Shown: positions 1 through 64,000 of the stretch, piece by piece
Layout: each line of letters opens with the position of its first letter
How positions within the stretch are numbered: position 1 is the stretch's first letter
Assembly: GCF_009653635.1 (NCBI RefSeq)
Contig: NZ_PPFD01000002.1
Span: 62,001-126,000, forward strand
DNA: 64,000 nt
From: Endozoicomonas sp. OPT23
Lineage (GTDB): Bacteria; Pseudomonadota; Gammaproteobacteria; Pseudomonadales; Endozoicomonadaceae
Direction of reading: 5' to 3'
Translations under genes and position numbers: made by a program
Notes under the pieces: generated by a model
Seen by the model: the letters and a program-made list of their open reading frames with translations, nothing else
What the model was told of the DNA's origin: nothing
Database searches by the model: none

Positions 1-1
1 C

Positions 2-2521
2 GTGTCCGATTCTGAAAAGAAGAAGCTGCTCGCTCACCTGAAAAGCGCACATGGCGACCATACCGGCACAGCCGAGCCAGCCAAAATTACTCTGAAGCGC
101 AAAACCGTTAGCCAGGTTAAAGTGGCAGGTGGCGCTTCCGGCAAGAAGAAAGTTGTTAACGTAGAAGTTCGCAAGAAGCGCACTTACGTTAAGGAAGAAG
201 AGAAGAAAGATACTCGCGGCGATACTCGCGGCGATGATCGCGGTGGTGACCGTCCTGCTCGCACAGGTGATCGTCCTGCTCGCACAGGTGATCGTCCAGC
301 TCGTGATGGTGACCGTCCTGCTCGCACAGGTGACCGTCCTGCTCGCACAGGTGATCGTCCGGCTCGCACCGGTGACCGTCCTGCTCGCACAGGTGATCGT
401 CCAGCGCGTCCAGGTGATCGTCCAGCGCGTCCAGGTGATCGTCCTGCTCGCACAGGTGATCGTCCTTCACGTCCACCAGGTGGTGCACGTCCAGGTGGCG
501 CACCAGGTTTTGATCCGTCAGCTGCGCCAATGCCAGCTCCGGATGCGGACAGCAAGCAACGCCGTACTCGTAAGGCTCCTGGTGGCAACAAAGATCGTCG
601 TGATGATAATCGCGGAGATGGTGGTCGTCGTGGTGCAGGTGACAGACGTGGTCGCGGTGGTCGTAGAGACGATCGTGGTGGTCGCAGAAGATCTACTACG
701 CGTACTATCACGCCAGAATCCATGGCAGGTCACGGCTTTACTATGCCGACTGCGCCAGTGGTTCGTGATGTCTCCATCCCTGAGACCATTACTGTAGCCG
801 AACTGGCTAACAAGATGGCCATCAAGGCAGCGGACGTCATCAAGGTGATGTTCAAGATGGGCTCCATGGTAACCATTAACCAGGTTATCGATCAGGAGAC
901 TGCATCCATCGTCGTAGAAGAGATGGGTCACAACGTTAAGCTGGTTAAAGCGGACAGCATTGAAGACACCCTGGTTGAAAATCAGGAAGATCATGTTTCC
1001 GACTTTGACGAAGTGCCACGTGCACCGGTTGTTACCGTAATGGGTCACGTTGACCACGGTAAGACCTCTCTGCTGGATTATATTCGTAAGAGTCGTGTAC
1101 AGGCAGGTGAAGCCGGCGGTATTACCCAGCACATTGGTGCTTACCACGTGGATACACCGCGCGGTATGGTGTCCTTCCTGGATACTCCTGGACACGCGGC
1201 GTTTACCGCAATGCGTGCTCGTGGTGCCAAGGCGACTGACATCGTAATCCTGGTGGTTGCAGCAGACGACGGCGTAATGCCTCAGACCGAAGAAGCGGTA
1301 GCTCACGCGAAAGCAGCTGGCGTACCTTTGGTTGTTGCTGTCAACAAGATGGATAAAGAAGGTGCAGATCCGGATCGTGTTAAGAACGAGCTGTCTGCCC
1401 ACGGTGTTATTCCTGAGGATTGGGGCGGCGAAACCCAGTTCATGCACGTTTCTGCGCTGACTGGTCAGGGCATTGATGAGCTGCTGGAAGCAGTTGTACT
1501 GCAGTCTGAAGTACTGGAACTGACAGCGGTTGCTGAAGGTCCTGCGAAAGGTGTTGTAGTTGAATCCCGTCTGGATAAAGGTCGTGGTCCTGTTGCTACT
1601 GTACTGGTTCAGGCCGGTCAGCTGGAACAAGGCGACAACATCCTGGTAGGTCAACAATACGGCCGTGTTCGTGCACTGCTGGATGAAGATGGTAAGCCGA
1701 TCAAGCAAGCCGGTCCTTCCATTCCTGTCGAGATCCTTGGTCTGGACGGAACACCTGGCGCTGGTGACGAGCTGATCGTTGTTAAGGATGAGCGTAAAGC
1801 CCGTGAAATTGCACTGTTCCGTCAGGGCAAGTTCCGTGAAGTGAAGTTGGCTCGCCAGCAAGCTTCGAAGATGGAGAATATCTTCTCCAGCATGGGTACC
1901 GAAGAGAAGAAGACACTGAACATCGTCCTGAAGGCTGACGTTCGTGGTTCTCTGGAAGCGCTGATCAGTTCCCTGGAAGAGCAGGGTAACGACGAAGTTC
2001 AGGTTAAGGTTATCTCCGGCGGTGTTGGTGGTATTACCGAAACCGACGCTAACCTGGCGCTGGCTTCCAACGCGGTTATCGTAGGCTTTAACGTACGTGC
2101 CGATGCTTCAGCCCGTAAGGTTATCGAAACCGAAGAGCTGGATCTGCGTTACTACAGTGTTATCTACGACATCATTGACGATGTGAAGAAAGCACTGGGC
2201 GGCATGCTGGGCTCCGACACCCGTGAGAAGATCGTGGGTACTGCTGAAGTTCGTGACGTATTCCGTTCACCGAAGTTCGGTGCGGTTGCCGGTTGTATGG
2301 TTATTGAAGGTACTGTTTACCGTAACGACCGTATCCGTGTACTGCGTGACAACGTGGTTATCTTCGAAGGCGAGCTGGAATCCCTGCGTCGCTTCAAGGA
2401 TGACATGCAGGAAGTTCGCGAAGGCATGGAATGTGGTATCGCGGTTAAGTCCTACAACGACGTTAAGCCAGGCGACAAGATCGAGGTTTACAAGACCATC
2501 GAAGTACAACGTACTCTGTAA
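2..2521 (+). CDS. infB: translation initiation factor IF-2 (5' end outside window)
   Basis: GTPase that delivers initiator fMet-tRNA to the 30S subunit and promotes subunit joining. The frame is open from the window edge. The first residues ([10 protein letters not shown], then [11 protein letters not shown]) match the part of the IF2 N-terminal domain found some 40 residues into E. coli IF2, so the true start lies upstream and the GTG at position 2 is internal. The G domain carries GHVDHGKT (bases 1043-1066), then DTPGH and NKMD, followed by the IF2 C-terminal domains. Between the N-terminal domain and the G domain is a basic linker with eleven tandem DRPARTG-type heptads and an Arg/Gly/Asp-rich tail. 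rbfA and truB follow, the usual order downstream of infB. Identification is certain. Confidence 0.98.
248..478 (+). repeat. in-frame 21-bp tandem repeat in infB (11 DRPARxG heptads)
   Basis: Eleven consecutive 21-base units encode DRPARTG with minor variants ([21 protein letters not shown]). The units are nearly identical in DNA sequence, which suggests recent expansion by slippage or recombination. They form a basic, probably disordered linker between the IF2 N-terminal region and the G domain. Confidence 0.95.
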
Positions 2522-2561
2522 CTTGTAGCTCTTTCGTTGATTGCTAAATGCGATTAAAAAG

Positions 2562-2588
2562 GCCCGCGGTTTTTACTGCGGGCTTTCT
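2562..2588 (+). terminator. intrinsic terminator-like hairpin after infB
   Basis: GCCCGCGGT (2562-2570) pairs with ACTGCGGGC (2575-2583) through one G-U pair and a short T loop, followed by TTTCTC. An A-run precedes it. It lies 41 bases after the infB stop and would separate or attenuate infB from rbfA. Confidence 0.75.
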
Positions 2589-2622
2589 CATTTCTGGAAT
2601 AAGTAGCTAGGTAGCAGATTGC

Positions 2623-2724
2623 CGAAACAGGTAAGGAATAAGCCGACGCGCTGTGAACCCTTCCCTGGGCGCTCAACTACGGCATCCTTGCTGTAGATGG
2701 TCGGCTTATTCCTTACCTGTTTCG
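2623..2724. repeat. 102-bp palindromic element with perfect 24-bp arms
   Basis: Arms at 2623-2646 and 2701-2724 are exact reverse complements. The 54-base interior contains a second small hairpin (CTAC-g-GCA ... TGC-t-GTAG, 2677-2696). The element sits in the infB-rbfA gap, just after a terminator-like hairpin. It has the form of a dispersed palindromic unit or MITE-like element; no second copy was seen in this window. Confidence 0.8.
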
Positions 2725-2798
2725 ACAGAGTGTTATGCTCTGCCGGTTGAGCAGGTGCCTGTTTAAACAGGAATATTCTTTTAGGAAAACGATTCCCA

Positions 2799-3221
2799 AT
2801 GGCTAAAGAATACAGTCGTACCCAACGGGTAGCCGACCAGATTCAAAAAGATCTGGCGCAGCTGATCCAGCAGGAAATGAAAGACCCTCGCCTGGGTATG
2901 GTGACGGTCAGTGCAGTAGAAGTATCCAGAGATCTGGGCTTCGCTGATGTCTTTATCTCTTTCCTTGGTCTTGATGATCAGGAAAAGATCGATGAAGGTC
3001 TGGAAGTAATGAAAAGCGCAGCGGGTTTCCTGCGCAGTCAGCTGGCAAAAAGCATGAAGTTGCGTACCACGCCTCAGTTGCGTTTCCGCTACGACAACAG
3101 CATGAGCAACGGTGCCTACCTGAACGAATTGATTATTAAAGCTCGTTCCGGTGACAGTGACTACCAAACCACTCTTGCTGACAAAGAGCAGGCTGAGCAA
3201 AAGAAACAGAACGAGGAGTAA
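2799..3221 (+). CDS. rbfA: 30S ribosome-binding factor A
   Basis: Small KH-fold protein that binds the 30S subunit during late 16S rRNA maturation and in cold adaptation. The 140-residue product starts MAKEYSRTQRVADQIQKDLA and contains the family pattern KDPRLGMVTVSAVEVSRDL and the PQLRFRYDNS segment. Length is usual for the family. An AGGAAAA ribosome binding site precedes the ATG. The stop is three bases before the truB start, so the two are co-transcribed. Confidence 0.97.
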   Translation: MAKEYSRTQRVADQIQKDLAQLIQQEMKDPRLGMVTVSAVEVSRDLGFADVFISFLGLDDQEKIDEGLEVMKSAAGFLRSQLAKSMKLRTTPQLRFRYDNSMSNGAYLNELIIKARSGDSDYQTTLADKEQAEQKKQNEE

Positions 3222-3224
3222 CAG

Positions 3225-4172
3225 ATGGCCAGACGCGGACGTAACCGTGGACGTAATGTCAATGGTATCGTGGTTGTAAACAAGCCTCTGGGTGGCAGTT
3301 CCAATCATGTTCTACAGCAGGTTAAGCGCATGTACGGCGCTGCCAAAGCAGGTCACACAGGTGCTCTCGATCCGCTGGCAACTGGCGTACTGCCAATCTG
3401 TCTGGGTGAAGCAACCAAATTTTCTCAGTACCTGCTGGAATCCGACAAGTCCTACCGGACTCGTGTAAAACTCGGTATTCAGACTGAAACCGGCGATCGT
3501 GAAGGTGAAGTTGTCGAGCAGCGCGCGGTAACAGTTACTCGTGCTGATGTTGAAGGTGTGCTGGAACGTTTTCGTGGTGAAATCGACCAGGTACCGAGCA
3601 TGTACTCAGCGCTGAAGCACAATGGTGAGCCGCTTTATAAACTGGCCCGTCAGGGTATCACTGTTGAGCGTCCTGCCCGTCAGATCACTATTCATCGTCT
3701 GGAATTGCTGGACTTTGAAGGTGATGAAATGGTGCTGGAAGTGGAGTGCACCAAAGGCACTTACATCCGCACACTGGCGGAAGATATCGGCATTGCGCTG
3801 GGCTGTCTGGGGCATGTAGCTGAACTGCATCGTATCAAGGCGGGCCCTTATACCGAGCATCAGTCTTATACTCTGGAGCAGCTGGAAGAAGCGCGTGATG
3901 GTAGTGGTCATGCCGGACTGGATCAGTTGCTGCTGCCGCTGGATACCTCTGTCAACGACTGGCCTCAGATCAAACTGGGTGTGAACAGCAGTTTCTACAT
4001 TATGCAGGGGCAGGCGGTTCAGGTTCCTCAGGCACCCGCTCAAGGCAATGTACGTATCTATGGTCAGGAAGCCAGTGAGTCTGGAGAAGAGGTTTATCGC
4101 TTTTTGGGTGTTGGTGAAATTGACGATGATGGCCGTGTAGCGCCTAAGCGTCTGATTCAGCAGCAGTCCTGA
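3225..4172 (+). CDS. truB: tRNA pseudouridine(55) synthase TruB
   Basis: Converts U55 of the T-loop of elongator tRNAs to pseudouridine. The 315-residue protein has the catalytic motif GHTGALDPLATGVLP with catalytic Asp49, the SYRTRVKLGIQTETGDREG segment and the KGTYIRTLAEDIG block, followed by a C-terminal PUA-like region. A GAGGAG ribosome binding site overlaps the end of rbfA. A hairpin follows shortly after the stop. In most gammaproteobacteria rpsO is next; here about 2.8 kb of unrelated sequence intervenes. Confidence 0.98.
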   Translation: MARRGRNRGRNVNGIVVVNKPLGGSSNHVLQQVKRMYGAAKAGHTGALDPLATGVLPICLGEATKFSQYLLESDKSYRTRVKLGIQTETGDREGEVVEQRAVTVTRADVEGVLERFRGEIDQVPSMYSALKHNGEPLYKLARQGITVERPARQITIHRLELLDFEGDEMVLEVECTKGTYIRTLAEDIGIALGCLGHVAELHRIKAGPYTEHQSYTLEQLEEARDGSGHAGLDQLLLPLDTSVNDWPQIKLGVNSSFYIMQGQAVQVPQAPAQGNVRIYGQEASESGEEVYRFLGVGEIDDDGRVAPKRLIQQQS

Positions 4173-4186
4173 TTATGAGTGGCGGT

Positions 4187-4203
4187 CCGGGTCGTTGATC
4201 CGG
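4187..4203. terminator. hairpin between convergent truB and the next gene
   Basis: CCGGGTC (4187-4193) pairs with GATCCGG (4197-4203) via one G-U pair and a GTT loop. It is followed by GCTGCTATTTTATT, a loose T-rich tract. It lies 14 bases after the truB stop and 10 bases from the end of the convergent ORF. Confidence 0.6.
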
Positions 4204-4212
4204 GCTGCTATT

Positions 4213-5715
4213 TTATTCTGTTCCAGTGTCGTTTTCTCTTTCTTTACGATAAAGATTGTCAGCAATTTTTCTGAACTGTTTGTTTATTTCTTCAAGAAAA
4301 AATCTGTTCAATAAGCCTTCTGTATGAGTCGAAGTAAAAGAGCTATTTTCTTTCAGATTAAATGCTGTTGTTGCCTGTAATAAGGTGTAGCTTGAAATGC
4401 TTGTTTTGAGACTGTCCCAAAAATGAGTTTCCTGCAAGCAGGCGAGAAACTTCAGTGCATCTTTAATTTTTCTTTTATTGGGTTTTGCATATTTTGAGGG
4501 CAATGGCTGCAAATCTGGTGCAAAGCAATTTGCACCTTGTGTGAAAAACTCTTTTATGTCTTTTTCCGGCTTTATATTCATCAGGTTAAGGCTCATGTCA
4601 TGAATGCCTAGCCCCAAAACCAGCTCTAATGACTTGATGTCTGGTAGTTGAATGTTTTTTAGCTCATCAAAGTCATTTAATGGGTTTCGCAATCCATTGT
4701 CTTTGAATATATCTAATAAAAACTGGAGCTTAATGGCCTTCCATTGGTCCGCCTCTATTCCAGAACTGTGCATTAAATCATGCTCAAAAAAGTCGGCACA
4801 AAGTCCCCAGTCCCCATCAAATAGTATCTCTGGCATGTCTGTGAAGAGCCCTGCAGGATGAACGCCATAGAACCAGGTTTTAATGAAAAAAACTAAGCCA
4901 ATCTCATCAATGCAAGGGAATAGCAGCGCTTCAAGTTTCTTTAATGGCTTATAATTTGTCTGGACAGAATTTGAAAAAATTAGATGGCGTCCGCGCCATA
5001 ATTTTTTGAGGCTGTGGATAAACTGGTCGGGTTCATTAAGAGCCTGGCTCCACTGAACTCTGCTTAAATGCCCGAGAGTAGTGTGGGGTAGGTACTTCGA
5101 CTTATGCTCATTCAGGTGAAGGCAAAAGTCTTTCTGAAAAAAGGATATGTAGTGTGCAGCTTTATAAGAAAGAATAAAGCTCCTGTTCCATGGGAAGCCT
5201 TCTCTTTCCAGTTGTTCCAGTTCTGAAATAAGTTCCTTGTAAAGCCGCTGGCTCTCACTATCAATACCGCTTCCGAGAATAGTCTCTCTGATAAATGTAA
5301 TGATTGCAGTGCTGACTTTTTTCATTCCAGGCATAGGAATGGTTCTGTCTTTTGGAAGGACTTTTATGGCGTCTTCGAACTCGGCGCAGAGTGTTGGGTC
5401 TTCGCTAATGTCTTTTACGAATTCAGGATTATTTGGGCCAATGACCTGTTCTATTCTCTGTTGTTCCGCGGACTTGGTTATTTTCGCAGCGGATGTGACT
5501 TGACTGTTTAAGCTGCCAGCTTCAGTGCTGGCTGTGGCCTTCCGCATGCTGAGTGGGCGCCGACCTTCTCTCTCGCTAGAGGGTTCAGGTGAGGCTTGAT
5601 GGCCATCTGTTGAACGGACAGAGTAGCCAAAAAATGAGCTGACAGGCAAAGCATACTGGCAAAAGTCAGCTGAACTGAGTGCTTCGAAAAATGCTCCGGG
5701 GTTTATTGTCAGCAT
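4213..5715 (-). CDS. unknown 500-residue protein
   Basis: I do not recognise a family. The product is soluble with no membrane segment or clear signal peptide. The first ~90 residues are polar and Ser/Pro-rich and look disordered; the rest looks like a mixed alpha-helical domain (for example IKSLELVLGLGIHDMSLNLMNI). An AGAGG ribosome binding site is suitably placed before the ATG. Base composition is visibly more AT-rich than neighbouring truB and rpsO. It runs opposite to the surrounding ribosomal genes and separates truB from rpsO, which are normally adjacent, so it is probably acquired DNA. A host-directed effector is possible but unproven. Confidence 0.75.
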   Translation of the reverse strand: MLTINPGAFFEALSSADFCQYALPVSSFFGYSVRSTDGHQASPEPSSEREGRRPLSMRKATASTEAGSLNSQVTSAAKITKSAEQQRIEQVIGPNNPEFVKDISEDPTLCAEFEDAIKVLPKDRTIPMPGMKKVSTAIITFIRETILGSGIDSESQRLYKELISELEQLEREGFPWNRSFILSYKAAHYISFFQKDFCLHLNEHKSKYLPHTTLGHLSRVQWSQALNEPDQFIHSLKKLWRGRHLIFSNSVQTNYKPLKKLEALLFPCIDEIGLVFFIKTWFYGVHPAGLFTDMPEILFDGDWGLCADFFEHDLMHSSGIEADQWKAIKLQFLLDIFKDNGLRNPLNDFDELKNIQLPDIKSLELVLGLGIHDMSLNLMNIKPEKDIKEFFTQGANCFAPDLQPLPSKYAKPNKRKIKDALKFLACLQETHFWDSLKTSISSYTLLQATTAFNLKENSSFTSTHTEGLLNRFFLEEINKQFRKIADNLYRKERENDTGTE

Positions 5716-5767
5716 AATATTGCCTCTAAAAAGATATATACCCTTTGATTCAATACTTTCTTATATG

Positions 5768-5832
5768 TTTCATAATTTATGAAAGAAGAGCTAACAAAGT
5801 GGTTATGAACTTATGATTCTGAACTTATGATT
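5768..5832. promoter_or_regulatory. candidate operator region: palindrome plus direct repeat
   Basis: TTTCATAA-T-TTATGAAA is a perfect inverted repeat at 5768-5784. The 12-mer GAACTTATGATT occurs twice, at 5807-5818 and 5821-5832. Both lie in the 275-base gap between the divergent unknown gene (start 5715) and the MetQ-like gene (start 5991), a sensible place for regulator binding. The regulator is unknown. Confidence 0.4.
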
Positions 5833-5990
5833 GTGGGAGGAGGTTGAGAGGCTATCCAGTTGCTCTTGTTTGTTTCCCTTAGAACTTCTCTGAATATCAT
5901 AATAAGACAGAAGTCTTGCGTGGAGGTCAGTAAAAAACGATTATCAGGAACTTATGGCTTAATGCTCTTCGTTGTTGATATGAGAATATT

Positions 5991-6794
5991 ATGAAGTTCT
6001 GTAAAAAGATAAATATTTGTTTTTTCGCTGCTTTTATTGTGGCTGGTTTAAGTGGCTGTGGCAGTGATGAAAATGCTGCTATCAAGGTGGGTGCGACAGT
6101 GGGGCCTCACGCTCAAGTAATTGAAGCTGTTGTTATTGAGGCTGAGAAGCAGGGGTTGAAGGTTGAGCTTGTTGAGTTCTCTGATTTTATCACGCCCAAT
6201 GCAGCACTGGCCGATGGCAGTATCGACTTGAACAGCTATCAGCATCTGCCATTCCTGAATTATTTTAACAACAGTCGTGGTACAGAGTTGGCCTCTCTGG
6301 GGCAATCGATCCTGATGAGAATGGGAGTTTATTCCAGTCAGCACCAATCGATTGAACATTTGCCTGAGAAAGCAAAAATTGCCATTCCTAATGATCCGAC
6401 CAATGGTGGTCGAGGTTTGTTACTGCTGGCCAAAGCAGGATTGATAACCTTGAAGGAAGGCGTTGGCCATAAAGCGGTCATCAGTGACATTACCAGTAAC
6501 CCTAAAAAGCTTGAGTTTATTGAAATCGAAGCTGCTCAGTTGCCTCGTAGTCTGGATGATGTAGATGCGGCCACTATTACCATGAACTATGTCATGTCTG
6601 CCGGGTTGAGCCCGAAGGAGAATGGCATTTTTCTGGAGTCCAGAGATGAACCGCTGGCGGTTATGGTGATTGCTGCCAGAGAGCAGGACAAAAACAAACC
6701 AGAATATAAGAAGTTCGTAGAAATCTATCAGTCTCAAGTGATTAAGGATTATCTGTCAGCAAGCTTTAATGGCACTATTGAACCAGCTTTCTGA
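5991..6794 (+). CDS. MetQ/NlpA-family substrate-binding lipoprotein
   Basis: Periplasmic binding lipoprotein of the methionine-type ABC importer family. The N-terminus is a lipoprotein signal with LSGC at Cys23. Family features follow: IKVGATVGPHAQVIE, the FSDFITPNAALADGSIDLNSYQHLPFL block, KIAIPNDPTNGGRGL, and the C-terminal YQSQVIKDYLSASFNGTIEPAF. Length 267 is normal. No MetN ATPase or MetI permease is encoded nearby, so it is an orphan that must use a transporter encoded elsewhere. It lies beside the unknown ORF in the insertion between truB and rpsO. Substrate could be methionine or another amino acid. Confidence 0.9.
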   Translation: MKFCKKINICFFAAFIVAGLSGCGSDENAAIKVGATVGPHAQVIEAVVIEAEKQGLKVELVEFSDFITPNAALADGSIDLNSYQHLPFLNYFNNSRGTELASLGQSILMRMGVYSSQHQSIEHLPEKAKIAIPNDPTNGGRGLLLLAKAGLITLKEGVGHKAVISDITSNPKKLEFIEIEAAQLPRSLDDVDAATITMNYVMSAGLSPKENGIFLESRDEPLAVMVIAAREQDKNKPEYKKFVEIYQSQVIKDYLSASFNGTIEPAF

Positions 6795-6974
6795 GGGTTT
6801 ATTGCTGTGCAGGTGGTAATAAACCTACTGGCCATAATGGGGCAGGTTGGTTTAGAATGCCCATCCTGTAACCAATCGTTATGCTCTAATAAATATTGGT
6901 TTGAAGGACGACTGTAAATATGCACGGTCGTACCCGATTTTTTGTTGATGCATATTTAATCTGGAGTTAAAGCC

Positions 6975-7244
6975 ATGGCTTTGTCTGTTGAGAAGAAAGC
7001 AGAAATCGTTAAAGAATTCGGTCGCACTGAAGGCGACAGCGGTAGCCCTGAAGTACAGGTTGCTCTGCTGACTGCAAACATCGAAGGTCTGCAGGGTCAC
7101 TTCAAGGCTAACCACAAAGATCACCACAGCCGTCGTGGTCTGATCCGTATGGTAAACCAGCGTCGTAGCATGCTGGACTACCTGAAGCGTAAAGACGTTC
7201 AGCGTTACAGCGCTCTGATCGCACGTCTGGGTCTGCGTCGCTAA
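6975..7244 (+). CDS. rpsO: 30S ribosomal protein S15
   Basis: Primary 16S rRNA-binding protein of the small-subunit platform. The 89-residue protein has the full S15 signature, including [35 protein letters not shown] and [17 protein letters not shown] ribosome binding site precedes the ATG. pnp follows, as in most proteobacteria, after a strong terminator and a long leader. Confidence 0.98.
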
Positions 7245-7782
7245 AATCTGCGCCGCTACGACTTGCGTCGAAGCTATCTGAAGACTTTTGGAACTTTTGT
7301 TCAATGAGTTTTCAGAAGACAGAAGGGTCAAAGATCTTTTTGTTGCTTGAAACACCGCCCGTTTCTTTGGAGACTGGCGGTGTTTTGCATTGTCTGCAGT
7401 AGAACTTTGTGAAGATCTCTTGCGGAGAAGGTCTTAATAAGTTCCTAAGACTTTCCTGATTGTTGTATCGAAAAGTGCTGTGGATCAATGCGCTGACAGT
7501 CAAAGGAACGAAAAGTTACGAGGATAGTCTGCTTTTCTACTGACTGTTGTTTACAATAGGTGGAATAACTTTGATCAGTCATTCTGCTGATCACGTTATT
7601 CAATGACACAGCACTCCGGTCGACATTGATTCAGTCGTTTGAGGGTGCAATTCCAAGTCTGTCTGATCAGCTGTCCCTGGATAGCCTGAAGCCGTTCTCT
7701 CAGTGGGTTTTGAATTGCATCTCTGACACCTCAATGGCCGGATACTGAAAAATGATATTTCACTCTGATACAGGAAAATAGT
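7245..7782. other. 538-base rpsO-pnp intergenic region / pnp leader
   Basis: No gene is supported here. It holds the rpsO terminator (7350-7386) and, further down, a short inverted repeat TGATCAG (7572-7578) / CTGATCA (7587-7593). The long leader before pnp fits the RNase III-processed, autoregulated pnp leader known in E. coli, but the detailed structure was not compared. A 63-codon minus-strand frame overlapping the terminator is not convincing. Confidence 0.6.
7350..7386 (+). terminator. intrinsic terminator after rpsO
   Basis: AAACACCGCC (7350-7359) pairs perfectly with GGCGGTGTTT (7376-7385). An inner stem GTTTC/GAGAC extends the hairpin. The distal arm ends in TTTT. It lies about 105 bases past the rpsO stop. 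Confidence 0.85.
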
Positions 7783-9882
7783 GTGAATCCGGTAACTAAA
7801 ACGTTCCAAATCGGTGACCAGACCGTAACTCTGGAAACAGGTCGTGTTGCCCGTCAGGCAACCGGTTCTGTACTGGCCACCATGGGCGATATCTCTGTAC
7901 TTGCTGCAGTAGTAGGCTCTAAAGAAGCAAGACCTGGACAGGATTTCTTTCCTCTGTCCGTTCACTATCAGGAAAAGACTTACGCAGCGGGCAAAATCCC
8001 GGGCGGCTTCCTGAAGCGTGAATCCCGTCCGAGCGAAAAAGAAACTCTGACTTCCCGTCTGATCGACCGTCCAATTCGTCCACTGTTTCCGAAAGGTTAC
8101 ATGAATGAAGTACAGGTAGTTTGTACGGTTATGTCTACCGACAAGCTGAACGATCCTGACATGGTAGCTATGCTGGCTACTTCTGCTGCGCTGGCGATCT
8201 CCGGTATTCCTTTCGACGGCCCTATTGGTTGTGCTCGTGTTGGTTTCAATGAAGAGCAGGGTTACATTCTGAACCCTACTTTTGAAGCACTGGCTACTTC
8301 CGAGCTGGACATGGTTGTAGCGGGTACCAAAGACGCTGTTCTGATGGTTGAATCCGAAGCTAAGGAACTGACTGAAGACGAAATGCTGGGTGCGGTTCTG
8401 TTCGCGCATCAGGAATACCAGACCGCAATCACTGCTATTGGTGAACTGGCTGCAGAAGTTGGCAAGCCTCGTTGGGACTGGGCTGCTGCGGAAGAGAATG
8501 TATCTCTGAAAGAAAAAATGTCTGCTTTTGAAGGTCGTATGCGTGAAGCTTACCAGATCATCATCAAGCAGGATCGTTACACTGCAGTTAACGCTCTGCG
8601 CAGTGACGTACTGGCTGCTCTGGCCGGTGACGACAGCGAATTTGCTACTTCTGATGTTGAAAAATCATTCAGCAAGCTGGAGAAGAACGTTGTTCGTGGC
8701 AACATCATCAATGGTATGCCTCGTATCGACGGTCGTGACACCAAGACGGTTCGTGACATCGCAGTAGAAGTTGATGTTCTGCAGAAGACTCACGGTTCCG
8801 CACTGTTCACCCGCGGTGAAACTCAGGCGATCGTTGCTGCCACTCTGGGTACTGCCCGTGACGCGCAAATCATCGATGCTCTGCAGGGCGAAAGCAAAGA
8901 CCCGTTCATGCTGCACTACAACTTCCCATCCTACTCTGTAGGCGAATGTGGTCGTATGGGTGCGCCAGGTCGTCGTGAAATCGGTCATGGTCGTCTGGCT
9001 CGTCGTGGTGTTGCTGCAGTTCTGCCAACTCAGGAAGAATTCCCGTACACCATCCGTGTTGTTTCCGAGATCACTGAATCCAACGGTTCCAGCTCCATGG
9101 CTTCCGTATGCGGTACTTCCCTGGCTCTGATGGACGCTGGTGTACCTCTGAAGGCACCAGTAGCCGGTATCGCTATGGGTCTGGTTAAGGAAGGCGAGAA
9201 GTTCGCTGTCCTGACCGACATTCTGGGTGACGAAGATCACCTGGGCGACATGGACTTTAAAGTAGCGGGTACTTCTGAAGGTATCACTGCTCTGCAGATG
9301 GACATCAAGATTTCCGGTATCACCGAAGAAATCATGGAAGTTGCACTTGAGCAGGCCATGGGTGCACGTATGCACATCCTGGGTGAGATGAACAAGGTTA
9401 TTGGTTACGCTCGTCCTGAGCTGAACCCTAACGCTCCATCCACCATGTCTCTGAAGATCGATACCGACAAGATCCGTGACGTTATCGGTAAGGGCGGTGC
9501 CACTATCCGTTCTATCTGTGAAGACACTGGCGCTTCTGTTGATATCGACGACAGCGGTAAAGTACAGATTTTTGCGGACAGCCGTGAAAACGCACAGGCT
9601 GCTTACGACCGCGTTATCGGCATCACTGCTGAAGCGGAAGTTGGCAAGCTGTACACCGGTAAGGTTACCCGTATCCTCGACTTCGGTGCTTTCGTTAGCG
9701 TTCTGCCAGGTAAGGATGGTCTGGTTCACATCTCTCAAATCGCCGATGAGCGTGTTGAGAATGTAACTGACTACCTGAAAGAAGGTCAGGAAGTTGAAGT
9801 TGTAGTTCTGGATATCGACAACCGTGGTCGTATCAAGCTGAGCATGAAAGAAGTTGAGCGCACTAAAGAGCAGCTGAGCTGA
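7783..9882 (+). CDS. pnp: polyribonucleotide nucleotidyltransferase
   Basis: Phosphorolytic 3'-5' exoribonuclease of the RNA degradosome; also adds 3' tails. The 699-residue product has two RNase PH domains (about 10-230 and 310-540), the second with FTRGETQAI and [14 protein letters not shown]-type catalytic blocks, then a KH domain ([15 protein letters not shown], about 565) and an S1 domain ([15 protein letters not shown], about 625). It starts with GTG; an AGGA sequence seven bases upstream supports that start and the N-terminus ([11 protein letters not shown]) aligns with family members. A strong terminator follows. Identification is certain. Confidence 0.98.
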
Positions 9883-9937
9883 TTGACTGAATGAATCAGT
9901 AAAATAGCTATGTTAAGTGGCTGATTATTAACAAATA

Positions 9938-9968
9938 TAAAACAGGAGCCTTATAGCTCCTGTTTTTC
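9938..9968 (+). terminator. intrinsic terminator after pnp
   Basis: AACAGGAGC (9941-9949) pairs with GCTCCTGTT (9956-9964), extended by A-T pairs, and is followed by TTTCTTTCT. It lies 56 bases after the pnp stop. Confidence 0.9.
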
Positions 9969-10142
9969 TTTCTAAACCCGCTTTTTAAATACGATTTTTT
10001 GTCACAAAGTGATAAAAACTTTCCTGCGTTCATGGCTGTGCGCCTTTTTTACAAGATACAATACCTGTCCAAAAACGAAAGCATACAGAGGTTAGCCTGA
10101 ATACGGGTTAGCTTTGAAGTGGTGCAGGATAGGATTACAGGA

Positions 10143-11564
10143 ATGACCGAGGCAGTTCACTGTCACTACCATCAGAGCAATGCGGCAATATGGCATTGTG
10201 AACCTTGTCAGAAACATTACGGCGACTGTTGTGTACCCAATGTGCCAGAAGGTTATGACGAGCCTGCATGCACCTTGTGTCATGAACAGCTGACCTACCT
10301 GGGTGCTGCTCATACGGCTGAACCTTTCTGGCAGATTATCAATAAATTTTTTACCTATCCGGTTCAGTTATCGAGCCTGTCTTTTTTATTCGTCAGCGTC
10401 GTTATTGGTCTTCTTGCTCCATACACTGGCCCGGCGGAGCCAATTCTATCGCTGATTATGATGGCGGTTTTGATTAAATACTCTCTGCAGATTATCGAGG
10501 CAGTGAGTTTCGGAAGCTGGGAACCGCCATCATTGGAAGATGCTTTTTCAGCGGATGCATTGAGCTTGTTCTTTAAGCAGATGGCTATCTTCTTTGTTGG
10601 TGGTGTAGCACTCTACTTTATCGGTTCGTTGGGTTGGATCGCTTTCTTCGCGGCGCTTTTCTTTATGCTGCTGGGGGTGCCTGCATCGACGATGATTCTG
10701 GCTCGAGAGCAATCGCTGTTCAGTGCTATTAACCCAATCAAAATTGCCTTTGTTATGGCGGCGATTGGCTGGCCTTATCTGTTGCTCTACTTCTTCCTTA
10801 TCGTTCTATCTGGTGGTCCAGCTTATTTTATCGGCTTCCAGCTGGAGCCTTCGCCAGCGACTGTAGCGGCATCTTCCTTCCTTGGAGGCTACTTCTCCTT
10901 TGTTATGTACGCCATGATGGGGTATTGCCTCTATCAGTATCAGGCGACACTGGGGTATACCGCAGAGATGGAAGAGTTTGGGGAGGTTTCCGAGGAAGAT
11001 TATCGTAAGAGCAAGGCTATGGCGGACAGTCTGATTCTGATGCGTGAAGGGCGTGAAGAGGAGGCTTTAAAAGCCGTCAAAGCGGCACTGACGAATGCTG
11101 CGACCGATCTTCAGTTGAATAAGCGCTTCTTTCAATTGTTGATGTTGACTGCTTCTGATGAGATTTTGCAGAAATTTGTCGGTAAATACACTCAGAGATT
11201 GCTGATCGTTCGTAAGGATCATGAGGCGGCGGATATCTATCTTGAAGTCCGTAAGCGACTGAAGGCTTATATGCCGGCAACAGCCAGTGATCGATTCAAG
11301 TTGGCAAAAGCGTTATCCGAAACCGGCAAGGCCAGAGAGTCTCTCAGACTTCTTTTTAATATGCACAAAACCTTTCCGGACTTTGCCGGTATCCCTGAGG
11401 CCTATCTGCTGGTTGCGAAAATGCTCAGTGAAAATATGAATAATGACGAGCAGGCAAGGGTATACCTTGATTATGTGATCAAAAAATACCCGGACAGCAG
11501 GAAAGCGGAAGAAGCAAAAGTCTTCCGGCATGTTATCGACAAGCTGGCTACTCAGACAGCGTAA
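10143..11564 (+). CDS. B-box-type zinc finger, polytopic membrane and TPR-like protein
   Basis: Residues 5-50 hold a Cys/His array (CHYHQ, HCEPCQKHYGDCC, ACTLCHEQL) typical of B-box-like zinc-binding domains. Residues about 65-285 contain five or six hydrophobic membrane segments in a DUF4013/YIP1-like arrangement. The C-terminal ~190 residues are cytoplasmic helical repeats resembling TPRs (SETGKARESLRLLFNMHKTFPDF, NNDEQARVYLDYVIKKYPDSRKAEEA). An in-frame GTG at 10119 exists, but AGGATAGGA sits before the ATG at 10143, which I use. The function is unknown. A rhomboid protease, also a membrane protein with a helical tail, is encoded convergently next to it. Confidence 0.85.
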   Translation: MTEAVHCHYHQSNAAIWHCEPCQKHYGDCCVPNVPEGYDEPACTLCHEQLTYLGAAHTAEPFWQIINKFFTYPVQLSSLSFLFVSVVIGLLAPYTGPAEPILSLIMMAVLIKYSLQIIEAVSFGSWEPPSLEDAFSADALSLFFKQMAIFFVGGVALYFIGSLGWIAFFAALFFMLLGVPASTMILAREQSLFSAINPIKIAFVMAAIGWPYLLLYFFLIVLSGGPAYFIGFQLEPSPATVAASSFLGGYFSFVMYAMMGYCLYQYQATLGYTAEMEEFGEVSEEDYRKSKAMADSLILMREGREEEALKAVKAALTNAATDLQLNKRFFQLLMLTASDEILQKFVGKYTQRLLIVRKDHEAADIYLEVRKRLKAYMPATASDRFKLAKALSETGKARESLRLLFNMHKTFPDFAGIPEAYLLVAKMLSENMNNDEQARVYLDYVIKKYPDSRKAEEAKVFRHVIDKLATQTA

Positions 11565-11593
11565 CTGTCAGGCAGTTATGCAATATATAGGTG

Positions 11594-13003
11594 TCAGGCT
11601 GGAGCTTTCTCCAGCTTGTTCGCCTTAATGCTGTGCAGCATGGCAAGCAGTTTTTTATGCTGCTTTTCGTTTCTGTTTCGATAGTGGTTCACCAGTTTGT
11701 TGAGGGCGGGGAGAAATTGTTCCCTGTTCTCGGTCTTGCCAAAACAGTGCTGGATAAGCAGCAAGGCTTCCTCATGCTGAGCTGATGTCAGTAGTCTGTT
11801 GATCCAGAAAAGACTTATCTTGTCGTTTTTAAGCAATACAGGTGTCTTCAGGTAGTCTTTTACCATCATGCCAATCAGATGATCGGATGCAGGGCTTCTG
11901 GTCAGTTTAATAGTGGCCAGAACCAGCTGGTGATAGCTTTTATCCTGTTTACGCTTTCTGAGAGTGTAGAGACGTTTGATGATGTTGGTATCTTCAGGAT
12001 TATCCCGGTAAAGGCGTTCAATCAACGTTTGAGCCTTATCGTACTGAAGCTCATTCATCAGGCCGTCAAACTGTCTGATGGATTTCATTAAAGGCGTTTC
12101 TTCCGGCTCTTTCACTTCATCGTCTGCGAGGTTAAGCCAGGGGCGAGCCATTAAAGCTATACCTGCGCCTCCCAGAAGCCCGCCCATATGAGCCCAGTAG
12201 TTAACGTTTCCGGAAGCCAGTAGCTGTCCAAGAACCTCTTTGCCCAGCCAGATGGGAAAGATGATCAGTGCTGGTGCTTTGAAGAAATTGAAGTAAGGCC
12301 CAATCCAGTAAAAAAACTGTATCTTCCGATTCCGGTAAACGCCCAGATAGGCACCCATCAGTCCGGAAATAGCTCCGGAAGCGCCAACACCAAAACCGTT
12401 ATTCTGCCATTCCATAGCCCAGTAAAGCCCTGTCGCTGCAAACCCTGTCAGCAGGTAAGTGGCAAGATAGGCTCCTCGTCCCATGACTGCTTCCAGAGCA
12501 AAGCCAAAGATAAACAGGAAAACCATGTTACTCAGCAGGTGGCCAAAGCCACCATGAAGAAACATGGAGACAAAGGCGTCAATAAAGGAAGGTTGTGCCG
12601 GGTTGAAGCCATATTGTACAAAACTGACCTTGTCTCTTTTTTTCTCAATCAGAATGCGCGACATTTCCCATTCGCTGCCCGGGAAGTCAGGGTTGGTTCG
12701 CAGCGATCTTTCAAAATCGAGATCGTGCAGTAAAGAGCCGATCAGAACCTCTTCACCCATATCGGTATCCAGTGGAATAGATGCCCAGGTTTCCGGGTCT
12801 GTTTTGCTGAGGTGCTCAGAGTAGAGTTTGACTTCCTGTTCAGCAAAGCCGCTGCTTTGAAAATCTTCAGCCAGCTCCTCGTAGATTTGTCCATCCTTGA
12901 GTTGATAGCCGAAAAATACTGCGCAGTTGATAATAATCAGCAGCAAGGTGATGACTGGAGGTTTTCGCCAGTTCAGCTTTCTTTCGGCGGGTAAAATTAA
13001 CAT
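11594..13003 (-). CDS. rhomboid-family intramembrane serine protease
   Basis: Integral membrane protease that cleaves transmembrane substrates. The rhomboid core spans about residues 150-300: FLHGGFGHLLSNMVFLFIFG, the nucleophile motif GASGAISGLMGAYLG and the catalytic His segment NYWAHMGGLLGGAG. There is an additional N-terminal membrane segment (VITLLLIIINCAVFFGYQL) followed by a soluble insertion of ~120 residues, and a helical C-terminal tail of ~150 residues. At 469 residues it is much longer than GlpG-type rhomboids. It converges with the zinc-finger/TPR gene, 29 bases apart. Confidence 0.93.
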   Translation of the reverse strand: MLILPAERKLNWRKPPVITLLLIIINCAVFFGYQLKDGQIYEELAEDFQSSGFAEQEVKLYSEHLSKTDPETWASIPLDTDMGEEVLIGSLLHDLDFERSLRTNPDFPGSEWEMSRILIEKKRDKVSFVQYGFNPAQPSFIDAFVSMFLHGGFGHLLSNMVFLFIFGFALEAVMGRGAYLATYLLTGFAATGLYWAMEWQNNGFGVGASGAISGLMGAYLGVYRNRKIQFFYWIGPYFNFFKAPALIIFPIWLGKEVLGQLLASGNVNYWAHMGGLLGGAGIALMARPWLNLADDEVKEPEETPLMKSIRQFDGLMNELQYDKAQTLIERLYRDNPEDTNIIKRLYTLRKRKQDKSYHQLVLATIKLTRSPASDHLIGMMVKDYLKTPVLLKNDKISLFWINRLLTSAQHEEALLLIQHCFGKTENREQFLPALNKLVNHYRNRNEKQHKKLLAMLHSIKANKLEKAPA

Positions 13004-13145
13004 CTTGCGTCCTGCAAACTGAATTACTTAATAAGTGTCGTATTTATAACAGGCAGAGAGGGGTGTGAAAAGTTTTTGTAAACACCAGATGGTATCGCAG
13101 GAAAATTGCTCCTGCATTTTCAGCATACCGCTAATCCCTGAGCAT

Positions 13146-13174
13146 AAAAAAGCCGTGCAATGCACGGCTTTTTT
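13146..13174. terminator. bidirectional-looking terminator downstream of rpoD
   Basis: AAAAAAGCCGTGC (13146-13158) pairs perfectly with GCACGGCTTTTTT (13162-13174) around an AAT loop. T-runs occur on both strands. It lies just past the rpoD stop on the minus strand. Confidence 0.93.
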
Positions 13175-13194
13175 AGACTTGCCTGAATGAATAC

Positions 13195-15018
13195 TTATTC
13201 GTCCAGGAAGCTTCTCAGGTGGTCCGAGCGAGTAGGATGACGCAGCTTACGCAGAGCCTTGGCTTCAATCTGACGAATACGCTCACGGGTAACGTCAAAC
13301 TGTTTACCAACTTCTTCCAGTGTATGGTCGGTGTTCATATCGATACCGAAACGCATACGAAGAACTTTCGCTTCACGGGCTGTCAAACCAGACAGAACGT
13401 TGCGGGTAGACTCTTTCAGGCCGGTGCCGGTAGCACGATCGATTGGAGACTGAATGGTCGCGTCTTCAATGAAGTCGCCCAGATGGGAGTCTTCATCATC
13501 ACCGATCGGTGTTTCCATGGAGATAGGCTCCTTGGAAATCTTCAGTACCTTGCGAATCTTGTCTTCCGGCATTTCCATGCGTACTGCCAGTTCTTCCGGA
13601 GTCGGCTCACGGCCCATCTCCTGCAGCATCTGACGGGAGATACGGTTCAGCTTGTTGATGGTCTCAATCATGTGAACCGGAATACGGATGGTTCTGGCCT
13701 GGTCGGCAATAGAACGAGTAATCGCCTGACGAATCCACCAGGTAGCATAAGTAGAGAACTTATAACCACGACGGTATTCAAACTTGTCTACCGCTTTCAT
13801 CAGGCCGATGTTGCCTTCCTGAATCAGATCCAGGAACTGCAGACCACGGTTGGTGTACTTCTTGGCGATAGAGATAACCAGACGCAGGTTAGCCTCAACC
13901 ATTTCTTTCTTGGCACGACGGGCGCGTGCTTCACCCAGAGACATCTTGCGGTTGATGTCTTTAATCTGAATCAGGGTGCAGCCGTACTCACGTTCGGCAC
14001 TGATCAGTTTCTTCTGAGCGCGGACAATTTCATCACGGTATTTCTCAACAGCTTCGGAGTAACCCGCACTGCCGGAAGTGATGTCGTTCATCCATTCCAG
14101 ATTGGTTTCATTGCTTGGGAAGGTTTTCAGGAAAATCTTCCGCGGCATTTTTGCACGTCGTACACAGAACTGCATGATGGCGCGTTCATTGCTACGAATA
14201 CGATCCAGCGTGTTACGAATGCGAAAGACCAGCATATCGAAGATACGCGGTATCAGCTTTAGCGGCATGAAGGCTTCTGCCAGCTCTTTCTGAGCTGCCA
14301 CTACAACCTGAGTACCAAATGCTTCGGTTTCCAGCAGAGTCAGAACCGCTTCATGCTTGTCACGCAGTGCGCCAAAGCGTTCGGCAGCTTCTTCCGGATC
14401 AAGGCCGCCTGGTTCTTCGTCTTCATCATCGTCGTCGTCAGAGTTGTCTTTATCAAACTTCTCTTCGACAACCGGAGGAATGACAGGTGCAGGAATCGGA
14501 TCGGAATCCGGATCAATGTAACCGCTGATCAAGTCGGTCAGGCGACCTTCTTCTTCAACAATGCGGTCGTATTCGTCCAGAACAAGTTGGACAGATCCCG
14601 GGAAAATAGAAAGAGCGGACATGACTTCACGAAGGCCTTCCTCGATGCGCTTGGCAATCTGGATTTCGCCTTCACGGGTCAGCAGTTCAACGGTGCCCAT
14701 TTCACGCATGTACATGCGTACTGGGTCGGTCGTCCGACCGGCTTCCTGTTCTACGGCAGCCAGAGCAGCGGCAGCTTCTTCTGCAGCAGCTTCATCAGTG
14801 TCGGCTTCGGCGAGGAGCAGGGTATCAGCGTCCGGCGCTGTCTCGTAGACTGTGATACCCATGTCGTTGATCATGCGAATAATATCTTCCACCTGATCCG
14901 GATCCGAGATATCCTCGGGCAGGTGGTCGTTTACCTCCGCGTAAGTCAGGTATCCCTGTTCCTTACCGCGAGAGATAAGCTCTTTCAGTCGGGATTGTTG
15001 TTGCGAGTTAGCTGACAT
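13195..15018 (-). CDS. rpoD: RNA polymerase primary sigma factor (sigma-70)
   Basis: Housekeeping sigma factor. The 607-residue protein has region 1.1 ([24 protein letters not shown]), an acidic non-conserved region ([15 protein letters not shown], about residue 200), regions 2.1-2.4 ([31 protein letters not shown]), 3.0-3.2, and region 4.2 ending [18 protein letters not shown]. Ends LRSFLDE as in E. coli RpoD. AAAGGG lies before the ATG. It is the last gene of rpsU-yqeY-dnaG-rpoD, separated from dnaG by 522 bases that contain its own promoter candidate. Confidence 0.98.
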
Positions 15019-15540
15019 ATCAACCCTTTAACAGCGAAAGTGGAGTGCCGGACGAAAAAAAACGTAAGCAGGCAATTATAGCTCAAAATCTGTGGGTTTT
15101 TCCACACGTGAACGCACTCGCTATGCGCAAACGTTGTTGAAAACGCGCACGATCTTAATAGGACGAGGCACCTGAAAAATACTATCCATGGTGAAGAATC
15201 CCGTTCCCTGGTTTATTACCGTGATGATGTGCAGCGACTGGTTTGATTTCCGACCATGCAATTCATGCACAGGAAGACATCATTATTCAGTTGTGAACGA
15301 CCAGTTTCAGACTACTCAATCATACTCGCTTGTCGCTGTTTCAGACCGGATTCAAAATCAGGTGTGTGGTCAATAACGGCTTCCCACATAGCACAGTGAA
15401 ATTCAAGTATACCTAAAAATACGTGCGTCGCCATAAATTAGCCGAGAAAAAAATAATTGCCAGCTGTTGTGGAAAGAAGTTTTAGCCCCTTGTCTGACAA
15501 GGCTTAACCATGGCTAACTGTTTTTTGCACGTCCTTTGTC
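15019..15540. other. 522-base dnaG-rpoD intergenic region
   Basis: No convincing gene; a 62-codon plus-strand frame at 15188 has no supporting features. On the minus strand it contains a perfect TATAAT (15075-15080) upstream of rpoD and a TGTGG-GTTTTT-CCACA inverted repeat (15091-15106). A weak CCTTGT/ACAAGG hairpin (15488-15502) follows dnaG. Region fits independent rpoD transcription. Confidence 0.55.
15075..15080 (-). promoter_or_regulatory. candidate rpoD promoter -10 (TATAAT)
   Basis: A consensus TATAAT on the minus strand lies about 57 bases before the rpoD start codon. There is no good -35 hexamer at the usual distance. A TGTGG/CCACA inverted repeat straddles the expected -35 position, so activator or operator control is possible. 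Confidence 0.45.
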
Positions 15541-17541
15541 TTATGACTTTGAGGAGTCTTTGACGCCAAATCGTTGCCGTTGTTTTTCCAGTAGTGCTTC
15601 AAGACGGCTCTTATCATCAGAATCAATCTGACTTGGTTTCTTGCTGGTGAGGCTCTGCCTCAAGGCTTCCGAAGCAGATCTTGATTCCATCAAGGTGCCC
15701 CGCTCACGAATACGCTGAATGGCTTCCCAGAATTCAGCGTCGTTTGGTTCGTGGCCCAGTTCAAGGGTGGCCACATGCTGCAGGCGTTCACCTTTGGTGG
15801 TGCCATGCCACTGGGCGATCAGGGCAATGGTGGACAGGTTAGGCTGCAGTTGCAGAGCCTTGATCAATTCCAGCAGGAGTTGAGTGTCAGGATGATTGTC
15901 CTGCTCCAGCGAATTAACCTGTTCAACCTTTACAGCCAGTTCGGTATTACAAAGTAAGTGTCGTATGGCATAGATGGACAGGCCTACTTTGAGCGGTGCT
16001 GCTGGTGCTGGCTGTTGAAAACCTTTATTAAAACCCTTACCGCGTTTTTTGAAAAACTGCTGGCCACTTGGCTGAGCGTATTCCTGGTAGCCATAGTGAT
16101 CGACCCTATGATCATTTCTATGCTGGTCCATATGGCTATCGATATGAGCAGGGTCATAATTCATGACTTGCTCATTAATGTAGGCAGGTGGTTCATTCTG
16201 CTGGATAGGCTCGGCAGGTGTAGTCTGCTTTTGTTGTTGTTCTTCTGCCAGATGAGTTTCAAGCGTATTGCTGTCGAGACCTGTCAGGTCGGACAGTCTT
16301 TGTAATACCAGCTTTTTGAAAATACTGTCGGGCAGTTTGCCGACATAAGGCTGTGCCAGTTTAGTCAGTCGAGCTCGACCATCCATGGAGTCGAGATTCA
16401 GGCCGTCTTCCAGTTCCCGAAACAGAAAGTTATCCAGACTGAGAGCTTCGACTTTAATACGCTCCAGAAAAGCTTCTTTGCCTTCCTGTCGCACCATGCT
16501 GTCCGGATCTTCTCCCTGTGGGAGGAACAGGAAGCGCGCCTGCTTGCCATCCTGCATAACGGGCAGTGTGGATTCCAGCGCTCGCCATGCGGCTCTGCGG
16601 CCGGCATCATCGCCGTCAAAGCAGAACACCACTTCCGGCACCATTTTGAACAATCGCTGCATATGATCGAGTGTGGTTGCGGTACCAAGGGTGGCAACAG
16701 CGTAACTGATGCCCAGTTGAGCCAGCGCAACCACGTCCATATAGCCTTCGACAACAATGACTCGTTCGAGATTGCGGTTGTTTTGTTTGGCTTCATAAAG
16801 GCCGTAGAGCTCTCTGCCTTTATGGAAAATAGGGGACTCTGGCGAGTTCAGATATTTTGGCTTGGCATCGCCAAGCACTCGCCCACCAAAAGCAATGATG
16901 CGGCCGCGACTGTCCCGAATAGGAAACATGATTCGATCGCGGAATCGGTCGTAACGTTTTTTGCTCTCTTCGTTTTCGACCAACATGCCGGTTTTGACCA
17001 GCTGGCCTTCTTTCTCCTGAGTGTCGCCCAGCAGTTTATGAAGGTGATCCCAGCCGGAAGGGGCGTAACCGATGCCAAAACTCTTACAGGTCTGGCCATC
17101 GAGTCCGCGATTTTTCAGGTAGCCGATAGCTTTTGGCGCATCATTGGCTTTCCGCAGTTGCTCTTCGTAGGAGCTGGATGCTTTTCGCATCAGTTCATAG
17201 AGCTCTGAATAATCCGGGCGATGATTCCTGCTAGTGCCTTGCTCTCTGGGTACTTCCATACCCATCAGGCCAGACAGGTTGTCGATGGCGGCAGGAAAGT
17301 CGAGATGGTCGAAATCCATTACAAAGCCAAGAGCGTTGCCACTGGCGCCACAGCCAAAGCAGTAATAAAACTGTTTGTCAGGGCTGACGGTGAAAGAAGG
17401 GGATTTTTCCTGATGAAAAGGGCAGCAGGCAGAGTAGTTACGACCGGTTTTTTTGAGTTTTACGCGACTGTCGACAATATCCACAATGTCGATACGGGAT
17501 AGCAGATCATCAATAAACGTCTGTGGTATGCGACCAGCCAT
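15541..17541 (-). CDS. dnaG: DNA primase
   Basis: Synthesises RNA primers for replication. An N-terminal CHC2 zinc finger (CPFHQEKSPSFTVSPDKQFYYCFGCGASGNA, residues about 40-70), the TOPRIM core (RVIVVEGYMDVVALAQLG, CFDGDDAGRRAA) and a C-terminal DnaB-binding domain are all present. At 666 residues it exceeds E. coli DnaG (581). Much of the excess is a His/Gln-rich low-complexity linker (about residues 435-515, including DQHRNDHRVDHYGYQEY) before the helicase-binding domain. Part of the macromolecular synthesis operon. Confidence 0.97.
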   Translation of the reverse strand: MAGRIPQTFIDDLLSRIDIVDIVDSRVKLKKTGRNYSACCPFHQEKSPSFTVSPDKQFYYCFGCGASGNALGFVMDFDHLDFPAAIDNLSGLMGMEVPREQGTSRNHRPDYSELYELMRKASSSYEEQLRKANDAPKAIGYLKNRGLDGQTCKSFGIGYAPSGWDHLHKLLGDTQEKEGQLVKTGMLVENEESKKRYDRFRDRIMFPIRDSRGRIIAFGGRVLGDAKPKYLNSPESPIFHKGRELYGLYEAKQNNRNLERVIVVEGYMDVVALAQLGISYAVATLGTATTLDHMQRLFKMVPEVVFCFDGDDAGRRAAWRALESTLPVMQDGKQARFLFLPQGEDPDSMVRQEGKEAFLERIKVEALSLDNFLFRELEDGLNLDSMDGRARLTKLAQPYVGKLPDSIFKKLVLQRLSDLTGLDSNTLETHLAEEQQQKQTTPAEPIQQNEPPAYINEQVMNYDPAHIDSHMDQHRNDHRVDHYGYQEYAQPSGQQFFKKRGKGFNKGFQQPAPAAPLKVGLSIYAIRHLLCNTELAVKVEQVNSLEQDNHPDTQLLLELIKALQLQPNLSTIALIAQWHGTTKGERLQHVATLELGHEPNDAEFWEAIQRIRERGTLMESRSASEALRQSLTSKKPSQIDSDDKSRLEALLEKQRQRFGVKDSSKS

Positions 17542-17584
17542 AGCAGAAGGGTGCCAGAAAAAGGAAGTAAGGAACTCACGATAT

Positions 17585-17639
17585 TATATTATCGCACTAT
17601 ATTATCGCGACTATATCACCGCGACTATATCATTGTGCC
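17585..17639. repeat. 14-bp tandem repeat, four units
   Basis: Four adjacent units of 13-14 bases: TATATTATCGCAC, TATATTATCGCGAC, TATATCACCGCGAC, TATATCATTGTGCC. They lie in the 190-base gap between yqeY and dnaG. The number and size do not fit CRISPR. Could be a slippage product or a binding-site array. Confidence 0.7.
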
Positions 17640-17731
17640 ATGATCATCGTAACGAGATGGGAATAAAATCGAAATGAAAGAAGGTGTCAGCAAGTCGGGG
17701 TCAGGTTACGAGGTAACTGCTGATCAAACGG

Positions 17732-18181
17732 TTAAGCAAGCTGCTGCTTGACGACCTGACTGACCTGGTTCATGTCGGCACGACCTTGAACCTGAGGTTT
17801 GACTATACCCATTACCTTGCCCATATCGCGCATGCTTTCGGCACCGCTTTTGGCAATGGCATCATTAACCAGCTGGATAATTTCGTCAGAGGAGAGCTGT
17901 TCAGGAAGAAATTCCTTGATCACCACTAATTCGGCTTTTTCCGTATCAGCGAGATCGGTGCGCCCTGCAGACTCGAACTGAGTGATGGCATCGCGGCGTT
18001 GCTTGGCCATCTTGTCGAGTGCTGCAAGGGCACGGGTGTCGTCGAGCGATTTCTCGTCGACTTCAATACGTTTCAGTTCAGCCAGAGCCATCCGGATAGC
18101 ACCCAGACGCACTTTTTCACGAGCACGCATGGCATCCTTCATTGCAGCAGTCAGTTGTTCCTTGACTTTGCATTCGCTCAT
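17732..18181 (-). CDS. yqeY: GatB/YqeY domain protein
   Basis: 149-residue member of the YqeY family, related to the tRNA-binding tail domain of GatB. Recognisable blocks are LTAAMKDAMRAREKVRLGAIRMALAELKRIEVD and the C-terminal GKVMGIVKPQVQGRADMNQVSQVVKQQL. The cellular role is not well defined; tRNA or amidotransferase-related function is inferred from the family. It lies between rpsU and dnaG, the standard position in many gammaproteobacteria. Confidence 0.93.
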   Translation of the reverse strand: MSECKVKEQLTAAMKDAMRAREKVRLGAIRMALAELKRIEVDEKSLDDTRALAALDKMAKQRRDAITQFESAGRTDLADTEKAELVVIKEFLPEQLSSDEIIQLVNDAIAKSGAESMRDMGKVMGIVKPQVQGRADMNQVSQVVKQQLA

Positions 18182-18311
18182 TTGGCTTCCCCGGTAGTTG
18201 CCAGCCTGGCAGATGATTCTTTAGATGAACTCTTTAGAAGAGAACGTCAGAAGAGCACTGTCAGGAGAATCAATTACAGTATTGAAGGTATCAGGACCTG
18301 AAAATCAGATC

Positions 18312-18527
18312 TCAATACAGACGTTCGCGACGACGCTGTTCGCGCTGCAGTTTTTTCAAATGACGCTTAACGGCAGCAGCTGCTTTACGCTTGCGAACGG
18401 AAGTAGGCTTTTCGTAATGTTCACGACGACGTACTTCAGCCAGGATACCGGCTTTTTCGCAGGAGCGCTTAAAACGGCGCAGAGCTACGTCAAACGGTTC
18501 ATTCTCTTTAACTTTAACAGCAGGCAT
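18312..18527 (-). CDS. rpsU: 30S ribosomal protein S21
   Basis: Small basic ribosomal protein important for early initiation complexes. The 71-residue product [21 protein letters not shown]...LYR-type sequence matches S21 across its length, including [45 protein letters not shown] strong AAGGAAGGTGA ribosome binding site precedes the ATG. First gene of rpsU-yqeY-dnaG-rpoD, divergent from tsaD. Confidence 0.97.
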
Positions 18528-19066
18528 GCAGAGATCACCTTCCTTTCAAAATTCGTTAGTTCAATATAGGTTGGATTGCAGCCCGGCATCATAACATCTG
18601 GTCTTTACCCCTCCTACTCTTTTTAACTGACACGGTGGTCAGATAGGCAGAGAGAGCGGAGAAACACTCCTGTTTTCCTTTAGAAATCAGGAAGAAGCTA
18701 AATTTCCGACCCGCAAAAAAGTCTGTACTAATGCAACAGACTAGCCGCGTATTTTCAGGGGTGCGAATTTTATAGACTATTTCCAGTAAATGCAAAATCG
18801 GCGTTTTGCAACCGTTTTGTCCTATGGTTATGGCAGCAGCCCGGTCAGTTGTAACAGGTAGCAGCAGACATTGGCTGAAGCCATAGGTTTTGCAGTATTA
18901 TGCGTCCTTTTTAACGCTCTTGTTCGAGAGCACTGGAACTGGTCATCTTCAGCTATTTTTCCCTTATCCACAGGGATTTAAACCAGCGTGAATGATGGAA
19001 ATCCATAAAGCCTGTGGGTACTTTTCACATGCTGAATCAGGTCCAAAGAATGAATCAGGTTAACGA
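18528..19066. other. 539-base divergent rpsU/tsaD intergenic region
   Basis: No gene is supported; the 68-codon minus-strand frame at 18589-18795 lacks a family match and a good ribosome binding site. The region must contain the divergent rpsU and tsaD promoters, but I could not pick convincing hexamers. No tRNA or strong hairpin was seen. Confidence 0.5.
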
Positions 19067-20092
19067 ATGAAAGTTCTCGGGATTGAAACCTCCTGTGATG
19101 AGTCCGGTATTGCTCTGTACGACAGCGAGAAAGGTTTGCTGGCGGATGCACTGTACAGCCAGATTGAAATGCATACTGAATACGGCGGAGTAGTTCCAGA
19201 ACTAGCGTCCCGTGACCATATTCAGCGAGTCCTGCCACTGATCAATCAGGTGCTGGAACAAGCTGGCCTGCAACGCTCCGATATTGATGCCATTGCATAC
19301 ACCAAAGGCCCAGGTCTGATTGGTGCTTTGATGGTGGGTGCCAGTATTGGCCGCTCAATGGCCTGGGCGTTGGGTATTCCTGCGGTGGGTGTTCACCATA
19401 TGGAAGGGCATCTGTTAGCGCCAATGCTGGAAGATAATTCGCCAGAGTTTCCGTTTCTGGCGCTGCTGGTGTCTGGCGGTCATACCCAGCTGGTTCGGGT
19501 AGATGGCATAGGTCAATACCAGTTGTTGGGTGAGTCCATTGATGATGCAGCGGGTGAAGCCTTTGATAAAGTCGCTTCCATGCTGGAGTTGGGCTATCCC
19601 GGTGGTCCAAAGATTTCCATGCTGGCGGAGAAGGGCACAGAGGGTCGTTTCAAGTTTCCTCGCCCAATGTGTGACCGCCCAGGTTTAGACTTTAGTTTCA
19701 GTGGTCTTAAAACCTTTACCCTGAATACAGTGGCTAAATGCCGTGAAGCTGGCCAGTTTGATGATCAGGATCGTGCAGATGTTGCTTTAGCTTTTGAAGA
19801 AGCGGTAGTCGGCACACTGGCCTTCAAATGCAGGAGAGCATTGCGTGAGACTGGTCTGAAGCAGCTGGTTATTGCCGGTGGTGTCAGCGCCAACAAAAGA
19901 TTACGGGTGCAGCTGGAAGCTATGGCGAAAAAGGAAGGCGGCAGCTTGCGTTATGCCCGCCCTGAATTCTGTACTGATAACGGCGCCATGATTGCCTATG
20001 CAGGCTGTCAAAGATTGCTGGCTGGCGAAGCTGAGGAACTGACTGTCGCACCTCAGCCAAGGTGGAATATGGAAGAATTGGCCGCGGTATAG
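19067..20092 (+). CDS. tsaD: tRNA N6-adenosine threonylcarbamoyltransferase TsaD
   Basis: Transfers the threonylcarbamoyl group to A37 of ANN-decoding tRNAs, with TsaB and TsaE. The 341-residue protein starts [19 protein letters not shown]. It carries the metal-binding HMEGH motif (His111, His115), the ASKR-type nucleotide-binding glycines ([11 protein letters not shown]) and the C-terminal [17 protein letters not shown] motif. Divergent from rpsU, the usual gammaproteobacterial arrangement. plsY, commonly next on this strand or opposite in Pseudomonas, is absent; three unrelated paralogues follow instead. Confidence 0.98.
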
Positions 20093-20109
20093 CTCGACAT
20101 TGTTAAAAG

Positions 20110-20144
20110 CCTGAAGATAGTCCTTGGTGGGACTTGTCTTCAGG
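20110..20144. terminator. hairpin between convergent tsaD and paralogue A
   Basis: CCTGAAGA (20110-20117) pairs with TCTTCAGG (20137-20144), with an inner AGTCC/GGGACT stem around a small bulge. On the minus strand it is followed by CTTTTAAC, so it probably terminates the minus-strand gene; on the plus strand the T-tract is poor. Confidence 0.7.
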
Positions 20145-20153
20145 TGTGGACAT

Positions 20154-21008
20154 TTATCTCTGAAAGAGCAGCTTGTGTGAAATGCTGGAGAAAACTGCAG
20201 AGTTCTCCAACGTATTCAGAGTTGCGTGTGTAAGGGGGGCAGGTGATTTCCATACTTCCCATTCAACGTTGTTACCGCGCACTAAAAGCCCTGAACGAAT
20301 GGCGATGGATTGCATCAGGGTGAAAACTACAACGGCAATATCATATTGTTGGCTGTCAGAAGCATAGATGTCATCTAGCTTTTTAAGAGGCTCTCGTCCT
20401 GTGTAATTCAGATAAACCGCATCCAGCACTTCTCTATGTGCCTGACGAATAGTTTGCCTGCCGTCTTGAAAAAGGTCTGAATGCGTGCTCCAGAAACCTG
20501 TTACCTGCGAGTCAACAGGAGTATCAATTGTGTCTCGTATAAGATCAGAGAGTCCGGTTGCTCTGATTGCAAGCATTTCAGTTACTTTACTGACCAGATG
20601 ATGTTGCCAGTTTTTATTGAAGCTGTAGTTTTTTATTATCCCGCCGTTTGAGCGAATAGTATGTCTGGTGTCAAACAGGTTAATGTATTCTCTACTGCTA
20701 GGGTTATGCTCAGGTCTCACCATGTGCACAGTCAGTGTATTTTGATTTTTATTAAGCTGAGATATCAGTTCTTCTGAATAGTTTGATTGACCGTCTGAAT
20801 CAAAATCCAGAATCTGGTTAATCAGCTTTTTAGCACAAGAGGTATGGACTGAATTTATCTTGTCTTCGAAGACTAGAGGAAAATCAAAAATTTCCTCACT
20901 GTGGTCAGGGTTTAGCTGACTGCAATAGTTGGTGTCAGCAAGTGTTAATTCACTTATAAGAATTAGGCAAAATAATGGTAATCGCTTCCAGAGTTTCTGA
21001 AACAGCAT
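20154..21008 (-). CDS. secreted protein of unknown family, paralogue A
   Basis: 284 residues beginning with a signal peptide (MLFQKLWKRLPLFCLILISELTLA-D). The N-terminal half shares a clear pattern with the two neighbouring genes: C-x-[QT]-L-x-P-D-H-S-E-E-I-F-D-F-P-L, then SCAKKLINQILDFDSDGQSNY, a calcium-loop-like DxDxDG sequence. The C-terminus ends SSISHKLLFQR, nearly the same as paralogue C (SEISHKLLFQK). GGAG six bases before the ATG at 21008 supports this start over the one four codons upstream. No enzyme motif is evident. Probably exported to the periplasm or beyond. Confidence 0.85.
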   Translation of the reverse strand: MLFQKLWKRLPLFCLILISELTLADTNYCSQLNPDHSEEIFDFPLVFEDKINSVHTSCAKKLINQILDFDSDGQSNYSEELISQLNKNQNTLTVHMVRPEHNPSSREYINLFDTRHTIRSNGGIIKNYSFNKNWQHHLVSKVTEMLAIRATGLSDLIRDTIDTPVDSQVTGFWSTHSDLFQDGRQTIRQAHREVLDAVYLNYTGREPLKKLDDIYASDSQQYDIAVVVFTLMQSIAIRSGLLVRGNNVEWEVWKSPAPLTHATLNTLENSAVFSSISHKLLFQR

Positions 21009-21309
21009 ATCTAGCTCCATAACGTGTTTTTAGTAGATGTTATATTTGGTTTTCCAGTTATTTCCGGAGACTCAGCCTAGTACACATATAATTAATGTGT
21101 ATTTATGTCTTGAAGGTTTGACGAAGCGGAAACTTATTCCGAACTCACTGGCATGGAAGCATGCTTCTGGGTATGGTCGGTTTTATACGTCACTTAAAAA
21201 ATTGATTGTGGAATAGGGGGGCGAGTTGTGTGGTTCCTGACAGGAAAAATTGAGCAGCGGGTGACTATAGCAGGGCCGTGATAACACGGCCCTTAGTTAG
21301 GTATAGGGA
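21009..21309. other. 301-base gap between paralogues A and B
   Basis: No gene is supported. It contains the hairpin AGGGCCGTG (21272-21280) / CACGGCCCT (21285-21293), a perfect 9-bp stem 17 bases past the stop of paralogue B. A T-run is absent, so it may protect the 3' end or act as a weak terminator. The promoter of paralogue A must lie here but was not identified. Confidence 0.55.
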
Positions 21310-22230
21310 CTATTCGTTACTCTCAAGTCTATCGACAATACCCTTCAGCGTTGGTAGCTCTTCCAGAGTTGGCTTGTGTTTACGCCAGTTCTGATTGAAC
21401 TCGAACCTATCTTCAAGTAACAGTCCGGTTCGGTCCAGAAGTACCAGTGTTAGTGTGCCTATTAGTTCGGTTATATATATGAATTGATCGATTTCTTTTG
21501 TGAGGTCAATTCCGCTGCTGAATGTTTCCCCAGCCATAGCATTAGCGAAGAATATGAATGCTGCGCGTTTCCGTAAAGGTTCTTCTTCTACATTGAGCTT
21601 TAAACTTTTTAATTCCTCATGAAAGCTTGCCAGCTCGTCAGGTATCAGTACTTTATTTTGCAAGCCGCTGATGTTTGCAGGGTTCTGTTCTTGGGTGATG
21701 GATTCGGTGTCTTCCGTATCTCGCTGGTAACTAGAGAGAAAACGCACTTTAGCGTCCAACTCGTCGAATATGTAGGTTCCATGCAGCACTATGTCTTTGG
21801 CTAGCATATGGACGAGTGTCTGCTGCCAGTCAGACTTACTCAAATCAATTTGTGTGTTGCGATAGCGTTCGCCTGATTGAGAATACGCAAAAGAACCATC
21901 TTCTATGGTTTCAGATCCCTCAGCAGGAAGAGCGGCTGCTAGATAGAGAATATAACCTTCAGAGATAAGTTTTTTGATTCTCTTTGTAGGGTAATCCGGA
22001 TTTCCATCGAGGTCGTAATCAAGAACCCGGTTGATCAGTCCCAGCGCACAAGATTTATTGCTCTCACTGACATAACCAGTGATTTTTAAGGGGAGACCGA
22101 AGATTTCGGTCCCATGGTTCTCGGGGAGCTGTGCACAGAGGTCTTTTTGTTGTGCTGCAGCATTGGCTAGGTTTGTATAGCAGGCTGAAAGAAATATCAG
22201 GCTTAACAGGTTTCTGATATAGATTTTCAT
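21310..22230 (-). CDS. secreted protein of unknown family, paralogue B
   Basis: 306 residues from an internal ATG at 22230, chosen because it begins a signal peptide (MKIYIRNLLSLIFLSACYTNLANA) and has AGAGAAAG upstream; the longer frame would add 14 polar residues. Shared family pattern: LCAQLPENHGTEIFGLPLKI, then SCALGLINRVLDYDLDGNPDY with a DxDxDGxxD calcium-loop-like motif. The C-terminal half diverges from paralogues A and C and lacks their ISHKLLFQ ending. Middle paralogue of the three; the most divergent one. No function can be assigned. Confidence 0.82.
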   Translation of the reverse strand: MKIYIRNLLSLIFLSACYTNLANAAAQQKDLCAQLPENHGTEIFGLPLKITGYVSESNKSCALGLINRVLDYDLDGNPDYPTKRIKKLISEGYILYLAAALPAEGSETIEDGSFAYSQSGERYRNTQIDLSKSDWQQTLVHMLAKDIVLHGTYIFDELDAKVRFLSSYQRDTEDTESITQEQNPANISGLQNKVLIPDELASFHEELKSLKLNVEEEPLRKRAAFIFFANAMAGETFSSGIDLTKEIDQFIYITELIGTLTLVLLDRTGLLLEDRFEFNQNWRKHKPTLEELPTLKGIVDRLESNE

Positions 22231-22533
22231 TTGTACTTTCTCTTTGAGTGTATGGTTGCCGGTAGACTCCACTTGTTATTAATAGTTCATATTTACTTTT
22301 TTGTTATTAAAAAGCTCAACTTCAGATTGATGGAAAACCTGTTTTTATAGATGTTTTTATGCAGCTGTAATTTTCTGTTTTTTGATTCGTTGGTGTATTA
22401 GTTCCAGAACTGGGATGGCTATTCGTATGCCTGTTTTGGAAGGAAGGAAAGTAGAGGAAGAATAAATAATAGGGTCTTCGAGAAACATTCTTTCATTCCT
22501 ACAATGTTTCTCGAGTGACTTTATGCAGATCAA
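22231..22533. other. 303-base gap between paralogues B and C
   Basis: No gene is supported. It contains a perfect 11-bp inverted repeat, CGAGAAACATT (22479-22489) and AATGTTTCTCG (22503-22513), with a 13-base loop, 20 bases past the stop of paralogue C. Possible terminator or 3'-end stabiliser for paralogue C. Confidence 0.55.
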
Positions 22534-23370
22534 TTACTTCTGAAATAACAGTTTATGTGATATTTCGGAAAATGCAGGGAGGCCATCAAGGGTGGTGAGC
22601 GCTGTTTGATTGAATAGTATTCTCTCTTTCCCTTCTACTCCGTTGTCAGTGCTTTCCATTAATGAAGAACGAATGACAACTGATTGCATAAGGGTAAAGC
22701 CAGTAAGAGATAAGGCATCAGTTTCTGGGTCGTCGGTAAACAGTTCATCATCACTCAAATTTAGATCAAGGCTTCCCCTGATTTCCCGGTTTACGACTTC
22801 GAATATGCCAGCAGGCAAGTTTGAATCCTTAGGAAAGCGAGAGCGGATACCTGATGAATATGAGTCAATCGGAGGTGTGCCTTTAAAGGCCATGTAGAAT
22901 TTAAGCAATTTTGTTGCTTTTACAGACACGAAATAAGCAACGCTATAAACCAGCTTTTCCTGCCATTCCGGGCTATCTTCAAGTTTTGTAGAAGTACTAC
23001 CATCTTCTTTGATCGTATGTGACTGATGATGGAGAGAAATTGACCCCATAGGATTTACGGACGCCTCAGCCTCAGGTGCTTCGTCATGAAGATTTAATAC
23101 AGTTTTATATGCATGGAGCTGGTCTATCAAACCTCTCGAGTAGTTCAGCTCCCCATCTGAATCAAAATCCAGAACCTGGTTAATCAGTTTTTTTGCGCAG
23201 GATTTATCCGAGTCGCTGAGTTTTGGGTCGAGATACAGCGGGAAGTCGAAAATCTCTTCACTGTGATCCGGCTCTAACGTGCTGCACAAATCCTCGTTGG
23301 ATAGCGCCAGCTCGCTTATAAACAGTAAAACAAGTACGGGCAGGCTATTTTTGATTGTCTTAAGTAGCAT
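22534..23370 (-). CDS. secreted protein of unknown family, paralogue C
   Basis: 278 residues from ATG 23370 (a GTG four codons upstream is less likely). Signal peptide MLLKTIKNSLPVLVLLFISELALS closely resembles that of paralogue A. Family pattern: LCSTLEPDHSEEIFDFPLYL, SCAKKLINQVLDFDSDGELNY, and the C-terminus FSEISHKLLFQK. Also shares FTLMQSVVIRSSL with FTLMQSIAIRSGL of paralogue A. First gene of the three in transcription order. Tandem duplication is clear; function unknown. Confidence 0.85.
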   Translation of the reverse strand: MLLKTIKNSLPVLVLLFISELALSNEDLCSTLEPDHSEEIFDFPLYLDPKLSDSDKSCAKKLINQVLDFDSDGELNYSRGLIDQLHAYKTVLNLHDEAPEAEASVNPMGSISLHHQSHTIKEDGSTSTKLEDSPEWQEKLVYSVAYFVSVKATKLLKFYMAFKGTPPIDSYSSGIRSRFPKDSNLPAGIFEVVNREIRGSLDLNLSDDELFTDDPETDALSLTGFTLMQSVVIRSSLMESTDNGVEGKERILFNQTALTTLDGLPAFSEISHKLLFQK

Positions 23371-23588
23371 GGCAGCATCCACAATTCATTAATGGCTGTT
23401 TATTTTTTTTGCAGTCAATTGAGGTTTAGTCCTGAGAGATGAATGAGGTTAGTCCATATTCTATAGTTGCGCTTTTGTCTGATGTTGGTGCAGGACTACT
23501 CCTTTCCGAATGATTTGAAATATACTTCACAGAATTCTTGGACCTCATAACCATGAGGGTCTGAATTGATTGTTCAAAGGAGTAACGA

Positions 23589-23969
23589 GTGGACATAGTT
23601 CGTATAGAAGATCTGCAGACAGAGGCAGTGATAGGTGTTTACGACTTTGAGCATAAAGCGCCTCAGCCATTGATTATCGACCTTGAACTGGAGACTGATT
23701 TTTCCAGAGCATTCAGGTCGGACGATCTGAATGATGCGCTTGATTACGATGCCATCACTCAAGCGGTCAGGGCTTTCTGTGAAAGTTCTCGTTATGCTTT
23801 GCTGGAAAAAATGGCCGGTGATTTGATTGCCATGATTCAGGAACGCTTTAATGTTGATAAGGTCGGCATTAAAATCCGTAAGCCTGCAGCACTGAAAGGT
23901 GCCATGGCATCCGTGTGGTGCGAGCGCACCAGAGCAGAGATATCACAGTTGGAGAAGAGTAACGGATGA
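23589..23969 (+). CDS. folB: dihydroneopterin aldolase
   Basis: Folate pathway enzyme that cleaves 7,8-dihydroneopterin to 6-hydroxymethyl-dihydropterin and glycolaldehyde. The 126-residue protein shows DIVRIEDLQTEAVIGVYDFEHKAPQPLIIDLELE and the LDYDAITQAVRAFCESSRYALLEKMAGDLI core; the Lys in the KIRKPAALKGAMASVWCERTRAE segment fits the catalytic Lys region. Starts with GTG; AGGAG at 23578-23582 supports it. The stop overlaps folK by four bases (ATGA), so translation is coupled. Confidence 0.96.
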   Translation: MDIVRIEDLQTEAVIGVYDFEHKAPQPLIIDLELETDFSRAFRSDDLNDALDYDAITQAVRAFCESSRYALLEKMAGDLIAMIQERFNVDKVGIKIRKPAALKGAMASVWCERTRAEISQLEKSNG

Positions 23970-24448
23970 CGCTTTATTACCTGGGGCTGGGTTCGAATCA
24001 GGATGCTGAAATCAATATGCAGCGTATGCTGGTTTTATTGCAAAAGCGGTTTGATGAACTGCTGGTATCCAGCGTCGTCAGAACTGAGGCTGAAGGCTGC
24101 GCAGCTGCGGATTATCTGAACGCTGTTGTCTGCTTTAAATCCGACTTGTCCCGGGTACAGCTGAATCAATGGTGTAAGCAGCAGGAAGATGCTCTTGGCA
24201 GAAAGAGAGGTTCTTTAGTCTGTCACGCTGATATGGATATTCTTCAGGTGGTTAAGCGACCACTGGATGTCTCAGTTTCATCGATAAAGGAAGTCTTCTT
24301 TCAACCGTTGCTTAAGCAGTTGGTGAGTGTTCAAAGTGGGGCCGGCTTTATTCCACAGGTTGAAACCATCAGCATCAAACTGGCAACAGGTGAAGAGCTG
24401 GGAGTTAAACCCCAGCTGATAAAAGCCAACGCTGTTGAAGTCGCTTAA
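23966..24448 (+). CDS. HPPK (FolK)-like protein, degenerate motif
   Basis: Matches 6-hydroxymethyl-dihydropterin pyrophosphokinase: YYLGLGSNQDAEINMQ at the N-terminus and the ADMDIL pair of metal-binding Asp residues. The usual RWGPRTLDLDI block is altered to KRGSLVCHADMDI, losing the Trp and second Arg that order the active-site loop, and the following HP...R.F motif is absent. It overlaps folB by four bases. In Pseudomonas a second HPPK-like gene occupies the same place between folB and cca. Catalytic competence is uncertain; a standard folK may be elsewhere. Confidence 0.8.
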   Translation: MTLYYLGLGSNQDAEINMQRMLVLLQKRFDELLVSSVVRTEAEGCAAADYLNAVVCFKSDLSRVQLNQWCKQQEDALGRKRGSLVCHADMDILQVVKRPLDVSVSSIKEVFFQPLLKQLVSVQSGAGFIPQVETISIKLATGEELGVKPQLIKANAVEVA

Positions 24449-24453
24449 AGAGA

Positions 24454-25584
24454 TTATTGCTGGTTCAGCGCTGAGTCAATACGTTCAATGCGGGCAATTC
24501 TAAGTTGCTCGCCCACTTCTCTGCCTTTATAGCCCTGCTCAACAAATTCTCTGGCGCTCATTCCCTTACATTCTTCAAGAATAGCTTTGACCTGCTCGAC
24601 AGTTGATTTAACCAACGGTTGGTTAACGACCTGCCCGTGAATATCAGCTACTTCCAGTAGTTGTGAGAAACGCTCAGATCTTCTGAAGGCATCGGTCTGT
24701 TCATACAGGTTGATCAGAGATTCTCCGGAAAGATCATTCAACGTCGTATGCACTCGATTGATATGAGCAGTAACCAGAGCGGTCAGTTCAGAAAAATGTG
24801 TGGGTAATTTCTGACGTTTGGCAAAAGCCTTGATCGCCTTATTGTCGAAGGTATCGAACGTAAAACAGAGCGCAAGGCGAACTTCTGCTTCACTTTGTTT
24901 AGTCGATGCCAGCTGCAGAGCCTGTTTTATGTCATTACTGTGGGCTGCATTAATCAGCTCTGGTAATACGACAGATAATGCGTTGCACTGCGCAAGAACC
25001 TCAAAATAAACTGAAGGTGTTTGTTCGGAAAGCGCTCTGACGGTTTCCTGCCAGACACGTTCAGGCACCAGCCATGACGCTTCATCATCTGCCACCATCT
25101 TTTTCATCAGTTCATTGGTTTCCGGCGCAACGGCAAAACCAAAATGATGAAAGCGGGCTGCAAAGCGCGCTACACGAAGAATTCGTAACGGGTCTTCCTG
25201 AAAGGCAGGGGAGACATGGCGCAGTAGTTTGTTCTTAAGATCCTGTTGGCCATTAAATGGGTCAATGATCTTACCGCTTTCATCTTCCGCCATGGCATTA
25301 ATCGTCAGGTCGCGACGAATCAGGTCTTCTTCCAGAGTGACATCTGCAGACGTATGAAAAGTGAAGCCTGCGTAACCATGGCCTGATTTTCTTTCAGTTC
25401 GAGCCAGTGCGTATTCTTCTCTGGTTTTTGGGTGCAGGAAAACGGGAAAGTCCTGGCCTACTGGCTGAAAGCCCTGCTTAATCATTTCTTTTGGAGTGCT
25501 GCCAACGACAACCCAGTCATTGTCCTTGACCTCAATGCCAAGGAGTCTGTCACGGACTGCACCGCCTACCAGAAAAGCTTTCAT
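24454..25584 (-). CDS. cca: CCA tRNA nucleotidyltransferase
   Basis: Adds or repairs the 3' CCA end of tRNAs. Class II nucleotidyltransferase head with [13 protein letters not shown] (residues 4-16), the metal-binding Asp21/Asp23 pair in [18 protein letters not shown] and [16 protein letters not shown]. At 376 residues it lacks the C-terminal HD phosphohydrolase domain of E. coli Cca, as in other short gammaproteobacterial forms. Convergent with folK, five bases apart. Confidence 0.96.
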
Positions 25585-25983
25585 TCAATACCACACACAA
25601 AAAAGATGTTGTTAACGCCATGTTAGGGGTTGAAGCCGCTTTTGTGAATGCTGTGCCTGCTGTTTGCTCTGTTCCTTCAGGAACATCTTTTTGCTGTTGT
25701 AATCCTCTGGGCATTTTTGTGATTTTTCGGCATGATACTTATATGAAACGATGTTGATGAAATCAGACATATTCCCTGATTCAGAAAACAGTTTTCGCTC
25801 ATGGATGTTTGAGCCATAAGCTCAATAAGTATGCAGACACGCGAACCTACAGGCCATTACCCGCCTCCGGCGGGTAATGGCTGAATGGATGATATGTGTG
25901 TCCACACACTTAAAAAAATTCCAAATAAGTTTATCGAACGTATTAATCAGCCTCTCTTGGGCTGAATGAGGGGAAGAGCACTC
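25585..25983. other. 399-base divergent cca/putA intergenic region
   Basis: No gene is supported. It contains a perfect 13-bp hairpin (25853-25881) and, 14 bases further, TGTGTG-TC-CACACA (25896-25909), followed by an A-run. The putA promoter and any proline-responsive control should be here, because this PutA has no DNA-binding domain. Confidence 0.5.
25853..25881. repeat. perfect 13-bp inverted repeat upstream of putA
   Basis: GCCATTACCCGCC (25853-25865) is the exact reverse complement of GGCGGGTAATGGC (25869-25881), with a three-base loop. No T-run follows on either strand, so it is not a typical terminator. It could be an operator, a leader hairpin or a dispersed palindromic unit. Confidence 0.75.
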
Positions 25984-28900
25984 ATGTTTGAGGCCAAGGC
26001 AGTATTTGGTCCTGATTTTATTCAGGCAGGCTCGGCAGAGCTGTGGCAACACATCTCACCACTTTACAGTGTTGATGAATCAGCATGGCTGGAACAGTTG
26101 CTGGAGCTGGCAAAGCCGGAACCACAACAGCTGGCGACGGTTACTCGTCGAACAACAAAGCTGGTGGAACAGGTTCGGGCTCGTGAAGATGCTATTCATA
26201 TGATCGATTCCATGCTGCTGCAATACAGTCTGGACACCCGTGAAGGCATATTGTTGATGTGTCTGGCTGAAGCTCTGATGCGTATTCCTGATGCGGAAAC
26301 CGCTGATGCTCTGATCAGAGACAAGATCAGCGTTGCGGAGTGGGAAAAACATATCAAGCAGAGTGACTCGCTGCTGGTTAATGCCTCTACCTGGGGATTG
26401 ATGCTGACCGGTAAAGTGGTGACCCTTGATAAAAAAGAAGATGGTCGCCCCGGTAACGTCATCAGTCGTCTGGTTAAAAAGATGGGTGAGCCGGTGATTC
26501 GTCAGGCGGTGAACCAGGCCATGAAAATCATGGGCGAGCATTTTGTGCTGGGTCGCACCATTGAAGAAGCATTGAAAAATGGCAGCAAGCCCAGAGAAAA
26601 AGGTTATACCTACTCTTTTGATATGCTGGGTGAAGCTGCGTTGACTGCGGATGACGCTCAGAAATACCTTGAATCCTATCGTGCTGCTATTCAATCCGTA
26701 GGCAAAGAAAAATCTAATTCAAAGAGTCCAAGGCCAACCGTATCTATCAAGCTCTCTGCTCTGCATCCTCGTTATGAAGTTGCCAACGAACAGCGTGTGC
26801 TGACTGAACTGTTCGACAGTGTTCGTGGCTTGATTCGTGAAGCCAGAGCACTGAATGTTGGCATCACCATTGATGCGGAAGAGCAAGATCGTCTTGAACT
26901 ATCCCTGAAACTGTTTGAAAAACTCTACCGCCATGTTGATTGCAAAGGTTGGGGTGATTTTGGTCTGGTGGTTCAGGCCTATGGCAAGCGTGCGTTGCCT
27001 GTTCTGGCGTGGCTGAGTGCTCTGTCAGCAGAGCAGGGTGATCGAATTCCGGTTCGACTGGTTAAAGGCGCTTACTGGGACAGTGAGATCAAACTCTGCC
27101 AGCAGAATGGTCTGTCAGGTTATCCGGTTTATACCCGTAAAGAAGCGACTGATGTTGCTTATCTGGTGTGCGCCCGTTATCTGCTGAGTGAACAAACGGC
27201 AGGGCGTATCTATCCACAGTTTGCTTCCCACAATGCCCATACCGTTGCCAGTATTCTGAATCTGGCAGAGCAATCTAATGACAGTGAATTTGAATTCCAG
27301 CGTCTGCATGGCATGGGCGATGCGCTCTATAACACAGTGCTGGATCAGGAGCAGTCCAATGTTCGCATCTATGCGCCGGTAGGCAGTCATAAAGATTTGC
27401 TGCCGTATCTGGTTCGTCGTCTGCTGGAAAATGGTGCTAACTCTTCCTTCGTTCATCGTTTAGTAGATGCCAAAACACCGGTAGAAGATCTGGTTCATCA
27501 TCCGGCTTCATTGCTGGCTGCCAACACTTCTCTGGCGAACGATCGAATTCCACTGCCTGTGGATATCTTTGGTGAATCCCGCAAGAACTCAATGGGCGTG
27601 AATATCGATATTGAGCATGAGTGGCAAAGCTTTTCGGAGTCTGTTGGCCAGTTTATGGGCAACAGCTGGCAGAAAGGGCCGATCATCTCAGGTCAGCAGT
27701 TGGAATCAGGTAAAGCCGTTGAGATTGCCTGCCCGTACAAGTTGAATGAAATTACTGGTCAGTTGCATTATGCCAGTTCAGAAGCCATCGACCGAGCCAT
27801 TGAACTGGCTGATCAGGCTTTTGATGACTGGAACAATACACCTGTTGATGTTCGCGCAAGCTATCTGGAAACCCTTGCTGACAGGATGGAAGAAAATCTT
27901 CATGAATTGGTGGCTCTTTGTCACAAGGAAGCCGGTAAAACGATTCATGACAGCATTGATGAAATTCGTGAAGCGGTGGACTTCTGTCGTTACTACGCGA
28001 TTCAGGCCAGAGAGAAATTTGCGCAGCCGCAACTGATGCCAGGACCTACGGGTGAATCTAACGAACTTTATCTCACGGGTCGTGGTGTCTTTGTTTGCAT
28101 CAGTCCGTGGAACTTCCCTCTGGCTATCTTCCTGGGGCAGGTAACAGCGGCTCTGGCTGCTGGTAATACGGTTATTGCTAAACCTGCTGAACAAACCAGT
28201 CTGATTGCTGCCCGGGCAGTAGAGCTAATGTTGGAAAGTGGTGTGCCAGCCAATGCTATTCAACTGGTAACCGGTGCTGGTCGTGAAGTGGGTCAACAAC
28301 TGACGTCTGATCATCGAATTGCCGGTGTGGCCTTTACAGGTTCGACCCAGACTGCGAAAGTAATCAACCAGACTCTGGCAGCGAGATCGGGTGCGATTCT
28401 GCCACTGATTGCTGAAACCGGTGGTCAAAATGCCATGATCGTTGATTCCACTGCTCTGCCGGAACAGGTAATCAATGATGTCGTGCAGTCAGCTTTTGCC
28501 AGTGCCGGCCAGCGTTGTTCTGCACTGCGGGTGTTGTATGTTCAGGATGATATTGCTGACCGTGTTATTGATCTGCTGAAAGGTGCCATGGCAGAACTGA
28601 AGGTGGGTAACCCCGCTCTTCATGAAACTGACCTTGGTCCGGTCATCAGTGATGTGGCCCTTGAAGGTTTGGCGACACACGTCAAACGCATGAAAGCGGA
28701 AGCAAAACTGATAGCAGAAGTAGAACTGGGTGCTGAATGCAGTCAGGGGTACTTTATTGCGCCTGTGGCTTTTGAAATTGATAGTATCAGCCAGCTGGAA
28801 AAAGAACAGTTTGGCCCCATTCTGCATCTGGTGCGTTATAAAGCGTCAGAGTTGAATAAGGTAGTTGCTGATATTAATGCTACCGGTTACGGCCTGACGG

Positions 28901-29160
28901 TTGGTATTCACAGCCGTAATGAAGCGACTGCAGCTTATCTGGATCAGAACCTGAGAGTCGGTAATGTCTATATCAATCGTAACCAGATAGGCGCGGTTGT
29001 TGGCGTTCAGCCATTTGGCGGGCAGGGGCTCTCCGGAACCGGCCCTAAAGCTGGTGGACCTCATTACCTGATTCGCTTCGCGACAGAACGAACCCGTTCC
29101 ATTAACACTACTGCTGTTGGTGGTAATGCGACATTGCTGTCATTGGGCAGTGGTCACTAA
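25984..29160 (+). CDS. putA: bifunctional proline dehydrogenase / P5C dehydrogenase PutA
   Basis: Oxidises proline to glutamate in two steps (FAD-dependent PRODH, then NAD-dependent aldehyde dehydrogenase). The PRODH barrel spans about residues 150-450 (KLSALHPRYE, VRLVKGAYWDSEIK, FASHNAHTVASI). The dehydrogenase spans about 540-1040 with AETGGQNAMIVD (general base Glu) and SAGQRCSALR (catalytic Cys). Start placed at 25984 because AGGGGAAGAG lies between an upstream ATG and this one. At 1058 residues it lacks the N-terminal ribbon-helix-helix domain of E. coli PutA, so it cannot repress itself. putP follows. Confidence 0.97.
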   Translation: MFEAKAVFGPDFIQAGSAELWQHISPLYSVDESAWLEQLLELAKPEPQQLATVTRRTTKLVEQVRAREDAIHMIDSMLLQYSLDTREGILLMCLAEALMRIPDAETADALIRDKISVAEWEKHIKQSDSLLVNASTWGLMLTGKVVTLDKKEDGRPGNVISRLVKKMGEPVIRQAVNQAMKIMGEHFVLGRTIEEALKNGSKPREKGYTYSFDMLGEAALTADDAQKYLESYRAAIQSVGKEKSNSKSPRPTVSIKLSALHPRYEVANEQRVLTELFDSVRGLIREARALNVGITIDAEEQDRLELSLKLFEKLYRHVDCKGWGDFGLVVQAYGKRALPVLAWLSALSAEQGDRIPVRLVKGAYWDSEIKLCQQNGLSGYPVYTRKEATDVAYLVCARYLLSEQTAGRIYPQFASHNAHTVASILNLAEQSNDSEFEFQRLHGMGDALYNTVLDQEQSNVRIYAPVGSHKDLLPYLVRRLLENGANSSFVHRLVDAKTPVEDLVHHPASLLAANTSLANDRIPLPVDIFGESRKNSMGVNIDIEHEWQSFSESVGQFMGNSWQKGPIISGQQLESGKAVEIACPYKLNEITGQLHYASSEAIDRAIELADQAFDDWNNTPVDVRASYLETLADRMEENLHELVALCHKEAGKTIHDSIDEIREAVDFCRYYAIQAREKFAQPQLMPGPTGESNELYLTGRGVFVCISPWNFPLAIFLGQVTAALAAGNTVIAKPAEQTSLIAARAVELMLESGVPANAIQLVTGAGREVGQQLTSDHRIAGVAFTGSTQTAKVINQTLAARSGAILPLIAETGGQNAMIVDSTALPEQVINDVVQSAFASAGQRCSALRVLYVQDDIADRVIDLLKGAMAELKVGNPALHETDLGPVISDVALEGLATHVKRMKAEAKLIAEVELGAECSQGYFIAPVAFEIDSISQLEKEQFGPILHLVRYKASELNKVVADINATGYGLTVGIHSRNEATAAYLDQNLRVGNVYINRNQIGAVVGVQPFGGQGLSGTGPKAGGPHYLIRFATERTRSINTTAVGGNATLLSLGSGH

Positions 29161-29177
29161 TTCGTTTTTAAAAATTC

Positions 29178-29198
29178 GGGGCGGCATTTTGTTGCCCC
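29178..29198 (+). terminator. weak hairpin between putA and putP
   Basis: GGGGCGGCA pairs with TGTTGCCCC around TTT, including two G-U pairs. No clear T-run follows, so it may attenuate or only stabilise the putA end; read-through into putP is likely. Confidence 0.4.
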
Positions 29199-29244
29199 TC
29201 TATACCTGACGTAAAACAGACAATTCATAATAAGGACAATCCAT

Positions 29245-30735
29245 ATGGTGGAAAACACCTTCGCGACAATAGCAACATTTGTCGTTTATCTGGGAGTAAT
29301 GCTGCTGATTGGCTATATGGCCTGGAAGCGTACCGCAAACTCCGCTGACTACTTCCTTGGTGGTCGTTCTCTGGGTCCATGGCCTGCAGCACTAAGTGCC
29401 GGTGCCTCGGATATGAGTGGCTGGTTGCTGCTGGGTCTGCCCGGTTATGCCTTTGCTTCAGGTTTTGAAGCTTTCTGGCTGGCTGGTGGCCTGCTGGTGG
29501 GCACCTGGTTGAACTGGCTGCTGATGGCTCGTCGTCTGCGTGTCTACAGTCACGCTGCCGGTGATTCCCTGACTCTGCCAGAGTTCTTTACCAATCGTTT
29601 CCGTGACGGCTCCAAGATGCTACAGGTGGTTTCAGCCTTCTTTATCCTGCTGTTCTTCCTGTTCTACACCAGCTCTGGTCTGGTAGCGGGCGGTAAACTG
29701 TTCGAAACCGTGTTTGGTCTTGATTACACCGTGGCTGTGGTGGTCGGAACTGTCTGCATTATCTCCTACACCCTGTTTGGTGGTTTCCTGGCGGTGTCCT
29801 GGACTGACCTGGTACAGGGACTGTTGATGGCTGCGGCACTGGTGATAGTACCGGTTATTGCGATTCAGACAGGCACCTCCGATCTGTCCATTACTGATCA
29901 GTTGGCAGCGCAGAACCCTCAGTTGCTGGACCCGTGGACAGATTCCAAGGGTGAAACTCTGAGCTGGATAGCCATTGTTTCGCTGGTGGCCTGGGGACTG
30001 GGTTACTTTGGTCAGCCACATATTCTGGCTCGTTTTGCCGGTATTCGTTCTGAAAAAGATGTACCGACTGCTCGTCGTATTGCGGTGATCTGGACCGGAC
30101 TGTCCATGATGGGCGCTATCATGGTTGGCCTGATTGGTTACCTTTACCTGCAAGGTCTGAACACTTCTCTGGGCGACGGCGAAACCATCTTTATGGTGTT
30201 GGTGAACGCTCTGTTCCATCCGGTTATGGCAGGCATTCTGCTGGCAGCTATTCTGGCGGCCATCATGAGTACTGCTGACTCCCAGCTGCTGGTGTCGTCT
30301 TCTGCCCTGGCTGAAGATTTCTACAAAGCGGTTCTGCGCAAAGACGCGACTCCTGAAGAAGTTCTGATGGTGGGTCGTGGTGCTGTTATCGTAATCGCTT
30401 TGGTGGCACTGGCTCTGGCTATGAGCCCAGACAGTTCCGTTCTTGGTCTGGTTTCCTATGCCTGGGCTGGCTTTGGTGCTGCCTTTGGTCCTGCGCTGCT
30501 GATGAGCCTGTACTGGAAGCGTATGAACCGCAACGGTGCGCTGGCCGGTATTATCATCGGTGGTGTGACTGTAGTGGCATGGAAACAGTTCAGCGGTGGT
30601 ATCTTCGACCTGTACGAAATCGTACCGGGTATGCTGTTTGCCTTTATCGCTATTGTTGCAGTAAGCCTGGCGACATCTGAACCTGACGCTGAAATTGTTG
30701 AAGAGTTTGATGGCGTAGAAAGCGCTCTGGCCTGA
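29245..30735 (+). CDS. putP: sodium/proline symporter PutP
   Basis: Inner-membrane Na+-coupled proline importer of the SSS family. The 496-residue protein has about 13 membrane segments. Signature regions include SADYFLGGRSLGPWPAALSAGASDMSGWLLLGLPG, the core Na+ site segment, and AAILAAIMSTADSQLLVSSSALAEDFYK. GGACAATCC precedes the ATG. It lies 84 bases after putA, giving a proline uptake-catabolism unit, and ends in a strong terminator. Confidence 0.97.
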   Translation: MVENTFATIATFVVYLGVMLLIGYMAWKRTANSADYFLGGRSLGPWPAALSAGASDMSGWLLLGLPGYAFASGFEAFWLAGGLLVGTWLNWLLMARRLRVYSHAAGDSLTLPEFFTNRFRDGSKMLQVVSAFFILLFFLFYTSSGLVAGGKLFETVFGLDYTVAVVVGTVCIISYTLFGGFLAVSWTDLVQGLLMAAALVIVPVIAIQTGTSDLSITDQLAAQNPQLLDPWTDSKGETLSWIAIVSLVAWGLGYFGQPHILARFAGIRSEKDVPTARRIAVIWTGLSMMGAIMVGLIGYLYLQGLNTSLGDGETIFMVLVNALFHPVMAGILLAAILAAIMSTADSQLLVSSSALAEDFYKAVLRKDATPEEVLMVGRGAVIVIALVALALAMSPDSSVLGLVSYAWAGFGAAFGPALLMSLYWKRMNRNGALAGIIIGGVTVVAWKQFSGGIFDLYEIVPGMLFAFIAIVAVSLATSEPDAEIVEEFDGVESALA

Positions 30736-30748
30736 TAGGGCTACCTTT

Positions 30749-30791
30749 CTGTAGAGGCCTGTAACCGGCCTCTACAGGCCTTCCTTCTTTT
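30749..30791 (+). terminator. intrinsic terminator after putP
   Basis: CTGTAGAGGCC (30749-30759) pairs perfectly with GGCCTCTACAG (30767-30777), followed by a pyrimidine-rich GCCTTCCTTCTTTTCTT tract. Confidence 0.8.
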
Positions 30792-30905
30792 CTTACTGTG
30801 TTATTGCGATTCTGTTAGTTATTCTGACAATCTTGTCAGTCCTTCCTTTGTTCCCGAGAAATAATATATCCCCTGCAACATAAATAACTTTGCCGGGGGG
30901 GAATT

Positions 30906-31535
30906 ATGAATTCTATAGATTTTGCTGGACAATCTCCCTGGGGAGTTCCGATGGTAAGGGCTGAAGAGCCGGGCAGCTATCATGGAAGAAAAGTACTGGT
31001 TACTCGTAATGAAAATAATAAGTACCAGGAATGCAAGGTTGTTGACCAGGCATTAGTAAAAAAAGCATTGAAAGACTATGGCTCTATAAAGAGAAGAAAA
31101 ATGGTCTGGATATACATAAATGAGTTATTTAAAAGCTGCAGTTTTAATAAAGCCAAAAAGGCTGTGATACGTCACAGGCGGAATAAAATGGACGGTTTTC
31201 TTAAAGAAATGAAAGAAACCTATGAAGACAAGCGAAGCTTTGCCTACGGACATTTCAGAGATTATATGGAAAGGCTGGAAATTAATCCGGCAAAGATGCA
31301 GGGAAGCAGATATGAAGAATACTATGTGCCAGAAATGGTCAGTGTGCTAAATAATGTTGAAGAGAAGGATTTATATCCTCTTCGGGCTGATGGCAGTTTC
31401 TCTCCCGGTGAAGATCAACGTAAAGTTGATTATACGGCAGCAGTAAGAGATAGCAGAAGATTTCTGACTCACAAGATGGAAACTGATGCCCTTCAGGCAG
31501 CTGTTACTCTTCTGAATGAGGGGCTGGTGAATTGA
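30906..31535 (+). CDS. unknown basic protein, 209 residues
   Basis: I recognise no family. No signal peptide or membrane segment. Residues 60-110 are strongly basic and helical (KKALKDYGSIKRRKMVWIY, KAKKAVIRHRRNKMDGFLKEMKE). A G-rich ribosome binding site precedes the ATG. Codon and base usage are AT-richer than putP, suggesting acquired DNA. Convergent with another unknown gene 16 bases away. First gene of the accessory block at 31-38 kb. Confidence 0.7.
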   Translation: MNSIDFAGQSPWGVPMVRAEEPGSYHGRKVLVTRNENNKYQECKVVDQALVKKALKDYGSIKRRKMVWIYINELFKSCSFNKAKKAVIRHRRNKMDGFLKEMKETYEDKRSFAYGHFRDYMERLEINPAKMQGSRYEEYYVPEMVSVLNNVEEKDLYPLRADGSFSPGEDQRKVDYTAAVRDSRRFLTHKMETDALQAAVTLLNEGLVN

Positions 31536-31551
31536 AAGGTACCGGTTTCAA

Positions 31552-32658
31552 TTAAGAACTGCCTGGAATTACGCTTTCCAGAAACATTCTTATAGGGTTG
31601 TTTTCAGGCAGAGAGTCCAGTTCTGACAAGTTGCCAGAGCTCATTGCTGACATATCAATTTTTACGAACTCTGATAGGTCAGCCACTTCCTCTTCTCCCA
31701 TCATCTCTTTTTGCATAGCTGCCAGTTTTGATGGCACTTTTAATGCGTTGCATGACAGAAGCTCTGTCACTTTTGTACTGAGCGGTGGTTTGATCGTGAT
31801 CTCAATATCACTGGCTGATACGGGACCCTTGAATTCTGGAGCCTGGCTGGCACTGCACTTGTCCACATGAATGGTTAAAGAGCCATCAGAGTTGGTGTTC
31901 ATACTGCCAATCACCAGCTGCATATCTTTTACTGATTGATTGTTGCCCAACTTTAAAGTCCCTATGTCTATGGCTGCGGCTTTATCTGCGTTCTTCGGAT
32001 TCTGGTGGAATTTATAGGCGTTTCTCATACCGCTGAGGAGTTTGGCGCTGGCGGATGTAGCACTGCCCAAATCGATGTCTGCAGGATTCAGCTCTGTAAG
32101 TTGACGGGTGGTTGATTCCAGATTGTCCTTTTGTTGTTTTGAGTTTTGCAGTTGTTGTTCCAAAGAATATTTCTCGGACTGAAGTTGTTGCAGGTCTGCT
32201 TTAAGACCGGCCACCTGATCTGGAGCAGGAGCTGGGCTTTTGAAAGGACCATGGCTCGGTGGGTGAAGCTGTCGTCTGGTTGAGAGAATTTTGTTTTCCA
32301 GCTTTTTGTTTCGCCCCTCAAGCTTGCTGATTTCTTTATCCAGTGACTTCGTCTCTGATTTCAGATCTTTGTGAGGCTCACTCTGGGCAAAAGCTGCAAC
32401 CTTGTTAACAAAAGGTTTAGCGATTTTTGCGGCCATCGAAATCAAACCGCCAGTACTGACTTTAACAACCTCAACCTTCCTCTGTTTTAATGACTTATCC
32501 GGACTCTGTTTGGCTTTCAGTCGCTCAGATAGTGTCGGCTGATCGTTAGGGGCTTTGGTCACTTTCCTGTGCTTAAAATCAGCATGGCGCTCTACAGCAG
32601 GCGCAGTTTGCCAATATTGGCCGGAGCTGCCGGAAACTCCTGAAAGATCATTGCTCAT
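31552..32658 (-). CDS. unknown coiled-coil protein, 368 residues
   Basis: No recognised family. The N-terminus is Ser/Gly-rich (MSNDLSGVSGSSGQYWQ) and disordered, without signal peptide. A strong heptad coiled coil occupies about residues 95-200 (KSLDKEISKLEGRNKKLENKIL and LKADLQQLQSEKYSLEQQLQ), broken by a Pro-rich loop. The C-terminal ~150 residues look globular. The polar, Ser-rich N-terminus resembles secreted effector leaders, but no secretion system is encoded here. Lies between an unknown gene and pilB. Confidence 0.72.
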   Translation of the reverse strand: MSNDLSGVSGSSGQYWQTAPAVERHADFKHRKVTKAPNDQPTLSERLKAKQSPDKSLKQRKVEVVKVSTGGLISMAAKIAKPFVNKVAAFAQSEPHKDLKSETKSLDKEISKLEGRNKKLENKILSTRRQLHPPSHGPFKSPAPAPDQVAGLKADLQQLQSEKYSLEQQLQNSKQQKDNLESTTRQLTELNPADIDLGSATSASAKLLSGMRNAYKFHQNPKNADKAAAIDIGTLKLGNNQSVKDMQLVIGSMNTNSDGSLTIHVDKCSASQAPEFKGPVSASDIEITIKPPLSTKVTELLSCNALKVPSKLAAMQKEMMGEEEVADLSEFVKIDMSAMSSGNLSELDSLPENNPIRMFLESVIPGSS

Positions 32659-32771
32659 AAGAGTGAATAAAGTCTGGTCATTTATTCACTATAGAAGTTT
32701 GGGGAAGGTGTGATGAGTACAGAAGCAGAAGGAATGGGGCACCTGAGAGTCGGTTACCCCGAGGGTAATGT

Positions 32772-34475
32772 TTAGTCTGCGGTAACCCGGTTAGCTTCTT
32801 CCAGACTGGTGACACCTTGCAGCACTTTCATGATGGCGGACTTACGAAGGTTGTTGAAACCTTCCTTGTCAGCAATTGCTGCAATTTCCAGCGAGTTACC
32901 TTCAGCCATGATGATTTGCTGCAATGGTGGAGTGATCTTCACCACCTCGTAGATACCGACACGGCCTTTGTAACCCTTGTTGCACTGGTCGCAGCCTTTC
33001 GGGCCAAAGATAATGGCATCCTGAGTCTGCTCCTCAGTAAAGCCCTGTTCCAGCAGTGCCTCTTTGGGAATCTCCATTTCAGTTTTGCAGTTACTGCACA
33101 GGCGACGTGCCAGACGCTGAGCGATGATCAGGCTGACAGAGGTAGCGATGTTAAAGGACGGTACCCCCATGTTCTGCAAACGGGTCAGGGTTTCCGGCGC
33201 ACTGTTGGTGTGCAGGGTCGACATTACCATGTGACCGGTCTGCGCCGCCTTGATCGCAATGTTCGCGGTTTCCAGATCTCGAATCTCACCCACCATGATG
33301 ATGTCGGGATCCTGACGCAGGAAGGCTCGCAGCGCCTGAGAGAAATCCATGCCCTGTTTGGGGTTTACGTTAACCTGATTAATACCTTCCAGGTTGATTT
33401 CTACCGGGTCCTCCGCAGTGGAGATGTTCCGTTCTTCGGTATTCAGGATGTTCAGACCGGTATAGAGAGATACCGTCTTACCGGAACCGGTAGGTCCTGT
33501 TACCAGAATCATGCCCTGAGGCTGATGGAGAGCGTCCATATAAAAATCTTTCTGGGCTTCTTCATAACCCAGAGCATCGATACCCATCTTGGCACTGGAA
33601 GGATCAAGGATACGCAATACGATCTTCTCACCCCAGAGTGTTGGCAGGGTGTTCACACGGAAGTCGATGGACTTGTTCTTGGACAGCTTCATCTTGATAC
33701 GGCCATCCTGAGGCTTACGGCGCTCGGAGATGTCCATGGCAGACATGATTTTCAAACGGGAAGCAATCTTTGGAGCTAGCCCTGAAGGTGGTTTGGAGAT
33801 TTCCTGAAGAATACCGTCAGTACGGAAACGCACCCGATAGGTTTTTTCATAAGGTTCAAAGTGAAGGTCGGATGCACCGCTTTTGATGGCGGTCAGCAAC
33901 ATCTTGTTCACGAACTTAACGACCGGGGCATCATCGTCCGGGTTACCGCCGTCCTCATCAGCCGGATCATCAACAGCACCAACTTCCAGATCTTCAAGAT
34001 TGCCGAATTCATCGTCATCAAAGTCAGCAAGGGCATCACCACTGTCGAGGAAGGTTTCAATCAGCTTCTCGAGTTTGTCTTCCTCAACCAGTACCGAATC
34101 CACCATCAAACCGGTATTGAAGCGAATCTCTTCAATGGCTTTATGATCGCTGGGGTCTACAACACCCACAAACAGTCTGGCGCCACGCTTCACCAGTGGC
34201 AAAACCTTGTGTTTGCTAATCAGCTTTTCAGGAATGACCTCCTTGGGCAGGTTTTCCTTGTCAAAGGCATTCAAATCCAGCAACGGCAATCCAAATTCTT
34301 CCGCTGTGGCTTTGGCAATATTCTGGGCTGAAACCAGTTTTTCCTGCACAAGGTAGCGGGAAAGGGGCTTTCTGGCTTTCAGTGCCTGGGATTCGGCTGA
34401 GCGAAGAGTCTCTTCATCAATCAGCTGGTCTACTACCAGGCGAGCGGCGAGTCCTGTCAGGGGTTTATCTGCCAT
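32772..34475 (-). CDS. pilB: type IV pilus assembly ATPase PilB
   Basis: Cytoplasmic hexameric ATPase that powers pilus extension. Domain order: N1/MshEN-type domain (residues 1-150), acidic linker, then the GspE-type ATPase with Walker A GPTGSGKT (327-334), Asp box, His box and Walker B RQDPDIIMVGEIRD (387-400), and the zinc tetracysteine C460/C463/C495/C498. 567 residues is normal. In most gammaproteobacteria pilB is followed by pilC and pilD; neither is present here, so this gene is displaced from its usual cluster. Confidence 0.95.
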   Translation of the reverse strand: MADKPLTGLAARLVVDQLIDEETLRSAESQALKARKPLSRYLVQEKLVSAQNIAKATAEEFGLPLLDLNAFDKENLPKEVIPEKLISKHKVLPLVKRGARLFVGVVDPSDHKAIEEIRFNTGLMVDSVLVEEDKLEKLIETFLDSGDALADFDDDEFGNLEDLEVGAVDDPADEDGGNPDDDAPVVKFVNKMLLTAIKSGASDLHFEPYEKTYRVRFRTDGILQEISKPPSGLAPKIASRLKIMSAMDISERRKPQDGRIKMKLSKNKSIDFRVNTLPTLWGEKIVLRILDPSSAKMGIDALGYEEAQKDFYMDALHQPQGMILVTGPTGSGKTVSLYTGLNILNTEERNISTAEDPVEINLEGINQVNVNPKQGMDFSQALRAFLRQDPDIIMVGEIRDLETANIAIKAAQTGHMVMSTLHTNSAPETLTRLQNMGVPSFNIATSVSLIIAQRLARRLCSNCKTEMEIPKEALLEQGFTEEQTQDAIIFGPKGCDQCNKGYKGRVGIYEVVKITPPLQQIIMAEGNSLEIAAIADKEGFNNLRKSAIMKVLQGVTSLEEANRVTAD

Positions 34476-34613
34476 GCCTTACTGTTTCCATCGAATAATT
34501 TTCTTAATTGATAAGTACTATATCAGCACAGTTAGGGCAGGGTTAAGGGGAAAGGTACATAAGTACCGAGATCAAAACCTATACTTGATCAAAAGAGTCA
34601 TGGAAGAAAAATT

Positions 34614-35864
34614 GTGTCAGGGATAGACAGAGCCTCTGCAGGTCAGGTACAGAACCCACAGGTTATTGATCAAAACAAGAAGATTGGCCTTTTCAAAAAG
34701 CTCATTGGCAAGTTCTCTGGTCGGAAGGTTCAGCAGCAGAACCAGCAAAATAAGCTCAATGACGGTAGACAGCTTTCTAAAACGGCTCCTCAGGCAAAAC
34801 CTGTGTCTGCGTTCAAGGTGGAAGTCGCACCGGCGCGTACTCAAATAAACCAGCCGCCACAAAATTCTCTTGATGAGGTTGTGAAAACGGCTAGTGTCAG
34901 TAACCCCAGGCAGAAAGTACCTCAGGAAGGGCTTACCAGAGTTCTTGAACAGGCAGGTATCGACCGTCCTCTGACTATGGATGCTTTTAAAGACACGGAT
35001 GGTATTGAACTACCTGAACTGCCCGTTGAACAAACGTCATTACCTTCAGAGGCTGATAGCTTGCCATTATCTGAAGATATTCTTACAGAGATCGAAAATA
35101 AGGAAACTCTGCAGTCCCAACAAGTTGAAAGTAACGACAGTTCTGTTGATCAGCCAGAGGGCGAGCTTGTAGTGACCTCAGAAGTTGAACTGGATGAAAA
35201 TAATAACCTGATCAATAAGAATGTGGCTAAAGAGACTCAGAAATTGCCAGAGAGGCCAGGGCAAAAAGCCGCTGTGCATGAGCCACCAGAGCTGAAAGAA
35301 AAAACAAGTACGGTATACAGAGAGGTTCGTAGCGACTCTGAAATCGAGCCAGAAGTCATGAATCCTGATGGTGAGGGTCTGCTCTATCATGAAGAGTTTC
35401 TGGATCTGCTGGCTGGTGGTGATATACAGGAGTGCTGTGACTACCTTGAGCAGAGCTATAACGATATGAAGTCGTTGAAGCTGGCCTGGAATGCATTATC
35501 TGATATGGACCTGTCTGAGCTTAATGTCGATATGGGTATGGCAAAGGGTATGTTTGACCTGACAGCCTTAAATTTATTGGCAAGAGATCTGGATAATACT
35601 CTGACTGATAGAGTTTTGGGTAGCAGCAGTAGCCCAGAGCAGTTTAAAGCTAAGCTGGATGTTCTACTTTCTAATCCACAAAAGCTCGATAGCGCAATAA
35701 ATCGCGATTTTCACAGTCGAAGTCAGGCGGGTTCTCGGGCTGAAAGCTGGTTTCAGGGAGCAAATCTGAATACTTTGCGAACTAAACTAGCGCCGTTGGT
35801 GCAACAGAAACTGAGTGAAGTTCGGGAAGAGTACGAAGATTATTACGAAGCCCTGAAGGGTTGA
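34614..35864 (+). CDS. unknown protein with long disordered N-terminal half, 416 residues
   Basis: No recognised family. Starts with GTG after GGAAGA. Residues 1-250 are polar, Gln/Glu/Pro-rich and low complexity. A helical domain follows at about 255-416, including LLYHEEFLDLLAGGDIQECC and LSELNVDMGMAKGMFDLTALNLLARDLDNTL, ending in an acidic helix. No signal peptide or membrane segment. AT-richer than neighbouring pilB. Convergent with the TonB-like gene, four bases apart. Possibly a lineage-specific effector; not proven. Confidence 0.72.
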   Translation: MSGIDRASAGQVQNPQVIDQNKKIGLFKKLIGKFSGRKVQQQNQQNKLNDGRQLSKTAPQAKPVSAFKVEVAPARTQINQPPQNSLDEVVKTASVSNPRQKVPQEGLTRVLEQAGIDRPLTMDAFKDTDGIELPELPVEQTSLPSEADSLPLSEDILTEIENKETLQSQQVESNDSSVDQPEGELVVTSEVELDENNNLINKNVAKETQKLPERPGQKAAVHEPPELKEKTSTVYREVRSDSEIEPEVMNPDGEGLLYHEEFLDLLAGGDIQECCDYLEQSYNDMKSLKLAWNALSDMDLSELNVDMGMAKGMFDLTALNLLARDLDNTLTDRVLGSSSSPEQFKAKLDVLLSNPQKLDSAINRDFHSRSQAGSRAESWFQGANLNTLRTKLAPLVQQKLSEVREEYEDYYEALKG

Positions 35865-35868
35865 CAGG

Positions 35869-36651
35869 TTACAGCAGTCGATAACGGATATTCAGCTGAA
35901 TGCTGATATTGCTGTTACCGGGAGGAGTTAGAGGCATGGATTGCTTTAAGGCCTGTAGAGAACTTTTATGGAACAGCCGATTACCCGATAAAACTTCCGC
36001 TTTAATAAGGCTGCCATCAGAGCCAATCACTGCTTTAAGTTGTACGTCACCCTCCTGTTTTCTGCGTTTGGCCTGATAAGGGTAGCGTTTGTATTGATTG
36101 ATCAAGCTGTAGAGTTTCGATTTCCACTCCTCCATAGCTGAATCCTTTTGGGACAGGGAATCAACCGTTGCAGCATATACCAGTTGCTGCTGTTGAATTG
36201 GATTCTCCTGAATACTCTTCTGGCGGTCTTCATCCGATTTATGCTCCGAAGCTTCGGCCACTTGCTCGATTGGCTTTGTGCTTTTTTCCTCAGGTTTTTC
36301 CTGAAATTGTTTCTTCGATTTTGGAGAAGGTTTTGATGTAGCACTTTTAGCGGGTTGAACCTTTGCCATCTGACGGATAACAGGCTTGCTTTCAGAGTTG
36401 CTTTCGTTGGGCTTCTGTAACTTAACGGGCTCTTCAGTTTTTTGTGCAAGAGGTGTTTTTTGTTCTTCTGGCTCGGGTAAAACAGGTATTTTTTCTGCAG
36501 ACTTTATTGATTCAGCTTGCCTGATACTGATCTGCACGGAGTGTGTTGCAGGTGAAGGGGCCGAAGCTGATCGTGAAGGCGCTGTATTCAGAGCTAACAG
36601 AACTGCCAGATGAAGCAGCAGGGAAATCCCACAGGCAGTACTGATATTCAT
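35869..36651 (-). CDS. TonB-family energy transducer
   Basis: Anchored in the inner membrane by an N-terminal helix (ISLLLHLAVLLALNTAP), with a Pro/Lys/Glu-rich periplasmic spacer (residues about 30-170) and a C-terminal TonB domain (YPYQAKRRKQEGDVQLKAVIGSDGSLIKAEVLSGNRLFHKSSLQALKQSMP). It would transmit proton-motive force to an outer-membrane receptor. No exbB, exbD or receptor gene is adjacent, so the partner is unknown. 260 residues is usual. The family is clear; whether it is the main TonB is not. Confidence 0.9.
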   Translation of the reverse strand: MNISTACGISLLLHLAVLLALNTAPSRSASAPSPATHSVQISIRQAESIKSAEKIPVLPEPEEQKTPLAQKTEEPVKLQKPNESNSESKPVIRQMAKVQPAKSATSKPSPKSKKQFQEKPEEKSTKPIEQVAEASEHKSDEDRQKSIQENPIQQQQLVYAATVDSLSQKDSAMEEWKSKLYSLINQYKRYPYQAKRRKQEGDVQLKAVIGSDGSLIKAEVLSGNRLFHKSSLQALKQSMPLTPPGNSNISIQLNIRYRLL

Positions 36652-36747
36652 GCTTTTGGTACAACTTCCCTAACTGGAAATGAAACAGACCTTTCTTCTA
36701 TCAGGCCGTGATTTTATCAGGTCACTATTCTATCAAAGTACTTTCTA

Positions 36748-38325
36748 TCAAGCCGAAACACTTCGATCAAACGCCGGAGTGAATATACGATTTTTTATAT
36801 AGAGTGTATTGTCTTTTCCCGAGATGGCTATGGAAGTTTCATCAGCATAGTAGATACTCTGGTTGTCCATGTTGGTAGAGCCAGTAATCGCCATCTGGTC
36901 ATCAAAGCTGGCAAACTTGGCGTGGCTGGCACCATCCCCCATTTTATTCTCTTCTACCGCTTCTGTTTCACCGGGTGGTACATACCAGCGGATATCTATA
37001 CTGGGATTGTTACTGGATAACTTCCTGATGGTCTCTACAGCCTGAGCATTGGTTCCCCCGGCACCGGTTGAGCTCTCTCTTTGTTCGTTAAAACGTTTTG
37101 ATAGCAGCAGTTTTACCTGTACTCCGCGGTTGGCAGCATCGACCAGCTCCTTGATGATCTCAGGATTGTTGAGGTTGGGAGACTGAATACATACTTCCGA
37201 GTGAGCATTGCGTATAGCTGCAGTGAAGCCCTGCCCCTGCGGATCTTTCAGGGAACGATCGGCAATGTTGGCGTTGGATCTACGAGAGAGCACTGTTATG
37301 GGGGTTTCACTTAGCCCTGTCATTTTTGGCGGCCGCCTTAGCGCTCTCATTTTTTTATTCGGTCTGTCTTTGGTATCCAGACCATTTTCCCAGTTGTGAG
37401 CAAAACTGGTTCTCAGGGCTTCTCCTACTTCACCGCGGAACCTTAAGCCGGTATCAAAAGCGGGTCTGCCCTTTCCCTGATCACTGGCATGATTACGGCG
37501 CTGAACATTGGCTCCGGTGATGGCTGCCCGGTAGCCATCTGCGACTATCGTTTTGCTGTGCAGAGCATCAGTGACTTTGTTCACATGGACGCCACCTTTG
37601 ATATCCAGAAGTCTTCTGTCAATCTTGCCTAAATTGGGCAGCAAGTAATCAGCCGTTGGTGGGCGGTTACCCTTTTTTCTTTTCATGAATTTGGCTGCAG
37701 GGCCGCGAGCCTGATTGACCAGAATGCGTATTTTAAGTGGCAGTTTGAATCGTTCAGGGTGCCGTCTGGCTTCTTCCTGAAGTGCTTTTATGGCCGGTAC
37801 AATCTGTTTTTGTACTCCGGGGGAGTCAGGTTCCCAGGAGAAGGTTTGAATCAAGATTTCGTCCCTGGCGCTTTTTATAACCTCTGCAAAATCACCAAAA
37901 ATTTCATCACCTCCGATAGCTACATGTTCAATGGCATTATGATGAGTGGTGATCAGGTGCTCAGGTACGCTGCCTTTGCTGGCATGACTTTTAGCGGCGT
38001 CAGAGACAACAGTCTGAAGATATCTGGCTTCATGATTTACAGGGCCGGGCTGAACAGGCTTTCTTACCGTGGGAAGCGGTCTGTTGCGAATAGCGTGGGC
38101 TCGACGTCGGCGAAGTGGTGTTTCGACAGGCTCAGGCCGTTCACTGTAAGAGACAGGAGCCTGGCTGACATTCAGGTTACGTTTTAAAGGAGAAAATCGA
38201 ACGAGTTCCCGCAAACGACCGGCAATACGAAACAGGCCGCGGCTTTTGGCTTCATCGAGCACATCACCTCTCAAGTGAGGGTCTATGACGGAGAAGCGAC
38301 CTTCAGCCTGTATTAAACCGGACAT
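36748..38325 (-). CDS. phospholipase D-like protein with two HKD motifs
   Basis: Two complete HxKxxxxD motifs are present: His256/Lys258/Asp263 followed by GANVQ, and His468/Lys470/Asp475 followed by GSTNMDN. This is the two-lobe layout of phospholipase D, cardiolipin synthase and related phosphodiesterases. Unlike cardiolipin synthase it has no N-terminal membrane helices and no signal peptide; residues 1-120 are Arg/Pro-rich and look disordered. Substrate could be phospholipid or nucleic acid. The lack of membrane anchors and the neighbourhood make a secreted effector or toxin possible. No immunity-like gene was recognised next to it. Confidence 0.88.
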   Translation of the reverse strand: MSGLIQAEGRFSVIDPHLRGDVLDEAKSRGLFRIAGRLRELVRFSPLKRNLNVSQAPVSYSERPEPVETPLRRRRAHAIRNRPLPTVRKPVQPGPVNHEARYLQTVVSDAAKSHASKGSVPEHLITTHHNAIEHVAIGGDEIFGDFAEVIKSARDEILIQTFSWEPDSPGVQKQIVPAIKALQEEARRHPERFKLPLKIRILVNQARGPAAKFMKRKKGNRPPTADYLLPNLGKIDRRLLDIKGGVHVNKVTDALHSKTIVADGYRAAITGANVQRRNHASDQGKGRPAFDTGLRFRGEVGEALRTSFAHNWENGLDTKDRPNKKMRALRRPPKMTGLSETPITVLSRRSNANIADRSLKDPQGQGFTAAIRNAHSEVCIQSPNLNNPEIIKELVDAANRGVQVKLLLSKRFNEQRESSTGAGGTNAQAVETIRKLSSNNPSIDIRWYVPPGETEAVEENKMGDGASHAKFASFDDQMAITGSTNMDNQSIYYADETSIAISGKDNTLYIKNRIFTPAFDRSVSA

Positions 38326-38422
38326 AAATAAATACCACTGGTCTGTTAGGGATACAGTAGTTGTCGTCTGGCAGGCGAGGTTTTCAATTGCAGAGAAGGA
38401 TTAAATGCGGAATGTAGAAGTG

Positions 38423-38453
38423 AAAAAAGGAGTGAAGCAGAAAGCTTCACTCC
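38423..38453 (-). terminator. intrinsic terminator after the Na/Pi transporter gene
   Basis: On the minus strand GGAGTGAAGC pairs perfectly with GCTTCACTCC around a five-base loop (38429-38453), followed by TTTTTT (38428-38423). It lies 21 bases past the stop. Confidence 0.93.
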
Positions 38454-38474
38454 AATCAGCAAGTTAAGAACTGC

Positions 38475-39653
38475 TTACTGGGCGAGCAGAATACCCAGTC
38501 CAGGTATGACAAAGAAGGCCATAACCAGATAAACAAAGGCATAAATTTTGCGTTTTACCGCCAGGTCAGCCAGTTTTTCGGCAGCCCAGAGTGGAATCTC
38601 ACGCAGTGGCTTGATGCCGTAGATAACCAATACAGCCAGCAGGTTGAAGAACAGGTGCACCAGGGCAATAGTCATTGCCGGCAGAGCTGCAGAGCCAACA
38701 ACCGCGGTAGCCGCTAGCAGAGCTGTGATGGTTGTACCAATGTTGGCACCCAGTGTTACCGGATACATCTGGCGAACCGTAAAGACGCCGGAGCCAACCA
38801 GTGGCACCATCAGGCTGGTGGTGGTTGAGGAAGACTGAACCATAACGGTCATAACCGTACCGGAAGCAATACCGGACATTGGGCCGCGACCGATAGACTT
38901 GTGCAGTACATCTTTGGCACGACCTACCATTACTTTCTTCAGCAGCTTGCCCAGTTTCACAACTGCGGTGAAGATCAGACCGATACCGATAGCAATCATC
39001 GCCAGTCCGCCCAGTGTATGGTCAGGCAGTGTGCCCGCGAAACCTTTCACGATTTCTACAGCAGGCTTGGTCAGAGGCTTGATGAAGTTGAAGCTCTTGA
39101 TGTCCATGGAAGAACCACCAACAACGGCTTCAGCAACGTAAACAGACATGCTGCTCAGGAAGCCGGTCATGATTTCCAGTGGCAGGAATATCAATACCGC
39201 CAGATAGTTGAAGAAGTCATGAACTGTGGAAGCAGCAAAGGCACGCTTGAAGGACTTGCTGCAGCCCATGTGACCCAGACTTACCAGGGTGTTGGTAATG
39301 GTTGTACCGATGTTGGCACCCATGATCATCGGGATCGCCATTTCCACCGGCAGGCCACCGGCCACCAGGCCCACAATCACAGAGGTTACGGTACTGGAAG
39401 ACTGTACCAGGGCTGTAGCAAGGGTACCTGCTACCAGTGCCAGAATGGCGTTGTTAGCAAAGCTGAATAGTTCAGCTGCTGCTTCTGCGCCACCCACGGC
39501 CATTTTAAAACCGGAGCCTACCACGCTTACTGCTACCAGTAGAGCGTAGACCCACAGGATAACGCGCATCCAGATCCTGCCATAATGGCGGGTTGTCAGC
39601 TTATAGTCAGCGTTTGCTTTATTAGTGCTGACTGTGCTCGTTGCTTCAGACAT
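38475..39653 (-). CDS. Na+/phosphate cotransporter (NptA/PNaS family)
   Basis: Inner-membrane sodium-dependent phosphate importer. The inverted-repeat family signature occurs twice: ALVQSSSTVTSVIVGLV with GANIGTTITNTL, and VMVQSSSTTTSLMVPLV with GANIGTTITALL. About nine membrane segments. ATG 39653 is chosen because AAGGTG lies seven bases upstream and the eight extra residues of the longer frame are unsupported. A candidate Pho box precedes it, and a strong terminator follows. With the PhoX gene 5 kb away it suggests a phosphate-scavenging regulon. Confidence 0.92.
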   Translation of the reverse strand: MSEATSTVSTNKANADYKLTTRHYGRIWMRVILWVYALLVAVSVVGSGFKMAVGGAEAAAELFSFANNAILALVAGTLATALVQSSSTVTSVIVGLVAGGLPVEMAIPMIMGANIGTTITNTLVSLGHMGCSKSFKRAFAASTVHDFFNYLAVLIFLPLEIMTGFLSSMSVYVAEAVVGGSSMDIKSFNFIKPLTKPAVEIVKGFAGTLPDHTLGGLAMIAIGIGLIFTAVVKLGKLLKKVMVGRAKDVLHKSIGRGPMSGIASGTVMTVMVQSSSTTTSLMVPLVGSGVFTVRQMYPVTLGANIGTTITALLAATAVVGSAALPAMTIALVHLFFNLLAVLVIYGIKPLREIPLWAAEKLADLAVKRKIYAFVYLVMAFFVIPGLGILLAQ

Positions 39654-39705
39654 TTTCTGCACCTTGGTGCTATACAAAATTGATGAAAGCGAACTTAATG
39701 GTCTT

Positions 39706-39734
39706 ATGTTTCAGAAATGTTACAACAATGACAT
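39706..39734 (-). promoter_or_regulatory. candidate Pho box upstream of the Na/Pi transporter gene
   Basis: On the minus strand ATGTCAT, GTAACAT and GAAACAT occur with exact 11-base periodicity (39734-39728, 39723-39717, 39712-39706). PhoB boxes are direct repeats of CTGTCAT-like heptamers spaced by four bases. The first repeat matches 6 of 7; the others match less well. It lies 53-81 bases before the start codon. Confidence 0.45.
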
Positions 39735-39880
39735 TTTTCTGAAATAAACTGTGAAAATCTGACCATACCAGCTTCACAATACCCTGTTCGTTTTCGCTCT
39801 ATAAACCGAATAATGAAACCACAAAACCGGCGCCGCAAAGGACACCGGTAAAGTCATGAATCTGTTTAATGCAGTGCAGG

Positions 39881-41134
39881 CTAGAAAAGTGCTCGGTCGA
39901 ACATCTGCACGGTCACAGTTTCTCCAGCATCAACATTCCCCTGAGATGTGGGCAGAACAATATAACAGTTAGCCATACTCATGGAACGGAGGATTCCCGA
40001 ACCCTGACTACCGGTTGTTACGACTTCCAACTGGCCGTCATCATTGGTAGAGACAATGCCACGCTGGAAATCCTTTCGACCCGGCTGCTTTTTCAAAGAT
40101 GTACGGCAGATTGCTTTCAGTTCTATACCCGGCTCAGGTTTGGCGCCCATCATATGCAGCAGCGCCGGAATTGCAAGCTGTTGGAAAGTAACCGTGGCAG
40201 AAACAGGGTTGCCTGGCAGACCAAAGAAGACACTGTTGGGCAGTTTACCAAAGGCGAAAGGCTTGCCTGGCTTGATCGCCAGTTTCCAGAAAGAGGTTTC
40301 ACCGACTTCGTTGAGAACATCCTTAACAAAGTCCGCGTCCCCTACGGAGACACCGCCTGATGTCACAACCGCATCGGCCAGTTGATCGGCTTCAGCAAAG
40401 GCTCTGCGCAGCTCATCACGATCATCTTTCAGAAGACCAAGGTCAATTATTTCTGCCCCCAGCCGGTTCAGCATGGCTTTCACAGCAAAACGATTACTGT
40501 CGTAGATGTCGCCATGATCAAGACGTTCGCCAGGGAGTTTCAGCTCGTCACCCGTGGAGAACAGTGCAACCTTTACCCGGCGATAAACATCCAGTTCGGG
40601 AATGCCAAGAGAGGCCAGCAAGCCAAGGTCTTGCGGACGAACCCGGTGTCCTGCCGTGAATACTGTCAGACCTTCCTGGATGTCTTCACCCGCCAGTCGA
40701 ATATTGTTGCCGGTTTTGACAGGTTTCTTCAGAAACTGAACAGTGGCTCCTGAAGAGCTTTTGTCACAAAAGTCTGTGTGTTCCTGCATGATCACTGTGT
40801 CAGCACCCGCTGGAATACTAGCGCCGGTCATGATCCGTACACACTGACCGGCAGGCATATCCCCCTGAAAAGGGTGACCTGCCAGAGAGTTGCCCGCAAG
40901 TGGCAGAGAGTCCGTATTTTCCAGATCAGCCAGTCTCAGGGCATACCCATCCATGGCTGAATTATTGTGGGACGGCACATTAACTGGTGACACCACATCT
41001 TTAGCCAGCACGCGGTCAAGACAGAACTGCATATTGATACGTTCAATATCAGTTACTGCGGTTGTTTCGTTGATCAGGCGACTGAGGCCTTCTTCCAGCG
41101 GCATAAGGCCGGGGGCGGAACAGCAATCACTCAT
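39881..41134 (-). CDS. moeA: molybdopterin molybdotransferase MoeA
   Basis: Inserts molybdate into adenylylated molybdopterin to form the molybdenum cofactor. The 417-residue protein contains PSHNNSAMDGYALR, the MIMQEHT-type segment, and the MoCF-binding block VVTSGGVSVGDADFVKDVL, then the GLPGNPVSATVTF motif of domain IV. ATG 41134 has an AAAGGAG site and overlaps the mobB stop by four bases (ATGA), so the two are translationally coupled. mobA is not in the window. Confidence 0.96.
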   Translation of the reverse strand: MSDCCSAPGLMPLEEGLSRLINETTAVTDIERINMQFCLDRVLAKDVVSPVNVPSHNNSAMDGYALRLADLENTDSLPLAGNSLAGHPFQGDMPAGQCVRIMTGASIPAGADTVIMQEHTDFCDKSSSGATVQFLKKPVKTGNNIRLAGEDIQEGLTVFTAGHRVRPQDLGLLASLGIPELDVYRRVKVALFSTGDELKLPGERLDHGDIYDSNRFAVKAMLNRLGAEIIDLGLLKDDRDELRRAFAEADQLADAVVTSGGVSVGDADFVKDVLNEVGETSFWKLAIKPGKPFAFGKLPNSVFFGLPGNPVSATVTFQQLAIPALLHMMGAKPEPGIELKAICRTSLKKQPGRKDFQRGIVSTNDDGQLEVVTTGSQGSGILRSMSMANCYIVLPTSQGNVDAGETVTVQMFDRALF

Positions 41135-41670
41135 TGAGCGCTCTCCTTTAAACAATCCAGTATGTAATCAGCAATCTGTTCAGGCTGGTTGATGTCCAGC
41201 TGAGGAATGGGTGTTTCCTGAGGTTCGGTAAGATCCCAGGCAATAGCGATAATGTTGTTATCTTTCGGATGCAGCAGAGGCCGTTCAAATGCCTGTCGGT
41301 GCAATTCAATCTTGGCAAAAGCTTGATCACGAAACCCTTCAACAATTACCAGGTCCAGCTGACGGGTATCCAGCAGTTTCAGTTGATCGGTCAGTAACGG
41401 GTCTGCTGGCTTTGAATATTCGGTGTAACAGATTGACCGTTCCGGTGTGCTGAGTACTAATTGGGAACTGCCTGCTTTTCTCAGGCGATAGCTGTCTTTT
41501 CCCGGTGTATCTGGGTCAACACTGTGATGGGATGCTTTGATGATACCGACACGAATACCTTTGCTGACCAGTATGGGGACCAGCTTTTCAAGCAGTGTGG
41601 TTTTACCTGTACCACTGAATGCGGCGAAGCCGATCAATGGCAGGGGAAAGGACTCTATGCGTTTCAGCAT
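41131..41670 (-). CDS. mobB: molybdopterin-guanine dinucleotide biosynthesis adaptor MobB
   Basis: P-loop GTP-binding protein that assists MobA in forming the guanine dinucleotide form of the cofactor. Walker A FSGTGKTTLLEKL near residue 20, KASHHSVDPDTPGKDSYRLRKAG and DLVIVEGFRDQAFAKIELHR are diagnostic. ATG 41670 is preferred over a TTG 14 codons upstream because GGA lies at a suitable distance and the extra residues do not resemble the family. Overlaps moeA by four bases. Confidence 0.94.
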   Translation of the reverse strand: MLKRIESFPLPLIGFAAFSGTGKTTLLEKLVPILVSKGIRVGIIKASHHSVDPDTPGKDSYRLRKAGSSQLVLSTPERSICYTEYSKPADPLLTDQLKLLDTRQLDLVIVEGFRDQAFAKIELHRQAFERPLLHPKDNNIIAIAWDLTEPQETPIPQLDINQPEQIADYILDCLKESAQ

Positions 41671-41825
41671 GAATGTTTCCGTCTGTAGTCTCCGGCTGAG
41701 TCTATTGGACAATTCTCACCAGTACAATCCGTGTACCTCTTTTTCGCCAGACGCCTTGTGCCCACGTAAACCAAAGACTGTTGGCTACAATGAATCTAAG
41801 GAAAAGGAACTTTGAGGTTGGTTGA

Positions 41826-43376
41826 ATGGGGCTTAACAAATCAGGAAATGGCGTAAGCGGGGGAGCGATCTATTCACCACCAGAGATAAGCAGTAAAGCT
41901 GTGCTGGAAAACGGAAAAACCCTCACAGCTTCGGGAAGAGTGTTGGAAACGTCCAGATCTGACAATAAAATTACGGCTGAATCACATTCAGAACCAAAGG
42001 CTTTAGCGATTGTAGAGCGAGAGATTTCTCTGCCTGTGACATCTCAGGGTGAATTAATTTCGTCGGAGCAACTCAGTAAAATAGTAGCAAGGCAATATTT
42101 TGATCAGGCAATGACAGTCGGCAGTCGCGCAGAGCTTGATCGCACTCGAATGGAGTGTTTCAGGAAAGAAGGTATCAGGCATTTTCCGGTAGTTGTTGCT
42201 GGTGCGGGGCCCGCAGGTTTAATGGCCGGTATTGAAGTTGCGAAACAAGGGCATAAAGTATGTATTGTTGAAGCCCGCGATGAAGGTGGCTGGGATATCC
42301 GTTCATCTGTCCTGTCAATCTCCAGTCATGAAATTGATTATTTTTTGGAGCTTCTGGACGCTCTTGAACTGAGTCGTGGCAAAGATTATGTATTTTCGCA
42401 CAGGAAAAAATCGGAACCGACACATCATAAATCTTTAGGGAAATTGCAGGAAAAAATCAGAGGCAATCGATATAAGACAGAGTTACAGGTAGACGTTATT
42501 CAGCGAATTTTAATGGCTGCAGTAGAAGACCTTTACTCGGAACAGATTACCGTTGAAAAAGGATTCTCTATAGAAGAAATTGAACCGTTTTTACAAACGG
42601 TTCAAGCAAAAGGTAGTGGAAAAATTATAGCTTTTGATAACTTTATTCATGCAGATGGTACCTCAGGTTTTACAAGGCTTTTACTTGCTCAGGATTTTGA
42701 TATTCCTATTGATGAAACTGAATTTGAACACTTTAAAAGCGGTTGGTGTCAGTGTGCATATGTTCACTCAGAAGAACTTGAGAAACTTCCGGCATCAGTA
42801 AGTATTGATATCTGGAAAGCGAAGTACAGTTCGCTTGAATTGAAAAAGTTGCAAGATCTCGGCTGGAAGAGCTCAATGTTGCCCGATACTTATCTTTTGA
42901 AATCACACGATAAGTCCCGCAAGGTCTGGGTGGCAGGTGAGTGTCCAGACAACCTGAGCAAGAGCAAGCAGCTGGAGTGGAATCGTAATATCTGTAAGGT
43001 TGCACTGTCTCAGGCCCGACTTAATCAGGCCGCAAAATTAGAAGATCTCTCGATTGTTCAAAGAGCAGCCGGTGACGAAAGGTCATTGAAGAAAAATAAG
43101 CTCAGTCAAAATGTATTTGAGCTGGAAAAGGCTCAGCTGGACTCTCCAGAATGTACTTTGGTTTTTGGTAAATCGATAGCCATAGGTGATGCTGCAAAAA
43201 CACCCGTTTTTTTTGATGGTGATGGTGTTTCAAAAGCTCTTGATGACGCGCAGAGAATCAAAATCAGAAAAGCATACAGAGATGACCAGGAAGCTGATGA
43301 CGATGCCACACTTGTTTCAGAATTATCGGAAGAGTTTGATTCTGATGGTGATAGCTATGAGTCCGATTCAGAGTGA
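41826..43376 (+). CDS. FAD-dependent monooxygenase-like flavoprotein with unusual ends
   Basis: A group A flavoprotein fold is indicated by the dinucleotide-binding motif VVVAGAGPAGLMAGIEVAKQG (GAGPAG at 126-131) ending in Glu at the ribose position, and by a second FAD motif AIGDAAKTPVFFDGDGVSKALDDA near residue 454. The ~115-residue Ser/Glu-rich N-terminal extension and the acidic tail (EADDDATLVSELSEEFDSDGDSYESDSE) are atypical for metabolic hydroxylases. Overall layout recalls MICAL-like monooxygenases, but this is only an impression. AT-richer than flanking Moco genes, so likely acquired. Substrate unknown. moaA follows on the same strand after a 344-base gap. Confidence 0.8.
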   Translation: MGLNKSGNGVSGGAIYSPPEISSKAVLENGKTLTASGRVLETSRSDNKITAESHSEPKALAIVEREISLPVTSQGELISSEQLSKIVARQYFDQAMTVGSRAELDRTRMECFRKEGIRHFPVVVAGAGPAGLMAGIEVAKQGHKVCIVEARDEGGWDIRSSVLSISSHEIDYFLELLDALELSRGKDYVFSHRKKSEPTHHKSLGKLQEKIRGNRYKTELQVDVIQRILMAAVEDLYSEQITVEKGFSIEEIEPFLQTVQAKGSGKIIAFDNFIHADGTSGFTRLLLAQDFDIPIDETEFEHFKSGWCQCAYVHSEELEKLPASVSIDIWKAKYSSLELKKLQDLGWKSSMLPDTYLLKSHDKSRKVWVAGECPDNLSKSKQLEWNRNICKVALSQARLNQAAKLEDLSIVQRAAGDERSLKKNKLSQNVFELEKAQLDSPECTLVFGKSIAIGDAAKTPVFFDGDGVSKALDDAQRIKIRKAYRDDQEADDDATLVSELSEEFDSDGDSYESDSE

Positions 43377-43720
43377 AAGGTCTGTTTTGAACAATGAGGC
43401 AAGGAGTTTAAGAACTAAGCACGTTCTCCATTACTGCAATCATCTTACCCCGACAAGCTTTTAGTCTTCGTTTAGAATAACGAGAGTTTAAGCTCTAAAC
43501 GTTGCCTTACCTATAAGGTGGCATGGCCTTTTCAGGAGTATAAGAGTAGGATTCATTTCACAAAATTTGCTATAGCGCCGAGCTTTTCAGCCTAAGCTGC
43601 ATTGCCATAGTTTATGGATGATGTCAGTAAGGTTCGAAAGCCGCAGTTGAATGAATAACTCATCAACTGCCAGGGTTCCAACAGAAATGTTTGAGCCTCC
43701 CGTACTTGGAAAGGTGTGAA
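43377..43720 (+). other. 344-base structured region upstream of moaA
   Basis: No gene is supported. Several inverted repeats are present: GGCAA (near 43399) with TTGCC (near 43502) enclosing CGTTTAGA (43469-43476)/TCTAAACG (43494-43501); CCTTA/TAAGG near 43505-43520; and GCAGTTG-a-ATGA with TCAT-CAACTGC (43643-43670) about 50 bases before the moaA start. The last hairpin is in a position where a Moco-sensing leader occurs in some gammaproteobacteria; identity is not established. Confidence 0.45.
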
Positions 43721-44734
43721 ATGAACTCGCTGCAACAATCTATACAAGGCAGCCGTGAGCTGCTGCAAGACAGTCAGGGGCGCTCCTTTCCCTATTTAAG
43801 GTTGTCACTGACCGACCTCTGTAACTTCAGCTGCAACTACTGCTTGCCTGATGGTTGTGGAGAGCACCATCACAAATCGACACTCTCCCTTGAAGAAATA
43901 ACACGACTAGTGTCTGCTTTTGCAGTGTTAGGTGTGGAAAAAATTCGTCTGACCGGTGGTGAGCCGACTCTGCGTTCGGACTTCAGGGATATCGTTAGAG
44001 TCATCAAGTCTGTGCCCGGTATCAGACGAGTGGCCATGACAACCAATGGCTACAAGATGGACCGTCGGGTGGAATCCTGGCTGGATGCGGGCGTTGATAA
44101 CATCAATGTCAGCGTCGACAGTCTTGACCCAAGAGCATTTGAATTGATCACCGGTCATAACCGCCTGCAGGAAATTCTTGGCGGTATGGATAAAGCTTTT
44201 GCCAAGGGTTTACCTGAGATTAAGGTGAATGCGGTACTGATGAGGGGTGTCAATGATGTTCAGCTTCAGGATTATCTCGACTGGATAAAACATAAACCCA
44301 TCACCATGCGTTTTATCGAGCTGATGCAGACCGGTGATAACGGTGCTTTCTTTGATAAGTACCATGTACCAGGTCAGGCGATCAGAGATCAGCTGCTTGA
44401 ACGTGGCTGGGTTCGTATGACCCGTATGAAAGACGCAGGTCCAGCTCATGAATACTGCCATCCTGATTACGTTGGGCGTATTGGCCTGATCACGCCTTAC
44501 TCAAAAGATTTCTGTAAAGACTGCAACCGCCTCCGGGTCACCAGTCAGGGACATTTACAGCTTTGCCTGTTTGCCGATGGTGGTCATGACCTCAGGCATT
44601 TACTGCAGAGTGACGATCAGCAAGAAGAACTGATTGCTGAAATTCAGAAGGTATTGCGACTGAAAGTCGATGGGCATTTTCTTGATCAGGGGTATACAGG
44701 TAATACCGCCAGCCTGGCGCAAATTGGTGGCTAA
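43721..44734 (+). CDS. moaA: GTP 3',8-cyclase MoaA
   Basis: Radical SAM enzyme for the first step of molybdenum cofactor synthesis. The N-terminal cluster motif CNFSCNYC (Cys34, Cys38, Cys41), the second [4Fe-4S] site CKDCNRLRVTSQGHLQLC and the conserved terminal Gly-Gly (AQIGG) are all present; 337 residues is typical. ATG 43721 has AAAGGTG at the right spacing, and an upstream TTG is rejected. moaB, moaC, moaD and moaE are not adjacent, so the pathway genes are scattered. Confidence 0.97.
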   Translation: MNSLQQSIQGSRELLQDSQGRSFPYLRLSLTDLCNFSCNYCLPDGCGEHHHKSTLSLEEITRLVSAFAVLGVEKIRLTGGEPTLRSDFRDIVRVIKSVPGIRRVAMTTNGYKMDRRVESWLDAGVDNINVSVDSLDPRAFELITGHNRLQEILGGMDKAFAKGLPEIKVNAVLMRGVNDVQLQDYLDWIKHKPITMRFIELMQTGDNGAFFDKYHVPGQAIRDQLLERGWVRMTRMKDAGPAHEYCHPDYVGRIGLITPYSKDFCKDCNRLRVTSQGHLQLCLFADGGHDLRHLLQSDDQQEELIAEIQKVLRLKVDGHFLDQGYTGNTASLAQIGG

Positions 44735-44752
44735 ACAAGAGAACTACAAAGA

Positions 44753-44803
44753 CTGTCATTGTACCGACACAGATTTGAAACAGTTATGTCACAGCTACGA
44801 CAT
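44753..44803 (+). promoter_or_regulatory. candidate tandem Pho boxes upstream of phoX
   Basis: Heptamers CTGTCAT (44753), CCGACAC (44764), ATGTCAC (44786) and ACGACAT (44797) are all in phase with an 11-base repeat, the spacing of PhoB-binding sites. The first is a perfect half-site, the third matches 6 of 7, the others are weaker. The array lies 92-142 bases before the phoX start. Confidence 0.5.
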
Positions 44804-44836
44804 CTAAAGGACATTCTCCTGAAATAAGTCCGTCGT

Positions 44837-44881
44837 TTAATAGCACTAGCCATGAGGATTGGTCATAACAAGTGCTATTAA
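44837..44881 (+). promoter_or_regulatory. perfect 11-bp inverted repeat in the phoX leader
   Basis: TTAATAGCACT (44837-44847) is the exact reverse complement of AGTGCTATTAA (44871-44881), with a 23-base loop. The right arm ends 13 bases before the ATG, adjoining the AGGGA ribosome binding site, so the folded leader could influence phoX translation. Confidence 0.55.
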
Positions 44882-44894
44882 GCAGGGACTTAAG

Positions 44895-46976
44895 ATGAGT
44901 AAATTTACTTTCGATCCAACCATATATAATAAATCTGATAACAAACCTATCTCTACGGTTCTTGAAAAAGAACTGAGCCGCCGAGGCGTGCTTAAGCGTG
45001 GTGGTATTCTGGCGGCTTTTGGTGCTGTTGCCAGTACGGGTTTGGTGGGTTGTGATAGCTCATCCAGCAGTTCAAATTCAACTACCCCTGCATCTCAGGA
45101 TTCTTCTCTGACTCTTGGTTTTGATTCGATTCCTGGATCAAAACTGGACAGTGTTGCTGTTCCTTCCGGCTATTCAGCGCAGGTTCTTGCTCCATGGGGA
45201 ACACCTCTGAATTCAAATGCGAATCCATGGAAAATCGACGGTAGCAACACTTCTGATGATCAGTTGAATTCTGTGGGCATGCACCATGACGGTATGCATT
45301 TTTTTCCACTGGAAGGAAGCAGTACTGAAGGCCTTCTCTGTGTAAACCATGAATATATTGACCGTAAAGCTTTGCATCCAGAGGGTCGAGTTCATGCTCC
45401 GGTAAAGTATGATGAAATTGTTCCACCCTTTGCTGCTGAAGAGGCACGGAAGGAAATTTATGCTCACGGTGTTTCGGTTATTCATATACGACTGACTTCA
45501 GGTGTTTGGGATGTTGTTGCCAATAGCCCATATAACAATCGTTTTACCAGTGCGACTGAAATGGATATTTCCGGTCCGGTTGCGGGCAGTGAATTGCTGC
45601 AGACCCCTTACACCGAGTCCCGAGGCAAACTGAATATTGCCCGGGGTACCATGAATAACTGTGGTAATGGTCATACGCCCTGGGGCACTTACCTGACTTG
45701 TGAAGAAAACTGGCCGGGTTACTTCGTTCATAAGGGAACCATGACCGAAGGCGAAGATAGAATAGGGTTTGGTGACAGGGGCAGTCGTTATCAATGGGAT
45801 ACGATTCAGGGGGACAGTGTTATAGGCGAGTTCAGTCGCTTTAATATCACGCCCACCGGAGCCAATGCCACAGAGGATTACCGCAATGAAGCAAACGGCC
45901 ATGGCTATATTGTAGAAATTGATCCCTTTTCACCAGGCTCAAAAGCAGTAAAGAGAACGGCTATGGGGCGTTTCCGTCATGAAGACTGTTCTTTTGGCAA
46001 GGTAGAAGCAGGTAAACCTATTGTTTACTACTCCGGTCATGATGGTCGTTTCGAGTATATTTATAAATTTGTTTCCAAAGAGCTCTGGGCTCCTGAAGAT
46101 GCCAATTCAACCAATAAACTGGCGACAGGTGCCAAGTATCTGGATGAAGGTGTTCTGTATGTAGCCCAGTTTAATGAAAGCGGAAAAGGTGTCTGGGTGC
46201 CGCTGGTTGCATCAACGCCAATCCCTGGTACAGATGAAACGCTTGGCGGCCGACTCGGTTCTCTGGCGAATATTATTCTGAATACGCCTCTGGCTGCAGA
46301 CTGGGTAAAAGCTACTCCAATGGATCGCCCTGAGTGGACTGCTGTTGATCCTGTTACTGGTAGTGTCTACGTAACTCTGACGAATAACACCAAGCGCAAT
46401 AATACTGATGACAGCACCAGCAACGATACCAATGTTGCCAACCCAAGAGACAATAATAAGTTTGGGCATATTATTCGCTGGGATGAAGGTTCAGAGGCTA
46501 CAAGTTTCAGCTGGGAATTCTTCCTGTTTGGTTCTCCTGCTGCTGGTGATGTCCAGACCAACCTGTCTGGTTTGACTAGTGCCAATGAGTTGGCCAGCCC
46601 TGACGGCCTGGTATTTGATGATCGTGGCATTCTATGGGTTCAGACTGATAACGGTGCTGATGAAGTAGAGGAAAATACCAACGATCAGATGCTGGCCATT
46701 ATTCCATCCGAACTGAGCAGTAAGGGTGATAAAGCTGTGCTTGGGTCCGAAAACCAGGATCAGCTGAAGCGCTTTTTTGTTGGCCCTAACGGTTCTGAAG
46801 TAACCGGTCTGGCCTTCACCGGTGACAATAAGAACTTCTTTATTAATATCCAGCATCCGGGTAACTGGCCAGCCTATGGCACCCGTAATGCAGCAGAAGC
46901 TTCCAGTGATGATGTAAGACCACGGGCAGCTACTGTAGTTATCACAAAGGATGACAGTGGCGAAATTGCTGTCTGA
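44895..46976 (+). CDS. phoX: Tat-exported PhoX-family alkaline phosphatase
   Basis: Releases phosphate from organic phosphomonoesters using an iron/calcium centre (DUF839/PhoX family). A twin-arginine signal (LSRRGVLKRGG) is followed by a hydrophobic stretch and LVGC, so it may be a Tat lipoprotein. Family blocks are GMHHDGMHFFPL, LLCVNHEYIDR, MNNCGNGHTPWGTYLTCEENWPGYF, GRFRHEDCSFGK and the C-terminal NIQHPG. ATG 44895 has AGGGA upstream; the longer TTG start is not needed. Candidate Pho boxes precede it and tatA-tatB are encoded convergently downstream. PhoX is a known Tat substrate. Confidence 0.92.
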   Translation: MSKFTFDPTIYNKSDNKPISTVLEKELSRRGVLKRGGILAAFGAVASTGLVGCDSSSSSSNSTTPASQDSSLTLGFDSIPGSKLDSVAVPSGYSAQVLAPWGTPLNSNANPWKIDGSNTSDDQLNSVGMHHDGMHFFPLEGSSTEGLLCVNHEYIDRKALHPEGRVHAPVKYDEIVPPFAAEEARKEIYAHGVSVIHIRLTSGVWDVVANSPYNNRFTSATEMDISGPVAGSELLQTPYTESRGKLNIARGTMNNCGNGHTPWGTYLTCEENWPGYFVHKGTMTEGEDRIGFGDRGSRYQWDTIQGDSVIGEFSRFNITPTGANATEDYRNEANGHGYIVEIDPFSPGSKAVKRTAMGRFRHEDCSFGKVEAGKPIVYYSGHDGRFEYIYKFVSKELWAPEDANSTNKLATGAKYLDEGVLYVAQFNESGKGVWVPLVASTPIPGTDETLGGRLGSLANIILNTPLAADWVKATPMDRPEWTAVDPVTGSVYVTLTNNTKRNNTDDSTSNDTNVANPRDNNKFGHIIRWDEGSEATSFSWEFFLFGSPAAGDVQTNLSGLTSANELASPDGLVFDDRGILWVQTDNGADEVEENTNDQMLAIIPSELSSKGDKAVLGSENQDQLKRFFVGPNGSEVTGLAFTGDNKNFFINIQHPGNWPAYGTRNAAEASSDDVRPRAATVVITKDDSGEIAV

Positions 46977-47004
46977 GTAAGCACCGTTTGAGTAAGTACA
47001 ACTG

Positions 47005-47036
47005 AAAAAGCCTGGTTTTGAATGCCGGGCTTTTTT
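47005..47036 (+). terminator. intrinsic terminator after phoX
   Basis: AAAAAGCCTGG (47005-47015) pairs with CCGGGCTTTTT (47025-47035) including one G-U pair, ending in a run of six T. It could also serve the convergent tatAB genes. Confidence 0.9.
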
Positions 47037-47101
47037 AATTCAGGGAAGAATAGTGCTTTATAGAGAGTCAGTGAGAAGTGGCAATCAGCAAGAGAAGAAA
47101 G

Positions 47102-47326
47102 CTAGTCGGCTTTCTTCTTGGTAGATGGAGTATCAGAAAGTTCCTGCTGTATCTCATCCAGCTGCAGCTCACGACTGACCGATTCCTTCATACTCTGGAC
47201 TCCATTTTTAACTGCCCTGATAGACTGACCTGTTTTACGGAGAGTCTCAGGCAATCTCTCCGGCCCGAGAACAACCAGAGACACTGTTGTAATCAGCAGT
47301 AGCTCAAAAAAGCCTATATCAAACAC
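47102..47326 (-). CDS. tatB: short TatB-like twin-arginine translocase subunit
   Basis: Single-span membrane protein of the Tat system. The N-terminus MFDIGFFELLLITTVSLVVLGPERLPETLRKTGQSIRAVK has the TatB-type Glu in the membrane helix and the LGPERLP hinge, followed by an amphipathic helix. At 74 residues it is far shorter than E. coli TatB (171), lacking most of the cytoplasmic tail. It starts 11 bases after tatA. No tatC follows; the next gene is convergent phoX. Confidence 0.88.
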   Translation of the reverse strand: MFDIGFFELLLITTVSLVVLGPERLPETLRKTGQSIRAVKNGVQSMKESVSRELQLDEIQQELSDTPSTKKKAD

Positions 47327-47337
47327 AGAATGCGTCC

Positions 47338-47541
47338 TCAGGCTTTTTCATGGGCCAGGTTCTTTTCTTTTACGTCATCTGATTTTGATTCATCGCTGTT
47401 GTCAGCCACGCTGGCTCTGAATCCCTTGATAGCGCCACCGAGGTCACCGCCAAGCCCTTTCAAACGTTTCGTGCCAAATAGCATTACAACAATGAGAAGA
47501 ACGATTAGTAGCTGCCAGATACTGATTCCACCTAAACCCAT
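47338..47541 (-). CDS. tatA: twin-arginine translocase subunit TatA
   Basis: Pore-forming Tat component. The 67-residue protein [45 protein letters not shown] has the family membrane helix, the FGTKRL hinge and the amphipathic helix. A charged tail follows. First gene of a tatA-tatB pair. The neighbourhood (Tat substrate PhoX next door) suggests a functional link, with TatC supplied from elsewhere. Confidence 0.95.
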
Positions 47542-47609
47542 TTTTCCACTCCATCAAATTGTATTGGATGTGAAAATAGTAAGGGCAAAGTATGGAGGAT
47601 TTATGACAG

Positions 47610-48209
47610 CTACTTCACGGGAGACAGTTCTTTTGGGTACGAGCCACCCGTTAAACAGACAATGCCACCGAACAACCCATTCTCATATCTGAGCTTTCCG
47701 TCGGCATCTGAATCTTCCTTACTGAAAACACCGTCGACCTCATAGTTGACCTGCTGTGCAAGATCACCCGGTACCAGCCAGATGCAGGCGGAGATAGAGC
47801 AGGAAGGCGAAGATTTCTTACAGCCATCAGGCGTACTACCCCGAACCCAGTCTGTGCCGTCTTCCTTAACCAGCAGCTGTGCAGCATTGTAAACAGGGTG
47901 ATCAATATACTGTTCACCACCATACCAATAGTCCTGATAGGGAAGATAAGGTCTTTGCCAGTTTGAGGTGCCCGGGTTTTTTATCAGGTGATCTATTTTA
48001 AGGTATCCATAGGATGGATCGGTGTCTGAGGTTATGGTCAGAACTTCGCCAGTGTCGCTTGTATATTGTTCTGCGGCACTCAGCATTGATCTCAGATCAT
48101 TGATTAATCTTGCTGACTCACTGCTGGTGGCAGCGTAGCTCGTTTTGCCAAGAACAAGACAAATTACTGCCAGCGTAACTCTGGATTTATAAAAAGAGAT
48201 AGATTGCAT
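47610..48209 (-). CDS. secreted pseudopilin-like protein
   Basis: 199 residues with a standard signal peptide (ending KTSYA-A) rather than a prepilin leader. The following SESARLINDLRSMLSAAEQYTSDTGEVLT resembles the alpha1-C part of type IV pilins and pseudopilins, and the later YLKIDHLIKNPGTSNWQRPYLPYQ and EDSDADGKLRYENG resemble the pseudopilin beta-domain with a calcium-binding type loop. Several Cys pairs suggest periplasmic disulfides. It follows the GIY-YIG gene by five bases, so the two form an operon. Assignment to the pilin fold is tentative. Confidence 0.7.
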   Translation of the reverse strand: MQSISFYKSRVTLAVICLVLGKTSYAATSSESARLINDLRSMLSAAEQYTSDTGEVLTITSDTDPSYGYLKIDHLIKNPGTSNWQRPYLPYQDYWYGGEQYIDHPVYNAAQLLVKEDGTDWVRGSTPDGCKKSSPSCSISACIWLVPGDLAQQVNYEVDGVFSKEDSDADGKLRYENGLFGGIVCLTGGSYPKELSPVK

Positions 48210-48214
48210 TGGCT

Positions 48215-48529
48215 TTACGGCTCACTTTGCAGGTTGACTTCAGAATAATCGGAGACCTGATTGCGTCTCGATAACAGCAATATGTCTTTTTGCTGACGAG
48301 AGAGCTTTTTGATTTCAGCTTCGCGAACACTGGCTGAAGAGCGGTCTGAAAATGTTTCTACGAAAACAAGAGAGCTGGGCTTTCTGCCATTAAAAAATCG
48401 GGCACCGCCTTTTATCTCACCTGAATGTTGCCGCCAGCGTCTTCGCAAATTAGTCGTGATGCCGGTATATAAAGTGTTGTCACATGCCTTAATTATGTAA
48501 ACAAGCCATATCTCTTGCTTTTTGTGCAT
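48215..48529 (-). CDS. GIY-YIG nuclease family protein (YhbQ/UPF0213-like)
   Basis: Small GIY-YIG domain protein of 104 residues. WLVYIIKACDNTLYTGITTNLRRRWRQHSG contains the YI...YTG form of the GIY-YIG motif and the catalytic Arg region; the conserved Glu occurs in VREAEIKKLSRQQK. The role in the cell is not settled for this family; DNA repair or nucleic-acid cleavage is plausible. Read with the pseudopilin-like gene. Confidence 0.93.
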   Translation of the reverse strand: MHKKQEIWLVYIIKACDNTLYTGITTNLRRRWRQHSGEIKGGARFFNGRKPSSLVFVETFSDRSSASVREAEIKKLSRQQKDILLLSRRNQVSDYSEVNLQSEP

Positions 48530-48721
48530 CTTTTGGAAAATAGTCCTGATTGATGATGTTTTTTGATGAGTAATCTTTTTTAGGGGTATGGGCTCTTTTA
48601 TACTCTGCGAGCAATTATGAATATACCAAGGCTCACTGTACTGAATACACAGATATAACCAATAACAATGAACTGTATTTTGTAGGGTTGGAGCTACGGA
48701 TGACCAAAGGTGTCTGAAACC

Positions 48722-49456
48722 ATGCGAGTAAAGCAGTTTTTATCCCTGGGCTGTGGTCTGCTTTTGTCTGGAATAACTCTGGCGGCTGACTTCAAGCTTT
48801 ATACCGAGAACTTTCCTCCCCTGAACATGACCTCCAATGGTTCCGCCTATGCTAGAAATGACAGGGTATCGGGTTTTGCAACGGACATTGTCAGGGAGCT
48901 GTTCAGTAAAACAGATTTGAGTGTCAGCTATATTCTGAAAGACTGGGACAGTGCCTATGGGGATGCACAGAGCACGTCTGAAACGGGTGTTTATTCCACT
49001 TTTCGAACCCCTGAGCGGGAAGACAAGTTCAAGTGGGTTGGCCCGCTTTACAACGAAGACTGGGTCATTCTGGCCAGAGCAGATACTGATGTGAAAGTTG
49101 ATACGCTGAAAGGGCTGCACAACTACAAGGTTGGCTCCCATGAATCGGATGTGGTAACAGACTTTTTAGTAGAGCAGGGAATTTCGATTAAGCCTGCCAA
49201 AAATGATGCAGTGAATGTTATACGTCTGAAGACTGGCGATATTCAACTCTGGGCTGCCAGTTCACTGACAGCGCCTTATATTGCTGCCAATTTCAAAGTA
49301 CCTGTTAAAACAGTTCATACTTTTAACAGCAGTGGACTTTGGCTGGCGATGAATAAGGAAACAGACTCTGAAGTGATTGAGCAACTGAACCGGACTCTGC
49401 AGGAAATGCATAAGTCCGGAACTGTGCAGAAGATGATTGATAGCTACAATATCTGA
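48722..49456 (+). CDS. periplasmic solute-binding protein, family 3
   Basis: 244 residues with a signal peptide (ending ITLA-ADFK) and the SBP_bac_3 fold: KLYTENFPPLNM, RVSGFATDIVRELFSKTDLSVSYILKDWDSAYGDAQS, and KLKTGDIQLWAASS-type hinge. Resembles amino-acid binding proteins, but no ABC permease or ATPase is adjacent, so it may act alone or feed a distant transporter or sensor. ATG 48722 is preferred to GTG 48710 because AAAGGTG overlaps the GTG. Confidence 0.88.
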   Translation: MRVKQFLSLGCGLLLSGITLAADFKLYTENFPPLNMTSNGSAYARNDRVSGFATDIVRELFSKTDLSVSYILKDWDSAYGDAQSTSETGVYSTFRTPEREDKFKWVGPLYNEDWVILARADTDVKVDTLKGLHNYKVGSHESDVVTDFLVEQGISIKPAKNDAVNVIRLKTGDIQLWAASSLTAPYIAANFKVPVKTVHTFNSSGLWLAMNKETDSEVIEQLNRTLQEMHKSGTVQKMIDSYNI

Positions 49457-49464
49457 TTCAGAGC

Positions 49465-51027
49465 TCAGCTGGTCTGGTTTGGAGCTGCCTCATTGCGAGC
49501 AGCTCCCAGCTGGTGAGCTGTTTTTTCGACCATATCCTGAACCTGCACTCGCAGCTCCTGCTCTTCTTTACGCTCTTGTAAAAGCTCCTCAGCCATAATC
49601 TCGCGTTTCATGTAGAAGCCAGCCAGACTGAGAATAACGCCTGTAACAGAAGCTATAAGTGCCAATGAACCAAACCAGATAAAAGCAACGATACCGACCA
49701 TCTGCTTGTCGACTTCACTGGGAGAGTCAGTACCAAACGCGTACATGGCCAGACGATAAACCTGATTCTGATTCATCAGGTGGTTGATACCCGCCTGGGT
49801 GCTGCGTTGTTCATTCTTGAGTCGGAATATCTGATCTTCAACGCCATTGATCTTACTTGCGATAATGGTCAGTTCGGACTCTTTTTCACCCGTATATTCT
49901 TTCAGCTCAGACTCGCGCTGTTGTCTGTCTGAAAGCAGGTTATTACGGCTTTGACTGGTACCGGTGATAATGTTGCTGCGTAATCTGGCGTTGGCCTGGT
50001 CTTTATCTGCGATTTCCTGTTTCTTGTCTGCAATGCGCTGATTGATTTCTGCGATGCGGCCTTCGTACTTATTGTTCAGGAAAGCAATCTGTTGCTTGAG
50101 TTGTGATTCCATGGACGCCTGTTTTTCAATAGCATCGCCACCTAGATAGCCAGTGGTGATCTGGTCAATCTGTTTGTTCTTCTCGGCAATCATTTTACGA
50201 TAACGACTTTCTATACCGCCGCGGGTAAAGAAGTTGGCTTTAGCCAGTTTGCCAGCCATCTCTTCTTTAAGAACAGCCAGTTCGCCAAGCAGTCTTTGTT
50301 TTTCAGTTCGGCTGTCAGAAAGGTTATCGAGAAGCAGGGCTGAGAACTTACCTTCAACTTCCTGTCGTTCGCTGTTCCAGTCCTGATAGTAGCCATCTCT
50401 GCGCTCTATCAGTGCACCGACTTCAGAGTCCAGCGTTTCACGGTAGCTGTAGTCGATACCAGACAGTTTCTTGGCAACACTGGCATTGATGCTTCCCAAC
50501 TGAGTCTTGTAGTTGCTTTCGATACTTTGCTGAATCGTACTGGTTTCGTTGTTTAGGTCTTCAGAGGTGAAGGTTTGAATACGTTCTTTGCGTGTGTTCA
50601 GCAGAGCAATTTCAGACTCAAGGTTCTCTATGTTGTTCTGACGCTTATCGATCTCGTAATTCAGGCTGGAGAAATTACGTTCAAAGCCATTCAGCATGGT
50701 TTCAAAAGTGATCAGGCATAGGAATGAGACAAAGAACAGAAACAGCCCTTTCCAGAGAATGCTTTTCACTGACATAAAGGCAAATGTCAGGGGAATTTTA
50801 CAAAGCTCAACCACAGCTACCAACAGGAAAGGAAGGCCGGCAACCAGCATGGAAGAGTGTGTATTTAATATACTGGTAGAGTCTTTGGCCGAGGCTGAAT
50901 CGTTGGCTGCCAGAGCCATCACCATAGATATGGTCAGGCCAATCATTACAGCAATGATCTCTACGGACCAGGCCAGTTTAATCAGAAAATTGGCGTTTTT
51001 TCCGCGATAACTTTTAGAAAAACTCAT
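49465..51027 (-). CDS. large coiled-coil membrane protein of unknown function
   Basis: 520 residues. Three N-terminal membrane segments (about 20-45, 62-85 and 90-112), then a long periplasmic or cytoplasmic coiled-coil stretch (about 120-415) rich in Glu/Lys/Gln heptads, and two more membrane segments near residues 440-490, ending in a charged helix. No enzymatic motif. Likely a structural or scaffold protein of the inner membrane. ATG 51027 chosen over a GTG three codons upstream. Confidence 0.8.
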   Translation of the reverse strand: MSFSKSYRGKNANFLIKLAWSVEIIAVMIGLTISMVMALAANDSASAKDSTSILNTHSSMLVAGLPFLLVAVVELCKIPLTFAFMSVKSILWKGLFLFFVSFLCLITFETMLNGFERNFSSLNYEIDKRQNNIENLESEIALLNTRKERIQTFTSEDLNNETSTIQQSIESNYKTQLGSINASVAKKLSGIDYSYRETLDSEVGALIERRDGYYQDWNSERQEVEGKFSALLLDNLSDSRTEKQRLLGELAVLKEEMAGKLAKANFFTRGGIESRYRKMIAEKNKQIDQITTGYLGGDAIEKQASMESQLKQQIAFLNNKYEGRIAEINQRIADKKQEIADKDQANARLRSNIITGTSQSRNNLLSDRQQRESELKEYTGEKESELTIIASKINGVEDQIFRLKNEQRSTQAGINHLMNQNQVYRLAMYAFGTDSPSEVDKQMVGIVAFIWFGSLALIASVTGVILSLAGFYMKREIMAEELLQERKEEQELRVQVQDMVEKTAHQLGAARNEAAPNQTS

Positions 51028-51172
51028 AACGTCCACTACCTGACAAATAATTTAATTTGGGAGTGCTGCAGATACTGGACAGTCCTGAAATGCTTGAGCA
51101 GGGCAACTCTGAATCAGCGGTTTCAATGACTATAGGTGTGGTTAAGAGAGGGGATTAAGAAGGTCGGAGTCT

Positions 51173-51700
51173 TCATCGACAAAAGGAGTTTTCAGGCTCG
51201 CTGGTGGTTTTGCCCGCCAGCAGTTTCGAACGCATGTTTGGCTGGCTGGTTTTTTCAGAAAGCCAGATAGCAAGAAATGACGAACCGAAATCCTTATCTT
51301 TAATAGAGCCTGCCAACTGATCATTAAAAAAGAACTGGCTGGTGTTCGAACAGTCAACATACAGTTCCAGTGAATCACCTTCTTTTATATCAGGCCATAT
51401 CTTCAGAAGCTGGCTAAGCCATTGCTCGGAGTCAGGGTGTGACAGACCTTGCTCAGCCCACTCCTCGCGGGTTCTGTTGACCAGGCCTTTAGCTGAGAAA
51501 TCTCTCAAATAGGTGATCTTTAGTTTCAAAGGGATACGGTTTGGAATGTAAAGGCCATCCGGTGTCAGAAGCTCAATATCATAAACAGACCAGAACAGAA
51601 CATTGAGGCGAGCTTTACCTACCTGCTTGAAACTGCTGGAAGCCAGAGCATTGGGAGCAGCGAACAAAAGAGATAATACAATCAGCGTACGAAGAATCAT
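51173..51700 (-). CDS. chalcone isomerase-like periplasmic protein
   Basis: 175 residues with a signal peptide (MILRTLIVLSLLFAAPNALA) and a chalcone isomerase-like fold: FKQVGKARLNVLFWSVYDIELLTPDG, LKITYLRDFSAKGLVNRTREEW, and YVDCSNTSQFFFNDQLAGSIKDKDFGSSFLAIWLS. Bacterial members bind fatty acids or unknown ligands; the plant enzymatic reaction is not implied. ATG 51700 overlaps the DUF2878 stop (ATGA) and has AGGAAG upstream. Last gene of the sigma-chrR operon. Confidence 0.85.
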   Translation of the reverse strand: MILRTLIVLSLLFAAPNALASSSFKQVGKARLNVLFWSVYDIELLTPDGLYIPNRIPLKLKITYLRDFSAKGLVNRTREEWAEQGLSHPDSEQWLSQLLKIWPDIKEGDSLELYVDCSNTSQFFFNDQLAGSIKDKDFGSSFLAIWLSEKTSQPNMRSKLLAGKTTSEPENSFCR

Positions 51701-52200
51701 GCAAACTTCCTGCTCAGCCAATGATTAATCTGAAAAAACAGCGGCATTAGCACAGCCCAGATAAAGGCAAGGACTGTGAGACTGAAGATAAGGCTGAAAC
51801 CAAACTCGACAGCGCCTAATTGAACCCCCGCAAAGTAACTGGAGGAACCACCAATAGCACCAAAAACGGCCGCCAGTTTGGGAGAGCCTGCAAGGAAGTT
51901 CAGGCTATGCCTTAACGTTGCAGCAAAGGCACACCAGAGCAGAAGCAGCCATTCAGGCAACCAGATAGAGTCCTTGAAAATAAAGAAGCCACTCCAGCTG
52001 AGTAGCTGATCTATTTCAATTCCAATGCTGGCAACAATCAGAATCAGTAAAAACTCAGTGGGATGTTTTCTGTGGATAAAACCATGAAGCAGAAGCAGGG
52101 CAGCGGTTAAAGGCAGAAAAGCAGTCTGCCCCCAGACGGCAGAAAGCCAGGTCAGGTAGAACCATACGCCGTTGAAAACCATTTCCCTGTTCAATGTCAT
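51697..52200 (-). CDS. DUF2878 membrane protein
   Basis: Polytopic membrane protein of about five helices (LTWLSAVWGQTAFLPLTAALLLLHGFIH, LLILIVASIGIEIDQLLSWSG, LSLIFSLTVLAFIWAVLMPLFF). The frame extends to 52317, but residues before MTLNREMVFNG derive from a palindromic repeat; the usual family length (~165) and a GGA upstream favour ATG 52200, giving 167 residues. It overlaps the downstream chalcone isomerase-like gene by four bases. Commonly found beside cfa/ChrR clusters. Function unknown. Confidence 0.85.
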   Translation of the reverse strand: MTLNREMVFNGVWFYLTWLSAVWGQTAFLPLTAALLLLHGFIHRKHPTEFLLILIVASIGIEIDQLLSWSGFFIFKDSIWLPEWLLLLWCAFAATLRHSLNFLAGSPKLAAVFGAIGGSSSYFAGVQLGAVEFGFSLIFSLTVLAFIWAVLMPLFFQINHWLSRKFA

Positions 52201-52252
52201 TCTAAAGTCCGACAGGCTCCTTGTGCAGAAAAGCCTTGATATACGTGCAGTT

Positions 52253-52278
52253 GTTATCCCCGCGTAAGCGGGGATAAC
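52253..52278. repeat. REP-like hairpin between chrR and the DUF2878 gene
   Basis: GTTATCCCCGC (52253-52263) pairs perfectly with GCGGGGATAAC (52268-52278) around GTAA. When translated it gives the VIPAYAGIT peptide commonly produced by such dispersed palindromes. It lies between the chrR stop and the proposed DUF2878 start and may modulate operon expression. Confidence 0.8.
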
Positions 52279-52316
52279 CTGCGTATTTTTTGTATGGCTT
52301 TCAGCGCTTAGCTGCA

Positions 52317-52973
52317 CTAGAGCCCGAAAAATGGTTGCAGCAATCTGGGTACCAAACCCTCGAATTTTAAAGGTGCATCAGTGGCAATCAGACAGATACA
52401 TGCTTCATGAGTATCGGCAACCGGCTGATGTTTTGTATCAGGGTCAAGGTCTTCCAGGTCTCCTGCCTGAAAGCGTCCACACTCGTCGGTGTAAGAGCCC
52501 TTCAGTACCAGCGTTAATTCGGTTCCTGAATGTCCGTGGGATGGCAGGCAGGTGCCGGGAGCAATCTTCAGGAGTTTGAGCTTGCCTTCTGCGGATGGCA
52601 AGGCAACCTGTTTCATTCCTGGAGCCAGTGTTTTCCATTCCAGCTGGTCAAACTCCGCGTGCCCCAGGAGCCGCTGAAGAGCAGAAGGTACTTCACCGTG
52701 CTTGGGAGGCTTTGGAATGGGAGCTGCTGAACTTTGATGAGGCTGAATGTTGAGCATTTGAAGAATATCGTCTCTGGCCCCTGTCGACATAGACACTGGT
52801 GAACATTCTTCAACCAGTGAACTGCCAAGGCTTTCCGCAGAGGCTCTTCTTTGTCGACAGTCAGAGCAGTGTTCCAGATGGCAGGAGATCACTAAGGACA
52901 TGGAATCACTGAGGCTGCCAGCGGCATAGCTCATTAAGGTGCTGATATCAGGGTGGTGATGAATAATAGTCAT
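52317..52973 (-). CDS. chrR: ChrR-family zinc-dependent anti-sigma factor
   Basis: Holds the cognate ECF sigma factor inactive until singlet oxygen or related stress. The N-terminal zinc anti-sigma domain shows H6/H7 and H32-x3-C36-x2-C39, the same spacing as the zinc ligands of Rhodobacter ChrR (His6, His31, Cys35, Cys38). The C-terminal cupin domain (residues ~110-215) has HGHSGTELTLVLKGSYTDE with His and Glu metal ligands. Overlaps the sigma gene by four bases. 218 residues is normal. Confidence 0.94.
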   Translation of the reverse strand: MTIIHHHPDISTLMSYAAGSLSDSMSLVISCHLEHCSDCRQRRASAESLGSSLVEECSPVSMSTGARDDILQMLNIQPHQSSAAPIPKPPKHGEVPSALQRLLGHAEFDQLEWKTLAPGMKQVALPSAEGKLKLLKIAPGTCLPSHGHSGTELTLVLKGSYTDECGRFQAGDLEDLDPDTKHQPVADTHEACICLIATDAPLKFEGLVPRLLQPFFGL

Positions 52974-53569
52974 TGGTTGCCTCCCAACTGCTTGCGGAGT
53001 TTCTCAAAGGCCAGTCTCAGTCCGGATTTAACACTGCCCAGTGGAATGGCCATTTCATCGGCAATTTCCCGGTGGGTTTTCCCTGAGAAATAGACCTGAT
53101 GAATCAACTGAGCCTGCTGGCAGGGCAGGTTTTTAATAAGCTGTTTCAATTTATGACTGTCAGTAAATTCTGTCTCAACGGGTTCGCTTATGTCTTCGTA
53201 GCAATCGAGGGAGGAGAGCCGATCAGGTTTGAACTTGCGAAGATGATCTATCCAGAGATTTCTGGCGATGGTAAATATCCAGGTGCTGGCTGTCGCTTTC
53301 TCAGGATCAAAACTGTCGCAACGACGCCAGACTGACAGCATAGCTTCCTGAACCAGTTCTTCAGCAAGAGAGCTTTCAGCCCCTCGCATAATGAGATAGC
53401 TTTTAAGTCTGGGGGCAAAAAAATCATAAATTACCAGAAACTGACTCCTGCTCCTGTATCGGGCAAGGTCCACAAGGTTACTGGCCATTTGCGCCGAGCT
53501 TTGCCCGGGGCTCTGTCCAGTGCCTGGCTCGAACTTTGTGTTATCTGTTTTTATGAGTGCGTCAGACAT
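52970..53569 (-). CDS. rpoE: ECF sigma factor (RpoE/ECF11 type)
   Basis: 199-residue extracytoplasmic function sigma factor. Region 2 (ESSLAEELVQEAMLSVWRRCDSFDPEKATASTWIFTIARNLWIDHLRK) and region 4 (YFSGKTHREIADEMAIPLGSVKSGLRLAFEKLR) match the ChrR-partnered group. Followed by chrR with a four-base overlap. The promoter on its 5' side has the TGATCC -35 type, so it probably activates its own operon. Gene symbol follows Rhodobacter usage and is not the E. coli envelope-stress RpoE. Confidence 0.93.
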   Translation of the reverse strand: MSDALIKTDNTKFEPGTGQSPGQSSAQMASNLVDLARYRSRSQFLVIYDFFAPRLKSYLIMRGAESSLAEELVQEAMLSVWRRCDSFDPEKATASTWIFTIARNLWIDHLRKFKPDRLSSLDCYEDISEPVETEFTDSHKLKQLIKNLPCQQAQLIHQVYFSGKTHREIADEMAIPLGSVKSGLRLAFEKLRKQLGGNQ

Positions 53570-53610
53570 TTCAGGTATGGGCTGTTGTCGTTTAAGAATG
53601 ACAATTGTCT

Positions 53611-53640
53611 TTCATACGATCTTACGTCCGAACCGGATCA
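53611..53640 (-). promoter_or_regulatory. candidate ECF11-type promoter for sigma-chrR operon
   Basis: On the minus strand TGATCC (53640-53635) is followed after 18 bases by TATGAA (53616-53611). The start codon of the sigma gene is 42 bases further. TGATCC with an 18-base spacer is the reported -35 pattern for Rhodobacter RpoE promoters. Confidence 0.7.
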
Positions 53641-53676
53641 CCTGACTATAAACTTTTTTGGCAAAGCACCTGCCCA

Positions 53677-53707
53677 TGATCCAAAAGTTCCCGATAGCCG
53701 TAGTAGA
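53677..53707 (+). promoter_or_regulatory. candidate ECF11-type promoter for the lipid-modification operon
   Basis: TGATCC (53677-53682), 18-base spacer, TAGTAGA (53701-53707), and the FAD oxidoreductase ATG at 53741. It faces away from the matching element at 53640-53611; the two -35 hexamers are 36 bases apart. Confidence 0.75.
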
Positions 53708-53740
53708 AGATAACGACTTTTCTGGAGCAGTTTCGACAAC

Positions 53741-55084
53741 ATGGAACAAGATAATAAAGACACGCCATTAAATATTGCGGTTATTGGCTCTGGAATATCA
53801 GGCTTATCCTGCGCCTGGCTGCTTTCCCACAAACACAAAGTCACTCTTTATGAAAAGGACGATCGGCTTGGTGGTCACAGCCATACCGTCAGAGTGAATC
53901 TGGATGGTAAAACCGTTGATGTTGATACCGGCTTTATCGTTTTTAATGAAAACACCTACCCCAATCTGAAAGCATTTTTTCGCAATCTGGGTGTTGATGA
54001 AGTTGCCACGGACATGTCGTTTGGTGTTTCCCTGAATCAGGGAGCGCTGGAATATTCCGGTTCCGATTTAAATGGCATTTTTGCTCAGCGCAAAAATCTT
54101 CTGAAGCCGTCTTACTGGCGAATGCTTCGGGACATTCTCCGCTTCTATAAAAAGAGCGAAGAGTGGTTGAAGACATTAACTCCAGAAATATCTCTCGGAC
54201 AACTGCTGAAGAAAGAAGGTTTCAGTAAAACTTTTATCAGAGACCACCTGCTGCCCATGGGTGCAGCTATCTGGTCTACCCCGGAAGATAAAATGCTGGA
54301 TTACCCGGCACTGGCTTATCTTCGCTTCTGCCAGAATCATGGCCTGCTGCAGGTTTCAGACAGACCCCGCTGGCTGACGGTTATGGGCGGGAGTCGAAAC
54401 TACGTTAATAAATTAGCCGATCTGCTGGGTAACAGTGTTCAGCTCAATCGTTGTGTAAAAGACGTTAAACGATACGACGACCATGTGTTGGTGGAAGATC
54501 TACAGGGTGATGTGCAATCGTTTGATCATGTAGTGATGGCTTCCCACGCAGACACCAGCCTGTCGTTGCTGGCAGAGCCTGATGAGCTGGAACAGCACCT
54601 GCTGGGTTCTTTCTCTTTTCAGCGCAATCGTGCCGTGCTGCACAGTGATGAATCGCTGATGCCGGAGAACAAAAGAGCTTGGGCCAGCTGGAACTATCTC
54701 GGCTCCGAGAGCGGTCAGGGACCATCGGTGACCTACTGGATGAACCGGCTGCAACATATCGACAGTCGATCCTTGTTTGTTACGTTGAATCCGGGGCAGG
54801 AACCGGCAGCAGAAAAAATTCACGGCTGTTATCTTTACGATCACCCGGTTTTTGATCAGGCGGCCATGTCCGCTCAAAAGCGACTCTGGGAGTTACAGGG
54901 AAGAAACAGAACCTGGTTTTGCGGTGCCTGGTTTGGTTACGGCTTTCATGAAGACGGGATTCAGTCCGGTCTGGCCGTAGCCGAAGCATTGGGCAATGTT
55001 CGTAGACCGTGGACGGTGGCCGGAGAAAGTGACAGACTGATTATTCCCGATACCGATAAGACAGCTGGGAGCATTCAGGGATGA
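53741..55084 (+). CDS. NAD(P)/FAD-dependent oxidoreductase (amine oxidase-like; UfaD-type candidate)
   Basis: 447 residues with an N-terminal dinucleotide-binding motif VIGSGISGLSCAWLLS and the second motif YEKDDRLGGHSHTVRV, then FNENTYPNLKAFFRNLGV typical of the amine-oxidase/desaturase-like flavoproteins found next to cfa. In Rhodobacter a homologous gene acts in furan fatty acid synthesis as a desaturase. First gene of the plus-strand operon and directly under a TGATCC promoter. Overlaps the DUF1365 gene by four bases. Reaction here is inferred from context, not shown. Confidence 0.88.
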   Translation: MEQDNKDTPLNIAVIGSGISGLSCAWLLSHKHKVTLYEKDDRLGGHSHTVRVNLDGKTVDVDTGFIVFNENTYPNLKAFFRNLGVDEVATDMSFGVSLNQGALEYSGSDLNGIFAQRKNLLKPSYWRMLRDILRFYKKSEEWLKTLTPEISLGQLLKKEGFSKTFIRDHLLPMGAAIWSTPEDKMLDYPALAYLRFCQNHGLLQVSDRPRWLTVMGGSRNYVNKLADLLGNSVQLNRCVKDVKRYDDHVLVEDLQGDVQSFDHVVMASHADTSLSLLAEPDELEQHLLGSFSFQRNRAVLHSDESLMPENKRAWASWNYLGSESGQGPSVTYWMNRLQHIDSRSLFVTLNPGQEPAAEKIHGCYLYDHPVFDQAAMSAQKRLWELQGRNRTWFCGAWFGYGFHEDGIQSGLAVAEALGNVRRPWTVAGESDRLIIPDTDKTAGSIQG

Positions 55085-55881
55085 ATTCAGTGCTGTTCAC
55101 AGGACGGCTGATGCATCACAGGTTTCAGCCCAGGGTACACCAATTTAGCTATCGTGTGGTTAGCTGGCTGTTTGATCTTGATGAGCTGGAACAGCTGAAT
55201 CAAAACTTCCGGCTGTTTTCCAGAAACCGATTCAACCTCTTTTCTTTTTTTGATCGTGATTACGGTGATGGTTCTGACTGTTCTCTAAAGCAGCGTGTGA
55301 ATCAATTGCTCGAAGAACATCAGTTAGAGACAGCAGAAAATATTCGATTGCTCTGTTACCCGAGGGTACTTGGTTATGTTTTTAACCCGCTCTCGGTTTA
55401 TTACTGTTTCTCTGCTGAAAAGCTGACGGCCATAGTTTATGAAGTGAGTAATACCTTTGGAGAGCGCCACAGTTATGTAATGGCGGTTTCTGAAAGCCCC
55501 GGTAATGAAAACATTGACCAGCTTGCAGATAAACAAATGCATGTTTCTCCTTTCTTTGAACGAGATTGCTTTTATCGTTTTGCAGCACCAAAACCGGCTG
55601 AATTACTGAAGCTGAGCATTGAGCTTTTTAAAGGCGAGCAGAAGCTTTTTATTGCGGCATTGAATGGCAAAAGAAAGTCCATTACCGATAAAGAGTTACT
55701 GACTGCCTTTGTCTCTATTCCGTTTCAGACAATAAAAGTCATGGTCACTATTCACTGGCAGGCGTTAAAACTGTGGCTCAAAGGTATTCCTTTAGTCAGG
55801 CATGAACCGCTGGAAAACAACCATTCATCCAGCAAGGGGAAACTTTCTCCTGAGGCAATAACGGCATCTATGGAGACGTAG
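55081..55881 (+). CDS. DUF1365 protein
   Basis: 266-residue DUF1365 member: LMHHRFQPRVHQFSYRVVSWLFDLDEL, NRFNLFSFFDRDYGDG, RLLCYPRVLGYVFNPLSVYYCFSAEKLTAIVYEVSNTFGERHSY and a C-terminal membrane-associated segment. The family is nearly always found between the FAD oxidoreductase and a cfa-like methyltransferase, suggesting a fatty-acid or lipid step, but no reaction is established. Translationally coupled to the gene before it; cfa starts two bases after its stop. Confidence 0.92.
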   Translation: MNSVLFTGRLMHHRFQPRVHQFSYRVVSWLFDLDELEQLNQNFRLFSRNRFNLFSFFDRDYGDGSDCSLKQRVNQLLEEHQLETAENIRLLCYPRVLGYVFNPLSVYYCFSAEKLTAIVYEVSNTFGERHSYVMAVSESPGNENIDQLADKQMHVSPFFERDCFYRFAAPKPAELLKLSIELFKGEQKLFIAALNGKRKSITDKELLTAFVSIPFQTIKVMVTIHWQALKLWLKGIPLVRHEPLENNHSSSKGKLSPEAITASMET

Positions 55882-55883
55882 TC

Positions 55884-57101
55884 ATGACAATCGGCAGCAG
55901 TCAGCAACTCGGTGACAGTCAGACGAACAAGGCAAGCCCTTATGGACTGACCTGGTTGTCGCGCAAACTCTATCGCTCCAATGTCAGTCAGATTCGATTA
56001 CTGTTGCCTGGCGGTGAAGCGCTCGCCATTGGTGTCCCTCACTATGAGCAGACAACACCGACTCTTGAGATTAAAAGCCCAGCCAGAGTCATTCGACATG
56101 CCCGGGGCGGCATTATTGGCTGGGCAGAGTCTTATATTGATGGTCACTGGCAAACACCGGATTTACGACAGCTGGTTTCGTGGGCCATGAGGAATGAAGA
56201 GGCGCTGGAAAAAGCCTTCAAGCCAAGCTGGTTCAGCCGTAAGCTGAATCGTCTGCTACACCGGCTGAACAATAACAGTAAGCGGGGAAGCAGACGGAAT
56301 ATTGCCGCCCATTATGATCTGGGTAACGATTTTTATCGTCATTGGCTGGACGACACCATGACTTATTCCAGCGCTATCTTCAGCACAGAAGAACAGAGTC
56401 TGGAAGATGCTCAGAACAACAAGAATCAAACTCTCCTGAATATGCTTGAGCTGGAGCCTGAACATTCGGTGCTGGAAGTAGGTTGTGGCTGGGGTGGCTT
56501 TTCCAGGGTCTTGAACGACGCGGGTCAGCACCCTTACCTTGGTGTGACCTTATCAAGGGAACAGCTGCAATACGCTAAAGATCATGCTCCTGCAGATGCT
56601 GATCAGCAGTTTAAGTTACTGGATTATCGAGATCTGAAAGGCAGCTATGACCGTATTGTTTCTATCGAGATGTTTGAAGCGGTGGGCGAGTCGCACTGGA
56701 ATAGCTATTTCAAAAAGATTCGTGACAGCCTAAAACCTGGTGGAGTCGCTGTGATTCAAGTGATCACCATCGAAGACGAACGCTTTGCTTCCTACCGTAA
56801 AAATGTCGACTTCATTCAGCGGTATATTTTTCCCGGCGGTATGCTGCCCAGTCACAGTGTTCTGCAGGAAAAGATTTTTCAGGCGGATTTGAAGTTGGAA
56901 AAGAGTATTGCCTTTGGGCCTGACTACGCACGAACACTTCAGCATTGGCATCAACGATTCAATCAGCGCTGGCAGGAAATAAATCAGGGTAAGTTTGATT
57001 CAGCCTTTCGCAACATGTGGAACTTCTACCTTGCCTACTGTGAGGCAGGATTTAACAGCGGCAGTACCGATGTCAGGCTTTATAAAATCAGAAGGTCATA
57101 A
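55884..57101 (+). CDS. cfa: cyclopropane-fatty-acyl-phospholipid synthase family methyltransferase
   Basis: SAM-dependent enzyme that adds a methylene or methyl group to unsaturated acyl chains in membrane phospholipids. 405 residues: N-terminal lipid-binding domain (residues 1-120), then NIAAHYDLGNDFYRHWLDDTMTYSSAIF, the SAM motif VLEVGCGWGGFSR, and IVSIEMFEAVGESHW and FIQRYIFPGGMLPS. Either true cyclopropane synthase or a UfaM-like methyltransferase of the furan fatty acid route; sequence reading alone does not decide. Its stop overlaps the next ATG by one base. Confidence 0.94.
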   Translation: MTIGSSQQLGDSQTNKASPYGLTWLSRKLYRSNVSQIRLLLPGGEALAIGVPHYEQTTPTLEIKSPARVIRHARGGIIGWAESYIDGHWQTPDLRQLVSWAMRNEEALEKAFKPSWFSRKLNRLLHRLNNNSKRGSRRNIAAHYDLGNDFYRHWLDDTMTYSSAIFSTEEQSLEDAQNNKNQTLLNMLELEPEHSVLEVGCGWGGFSRVLNDAGQHPYLGVTLSREQLQYAKDHAPADADQQFKLLDYRDLKGSYDRIVSIEMFEAVGESHWNSYFKKIRDSLKPGGVAVIQVITIEDERFASYRKNVDFIQRYIFPGGMLPSHSVLQEKIFQADLKLEKSIAFGPDYARTLQHWHQRFNQRWQEINQGKFDSAFRNMWNFYLAYCEAGFNSGSTDVRLYKIRRS

Positions 57102-57670
57102 TGAAAAAATTCTGCTTTTTTTTCTCAGCACTGCTTGCTCTGACCGTTCTTCCGGGATGCACGACTATGGATATTGAATACTATAAAAATGAAACACCTG
57201 AGCTAAAGGTTGAAGAGTACTTTCTGGGAGAAACCCTGGCCTGGGGTATGTTTCAGGATCGTTTTGGCAAGGTGAGAAACCGATTCAAAGTAGTGATGAG
57301 AGGCAGGGTTGAAAATGACACTCTGATTCTGGACGAACAGTTTGAATATTCTGACGGCACAACATCGGACCGACTTTGGAAACTGAAGATACTGCCTGAT
57401 GGCCACTATGAAGGCAGTGCCGGAGATGTTATCGGCAAAGCGATAGGGAAATGGGCCGGTAACAGTTTTAACTGGAAGTATGAAATGGATCTGGCCGTGA
57501 GTGGAAGCAACTGGCGAGTGTCGTTTGATGACTGGCTCTATCTGCAGGAAGACGGCACATTGATTAATATTGCTACGGTCAGCAAATGGGGCATCAAACT
57601 GGGAACTCTGACGTTTGTGTTCGCCAAGGAAAAAGGCATGGCTGAAGCGTTCAGAGGGCTTAAACAGTGA
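57101..57670 (+). CDS. DUF3833 lipoprotein
   Basis: 189 residues with a lipoprotein signal (lipobox LPGC, Cys20). The mature part matches DUF3833: YFLGETLAWGMFQDRFGKVRNRFKVVMRGRVENDTLILDEQFEYSDGTTSDRLWKL and NSFNWKYEMDLAV. The family clusters with cfa and DUF1365. Role unknown; possibly lipid binding in the periplasm. Starts within the cfa stop and overlaps the SDR gene by four bases. Confidence 0.92.
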   Translation: MKKFCFFFSALLALTVLPGCTTMDIEYYKNETPELKVEEYFLGETLAWGMFQDRFGKVRNRFKVVMRGRVENDTLILDEQFEYSDGTTSDRLWKLKILPDGHYEGSAGDVIGKAIGKWAGNSFNWKYEMDLAVSGSNWRVSFDDWLYLQEDGTLINIATVSKWGIKLGTLTFVFAKEKGMAEAFRGLKQ

Positions 57671-58443
57671 GTGCTGATAACGGCTCTGATAAACCAAAAA
57701 TCATATGGATTACCGGAGCCAGCCAGGGAATTGGTGAAGCCCTGGCACTGCTGACGGCAAGTCAGGGAATGACAGTGATTGCCAGTGCCCGAAGCCGGGA
57801 AAAGCTTGAGCAACTGAGTGCCAGAGCTGAAAACTTGAGCGGCGAAATAATTCCAAAACCTTTGGATATCCTTGATCGACTTTCTGTTGAAAATACGATT
57901 AAGAGTATTGTTGAGAATCATGGGGACATTGATCTGGCTGTTTTAAATGCTGGCACATTTATTCCTATGGATGGAAAAGAGTTCAGGGCTGATACAGTGA
58001 AGCAGCATCTGGATCTCAACGTGATGGGAACCAGTTATTGTCTTGAACCTTTGATTGAAATAATGAAAGGGCAGGGCAGCGGGCAGATCGCTATTAATGC
58101 ATCTCTGTCCGGTTATCGTGGTTTGCCAACTGCAGCAGCCTATGGTGCTAGCAAGGCTGCCTTGATTAACATGGCAGAATGCCTGCACCTGGAACTAAAG
58201 TCGTCAGGTGTAGATGTAAGACTTATTAACCCTGGCTTTGTTAAAACGCCTTTAACGGATAAAAATACATTTCATATGCCCTTTCTGGTGTCTTCTGAAC
58301 AAGCCGCAAAAAATATTTTGAAAGGACTTAATGGCAGTGGCTTTGAAATTCGTTTTCCGACAGCTTTCGCCGGCATCATGGGGTTATTGAGAGTTATGCC
58401 TTATCGCTTATATTTTTATCTGGCAGGAAAACAGCTTAATTAA
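57667..58443 (+). CDS. short-chain dehydrogenase/reductase
   Basis: 258-residue SDR with NAD(P) motif WITGASQGIGEALALL, the VLNAGT segment, active-site Ser in INASLSGYRG and YGASK. Starts with GTG, overlapping the DUF3833 stop (GTGA). Likely the last gene of the plus-strand lipid operon. Substrate unknown; a membrane-lipid-derived alcohol or ketone is inferred from context. Confidence 0.92.
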   Translation: MSADNGSDKPKIIWITGASQGIGEALALLTASQGMTVIASARSREKLEQLSARAENLSGEIIPKPLDILDRLSVENTIKSIVENHGDIDLAVLNAGTFIPMDGKEFRADTVKQHLDLNVMGTSYCLEPLIEIMKGQGSGQIAINASLSGYRGLPTAAAYGASKAALINMAECLHLELKSSGVDVRLINPGFVKTPLTDKNTFHMPFLVSSEQAAKNILKGLNGSGFEIRFPTAFAGIMGLLRVMPYRLYFYLAGKQLN

Positions 58444-58537
58444 TCAGTAACCCCTTATCAGAAGCGCTCCTTAAAACTTGCTAAATCCTGATTCTGGTCT
58501 GCAATAAGGCTTGGATTAGAATCAGGAGTGTATGCAT

Positions 58538-59887
58538 ATGCTGGGATTTCTCAGTCCTCCTGCTCATCAGGAGCAGATAGCGGAACAAGATGTTGATGAA
58601 ACCTATAAAAAACTTCGCTTTCAGGTACTACTGGGAATAATCATTGGTTATGCCGCTTATTACCTGATTCGCAAAAACTTTTCTCTGGCTATGCCAAACC
58701 TGATTGAACAGGGATTTACCAAGTCCGAGCTTGGCTTTGCTCTATCAGCGGTCTCTTTTGCCTATGGCTTCAGTAAGTTTTTAATGGGTAACCTGTCTGA
58801 TCGCAGTGATGCACGGAAGTTTATGAGCATTGGACTTATTCTTTCTGCACTCACCATGATTTTTATGGGCATCGCGCCGTTTGCGACGGCTTCTGTAACT
58901 GCCATGTTTGGACTTCTGTTTTTGAATGGCTGGTTCCAGGGCATGGGGTATCCAGCGGGTAGCCGAGTGATGACCCACTGGTTCTCGGTTCGGGAGCGTG
59001 GTGTCAAATGGGCTTACTGGAACACCTCCCACAACCTCGGTGCGGGTCTTGTAGGACCAATGGCTATCTTCGCCATTTACCTGTTTCATGACTGGCATTC
59101 CCAGCTCTGGTTTCATGGTGTTGTGGCGTTGGTTTTTGCAGGGTTTACCTGGATGCTGTTAAGGGACACGCCGCAGTCCTGTGGTTTGCCCAGTATTGAA
59201 GAGTGGACTGGAGAACGACTTAAATCTTATGATGCCAGTCATGAGCAGGAGATGACCGCCAAGGAGATCTTCTTCAAATACGTCTTTAACAATAAGCTGC
59301 TTTGGTACCTCTCACTAGCTAATGTCTTTGTCTATCTGGTGCGTTATGGCGTGCTGGACTGGGCACCCACCTATCTGTCAGAAGTAAAAGGCTTCTCAAT
59401 GGCCCAGAGTGGCTGGGCCTACTTCCTTTATGAGTTTGCTGGCATTCCGGGCATTCTGCTTTGTGGTTGGGCATCTGATCGTTTCTTCAAAGGCTGCAGA
59501 GCACCTGTCAGTATTTGCATGATGGTGATGGTGTCTATTGCCATCGTGATCTATTGGCAGAACCCTGCTGGTAACCCTCTTATAGATAATCTCTGCCTGA
59601 TCATTGTTGGTTTCTTCATCTATGGTCCTGTTGTGCTTGTAGGGCTGCAGGCTGCTGATTCAGCACCCAAAAAAGCCACAGGTACGGCAACAGGTCTGAC
59701 AGGGTTGTTTGGCTACCTGGGTGGTGCACTCTTTGCCAACCTTGCCATGGGCGTTATTGTGGACGTGATGGGTTGGAGTGGTGGATTCATCCTGATACTG
59801 GTTGCCTGCTTCATGGCCATTCTGTTTCTGACCATGACTATGAAGAGAGAGCGTGAAGATAAGGCCGGGCTCTTCGGACAGGGTTAA
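58538..59887 (+). CDS. glpT: glycerol-3-phosphate transporter GlpT
   Basis: Inner-membrane MFS antiporter that imports glycerol-3-phosphate in exchange for phosphate. The 449-residue protein follows E. coli GlpT closely: GYAAYYLIRKNFSLAMPNLIEQGF, NGWFQGMGYPAGSRVMTHWFS, LLRDTPQSCGLPSIEEW, WAYFLYEFAGIPGILLCGWASDR, TGLTGLFGYLGGAL. Twelve membrane segments. ATG 58538 has AGGAG nine bases upstream and gives the family N-terminus; an ATG two codons earlier is too close. Followed by a strong terminator. 94 bases separate it from the lipid operon, so it is probably independent. Confidence 0.95.
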   Translation: MLGFLSPPAHQEQIAEQDVDETYKKLRFQVLLGIIIGYAAYYLIRKNFSLAMPNLIEQGFTKSELGFALSAVSFAYGFSKFLMGNLSDRSDARKFMSIGLILSALTMIFMGIAPFATASVTAMFGLLFLNGWFQGMGYPAGSRVMTHWFSVRERGVKWAYWNTSHNLGAGLVGPMAIFAIYLFHDWHSQLWFHGVVALVFAGFTWMLLRDTPQSCGLPSIEEWTGERLKSYDASHEQEMTAKEIFFKYVFNNKLLWYLSLANVFVYLVRYGVLDWAPTYLSEVKGFSMAQSGWAYFLYEFAGIPGILLCGWASDRFFKGCRAPVSICMMVMVSIAIVIYWQNPAGNPLIDNLCLIIVGFFIYGPVVLVGLQAADSAPKKATGTATGLTGLFGYLGGALFANLAMGVIVDVMGWSGGFILILVACFMAILFLTMTMKREREDKAGLFGQG

Positions 59888-59932
59888 CAGACAGGACATC
59901 TGATTCTTCAGATCAGAGAATTAATCAAAGGT

Positions 59933-59966
59933 AAAAGCCATACAGACTTCTGTATGGCTTTTTTTT
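59933..59966 (+). terminator. intrinsic terminator after glpT
   Basis: AAAAGCCATACAG (59933-59945) pairs perfectly with CTGTATGGCTTTT (59950-59962) around ACTT, with a run of eight T. Confidence 0.95.
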
Positions 59967-60010
59967 GTCGATGAACTTAGACAACGAATGAAACCTGAGC
60001 GAACTGTTTG

Positions 60011-61660
60011 ATGAAAGCCTCTGATCTTTTTGTGAAATGTCTGGAAGAAGAAGGAATCGAATATATTTTTGGCGTGCCCGGCGAGGAGAACGCTGACTTT
60101 ATAATGTCCTTGAGTGAGTCAAAGAAAATAAAGTTTATTCTTACCCGGCATGAGCAGGGCGCTGCTTTTATGGCTGAGGTCTATGGTCGCATCACCGGGA
60201 ACGTTGCTGGTTGTCTTGGTACTCTTGGTCCTGGTGCCACTAACCTGTTAACCGGTGTTGGTGATGGCAATATGGATCTGGCTCCCATGCTGGTGCTGGC
60301 TGGTCAGGGTTCGTCACAACGACTGCATAAAGAATCTCACCAGATCATGGATGCGGTTTCCATGTTCAAACCTGTGACCAAATGGTCCGAGACAATTCGT
60401 CATCCTGATAATATTCCCGAGATGGTTCGAAAGGCTGTTCGCTTGGCCAGGTCAGAGAAGCCCGGAGCGGTATTTCTGGAACTGTGTGAAGACATCGCCA
60501 GTATGGACACCAGTTCAACGCCTCTTTCGGTCAGACGTTATCCAAGACCTATGCCGGAAAGTAGCAGTATTCAACAAGCCTTTGAAAAGCTGAAGGCTGC
60601 CAAAAGACCGGTCATAATTGCTGGTAACGGTGTCATTCGCATGGAAGCTTCTGACAACCTGCGACGATTTGTTGATGCCACAGGTATCGGCGTCATCAGT
60701 ACCTTTATGGCCAAAGGCTGTATTGATATGGATGATGATGCCTGTCTTTATACCATCGGTTTAGGTAGAAAAGATCTGGTGGCCTGTGCAGTCGATTCGG
60801 CTGATCTGGTATTCACCATTGGTTATGACCTTGTGGAATACCATCCACACCTCTGGAATCCGGATGCAGATAAAGCGGTTATACATCTCGACTCCATGCC
60901 TGCAGAAATTGACAGTTGCTACCATCCTGAGTTGGAACTGGTGGGTGATATTGCTCATACCCTTGAAGCTTTGACCAAAGAAATGTCGAGCTGTCAGCTG
61001 GCCTATGATTTACGACAGCAGCAAGCCGTCAGAAGAGATATGACGCAGGAGTTTGAGTCTTACCGGGATGATGATACTCAAGGGCTTATAAGACCACAGA
61101 AGGCTATCTGGGATGCCAGGGCGGTTCTGCCACCTAATGGTATTCTGTTGTCAGATGTCGGCGCCCATAAAATGTGGATCGCCCGTCACTACCATTGCCA
61201 TGAACCTAATACCTGCCTGATGCCCAATGGTTTCTGTTCCATGGGCATTGCACTTCCTGGTGCCATAGCAGCCAGTATGGTCAGACCTGACCAGCAGGTT
61301 CTGGCCATTTGTGGTGATGGTGGCTTCCTGATGAATGTGCAGGAGATGGAGACCGCCAGACGATACAACTGCAACATGACTGTGATGATCTGGGAAGATA
61401 AACAGTACGGCCTGATTGCCTGGAAACAGATGGATCATTTTGGCAAGCACTCTCCTCTTGAATTTGATAATCCTGACTGGATGAAACTGGCCGACAGCTT
61501 TGGCTGGAATGGTCATCGGGTCGAGAATAGTCGTGATCTGGAAAAACAGCTGACTATTGCTATGAATGAGGAAGGTCCAAGCCTGGTCGTTATTCCTATT
61601 GATTATCGGGAAAACCAGCTGCTCAGTGACAGGCTGGGCAATATCTCCTGCCCGATCTGA
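60011..61660 (+). CDS. ThDP-dependent acetolactate synthase large-subunit family enzyme
   Basis: 549 residues with the three ThDP-enzyme domains: catalytic N-terminal YIFGVPGEENADFIMSL with the Glu of the RHEQGAAFMAEVYGR motif, a central transhydrogenase-like domain, and the ThDP-binding GDGGFLMNVQEMETARRYNCNMTVMIWED motif. No regulatory small subunit gene is adjacent. Start codon is ATG 60011; the preceding TTG is not needed. Paired with an aldehyde dehydrogenase 14 bases downstream, so it may form an aldehyde-consuming or producing pathway rather than valine synthesis. Exact substrate unknown. Confidence 0.9.
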   Translation: MKASDLFVKCLEEEGIEYIFGVPGEENADFIMSLSESKKIKFILTRHEQGAAFMAEVYGRITGNVAGCLGTLGPGATNLLTGVGDGNMDLAPMLVLAGQGSSQRLHKESHQIMDAVSMFKPVTKWSETIRHPDNIPEMVRKAVRLARSEKPGAVFLELCEDIASMDTSSTPLSVRRYPRPMPESSSIQQAFEKLKAAKRPVIIAGNGVIRMEASDNLRRFVDATGIGVISTFMAKGCIDMDDDACLYTIGLGRKDLVACAVDSADLVFTIGYDLVEYHPHLWNPDADKAVIHLDSMPAEIDSCYHPELELVGDIAHTLEALTKEMSSCQLAYDLRQQQAVRRDMTQEFESYRDDDTQGLIRPQKAIWDARAVLPPNGILLSDVGAHKMWIARHYHCHEPNTCLMPNGFCSMGIALPGAIAASMVRPDQQVLAICGDGGFLMNVQEMETARRYNCNMTVMIWEDKQYGLIAWKQMDHFGKHSPLEFDNPDWMKLADSFGWNGHRVENSRDLEKQLTIAMNEEGPSLVVIPIDYRENQLLSDRLGNISCPI

Positions 61661-61674
61661 TCAGAGGAAAAAAT

Positions 61675-63111
61675 ATGGATGAGTTTAAATTGCTGGTGGA
61701 TTCCAGTGAGCCTCAGGCAGGCTGGATAACCGTCAATAATCCTTACGACCTTACTCCGGTCTGCAGGGTTGCTACAGGCGACAGTCGTCATGTTGATAGT
61801 GCTCTGAACAGTGCCAGTAGCTGTTTCGAAAATAGAGAACAGTGGTTACCTGTTGATGAGCGAATCGCTATTTTCGGTCGTGCTATTCATCAGGTGTCTA
61901 AGCGAAAAGAAGAACTGGCACTGACCATTGCCAGTGAAGGCGGTAAGCCGCTGGTTGATGCAAGAGTCGAAGTGGACAGGGCCATTGACGGTCTAAAGCT
62001 GTGTATTGATTGCCTGAGAGGAGAGACTGGCTCTCTGCCTGCCATTGATGCAACAGTTACTGGTCGTGATCACATGGTTTTTACTCACCATGAGCCAATT
62101 GGTGTTGTTGTGGCTGTCAGTGCTTTCAACCACCCTCTCAACCTGATCGTTCATCAAATAGGCCCTGCCATAGCTGCTGGCTGTCCGGTTATTGTTAAAC
62201 CATCAGAAGACACCCCTGTTTCCTGTCTGAAACTGGCTGATATGTTCCATCAGGCTGGGTTGCCTTTGTCGTGGTTGCAGGTGCTGATCACTGACAGCAT
62301 TCCGGTAGCAGAACATCTGGTGACGTCTGAGCGTGTGGCTTTCTTCTCTTTTATTGGCAGTGCTCGAGTCGGCTGGTTGCTTCGCTCAAAACTGGCTCAG
62401 GGCGTTCGTTGTGCATTGGAGCATGGCGGTGTAGCGCCAGCTATTGTTGCTGAATCAGCTGATCTGGATTTTGCAGTATCAAGGTTACTCAAAGGTGCGT
62501 TCTATCATGCCGGGCAGGTGTGTGTGTCGACTCAGAGAATCTTTGTTCACAAGAGTCAGAGCCAGGCTTTTATCAAGAAGTTTTCACTTGAAGCCAAACA
62601 GTTAAAAGTGGGGAATCCGACAGAAGATACAACAGAAGTCGGGCCACTAATCAGGCTGGCTGAAATCGACAGAGTTGAAGAGTGGGTTAATGAAGCTCGG
62701 CAGAATGGAGCAACAGTTACTTGCGGTGGTCAGAAGGTCGGTCAGACCTGTTACATGCCAACCGTTATTGTTGAGCCGTCAGTTAGCGACCGTGTCAGTC
62801 AGCAAGAAGTATTTGGGCCTGTTGTTTGTATCTATGAATACGACGATATCAATACAGCTATTAAACAGGCCAATGACCTGCCTTTTGCTTTTCAGGCTGC
62901 TGTGTTCAGTAATAATCATCAGGAAATTTTACTGGCTTATAAAAAGCTGAATGCATCAGCCATCATGGTTAATGAGCATACTGCCTTCAGAACAGACAGC
63001 ATGCCTTTCGCTGGTTTGAAAACTTCAGGTCTGGGAGTCGGAGGTATTCCTCATACCTTTAAAGACATGCAGATAGAGAAAATGATGGTGATGCACAGCC
63101 CTCACGGTTAA
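61675..63111 (+). CDS. NAD(P)-dependent aldehyde dehydrogenase
   Basis: 478-residue aldehyde dehydrogenase superfamily member. Rossmann segment VAVSAFNHPLNLIVHQIGPAIAAGCPVIVKPSEDTP, general-base Glu in ALEHGGVAP and catalytic Cys in AGQVCVSTQRIF. GGAAAA precedes the ATG. Directly downstream of the ThDP enzyme and surely co-transcribed. Oxidises an unidentified aldehyde to the acid; resembles lactaldehyde/phosphonoacetaldehyde dehydrogenase subfamilies by general appearance only. Confidence 0.93.
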   Translation: MDEFKLLVDSSEPQAGWITVNNPYDLTPVCRVATGDSRHVDSALNSASSCFENREQWLPVDERIAIFGRAIHQVSKRKEELALTIASEGGKPLVDARVEVDRAIDGLKLCIDCLRGETGSLPAIDATVTGRDHMVFTHHEPIGVVVAVSAFNHPLNLIVHQIGPAIAAGCPVIVKPSEDTPVSCLKLADMFHQAGLPLSWLQVLITDSIPVAEHLVTSERVAFFSFIGSARVGWLLRSKLAQGVRCALEHGGVAPAIVAESADLDFAVSRLLKGAFYHAGQVCVSTQRIFVHKSQSQAFIKKFSLEAKQLKVGNPTEDTTEVGPLIRLAEIDRVEEWVNEARQNGATVTCGGQKVGQTCYMPTVIVEPSVSDRVSQQEVFGPVVCIYEYDDINTAIKQANDLPFAFQAAVFSNNHQEILLAYKKLNASAIMVNEHTAFRTDSMPFAGLKTSGLGVGGIPHTFKDMQIEKMMVMHSPHG

Positions 63112-63119
63112 GTCATAAA

Positions 63120-63503
63120 TTATGATACTTCACTGCAGTGTGCGTGCCATATTTTCCAACCCAGCTCACTTTTTTCCAGGCAGTAAGTGACTTTGAGTTG
63201 TACTGTTTTGGTGACTTCCGGTTCACCTTCCTCGTGGCCTTCCAGTGACCAGAACAGGGCGCAGGTTGCCATCTTATCGTTGGTTCTGAGCATGGCGATT
63301 TCATAATCCACCTTACTGATCTCCCAGAGACCAAACATCATGGTGAACCAGCCTCTGATTTCATTACGACCCTTCATACTTTCACCGCTCTGATCCCAGA
63401 ACAGTGAGGCATCTAAATGGTGGGTCATGACACCCTGAATATTCCTTTTTTCAAAATATTTTTTATGTTGTTCGAAAAAGGCTTCGATTTCTTTTGAAAC
63501 CAT
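63120..63503 (-). CDS. SnoaL/NTF2-like domain protein
   Basis: 127 residues forming an NTF2-like cone fold: IEAFFEQHKKYFEKRNIQGVMTHHLDASLFWDQSGESMKGRNEIRGWFTMMF, then LKVTYCLEKSELGWKIWHAHCSEVS. These proteins range from isomerases to ligand-binding factors; no specific function can be given. Convergent with the aldehyde dehydrogenase gene, 8 bases apart. Confidence 0.85.
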   Translation of the reverse strand: MVSKEIEAFFEQHKKYFEKRNIQGVMTHHLDASLFWDQSGESMKGRNEIRGWFTMMFGLWEISKVDYEIAMLRTNDKMATCALFWSLEGHEEGEPEVTKTVQLKVTYCLEKSELGWKIWHAHCSEVS

Positions 63504-63584
63504 ATCTGTCTGAACCTGATAAAAAAGAGTGCCCCTAGAAAAATAGACGAGATAAAAAGGAAAAACAAAAGTAATTAAAAGAAT

Positions 63585-63607
63585 AAGGGCTGCAAACGCC
63601 AGCCCTT
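63585..63607 (-). terminator. terminator after the DUF2147 gene
   Basis: AAGGGCTG (63585-63592) pairs perfectly with CAGCCCTT (63600-63607) around a seven-base loop. On the minus strand it is followed by ATTCTTTTAATTACTTTTG, a T-rich tract. It lies 23 bases past the stop of the DUF2147 gene. Confidence 0.8.
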
Positions 63608-63629
63608 GAGCTTTTTGGTGACGGGACTC

Positions 63630-64000
63630 TTATTCAGCTTTTTCCCAGATCTGGGTTCTACCCAGCAGAGAAAATCCTATATAGCCTCGTACCTTCAGCT
63701 TTTCACCACCCTCGATAAGTTCCATATTGGCGCTGTAAACTTTACCTGAAGCAGGATCCAGAATTTTACCGTCATCATAACGGTCGCCGTCTCTACTCAT
63801 GTTCCAGATAAAAGTCATGCCTTCAATCGGCTTGTCTTTGAGATCACCTTCACATTTGTCGCAAAGTGACCCTTTAGAGTCCGGCTTGAGCAGTGCATCA
63901 ATGCGTCCTTTCAGCAGTCCGTCTTCTTCCCAGATAGTCACCAGCGACTGGGCTTTTTTGGTTTCGTCATTAATGGTTTGCCATTTTCCGGTGTAATCAT
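63630..64000 (-). CDS. DUF2147 protein (5' end outside window)
   Basis: The frame remains open past the start suggested at 63941: upstream in-frame residues DYTGKWQTINDETKKAQSLV match the family N-terminal part (GxWxTxDDxTGKxxS). C-terminal blocks include LLKGRIDALLKPDSKGSLCDKCEGDLKDKPIEGMTFIWNM and GRTQIWEKAE. Family members are usually small periplasmic proteins with a signal peptide, here beyond the window edge. Function unknown. Confidence 0.9.
   Translation of the reverse strand, partial: DYTGKWQTINDETKKAQSLVTIWEEDGLLKGRIDALLKPDSKGSLCDKCEGDLKDKPIEGMTFIWNMSRDGDRYDDGKILDPASGKVYSANMELIEGGEKLKVRGYIGFSLLGRTQIWEKAE

What the first reader, a model, noticed from the sequence alone, without database searches (positions are those of the whole stretch)
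51173..58443. ECF sigma/ChrR-controlled divergent operons for membrane-lipid modification
Seen: nine genes in two tightly coupled divergent operons (sigma-chrR-DUF2878-chalcone isomerase-like; FAD oxidoreductase-DUF1365-cfa-DUF3833-SDR), most with 1-4 base overlaps. Known: ChrR/RpoE pairs respond to singlet oxygen in Rhodobacter, and cfa-like plus FAD genes there make furan fatty acids; light-responsive clusters of similar content occur in Pseudomonas. Inference: this is a photo-oxidative membrane remodelling module in which DUF1365, DUF2878, DUF3833 and the chalcone isomerase-like protein have undescribed roles. No photolyase or MerR/LitR gene accompanies it here.
Basis: partly seen in the sequence, partly recalled or inferred. 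Interest (0 to 1): 0.7.

Follow-up and report, generated by a model that had tools for sequence, protein, structure and literature searches.

The report
Furan fatty acid stress-response gene cluster
A group of nine neighbouring bacterial genes very probably switches on under singlet-oxygen or similar oxidative stress and rebuilds membrane fats into protective furan-containing fats; this system is already known from Rhodobacter and other bacteria, and only the helper genes still lack a known job.

Summary
The nine genes and two divergent operons are real. The sigma/anti-sigma pair is of the RpoE-ChrR (ECF11) type. New to the finding: both operons start with an ECF11-type promoter (TGATCC-N16-CGTA) in the same 171-bp gap; the other 17 strict matches in the genome lie inside ORFs longer than 400 nt. 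The FAD, DUF1365 and Cfa-like proteins are homologues of UfaD, UfaO and UfaM, which make furan fatty acids in Rhodobacter (PMC7380195). The Cfa-like protein joins Rhodobacterales UfaM in a 99% supported set, apart from ordinary Cfa (quick tree). The layout is nearly that of Cereibacter: sigma-chrR facing ufaD-ufaO-...-DUF3833-SDR; 62 of 80 ChrR loci of Rhodobacterales type show it, 59 with both promoters. So it is a new member of a known kind. DUF1365 is not undescribed: it is UfaO. Deleting the Rhodobacter counterparts of DUF3833 and the SDR left fatty acids unchanged. Also new: DUF3833 is predicted to be a lipocalin-like barrel; DUF2878 and the MFS_2 transporter never share a region (0 of 99); DUF2878 starts at 52200, leaving a 116-bp gap with a hairpin after chrR.

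The parts
53615..53640 (-). ECF11-type promoter of the sigma-chrR operon, TGATCC-N16-CGTA(TG)
   Evidence: genome-wide pattern search and position; the 28-base element ends 43 bases before the sigma ATG
53677..53702 (+). ECF11-type promoter of the ufaD operon, TGATCC-N16-CGTA(GT)
   Evidence: the 28-base element ends 36 bases before the ufaD ATG; nearly the same bases stand before the same gene in G277
52970..53569 (-). ECF11-type sigma factor (RpoE/sigma-E of the ChrR pair)
   Evidence: Pfam sigma70 r2 and r4; 39% identity to the C. johrii sigma
52317..52973 (-). ChrR anti-sigma factor with zinc anti-sigma domain and cupin domain
   Evidence: TIGR02451 over cut-off; PDB 2z2s E 7e-46, eight zinc ligands aligned by eye
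52253..52278 (.). perfect 11-bp inverted repeat with 4-base loop between chrR and DUF2878; its core occurs at one other place in the genome
51697..52200 (-). DUF2878 membrane protein (corrected start 52200)
   Evidence: PF11086 1.4e-36; start from the G277 orthologue, four to five hydrophobic stretches
51173..51700 (-). chalcone-isomerase-like protein (Chalcone_3) with a signal-peptide-like N terminus, probably periplasmic
   Evidence: PF16036 3.6e-10; start and signal-like stretch read by eye
53741..55084 (+). UfaD homologue, FAD-dependent fatty acyl desaturase
   Evidence: 43% identity over 413 aa to C. johrii UfaD; synteny
55081..55881 (+). UfaO homologue (DUF1365), needed for the furan ring
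   Evidence: PF07103 2.3e-83; 39% identity to C. johrii UfaO; the only DUF1365 match of the genome
55884..57101 (+). UfaM homologue (Cfa-like SAM methylase)
   Evidence: 45% identity to C. johrii UfaM, 34% to E. coli Cfa; 99% supported set with UfaM; the only strong CMAS match of the genome, 269 bits, next 46
57101..57670 (+). DUF3833 protein, counterpart of RSP1088; lipobox-like LPGC, predicted lipocalin-like barrel
   Evidence: PF12915 7.3e-63; model pLDDT 91 and Foldseek; lipobox by eye
57667..58443 (+). short-chain dehydrogenase, counterpart of RSP1087
   Evidence: PF00106 3.3e-43; 34% identity to the C. johrii protein in the same position

Best explanation
This is a compact oxidative-stress module of the RpoE-ChrR (ECF11) type coupled to furan fatty acid synthesis. 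In unstressed cells ChrR holds the sigma factor. Singlet oxygen or lipid peroxides lead to loss of ChrR; the freed sigma factor starts both divergent operons from the two TGATCC-N16-CGTA promoters, so it raises its own level and the synthesis genes together. UfaM methylates cis-vaccenoyl chains of phospholipids with SAM, UfaD desaturates the product to a conjugated methyl diene, and UfaO adds oxygen from O2 to close the furan ring. Furan chains scavenge singlet oxygen, and in Rhodobacter they are needed for ChrR turnover. Shown here: gene identities, promoters, homology, conserved layout. Inferred from Rhodobacter: the three reactions, singlet oxygen as signal, ChrR turnover. Inferred without direct test: DUF3833 (lipocalin-like lipoprotein), the periplasmic chalcone-isomerase-like protein, the membrane protein DUF2878 and the SDR handle furan lipids or their oxidation products and do not make them.
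For: Families. Eight zinc ligands of ChrR (by eye; list from PMC6852236). Two ECF11-type promoters in the 171-bp gap; 19 strict sites in the genome against 3 for the reversed control, the other 17 inside ORFs longer than 400 nt. Divergent layout in 62 of 80 ChrR loci of Rhodobacterales type, 59 of 62 with both promoters; in 12 of 24 fetched regions of the window's own family, all 12 with at least one and 6 with both promoters. UfaM set at 99% SH-aLRT. Gln in place of His266: window, 3 of 3 Rhodobacterales UfaM, 54 of 55 cluster proteins; His in 14 of 14 canonical Cfa and in E. coli Cfa. ChrR and DUF1365 both present in 23 and both absent in 8 of 36 family genomes (Fisher p 1.3e-4). Published chemistry: PMC7380195.
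Against: No lipid or expression data for this organism. The reference Ufa proteins used are those of C. johrii and two relatives, assigned by synteny (UfaD, UfaO) or as the single match in the genome (UfaM); the R. sphaeroides 2.4.1 proteins themselves were not compared. Q266/S139 does not exclude cyclopropane synthesis: cotton GhCPS1 has Q and S there (PMC3132707). Five of 36 family genomes break the ChrR/DUF1365 link: DUF1365 alone in G277, G290, G294, G297, ChrR alone in G305. In 12 of 24 family regions sigma-chrR is not directly beside ufaD, and among 59 other same-class regions only 5 are divergent, 3 of those with both promoters and 2 with none. Kinship confounds the Fisher test. The careful tree did not finish.
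Confidence: 0.85

Rival explanations
1. The Cfa-like enzyme makes ordinary cyclopropane chains and the cluster is a cyclopropane-based stress response; the FAD and DUF1365 proteins act on other substrates.
For: Cfa fold and SAM site by homology; cotton cyclopropane synthase GhCPS1 carries the same Q/S changes (PMC3132707); the genome has no other strong CMAS protein.
Against: Set with UfaM and away from canonical Cfa; linkage to UfaO and UfaD (Cfa-like gene in 56, FAD gene in 58 of 59 regions fetched for UfaO); 14 of 30 sampled same-class genomes with DUF1365 carry a separate canonical Cfa.
Confidence: 0.08
2. The regulator answers mainly to organic hydroperoxides, peroxide or other redox stress, not to singlet oxygen, in this host.
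For: In Shewanella rpoE2-chrR is induced by hydrogen peroxide and the rpoE2 mutant is sensitive to it and to paraquat (PMC4336711); ChrR also responds to organic hydroperoxide (PMC6852236).
Against: Intact cupin zinc site, whose Glu147 and His177 are needed for the response in Rhodobacter, and coupling to furan fatty acids, which singlet oxygen destroys (PMC6852236).
Confidence: 0.2
3. DUF2878 and the chalcone-isomerase-like gene are not part of the sigma-chrR operon but a separate unit that happens to lie downstream.
For: 116-bp gap with a perfect hairpin before DUF2878; of 24 fetched family regions 2 have DUF2878 and 1 the chalcone-isomerase-like gene; DUF2878 also occurs away from ufa genes: 4 of 19 DUF2878-centred regions have none of the three, and so has the genome's second copy (L280).
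Against: Both families recur in ufa regions (22 and 21 of 59); 13 of 19 DUF2878-centred regions have all three ufa genes; in G277 the pair faces ufaD directly. No run of T follows the hairpin, so it does not look like a standard terminator.
Confidence: 0.3

Closest known systems
Rhodobacter (Cereibacter) sphaeroides rpoE-chrR / RSP1091-1087 operon plus ufaM (RSP2144)
   Same: Divergent sigma-chrR and ufaD-ufaO-...-DUF3833-SDR with an ECF11-type promoter on both sides; read here in the close relative C. johrii
   Different: An MFS_2 transporter (RSP1089 by position) stands where the window has ufaM; ufaM is elsewhere; no DUF2878 or chalcone-isomerase-like match in the C. johrii stretch
Shewanella RpoE2-ChrR regulon (SO_1986-1985; SO_3386-3374)
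   Same: ChrR pair and a cluster with a cfa gene under TGATCC-N16-CGTA promoters (PMC4336711, passages)
   Different: There the cluster lies apart from sigma-chrR and includes the photolyase gene phrB; here sigma-chrR and the cluster are one divergent unit
Vibrio cholerae ChrR/MerR blue-light regulon
   Same: ChrR-sigmaE control and light-induced cfa-like VC1122 (PMC5241685, passages)
   Different: chrR (VC2301) and VC1122 are far apart by number; the printed consensus TGATC-N18-CGTAT has a spacing one base longer than here
Pseudomonas mendocina LitR (PmlR1) light cluster with ufaM
   Same: FAD protein, SDR and UfaM together; ufaM induced by light (PMC9758184, passages)
   Different: LitR and photolyase in the cluster there; ECF11-type promoters here
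Halomonas sp. YLGW01 ufaM, ufaD, ufaO
   Same: Three consecutive ufa genes, as here (PMC12089945, one passage)
   Different: Regulation not described in the passage seen

Membership tests
ECF11 sigma / ChrR pair | sigma regions 2 and 4 with an adjacent ChrR gene | tested here: met
   4-base overlap of the two genes
ECF11 sigma / ChrR pair | zinc ligands of the anti-sigma domain and of the cupin domain | tested here: met
   all eight aligned with PDB 2z2s, read by eye (ligand list in PMC6852236)
ECF11 sigma / ChrR pair | TGATC-type -35 and CGTA-type -10 before its own operon and before target genes | tested here: met
ECF11 sigma / ChrR pair | activation by singlet oxygen | not testable with these tools
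   needs cultures
UfaM | grouping apart from canonical cyclopropane synthases | tested here: met
   99% SH-aLRT set of 31 rows with 3 Rhodobacterales UfaM (quick tree)
UfaM | methyl product, not cyclopropane | not testable with these tools
   Q266/S139 shared with UfaM but also with cotton GhCPS1
UfaD | flavin amine-oxidase-type protein homologous and syntenic to RSP1091 | tested here: met
   43% identity over 413 aa to the C. johrii protein; adjacent to ufaO
UfaD | desaturase activity on methylated chains | not testable with these tools
   needs enzyme assay
UfaO | DUF1365 protein beside ufaD | tested here: met
UfaO | residues or fold that would show how O2 is activated | tested here: inconclusive
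   His12, Arg14, Tyr132, Lys151, Tyr165 in 177 of 177 sequences, Glu121 in 172, His130 below 95%; no Foldseek match with E at or below 0.001
LitR-controlled light cluster | photolyase beside the ufa genes | tested here: not met
   the only photolyase family match of the genome is on contig C25
LitR-controlled light cluster | LitR/MerR gene beside the ufa genes | not tested
   two flanking genes on each side are a solute-binding protein, a protein without Pfam match, an MFS_1 transporter and a TPP enzyme; LitR was not searched for elsewhere

The most novel reading that the evidence does not exclude
The furan fatty acid module has a second, undescribed arm that handles oxidised furan lipids: a lipocalin-like lipoprotein (DUF3833), a periplasmic chalcone-isomerase-fold protein, an SDR that reduces the diketone formed when a furan is oxidised (chemistry recalled), and one membrane protein that is either DUF2878 or the MFS_2 transporter, two unrelated proteins filling one place. 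This would explain why RSP1087, RSP1088 and RSP1089 are dispensable for synthesis and why DUF2878 and MFS_2 exclude each other.
Probability: 0.15. Interest if true: 0.6.

Novelty: new member of a known kind. Interest (0 to 1): 0.3.

Why it matters
It carries the Rhodobacter furan fatty acid response, with regulator, both promoters and all three synthesis genes, as one compact unit; in Rhodobacter ufaM lies elsewhere. Such a unit could be tested in a laboratory host in one piece. The work also separates the genes already explained (UfaM, UfaD, UfaO) from those that still need a function (DUF3833, DUF2878, the chalcone-isomerase-like protein, the SDR) and gives these a testable place in the pathway.

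Tried and rejected
A wider regulon in this genome: one more strict site looked promising (G000:C25:168189, before a 2-thiouracil-desulfurase/DUF1722 gene), but it lies inside the photolyase reading frame and its bases encode the peptide FDPKGSFIRKW; a similar site lies inside the photolyase gene of L162. It is read as a coding coincidence. Weaker promoter variants were not searched genome-wide.

UfaO as a two-His-one-carboxylate iron enzyme: His12 is invariant and Glu121 is in 172 of 177, but His130 falls below 95%, so this was dropped. The UfaO model (mean pLDDT 79.6) gave no Foldseek match with E at or below 0.001.

Q266 as proof of methylase chemistry: rejected because cotton GhCPS1 has the same residues. 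Two Cfa-type proteins outside the clusters (L216, L218) that group beside the UfaM set keep His266.

DUF2878 as a plain replacement of MFS_2: the exclusion (37, 17 and both 0 of 99 regions) largely follows two enzyme groups (DUF2878 21 of 28 and MFS_2 0 of 28 in one; 0 of 27 and 17 of 27 in the other), and most fetched regions of the window's own family have neither (DUF2878 2, MFS_2 0 of 24). It is kept only as part of the novel case. The MFS_1 gene after the window's SDR is not of the RSP1089 type (no hit to that profile).

Searches that led nowhere: TehB family in the own genome (used only to learn where the window lies); a REP-like pattern in the window (0 matches); sequence search of the PDB with DUF3833, DUF1365 and chalcone-isomerase-like queries (no credible match); plasmid search with UfaD (143 records, best identity 56%, Azospirillum), which did not settle the organism.

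Counts were made on part of what was found. Of 77 other same-class genomes with DUF1365, 59 regions were fetched (the sixtieth, L150, is the window genome's own photolyase region and was left out). Of 26 other family genomes with DUF1365, 24 regions were fetched, and 16 regions from the order; several are cut by contig ends. Of 74 genomes with DUF2878, 19 regions were fetched. Canonical Cfa was sought in 30 genomes. The ChrR scan kept 80 of 142 loci. Gene presence was set at over 90 bits or over 70. Cfa ORFs under 250 aa or under 300 bits, such as the broken pair of L169, were left out of the residue table and tree, and 14 rows that repeated cluster loci were dropped before the tree.


Full report
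Observation. Five of seven junctions inside the two operons overlap by 1 to 4 bases. One junction was misread: DUF2878 probably does not overlap chrR. Its orthologue in the same-genus genome G277 begins at window residue 40 (76% identity over 165 aa), so the gene starts at ATG 52200, and the 116 bp between it and chrR hold a perfect 11-bp hairpin whose core occurs at one other place in the genome. No run of T follows it. I take the class to be Gammaproteobacteria, which no call shows.

Regulation. The 171-bp gap between the two operons holds two divergent ECF11-type promoters: on the minus strand TGATCC-N16-CGTATG ending 43 bases before the sigma ATG, on the plus strand TGATCC-N16-CGTAGT ending 36 bases before the FAD gene. 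This is the element printed for Shewanella RpoE2, for example TGATCC-N16-CGTATT before rpoE2 (PMC4336711, passages); the V. cholerae paper prints TGATC-N18-CGTAT, one base longer (PMC5241685, passages). TGATCC-N16/17-CGTA occurs 19 times in the 4.94-Mb genome against 3 for the reversed pattern, and 17 of the 19 lie inside ORFs longer than 400 nt. At 19 per genome about 0.0007 would be expected in 171 bp; two were found. ChrR aligns to the Rhodobacter sphaeroides structure 2z2s with E 7e-46 and keeps all eight zinc ligands (read by eye; list in PMC6852236, passages).

Enzymes. Furan fatty acid synthesis in R. sphaeroides needs UfaM (RSP2144, SAM methylase), UfaD (RSP1091, FAD-type desaturase) and UfaO (RSP1090, a DUF1365 protein) (PMC7380195, passages and section 4). 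A scan with the R. sphaeroides ChrR sequence kept 80 of 142 loci, nearly all labelled Rhodobacterales or Rhodobacteraceae genera. In Cereibacter johrii the order is SDR, DUF3833, MFS_2 transporter, UfaO, UfaD, then divergently sigma and ChrR; the lengths of the SDR (245 aa) and DUF3833 protein (186 aa) equal those given for RSP1087 and RSP1088. UfaM was taken as the single match to the window's Cfa-like protein in each of three such genomes. Window proteins share with the C. johrii ones 43% (UfaD), 39% (UfaO), 45% (UfaM), 30% (DUF3833), 34% (SDR), 39% (sigma) and 42% (ChrR) identity; the Cfa-like protein shares 34% with E. coli Cfa. In a tree of 93 sequences the window protein sits in a 99% supported set of 31 rows (28 cluster rows with the window, 3 Rhodobacterales UfaM); the canonical Cfa proteins lie outside (quick tree, the careful search did not finish). 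At the bicarbonate site, His266 of E. coli Cfa is kept in 14 of 14 canonical proteins and replaced by Gln in the window, in 3 of 3 Rhodobacterales UfaM and in 54 of 55 cluster proteins. This marks the group but does not prove the chemistry, because cotton GhCPS1 has Gln and Ser at the same places (PMC3132707, passages).

Distribution. Among the 80 ChrR loci, 75 also hold the sigma gene and UfaD, 62 in the divergent layout, and 59 of these 62 have both promoters; 54 have DUF3833, 65 an SDR, 47 MFS_2, 14 a Cfa-like gene, 8 the chalcone-isomerase-like gene, none DUF2878. Among 59 same-class regions fetched for DUF1365: UfaD 58, UfaM type 56, SDR 30, DUF3833 24, DUF2878 22, chalcone-isomerase-like 21, MFS_2 17, photolyase 15, sigma 9, ChrR 8; 5 are divergent like the window, 3 of them with both promoters and 2 with none. 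In 36 genomes of the window's own family, ChrR and DUF1365 are both present in 23, both absent in 8, ChrR alone in 1 and DUF1365 alone in 4 (Fisher p 1.3e-4, not corrected for kinship). Of 24 fetched family regions all have ufaD, ufaO and the UfaM type, 23 DUF3833, 22 the SDR, 14 the sigma-ChrR pair within the stretch, 2 DUF2878 and 1 the chalcone-isomerase-like gene; 12 of 24 are directly divergent, all 12 with at least one promoter and 6 with both. So the core operon is usual in the family, the divergent sigma-chrR neighbour is found in half of the fetched regions, and the DUF2878-chalcone-isomerase pair is an addition shared with G277. G277 keeps that pair and the ufaD promoter but has no ChrR over the cut-off.

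Helper genes. A model of DUF3833 (mean pLDDT 91) is a ten-stranded barrel. Twelve Foldseek matches have E at or below 0.001: three chains of BFA1, nitrobindin, the CpeS lyase, the OssO spirocyclase and six chains of designed barrels; query TM-scores are 0.39 to 0.60, so the fold class is supported but no close relative is. Retinoic acid binding proteins and other lipocalin-like barrels follow with weaker E-values. The window protein starts with a lipoprotein-like LPGC motif, and the chalcone-isomerase-like protein with a signal-peptide-like stretch (both by eye, rules recalled). DUF2878 has four to five hydrophobic stretches. In 99 regions with UfaO, DUF2878 occurs in 37, MFS_2 in 17 and both in none, but this mostly follows two enzyme groups. 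Of 19 DUF2878-centred regions, 13 hold all three ufa genes and 4 none of them. [quoted passage not shown] A role after synthesis, in handling furan lipids or their oxidation products, is therefore the most likely one, but it is inference.

Literature. The search for DUF2878 gave 2 papers, that for DUF3833 gave 3, of which one passage was seen and two only as listings, and a search joining 'chalcone isomerase-like' with ChrR or furan terms gave 13 papers, 10 listed, none of these with that phrase. In Vibrio cholerae the DUF2878 gene VC1123, by its number next to the cfa-like VC1122, was deleted and porin genes ompU and ompT changed (PMC12971978, passages). In Aeromonas salmonicida genes of such a cluster fall with added riboflavin (PMC10012899, passages). 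ufaM is light-induced in Pseudomonas mendocina (PMC9758184, passages), ufaM, ufaD and ufaO are consecutive in a Halomonas (PMC12089945, one passage), and Arabidopsis has a UfaM-UfaD-like protein and a UfaO-like protein on lipid droplets (PMC10940516, passages). In these searches I saw no molecular function for DUF3833 or DUF2878.

Verdict. A new member of a known kind: the ECF11 sigma-ChrR regulon with furan fatty acid synthesis, in a compact form.

Noticed in passing
L240 (G277:C79) 8387-11098: In G277, the nearer of two same-genus genomes compared, the sigma-chrR pair is absent between ufaD and DUF2878 and no ChrR over the cut-off was found in the genome, yet the ufaD promoter is conserved nearly base for base.
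   Followed up: partly
58532-59887: An MFS_1 transporter lies 88 bp after the SDR; a close homologue lies 35 bp after the SDR in G277 and none was found in the other fetched regions searched. It is not of the RSP1089 type.
   Followed up: yes
L150 6853-9401 (G000:C25): The genome's photolyase is followed by a 2-thiouracil-desulfurase/DUF1722 protein (RudS-like; name from the abstract listing of PMC11417400), apart from the ufa cluster.
   Followed up: partly
L280 6958-7629 (G000:C23): A second, distant DUF2878 protein (29% identity over 123 aa) overlaps the 3' end of a gene that looks by eye like a GntR/MocR-type regulator.
   Followed up: no
L135, L139, L140, L146, L151 and other same-class loci: A second Cfa-like methyltransferase with His266 but Phe at position 268 lies near DUF2878 in several clusters; 16 such proteins form a 100% supported group of their own.
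   Followed up: no
52253-52278: Hairpin GTTATCCCCGC-N4-GCGGGGATAAC between chrR and DUF2878; its core occurs at one other place in the genome (G000:C25:229794).
   Followed up: partly
53741-55084: On named plasmids the window's UfaD is most like proteins of Azospirillum and rhizobia (up to 56% identity), more than the C. johrii UfaD (43%); horizontal transfer was not tested.
   Followed up: no
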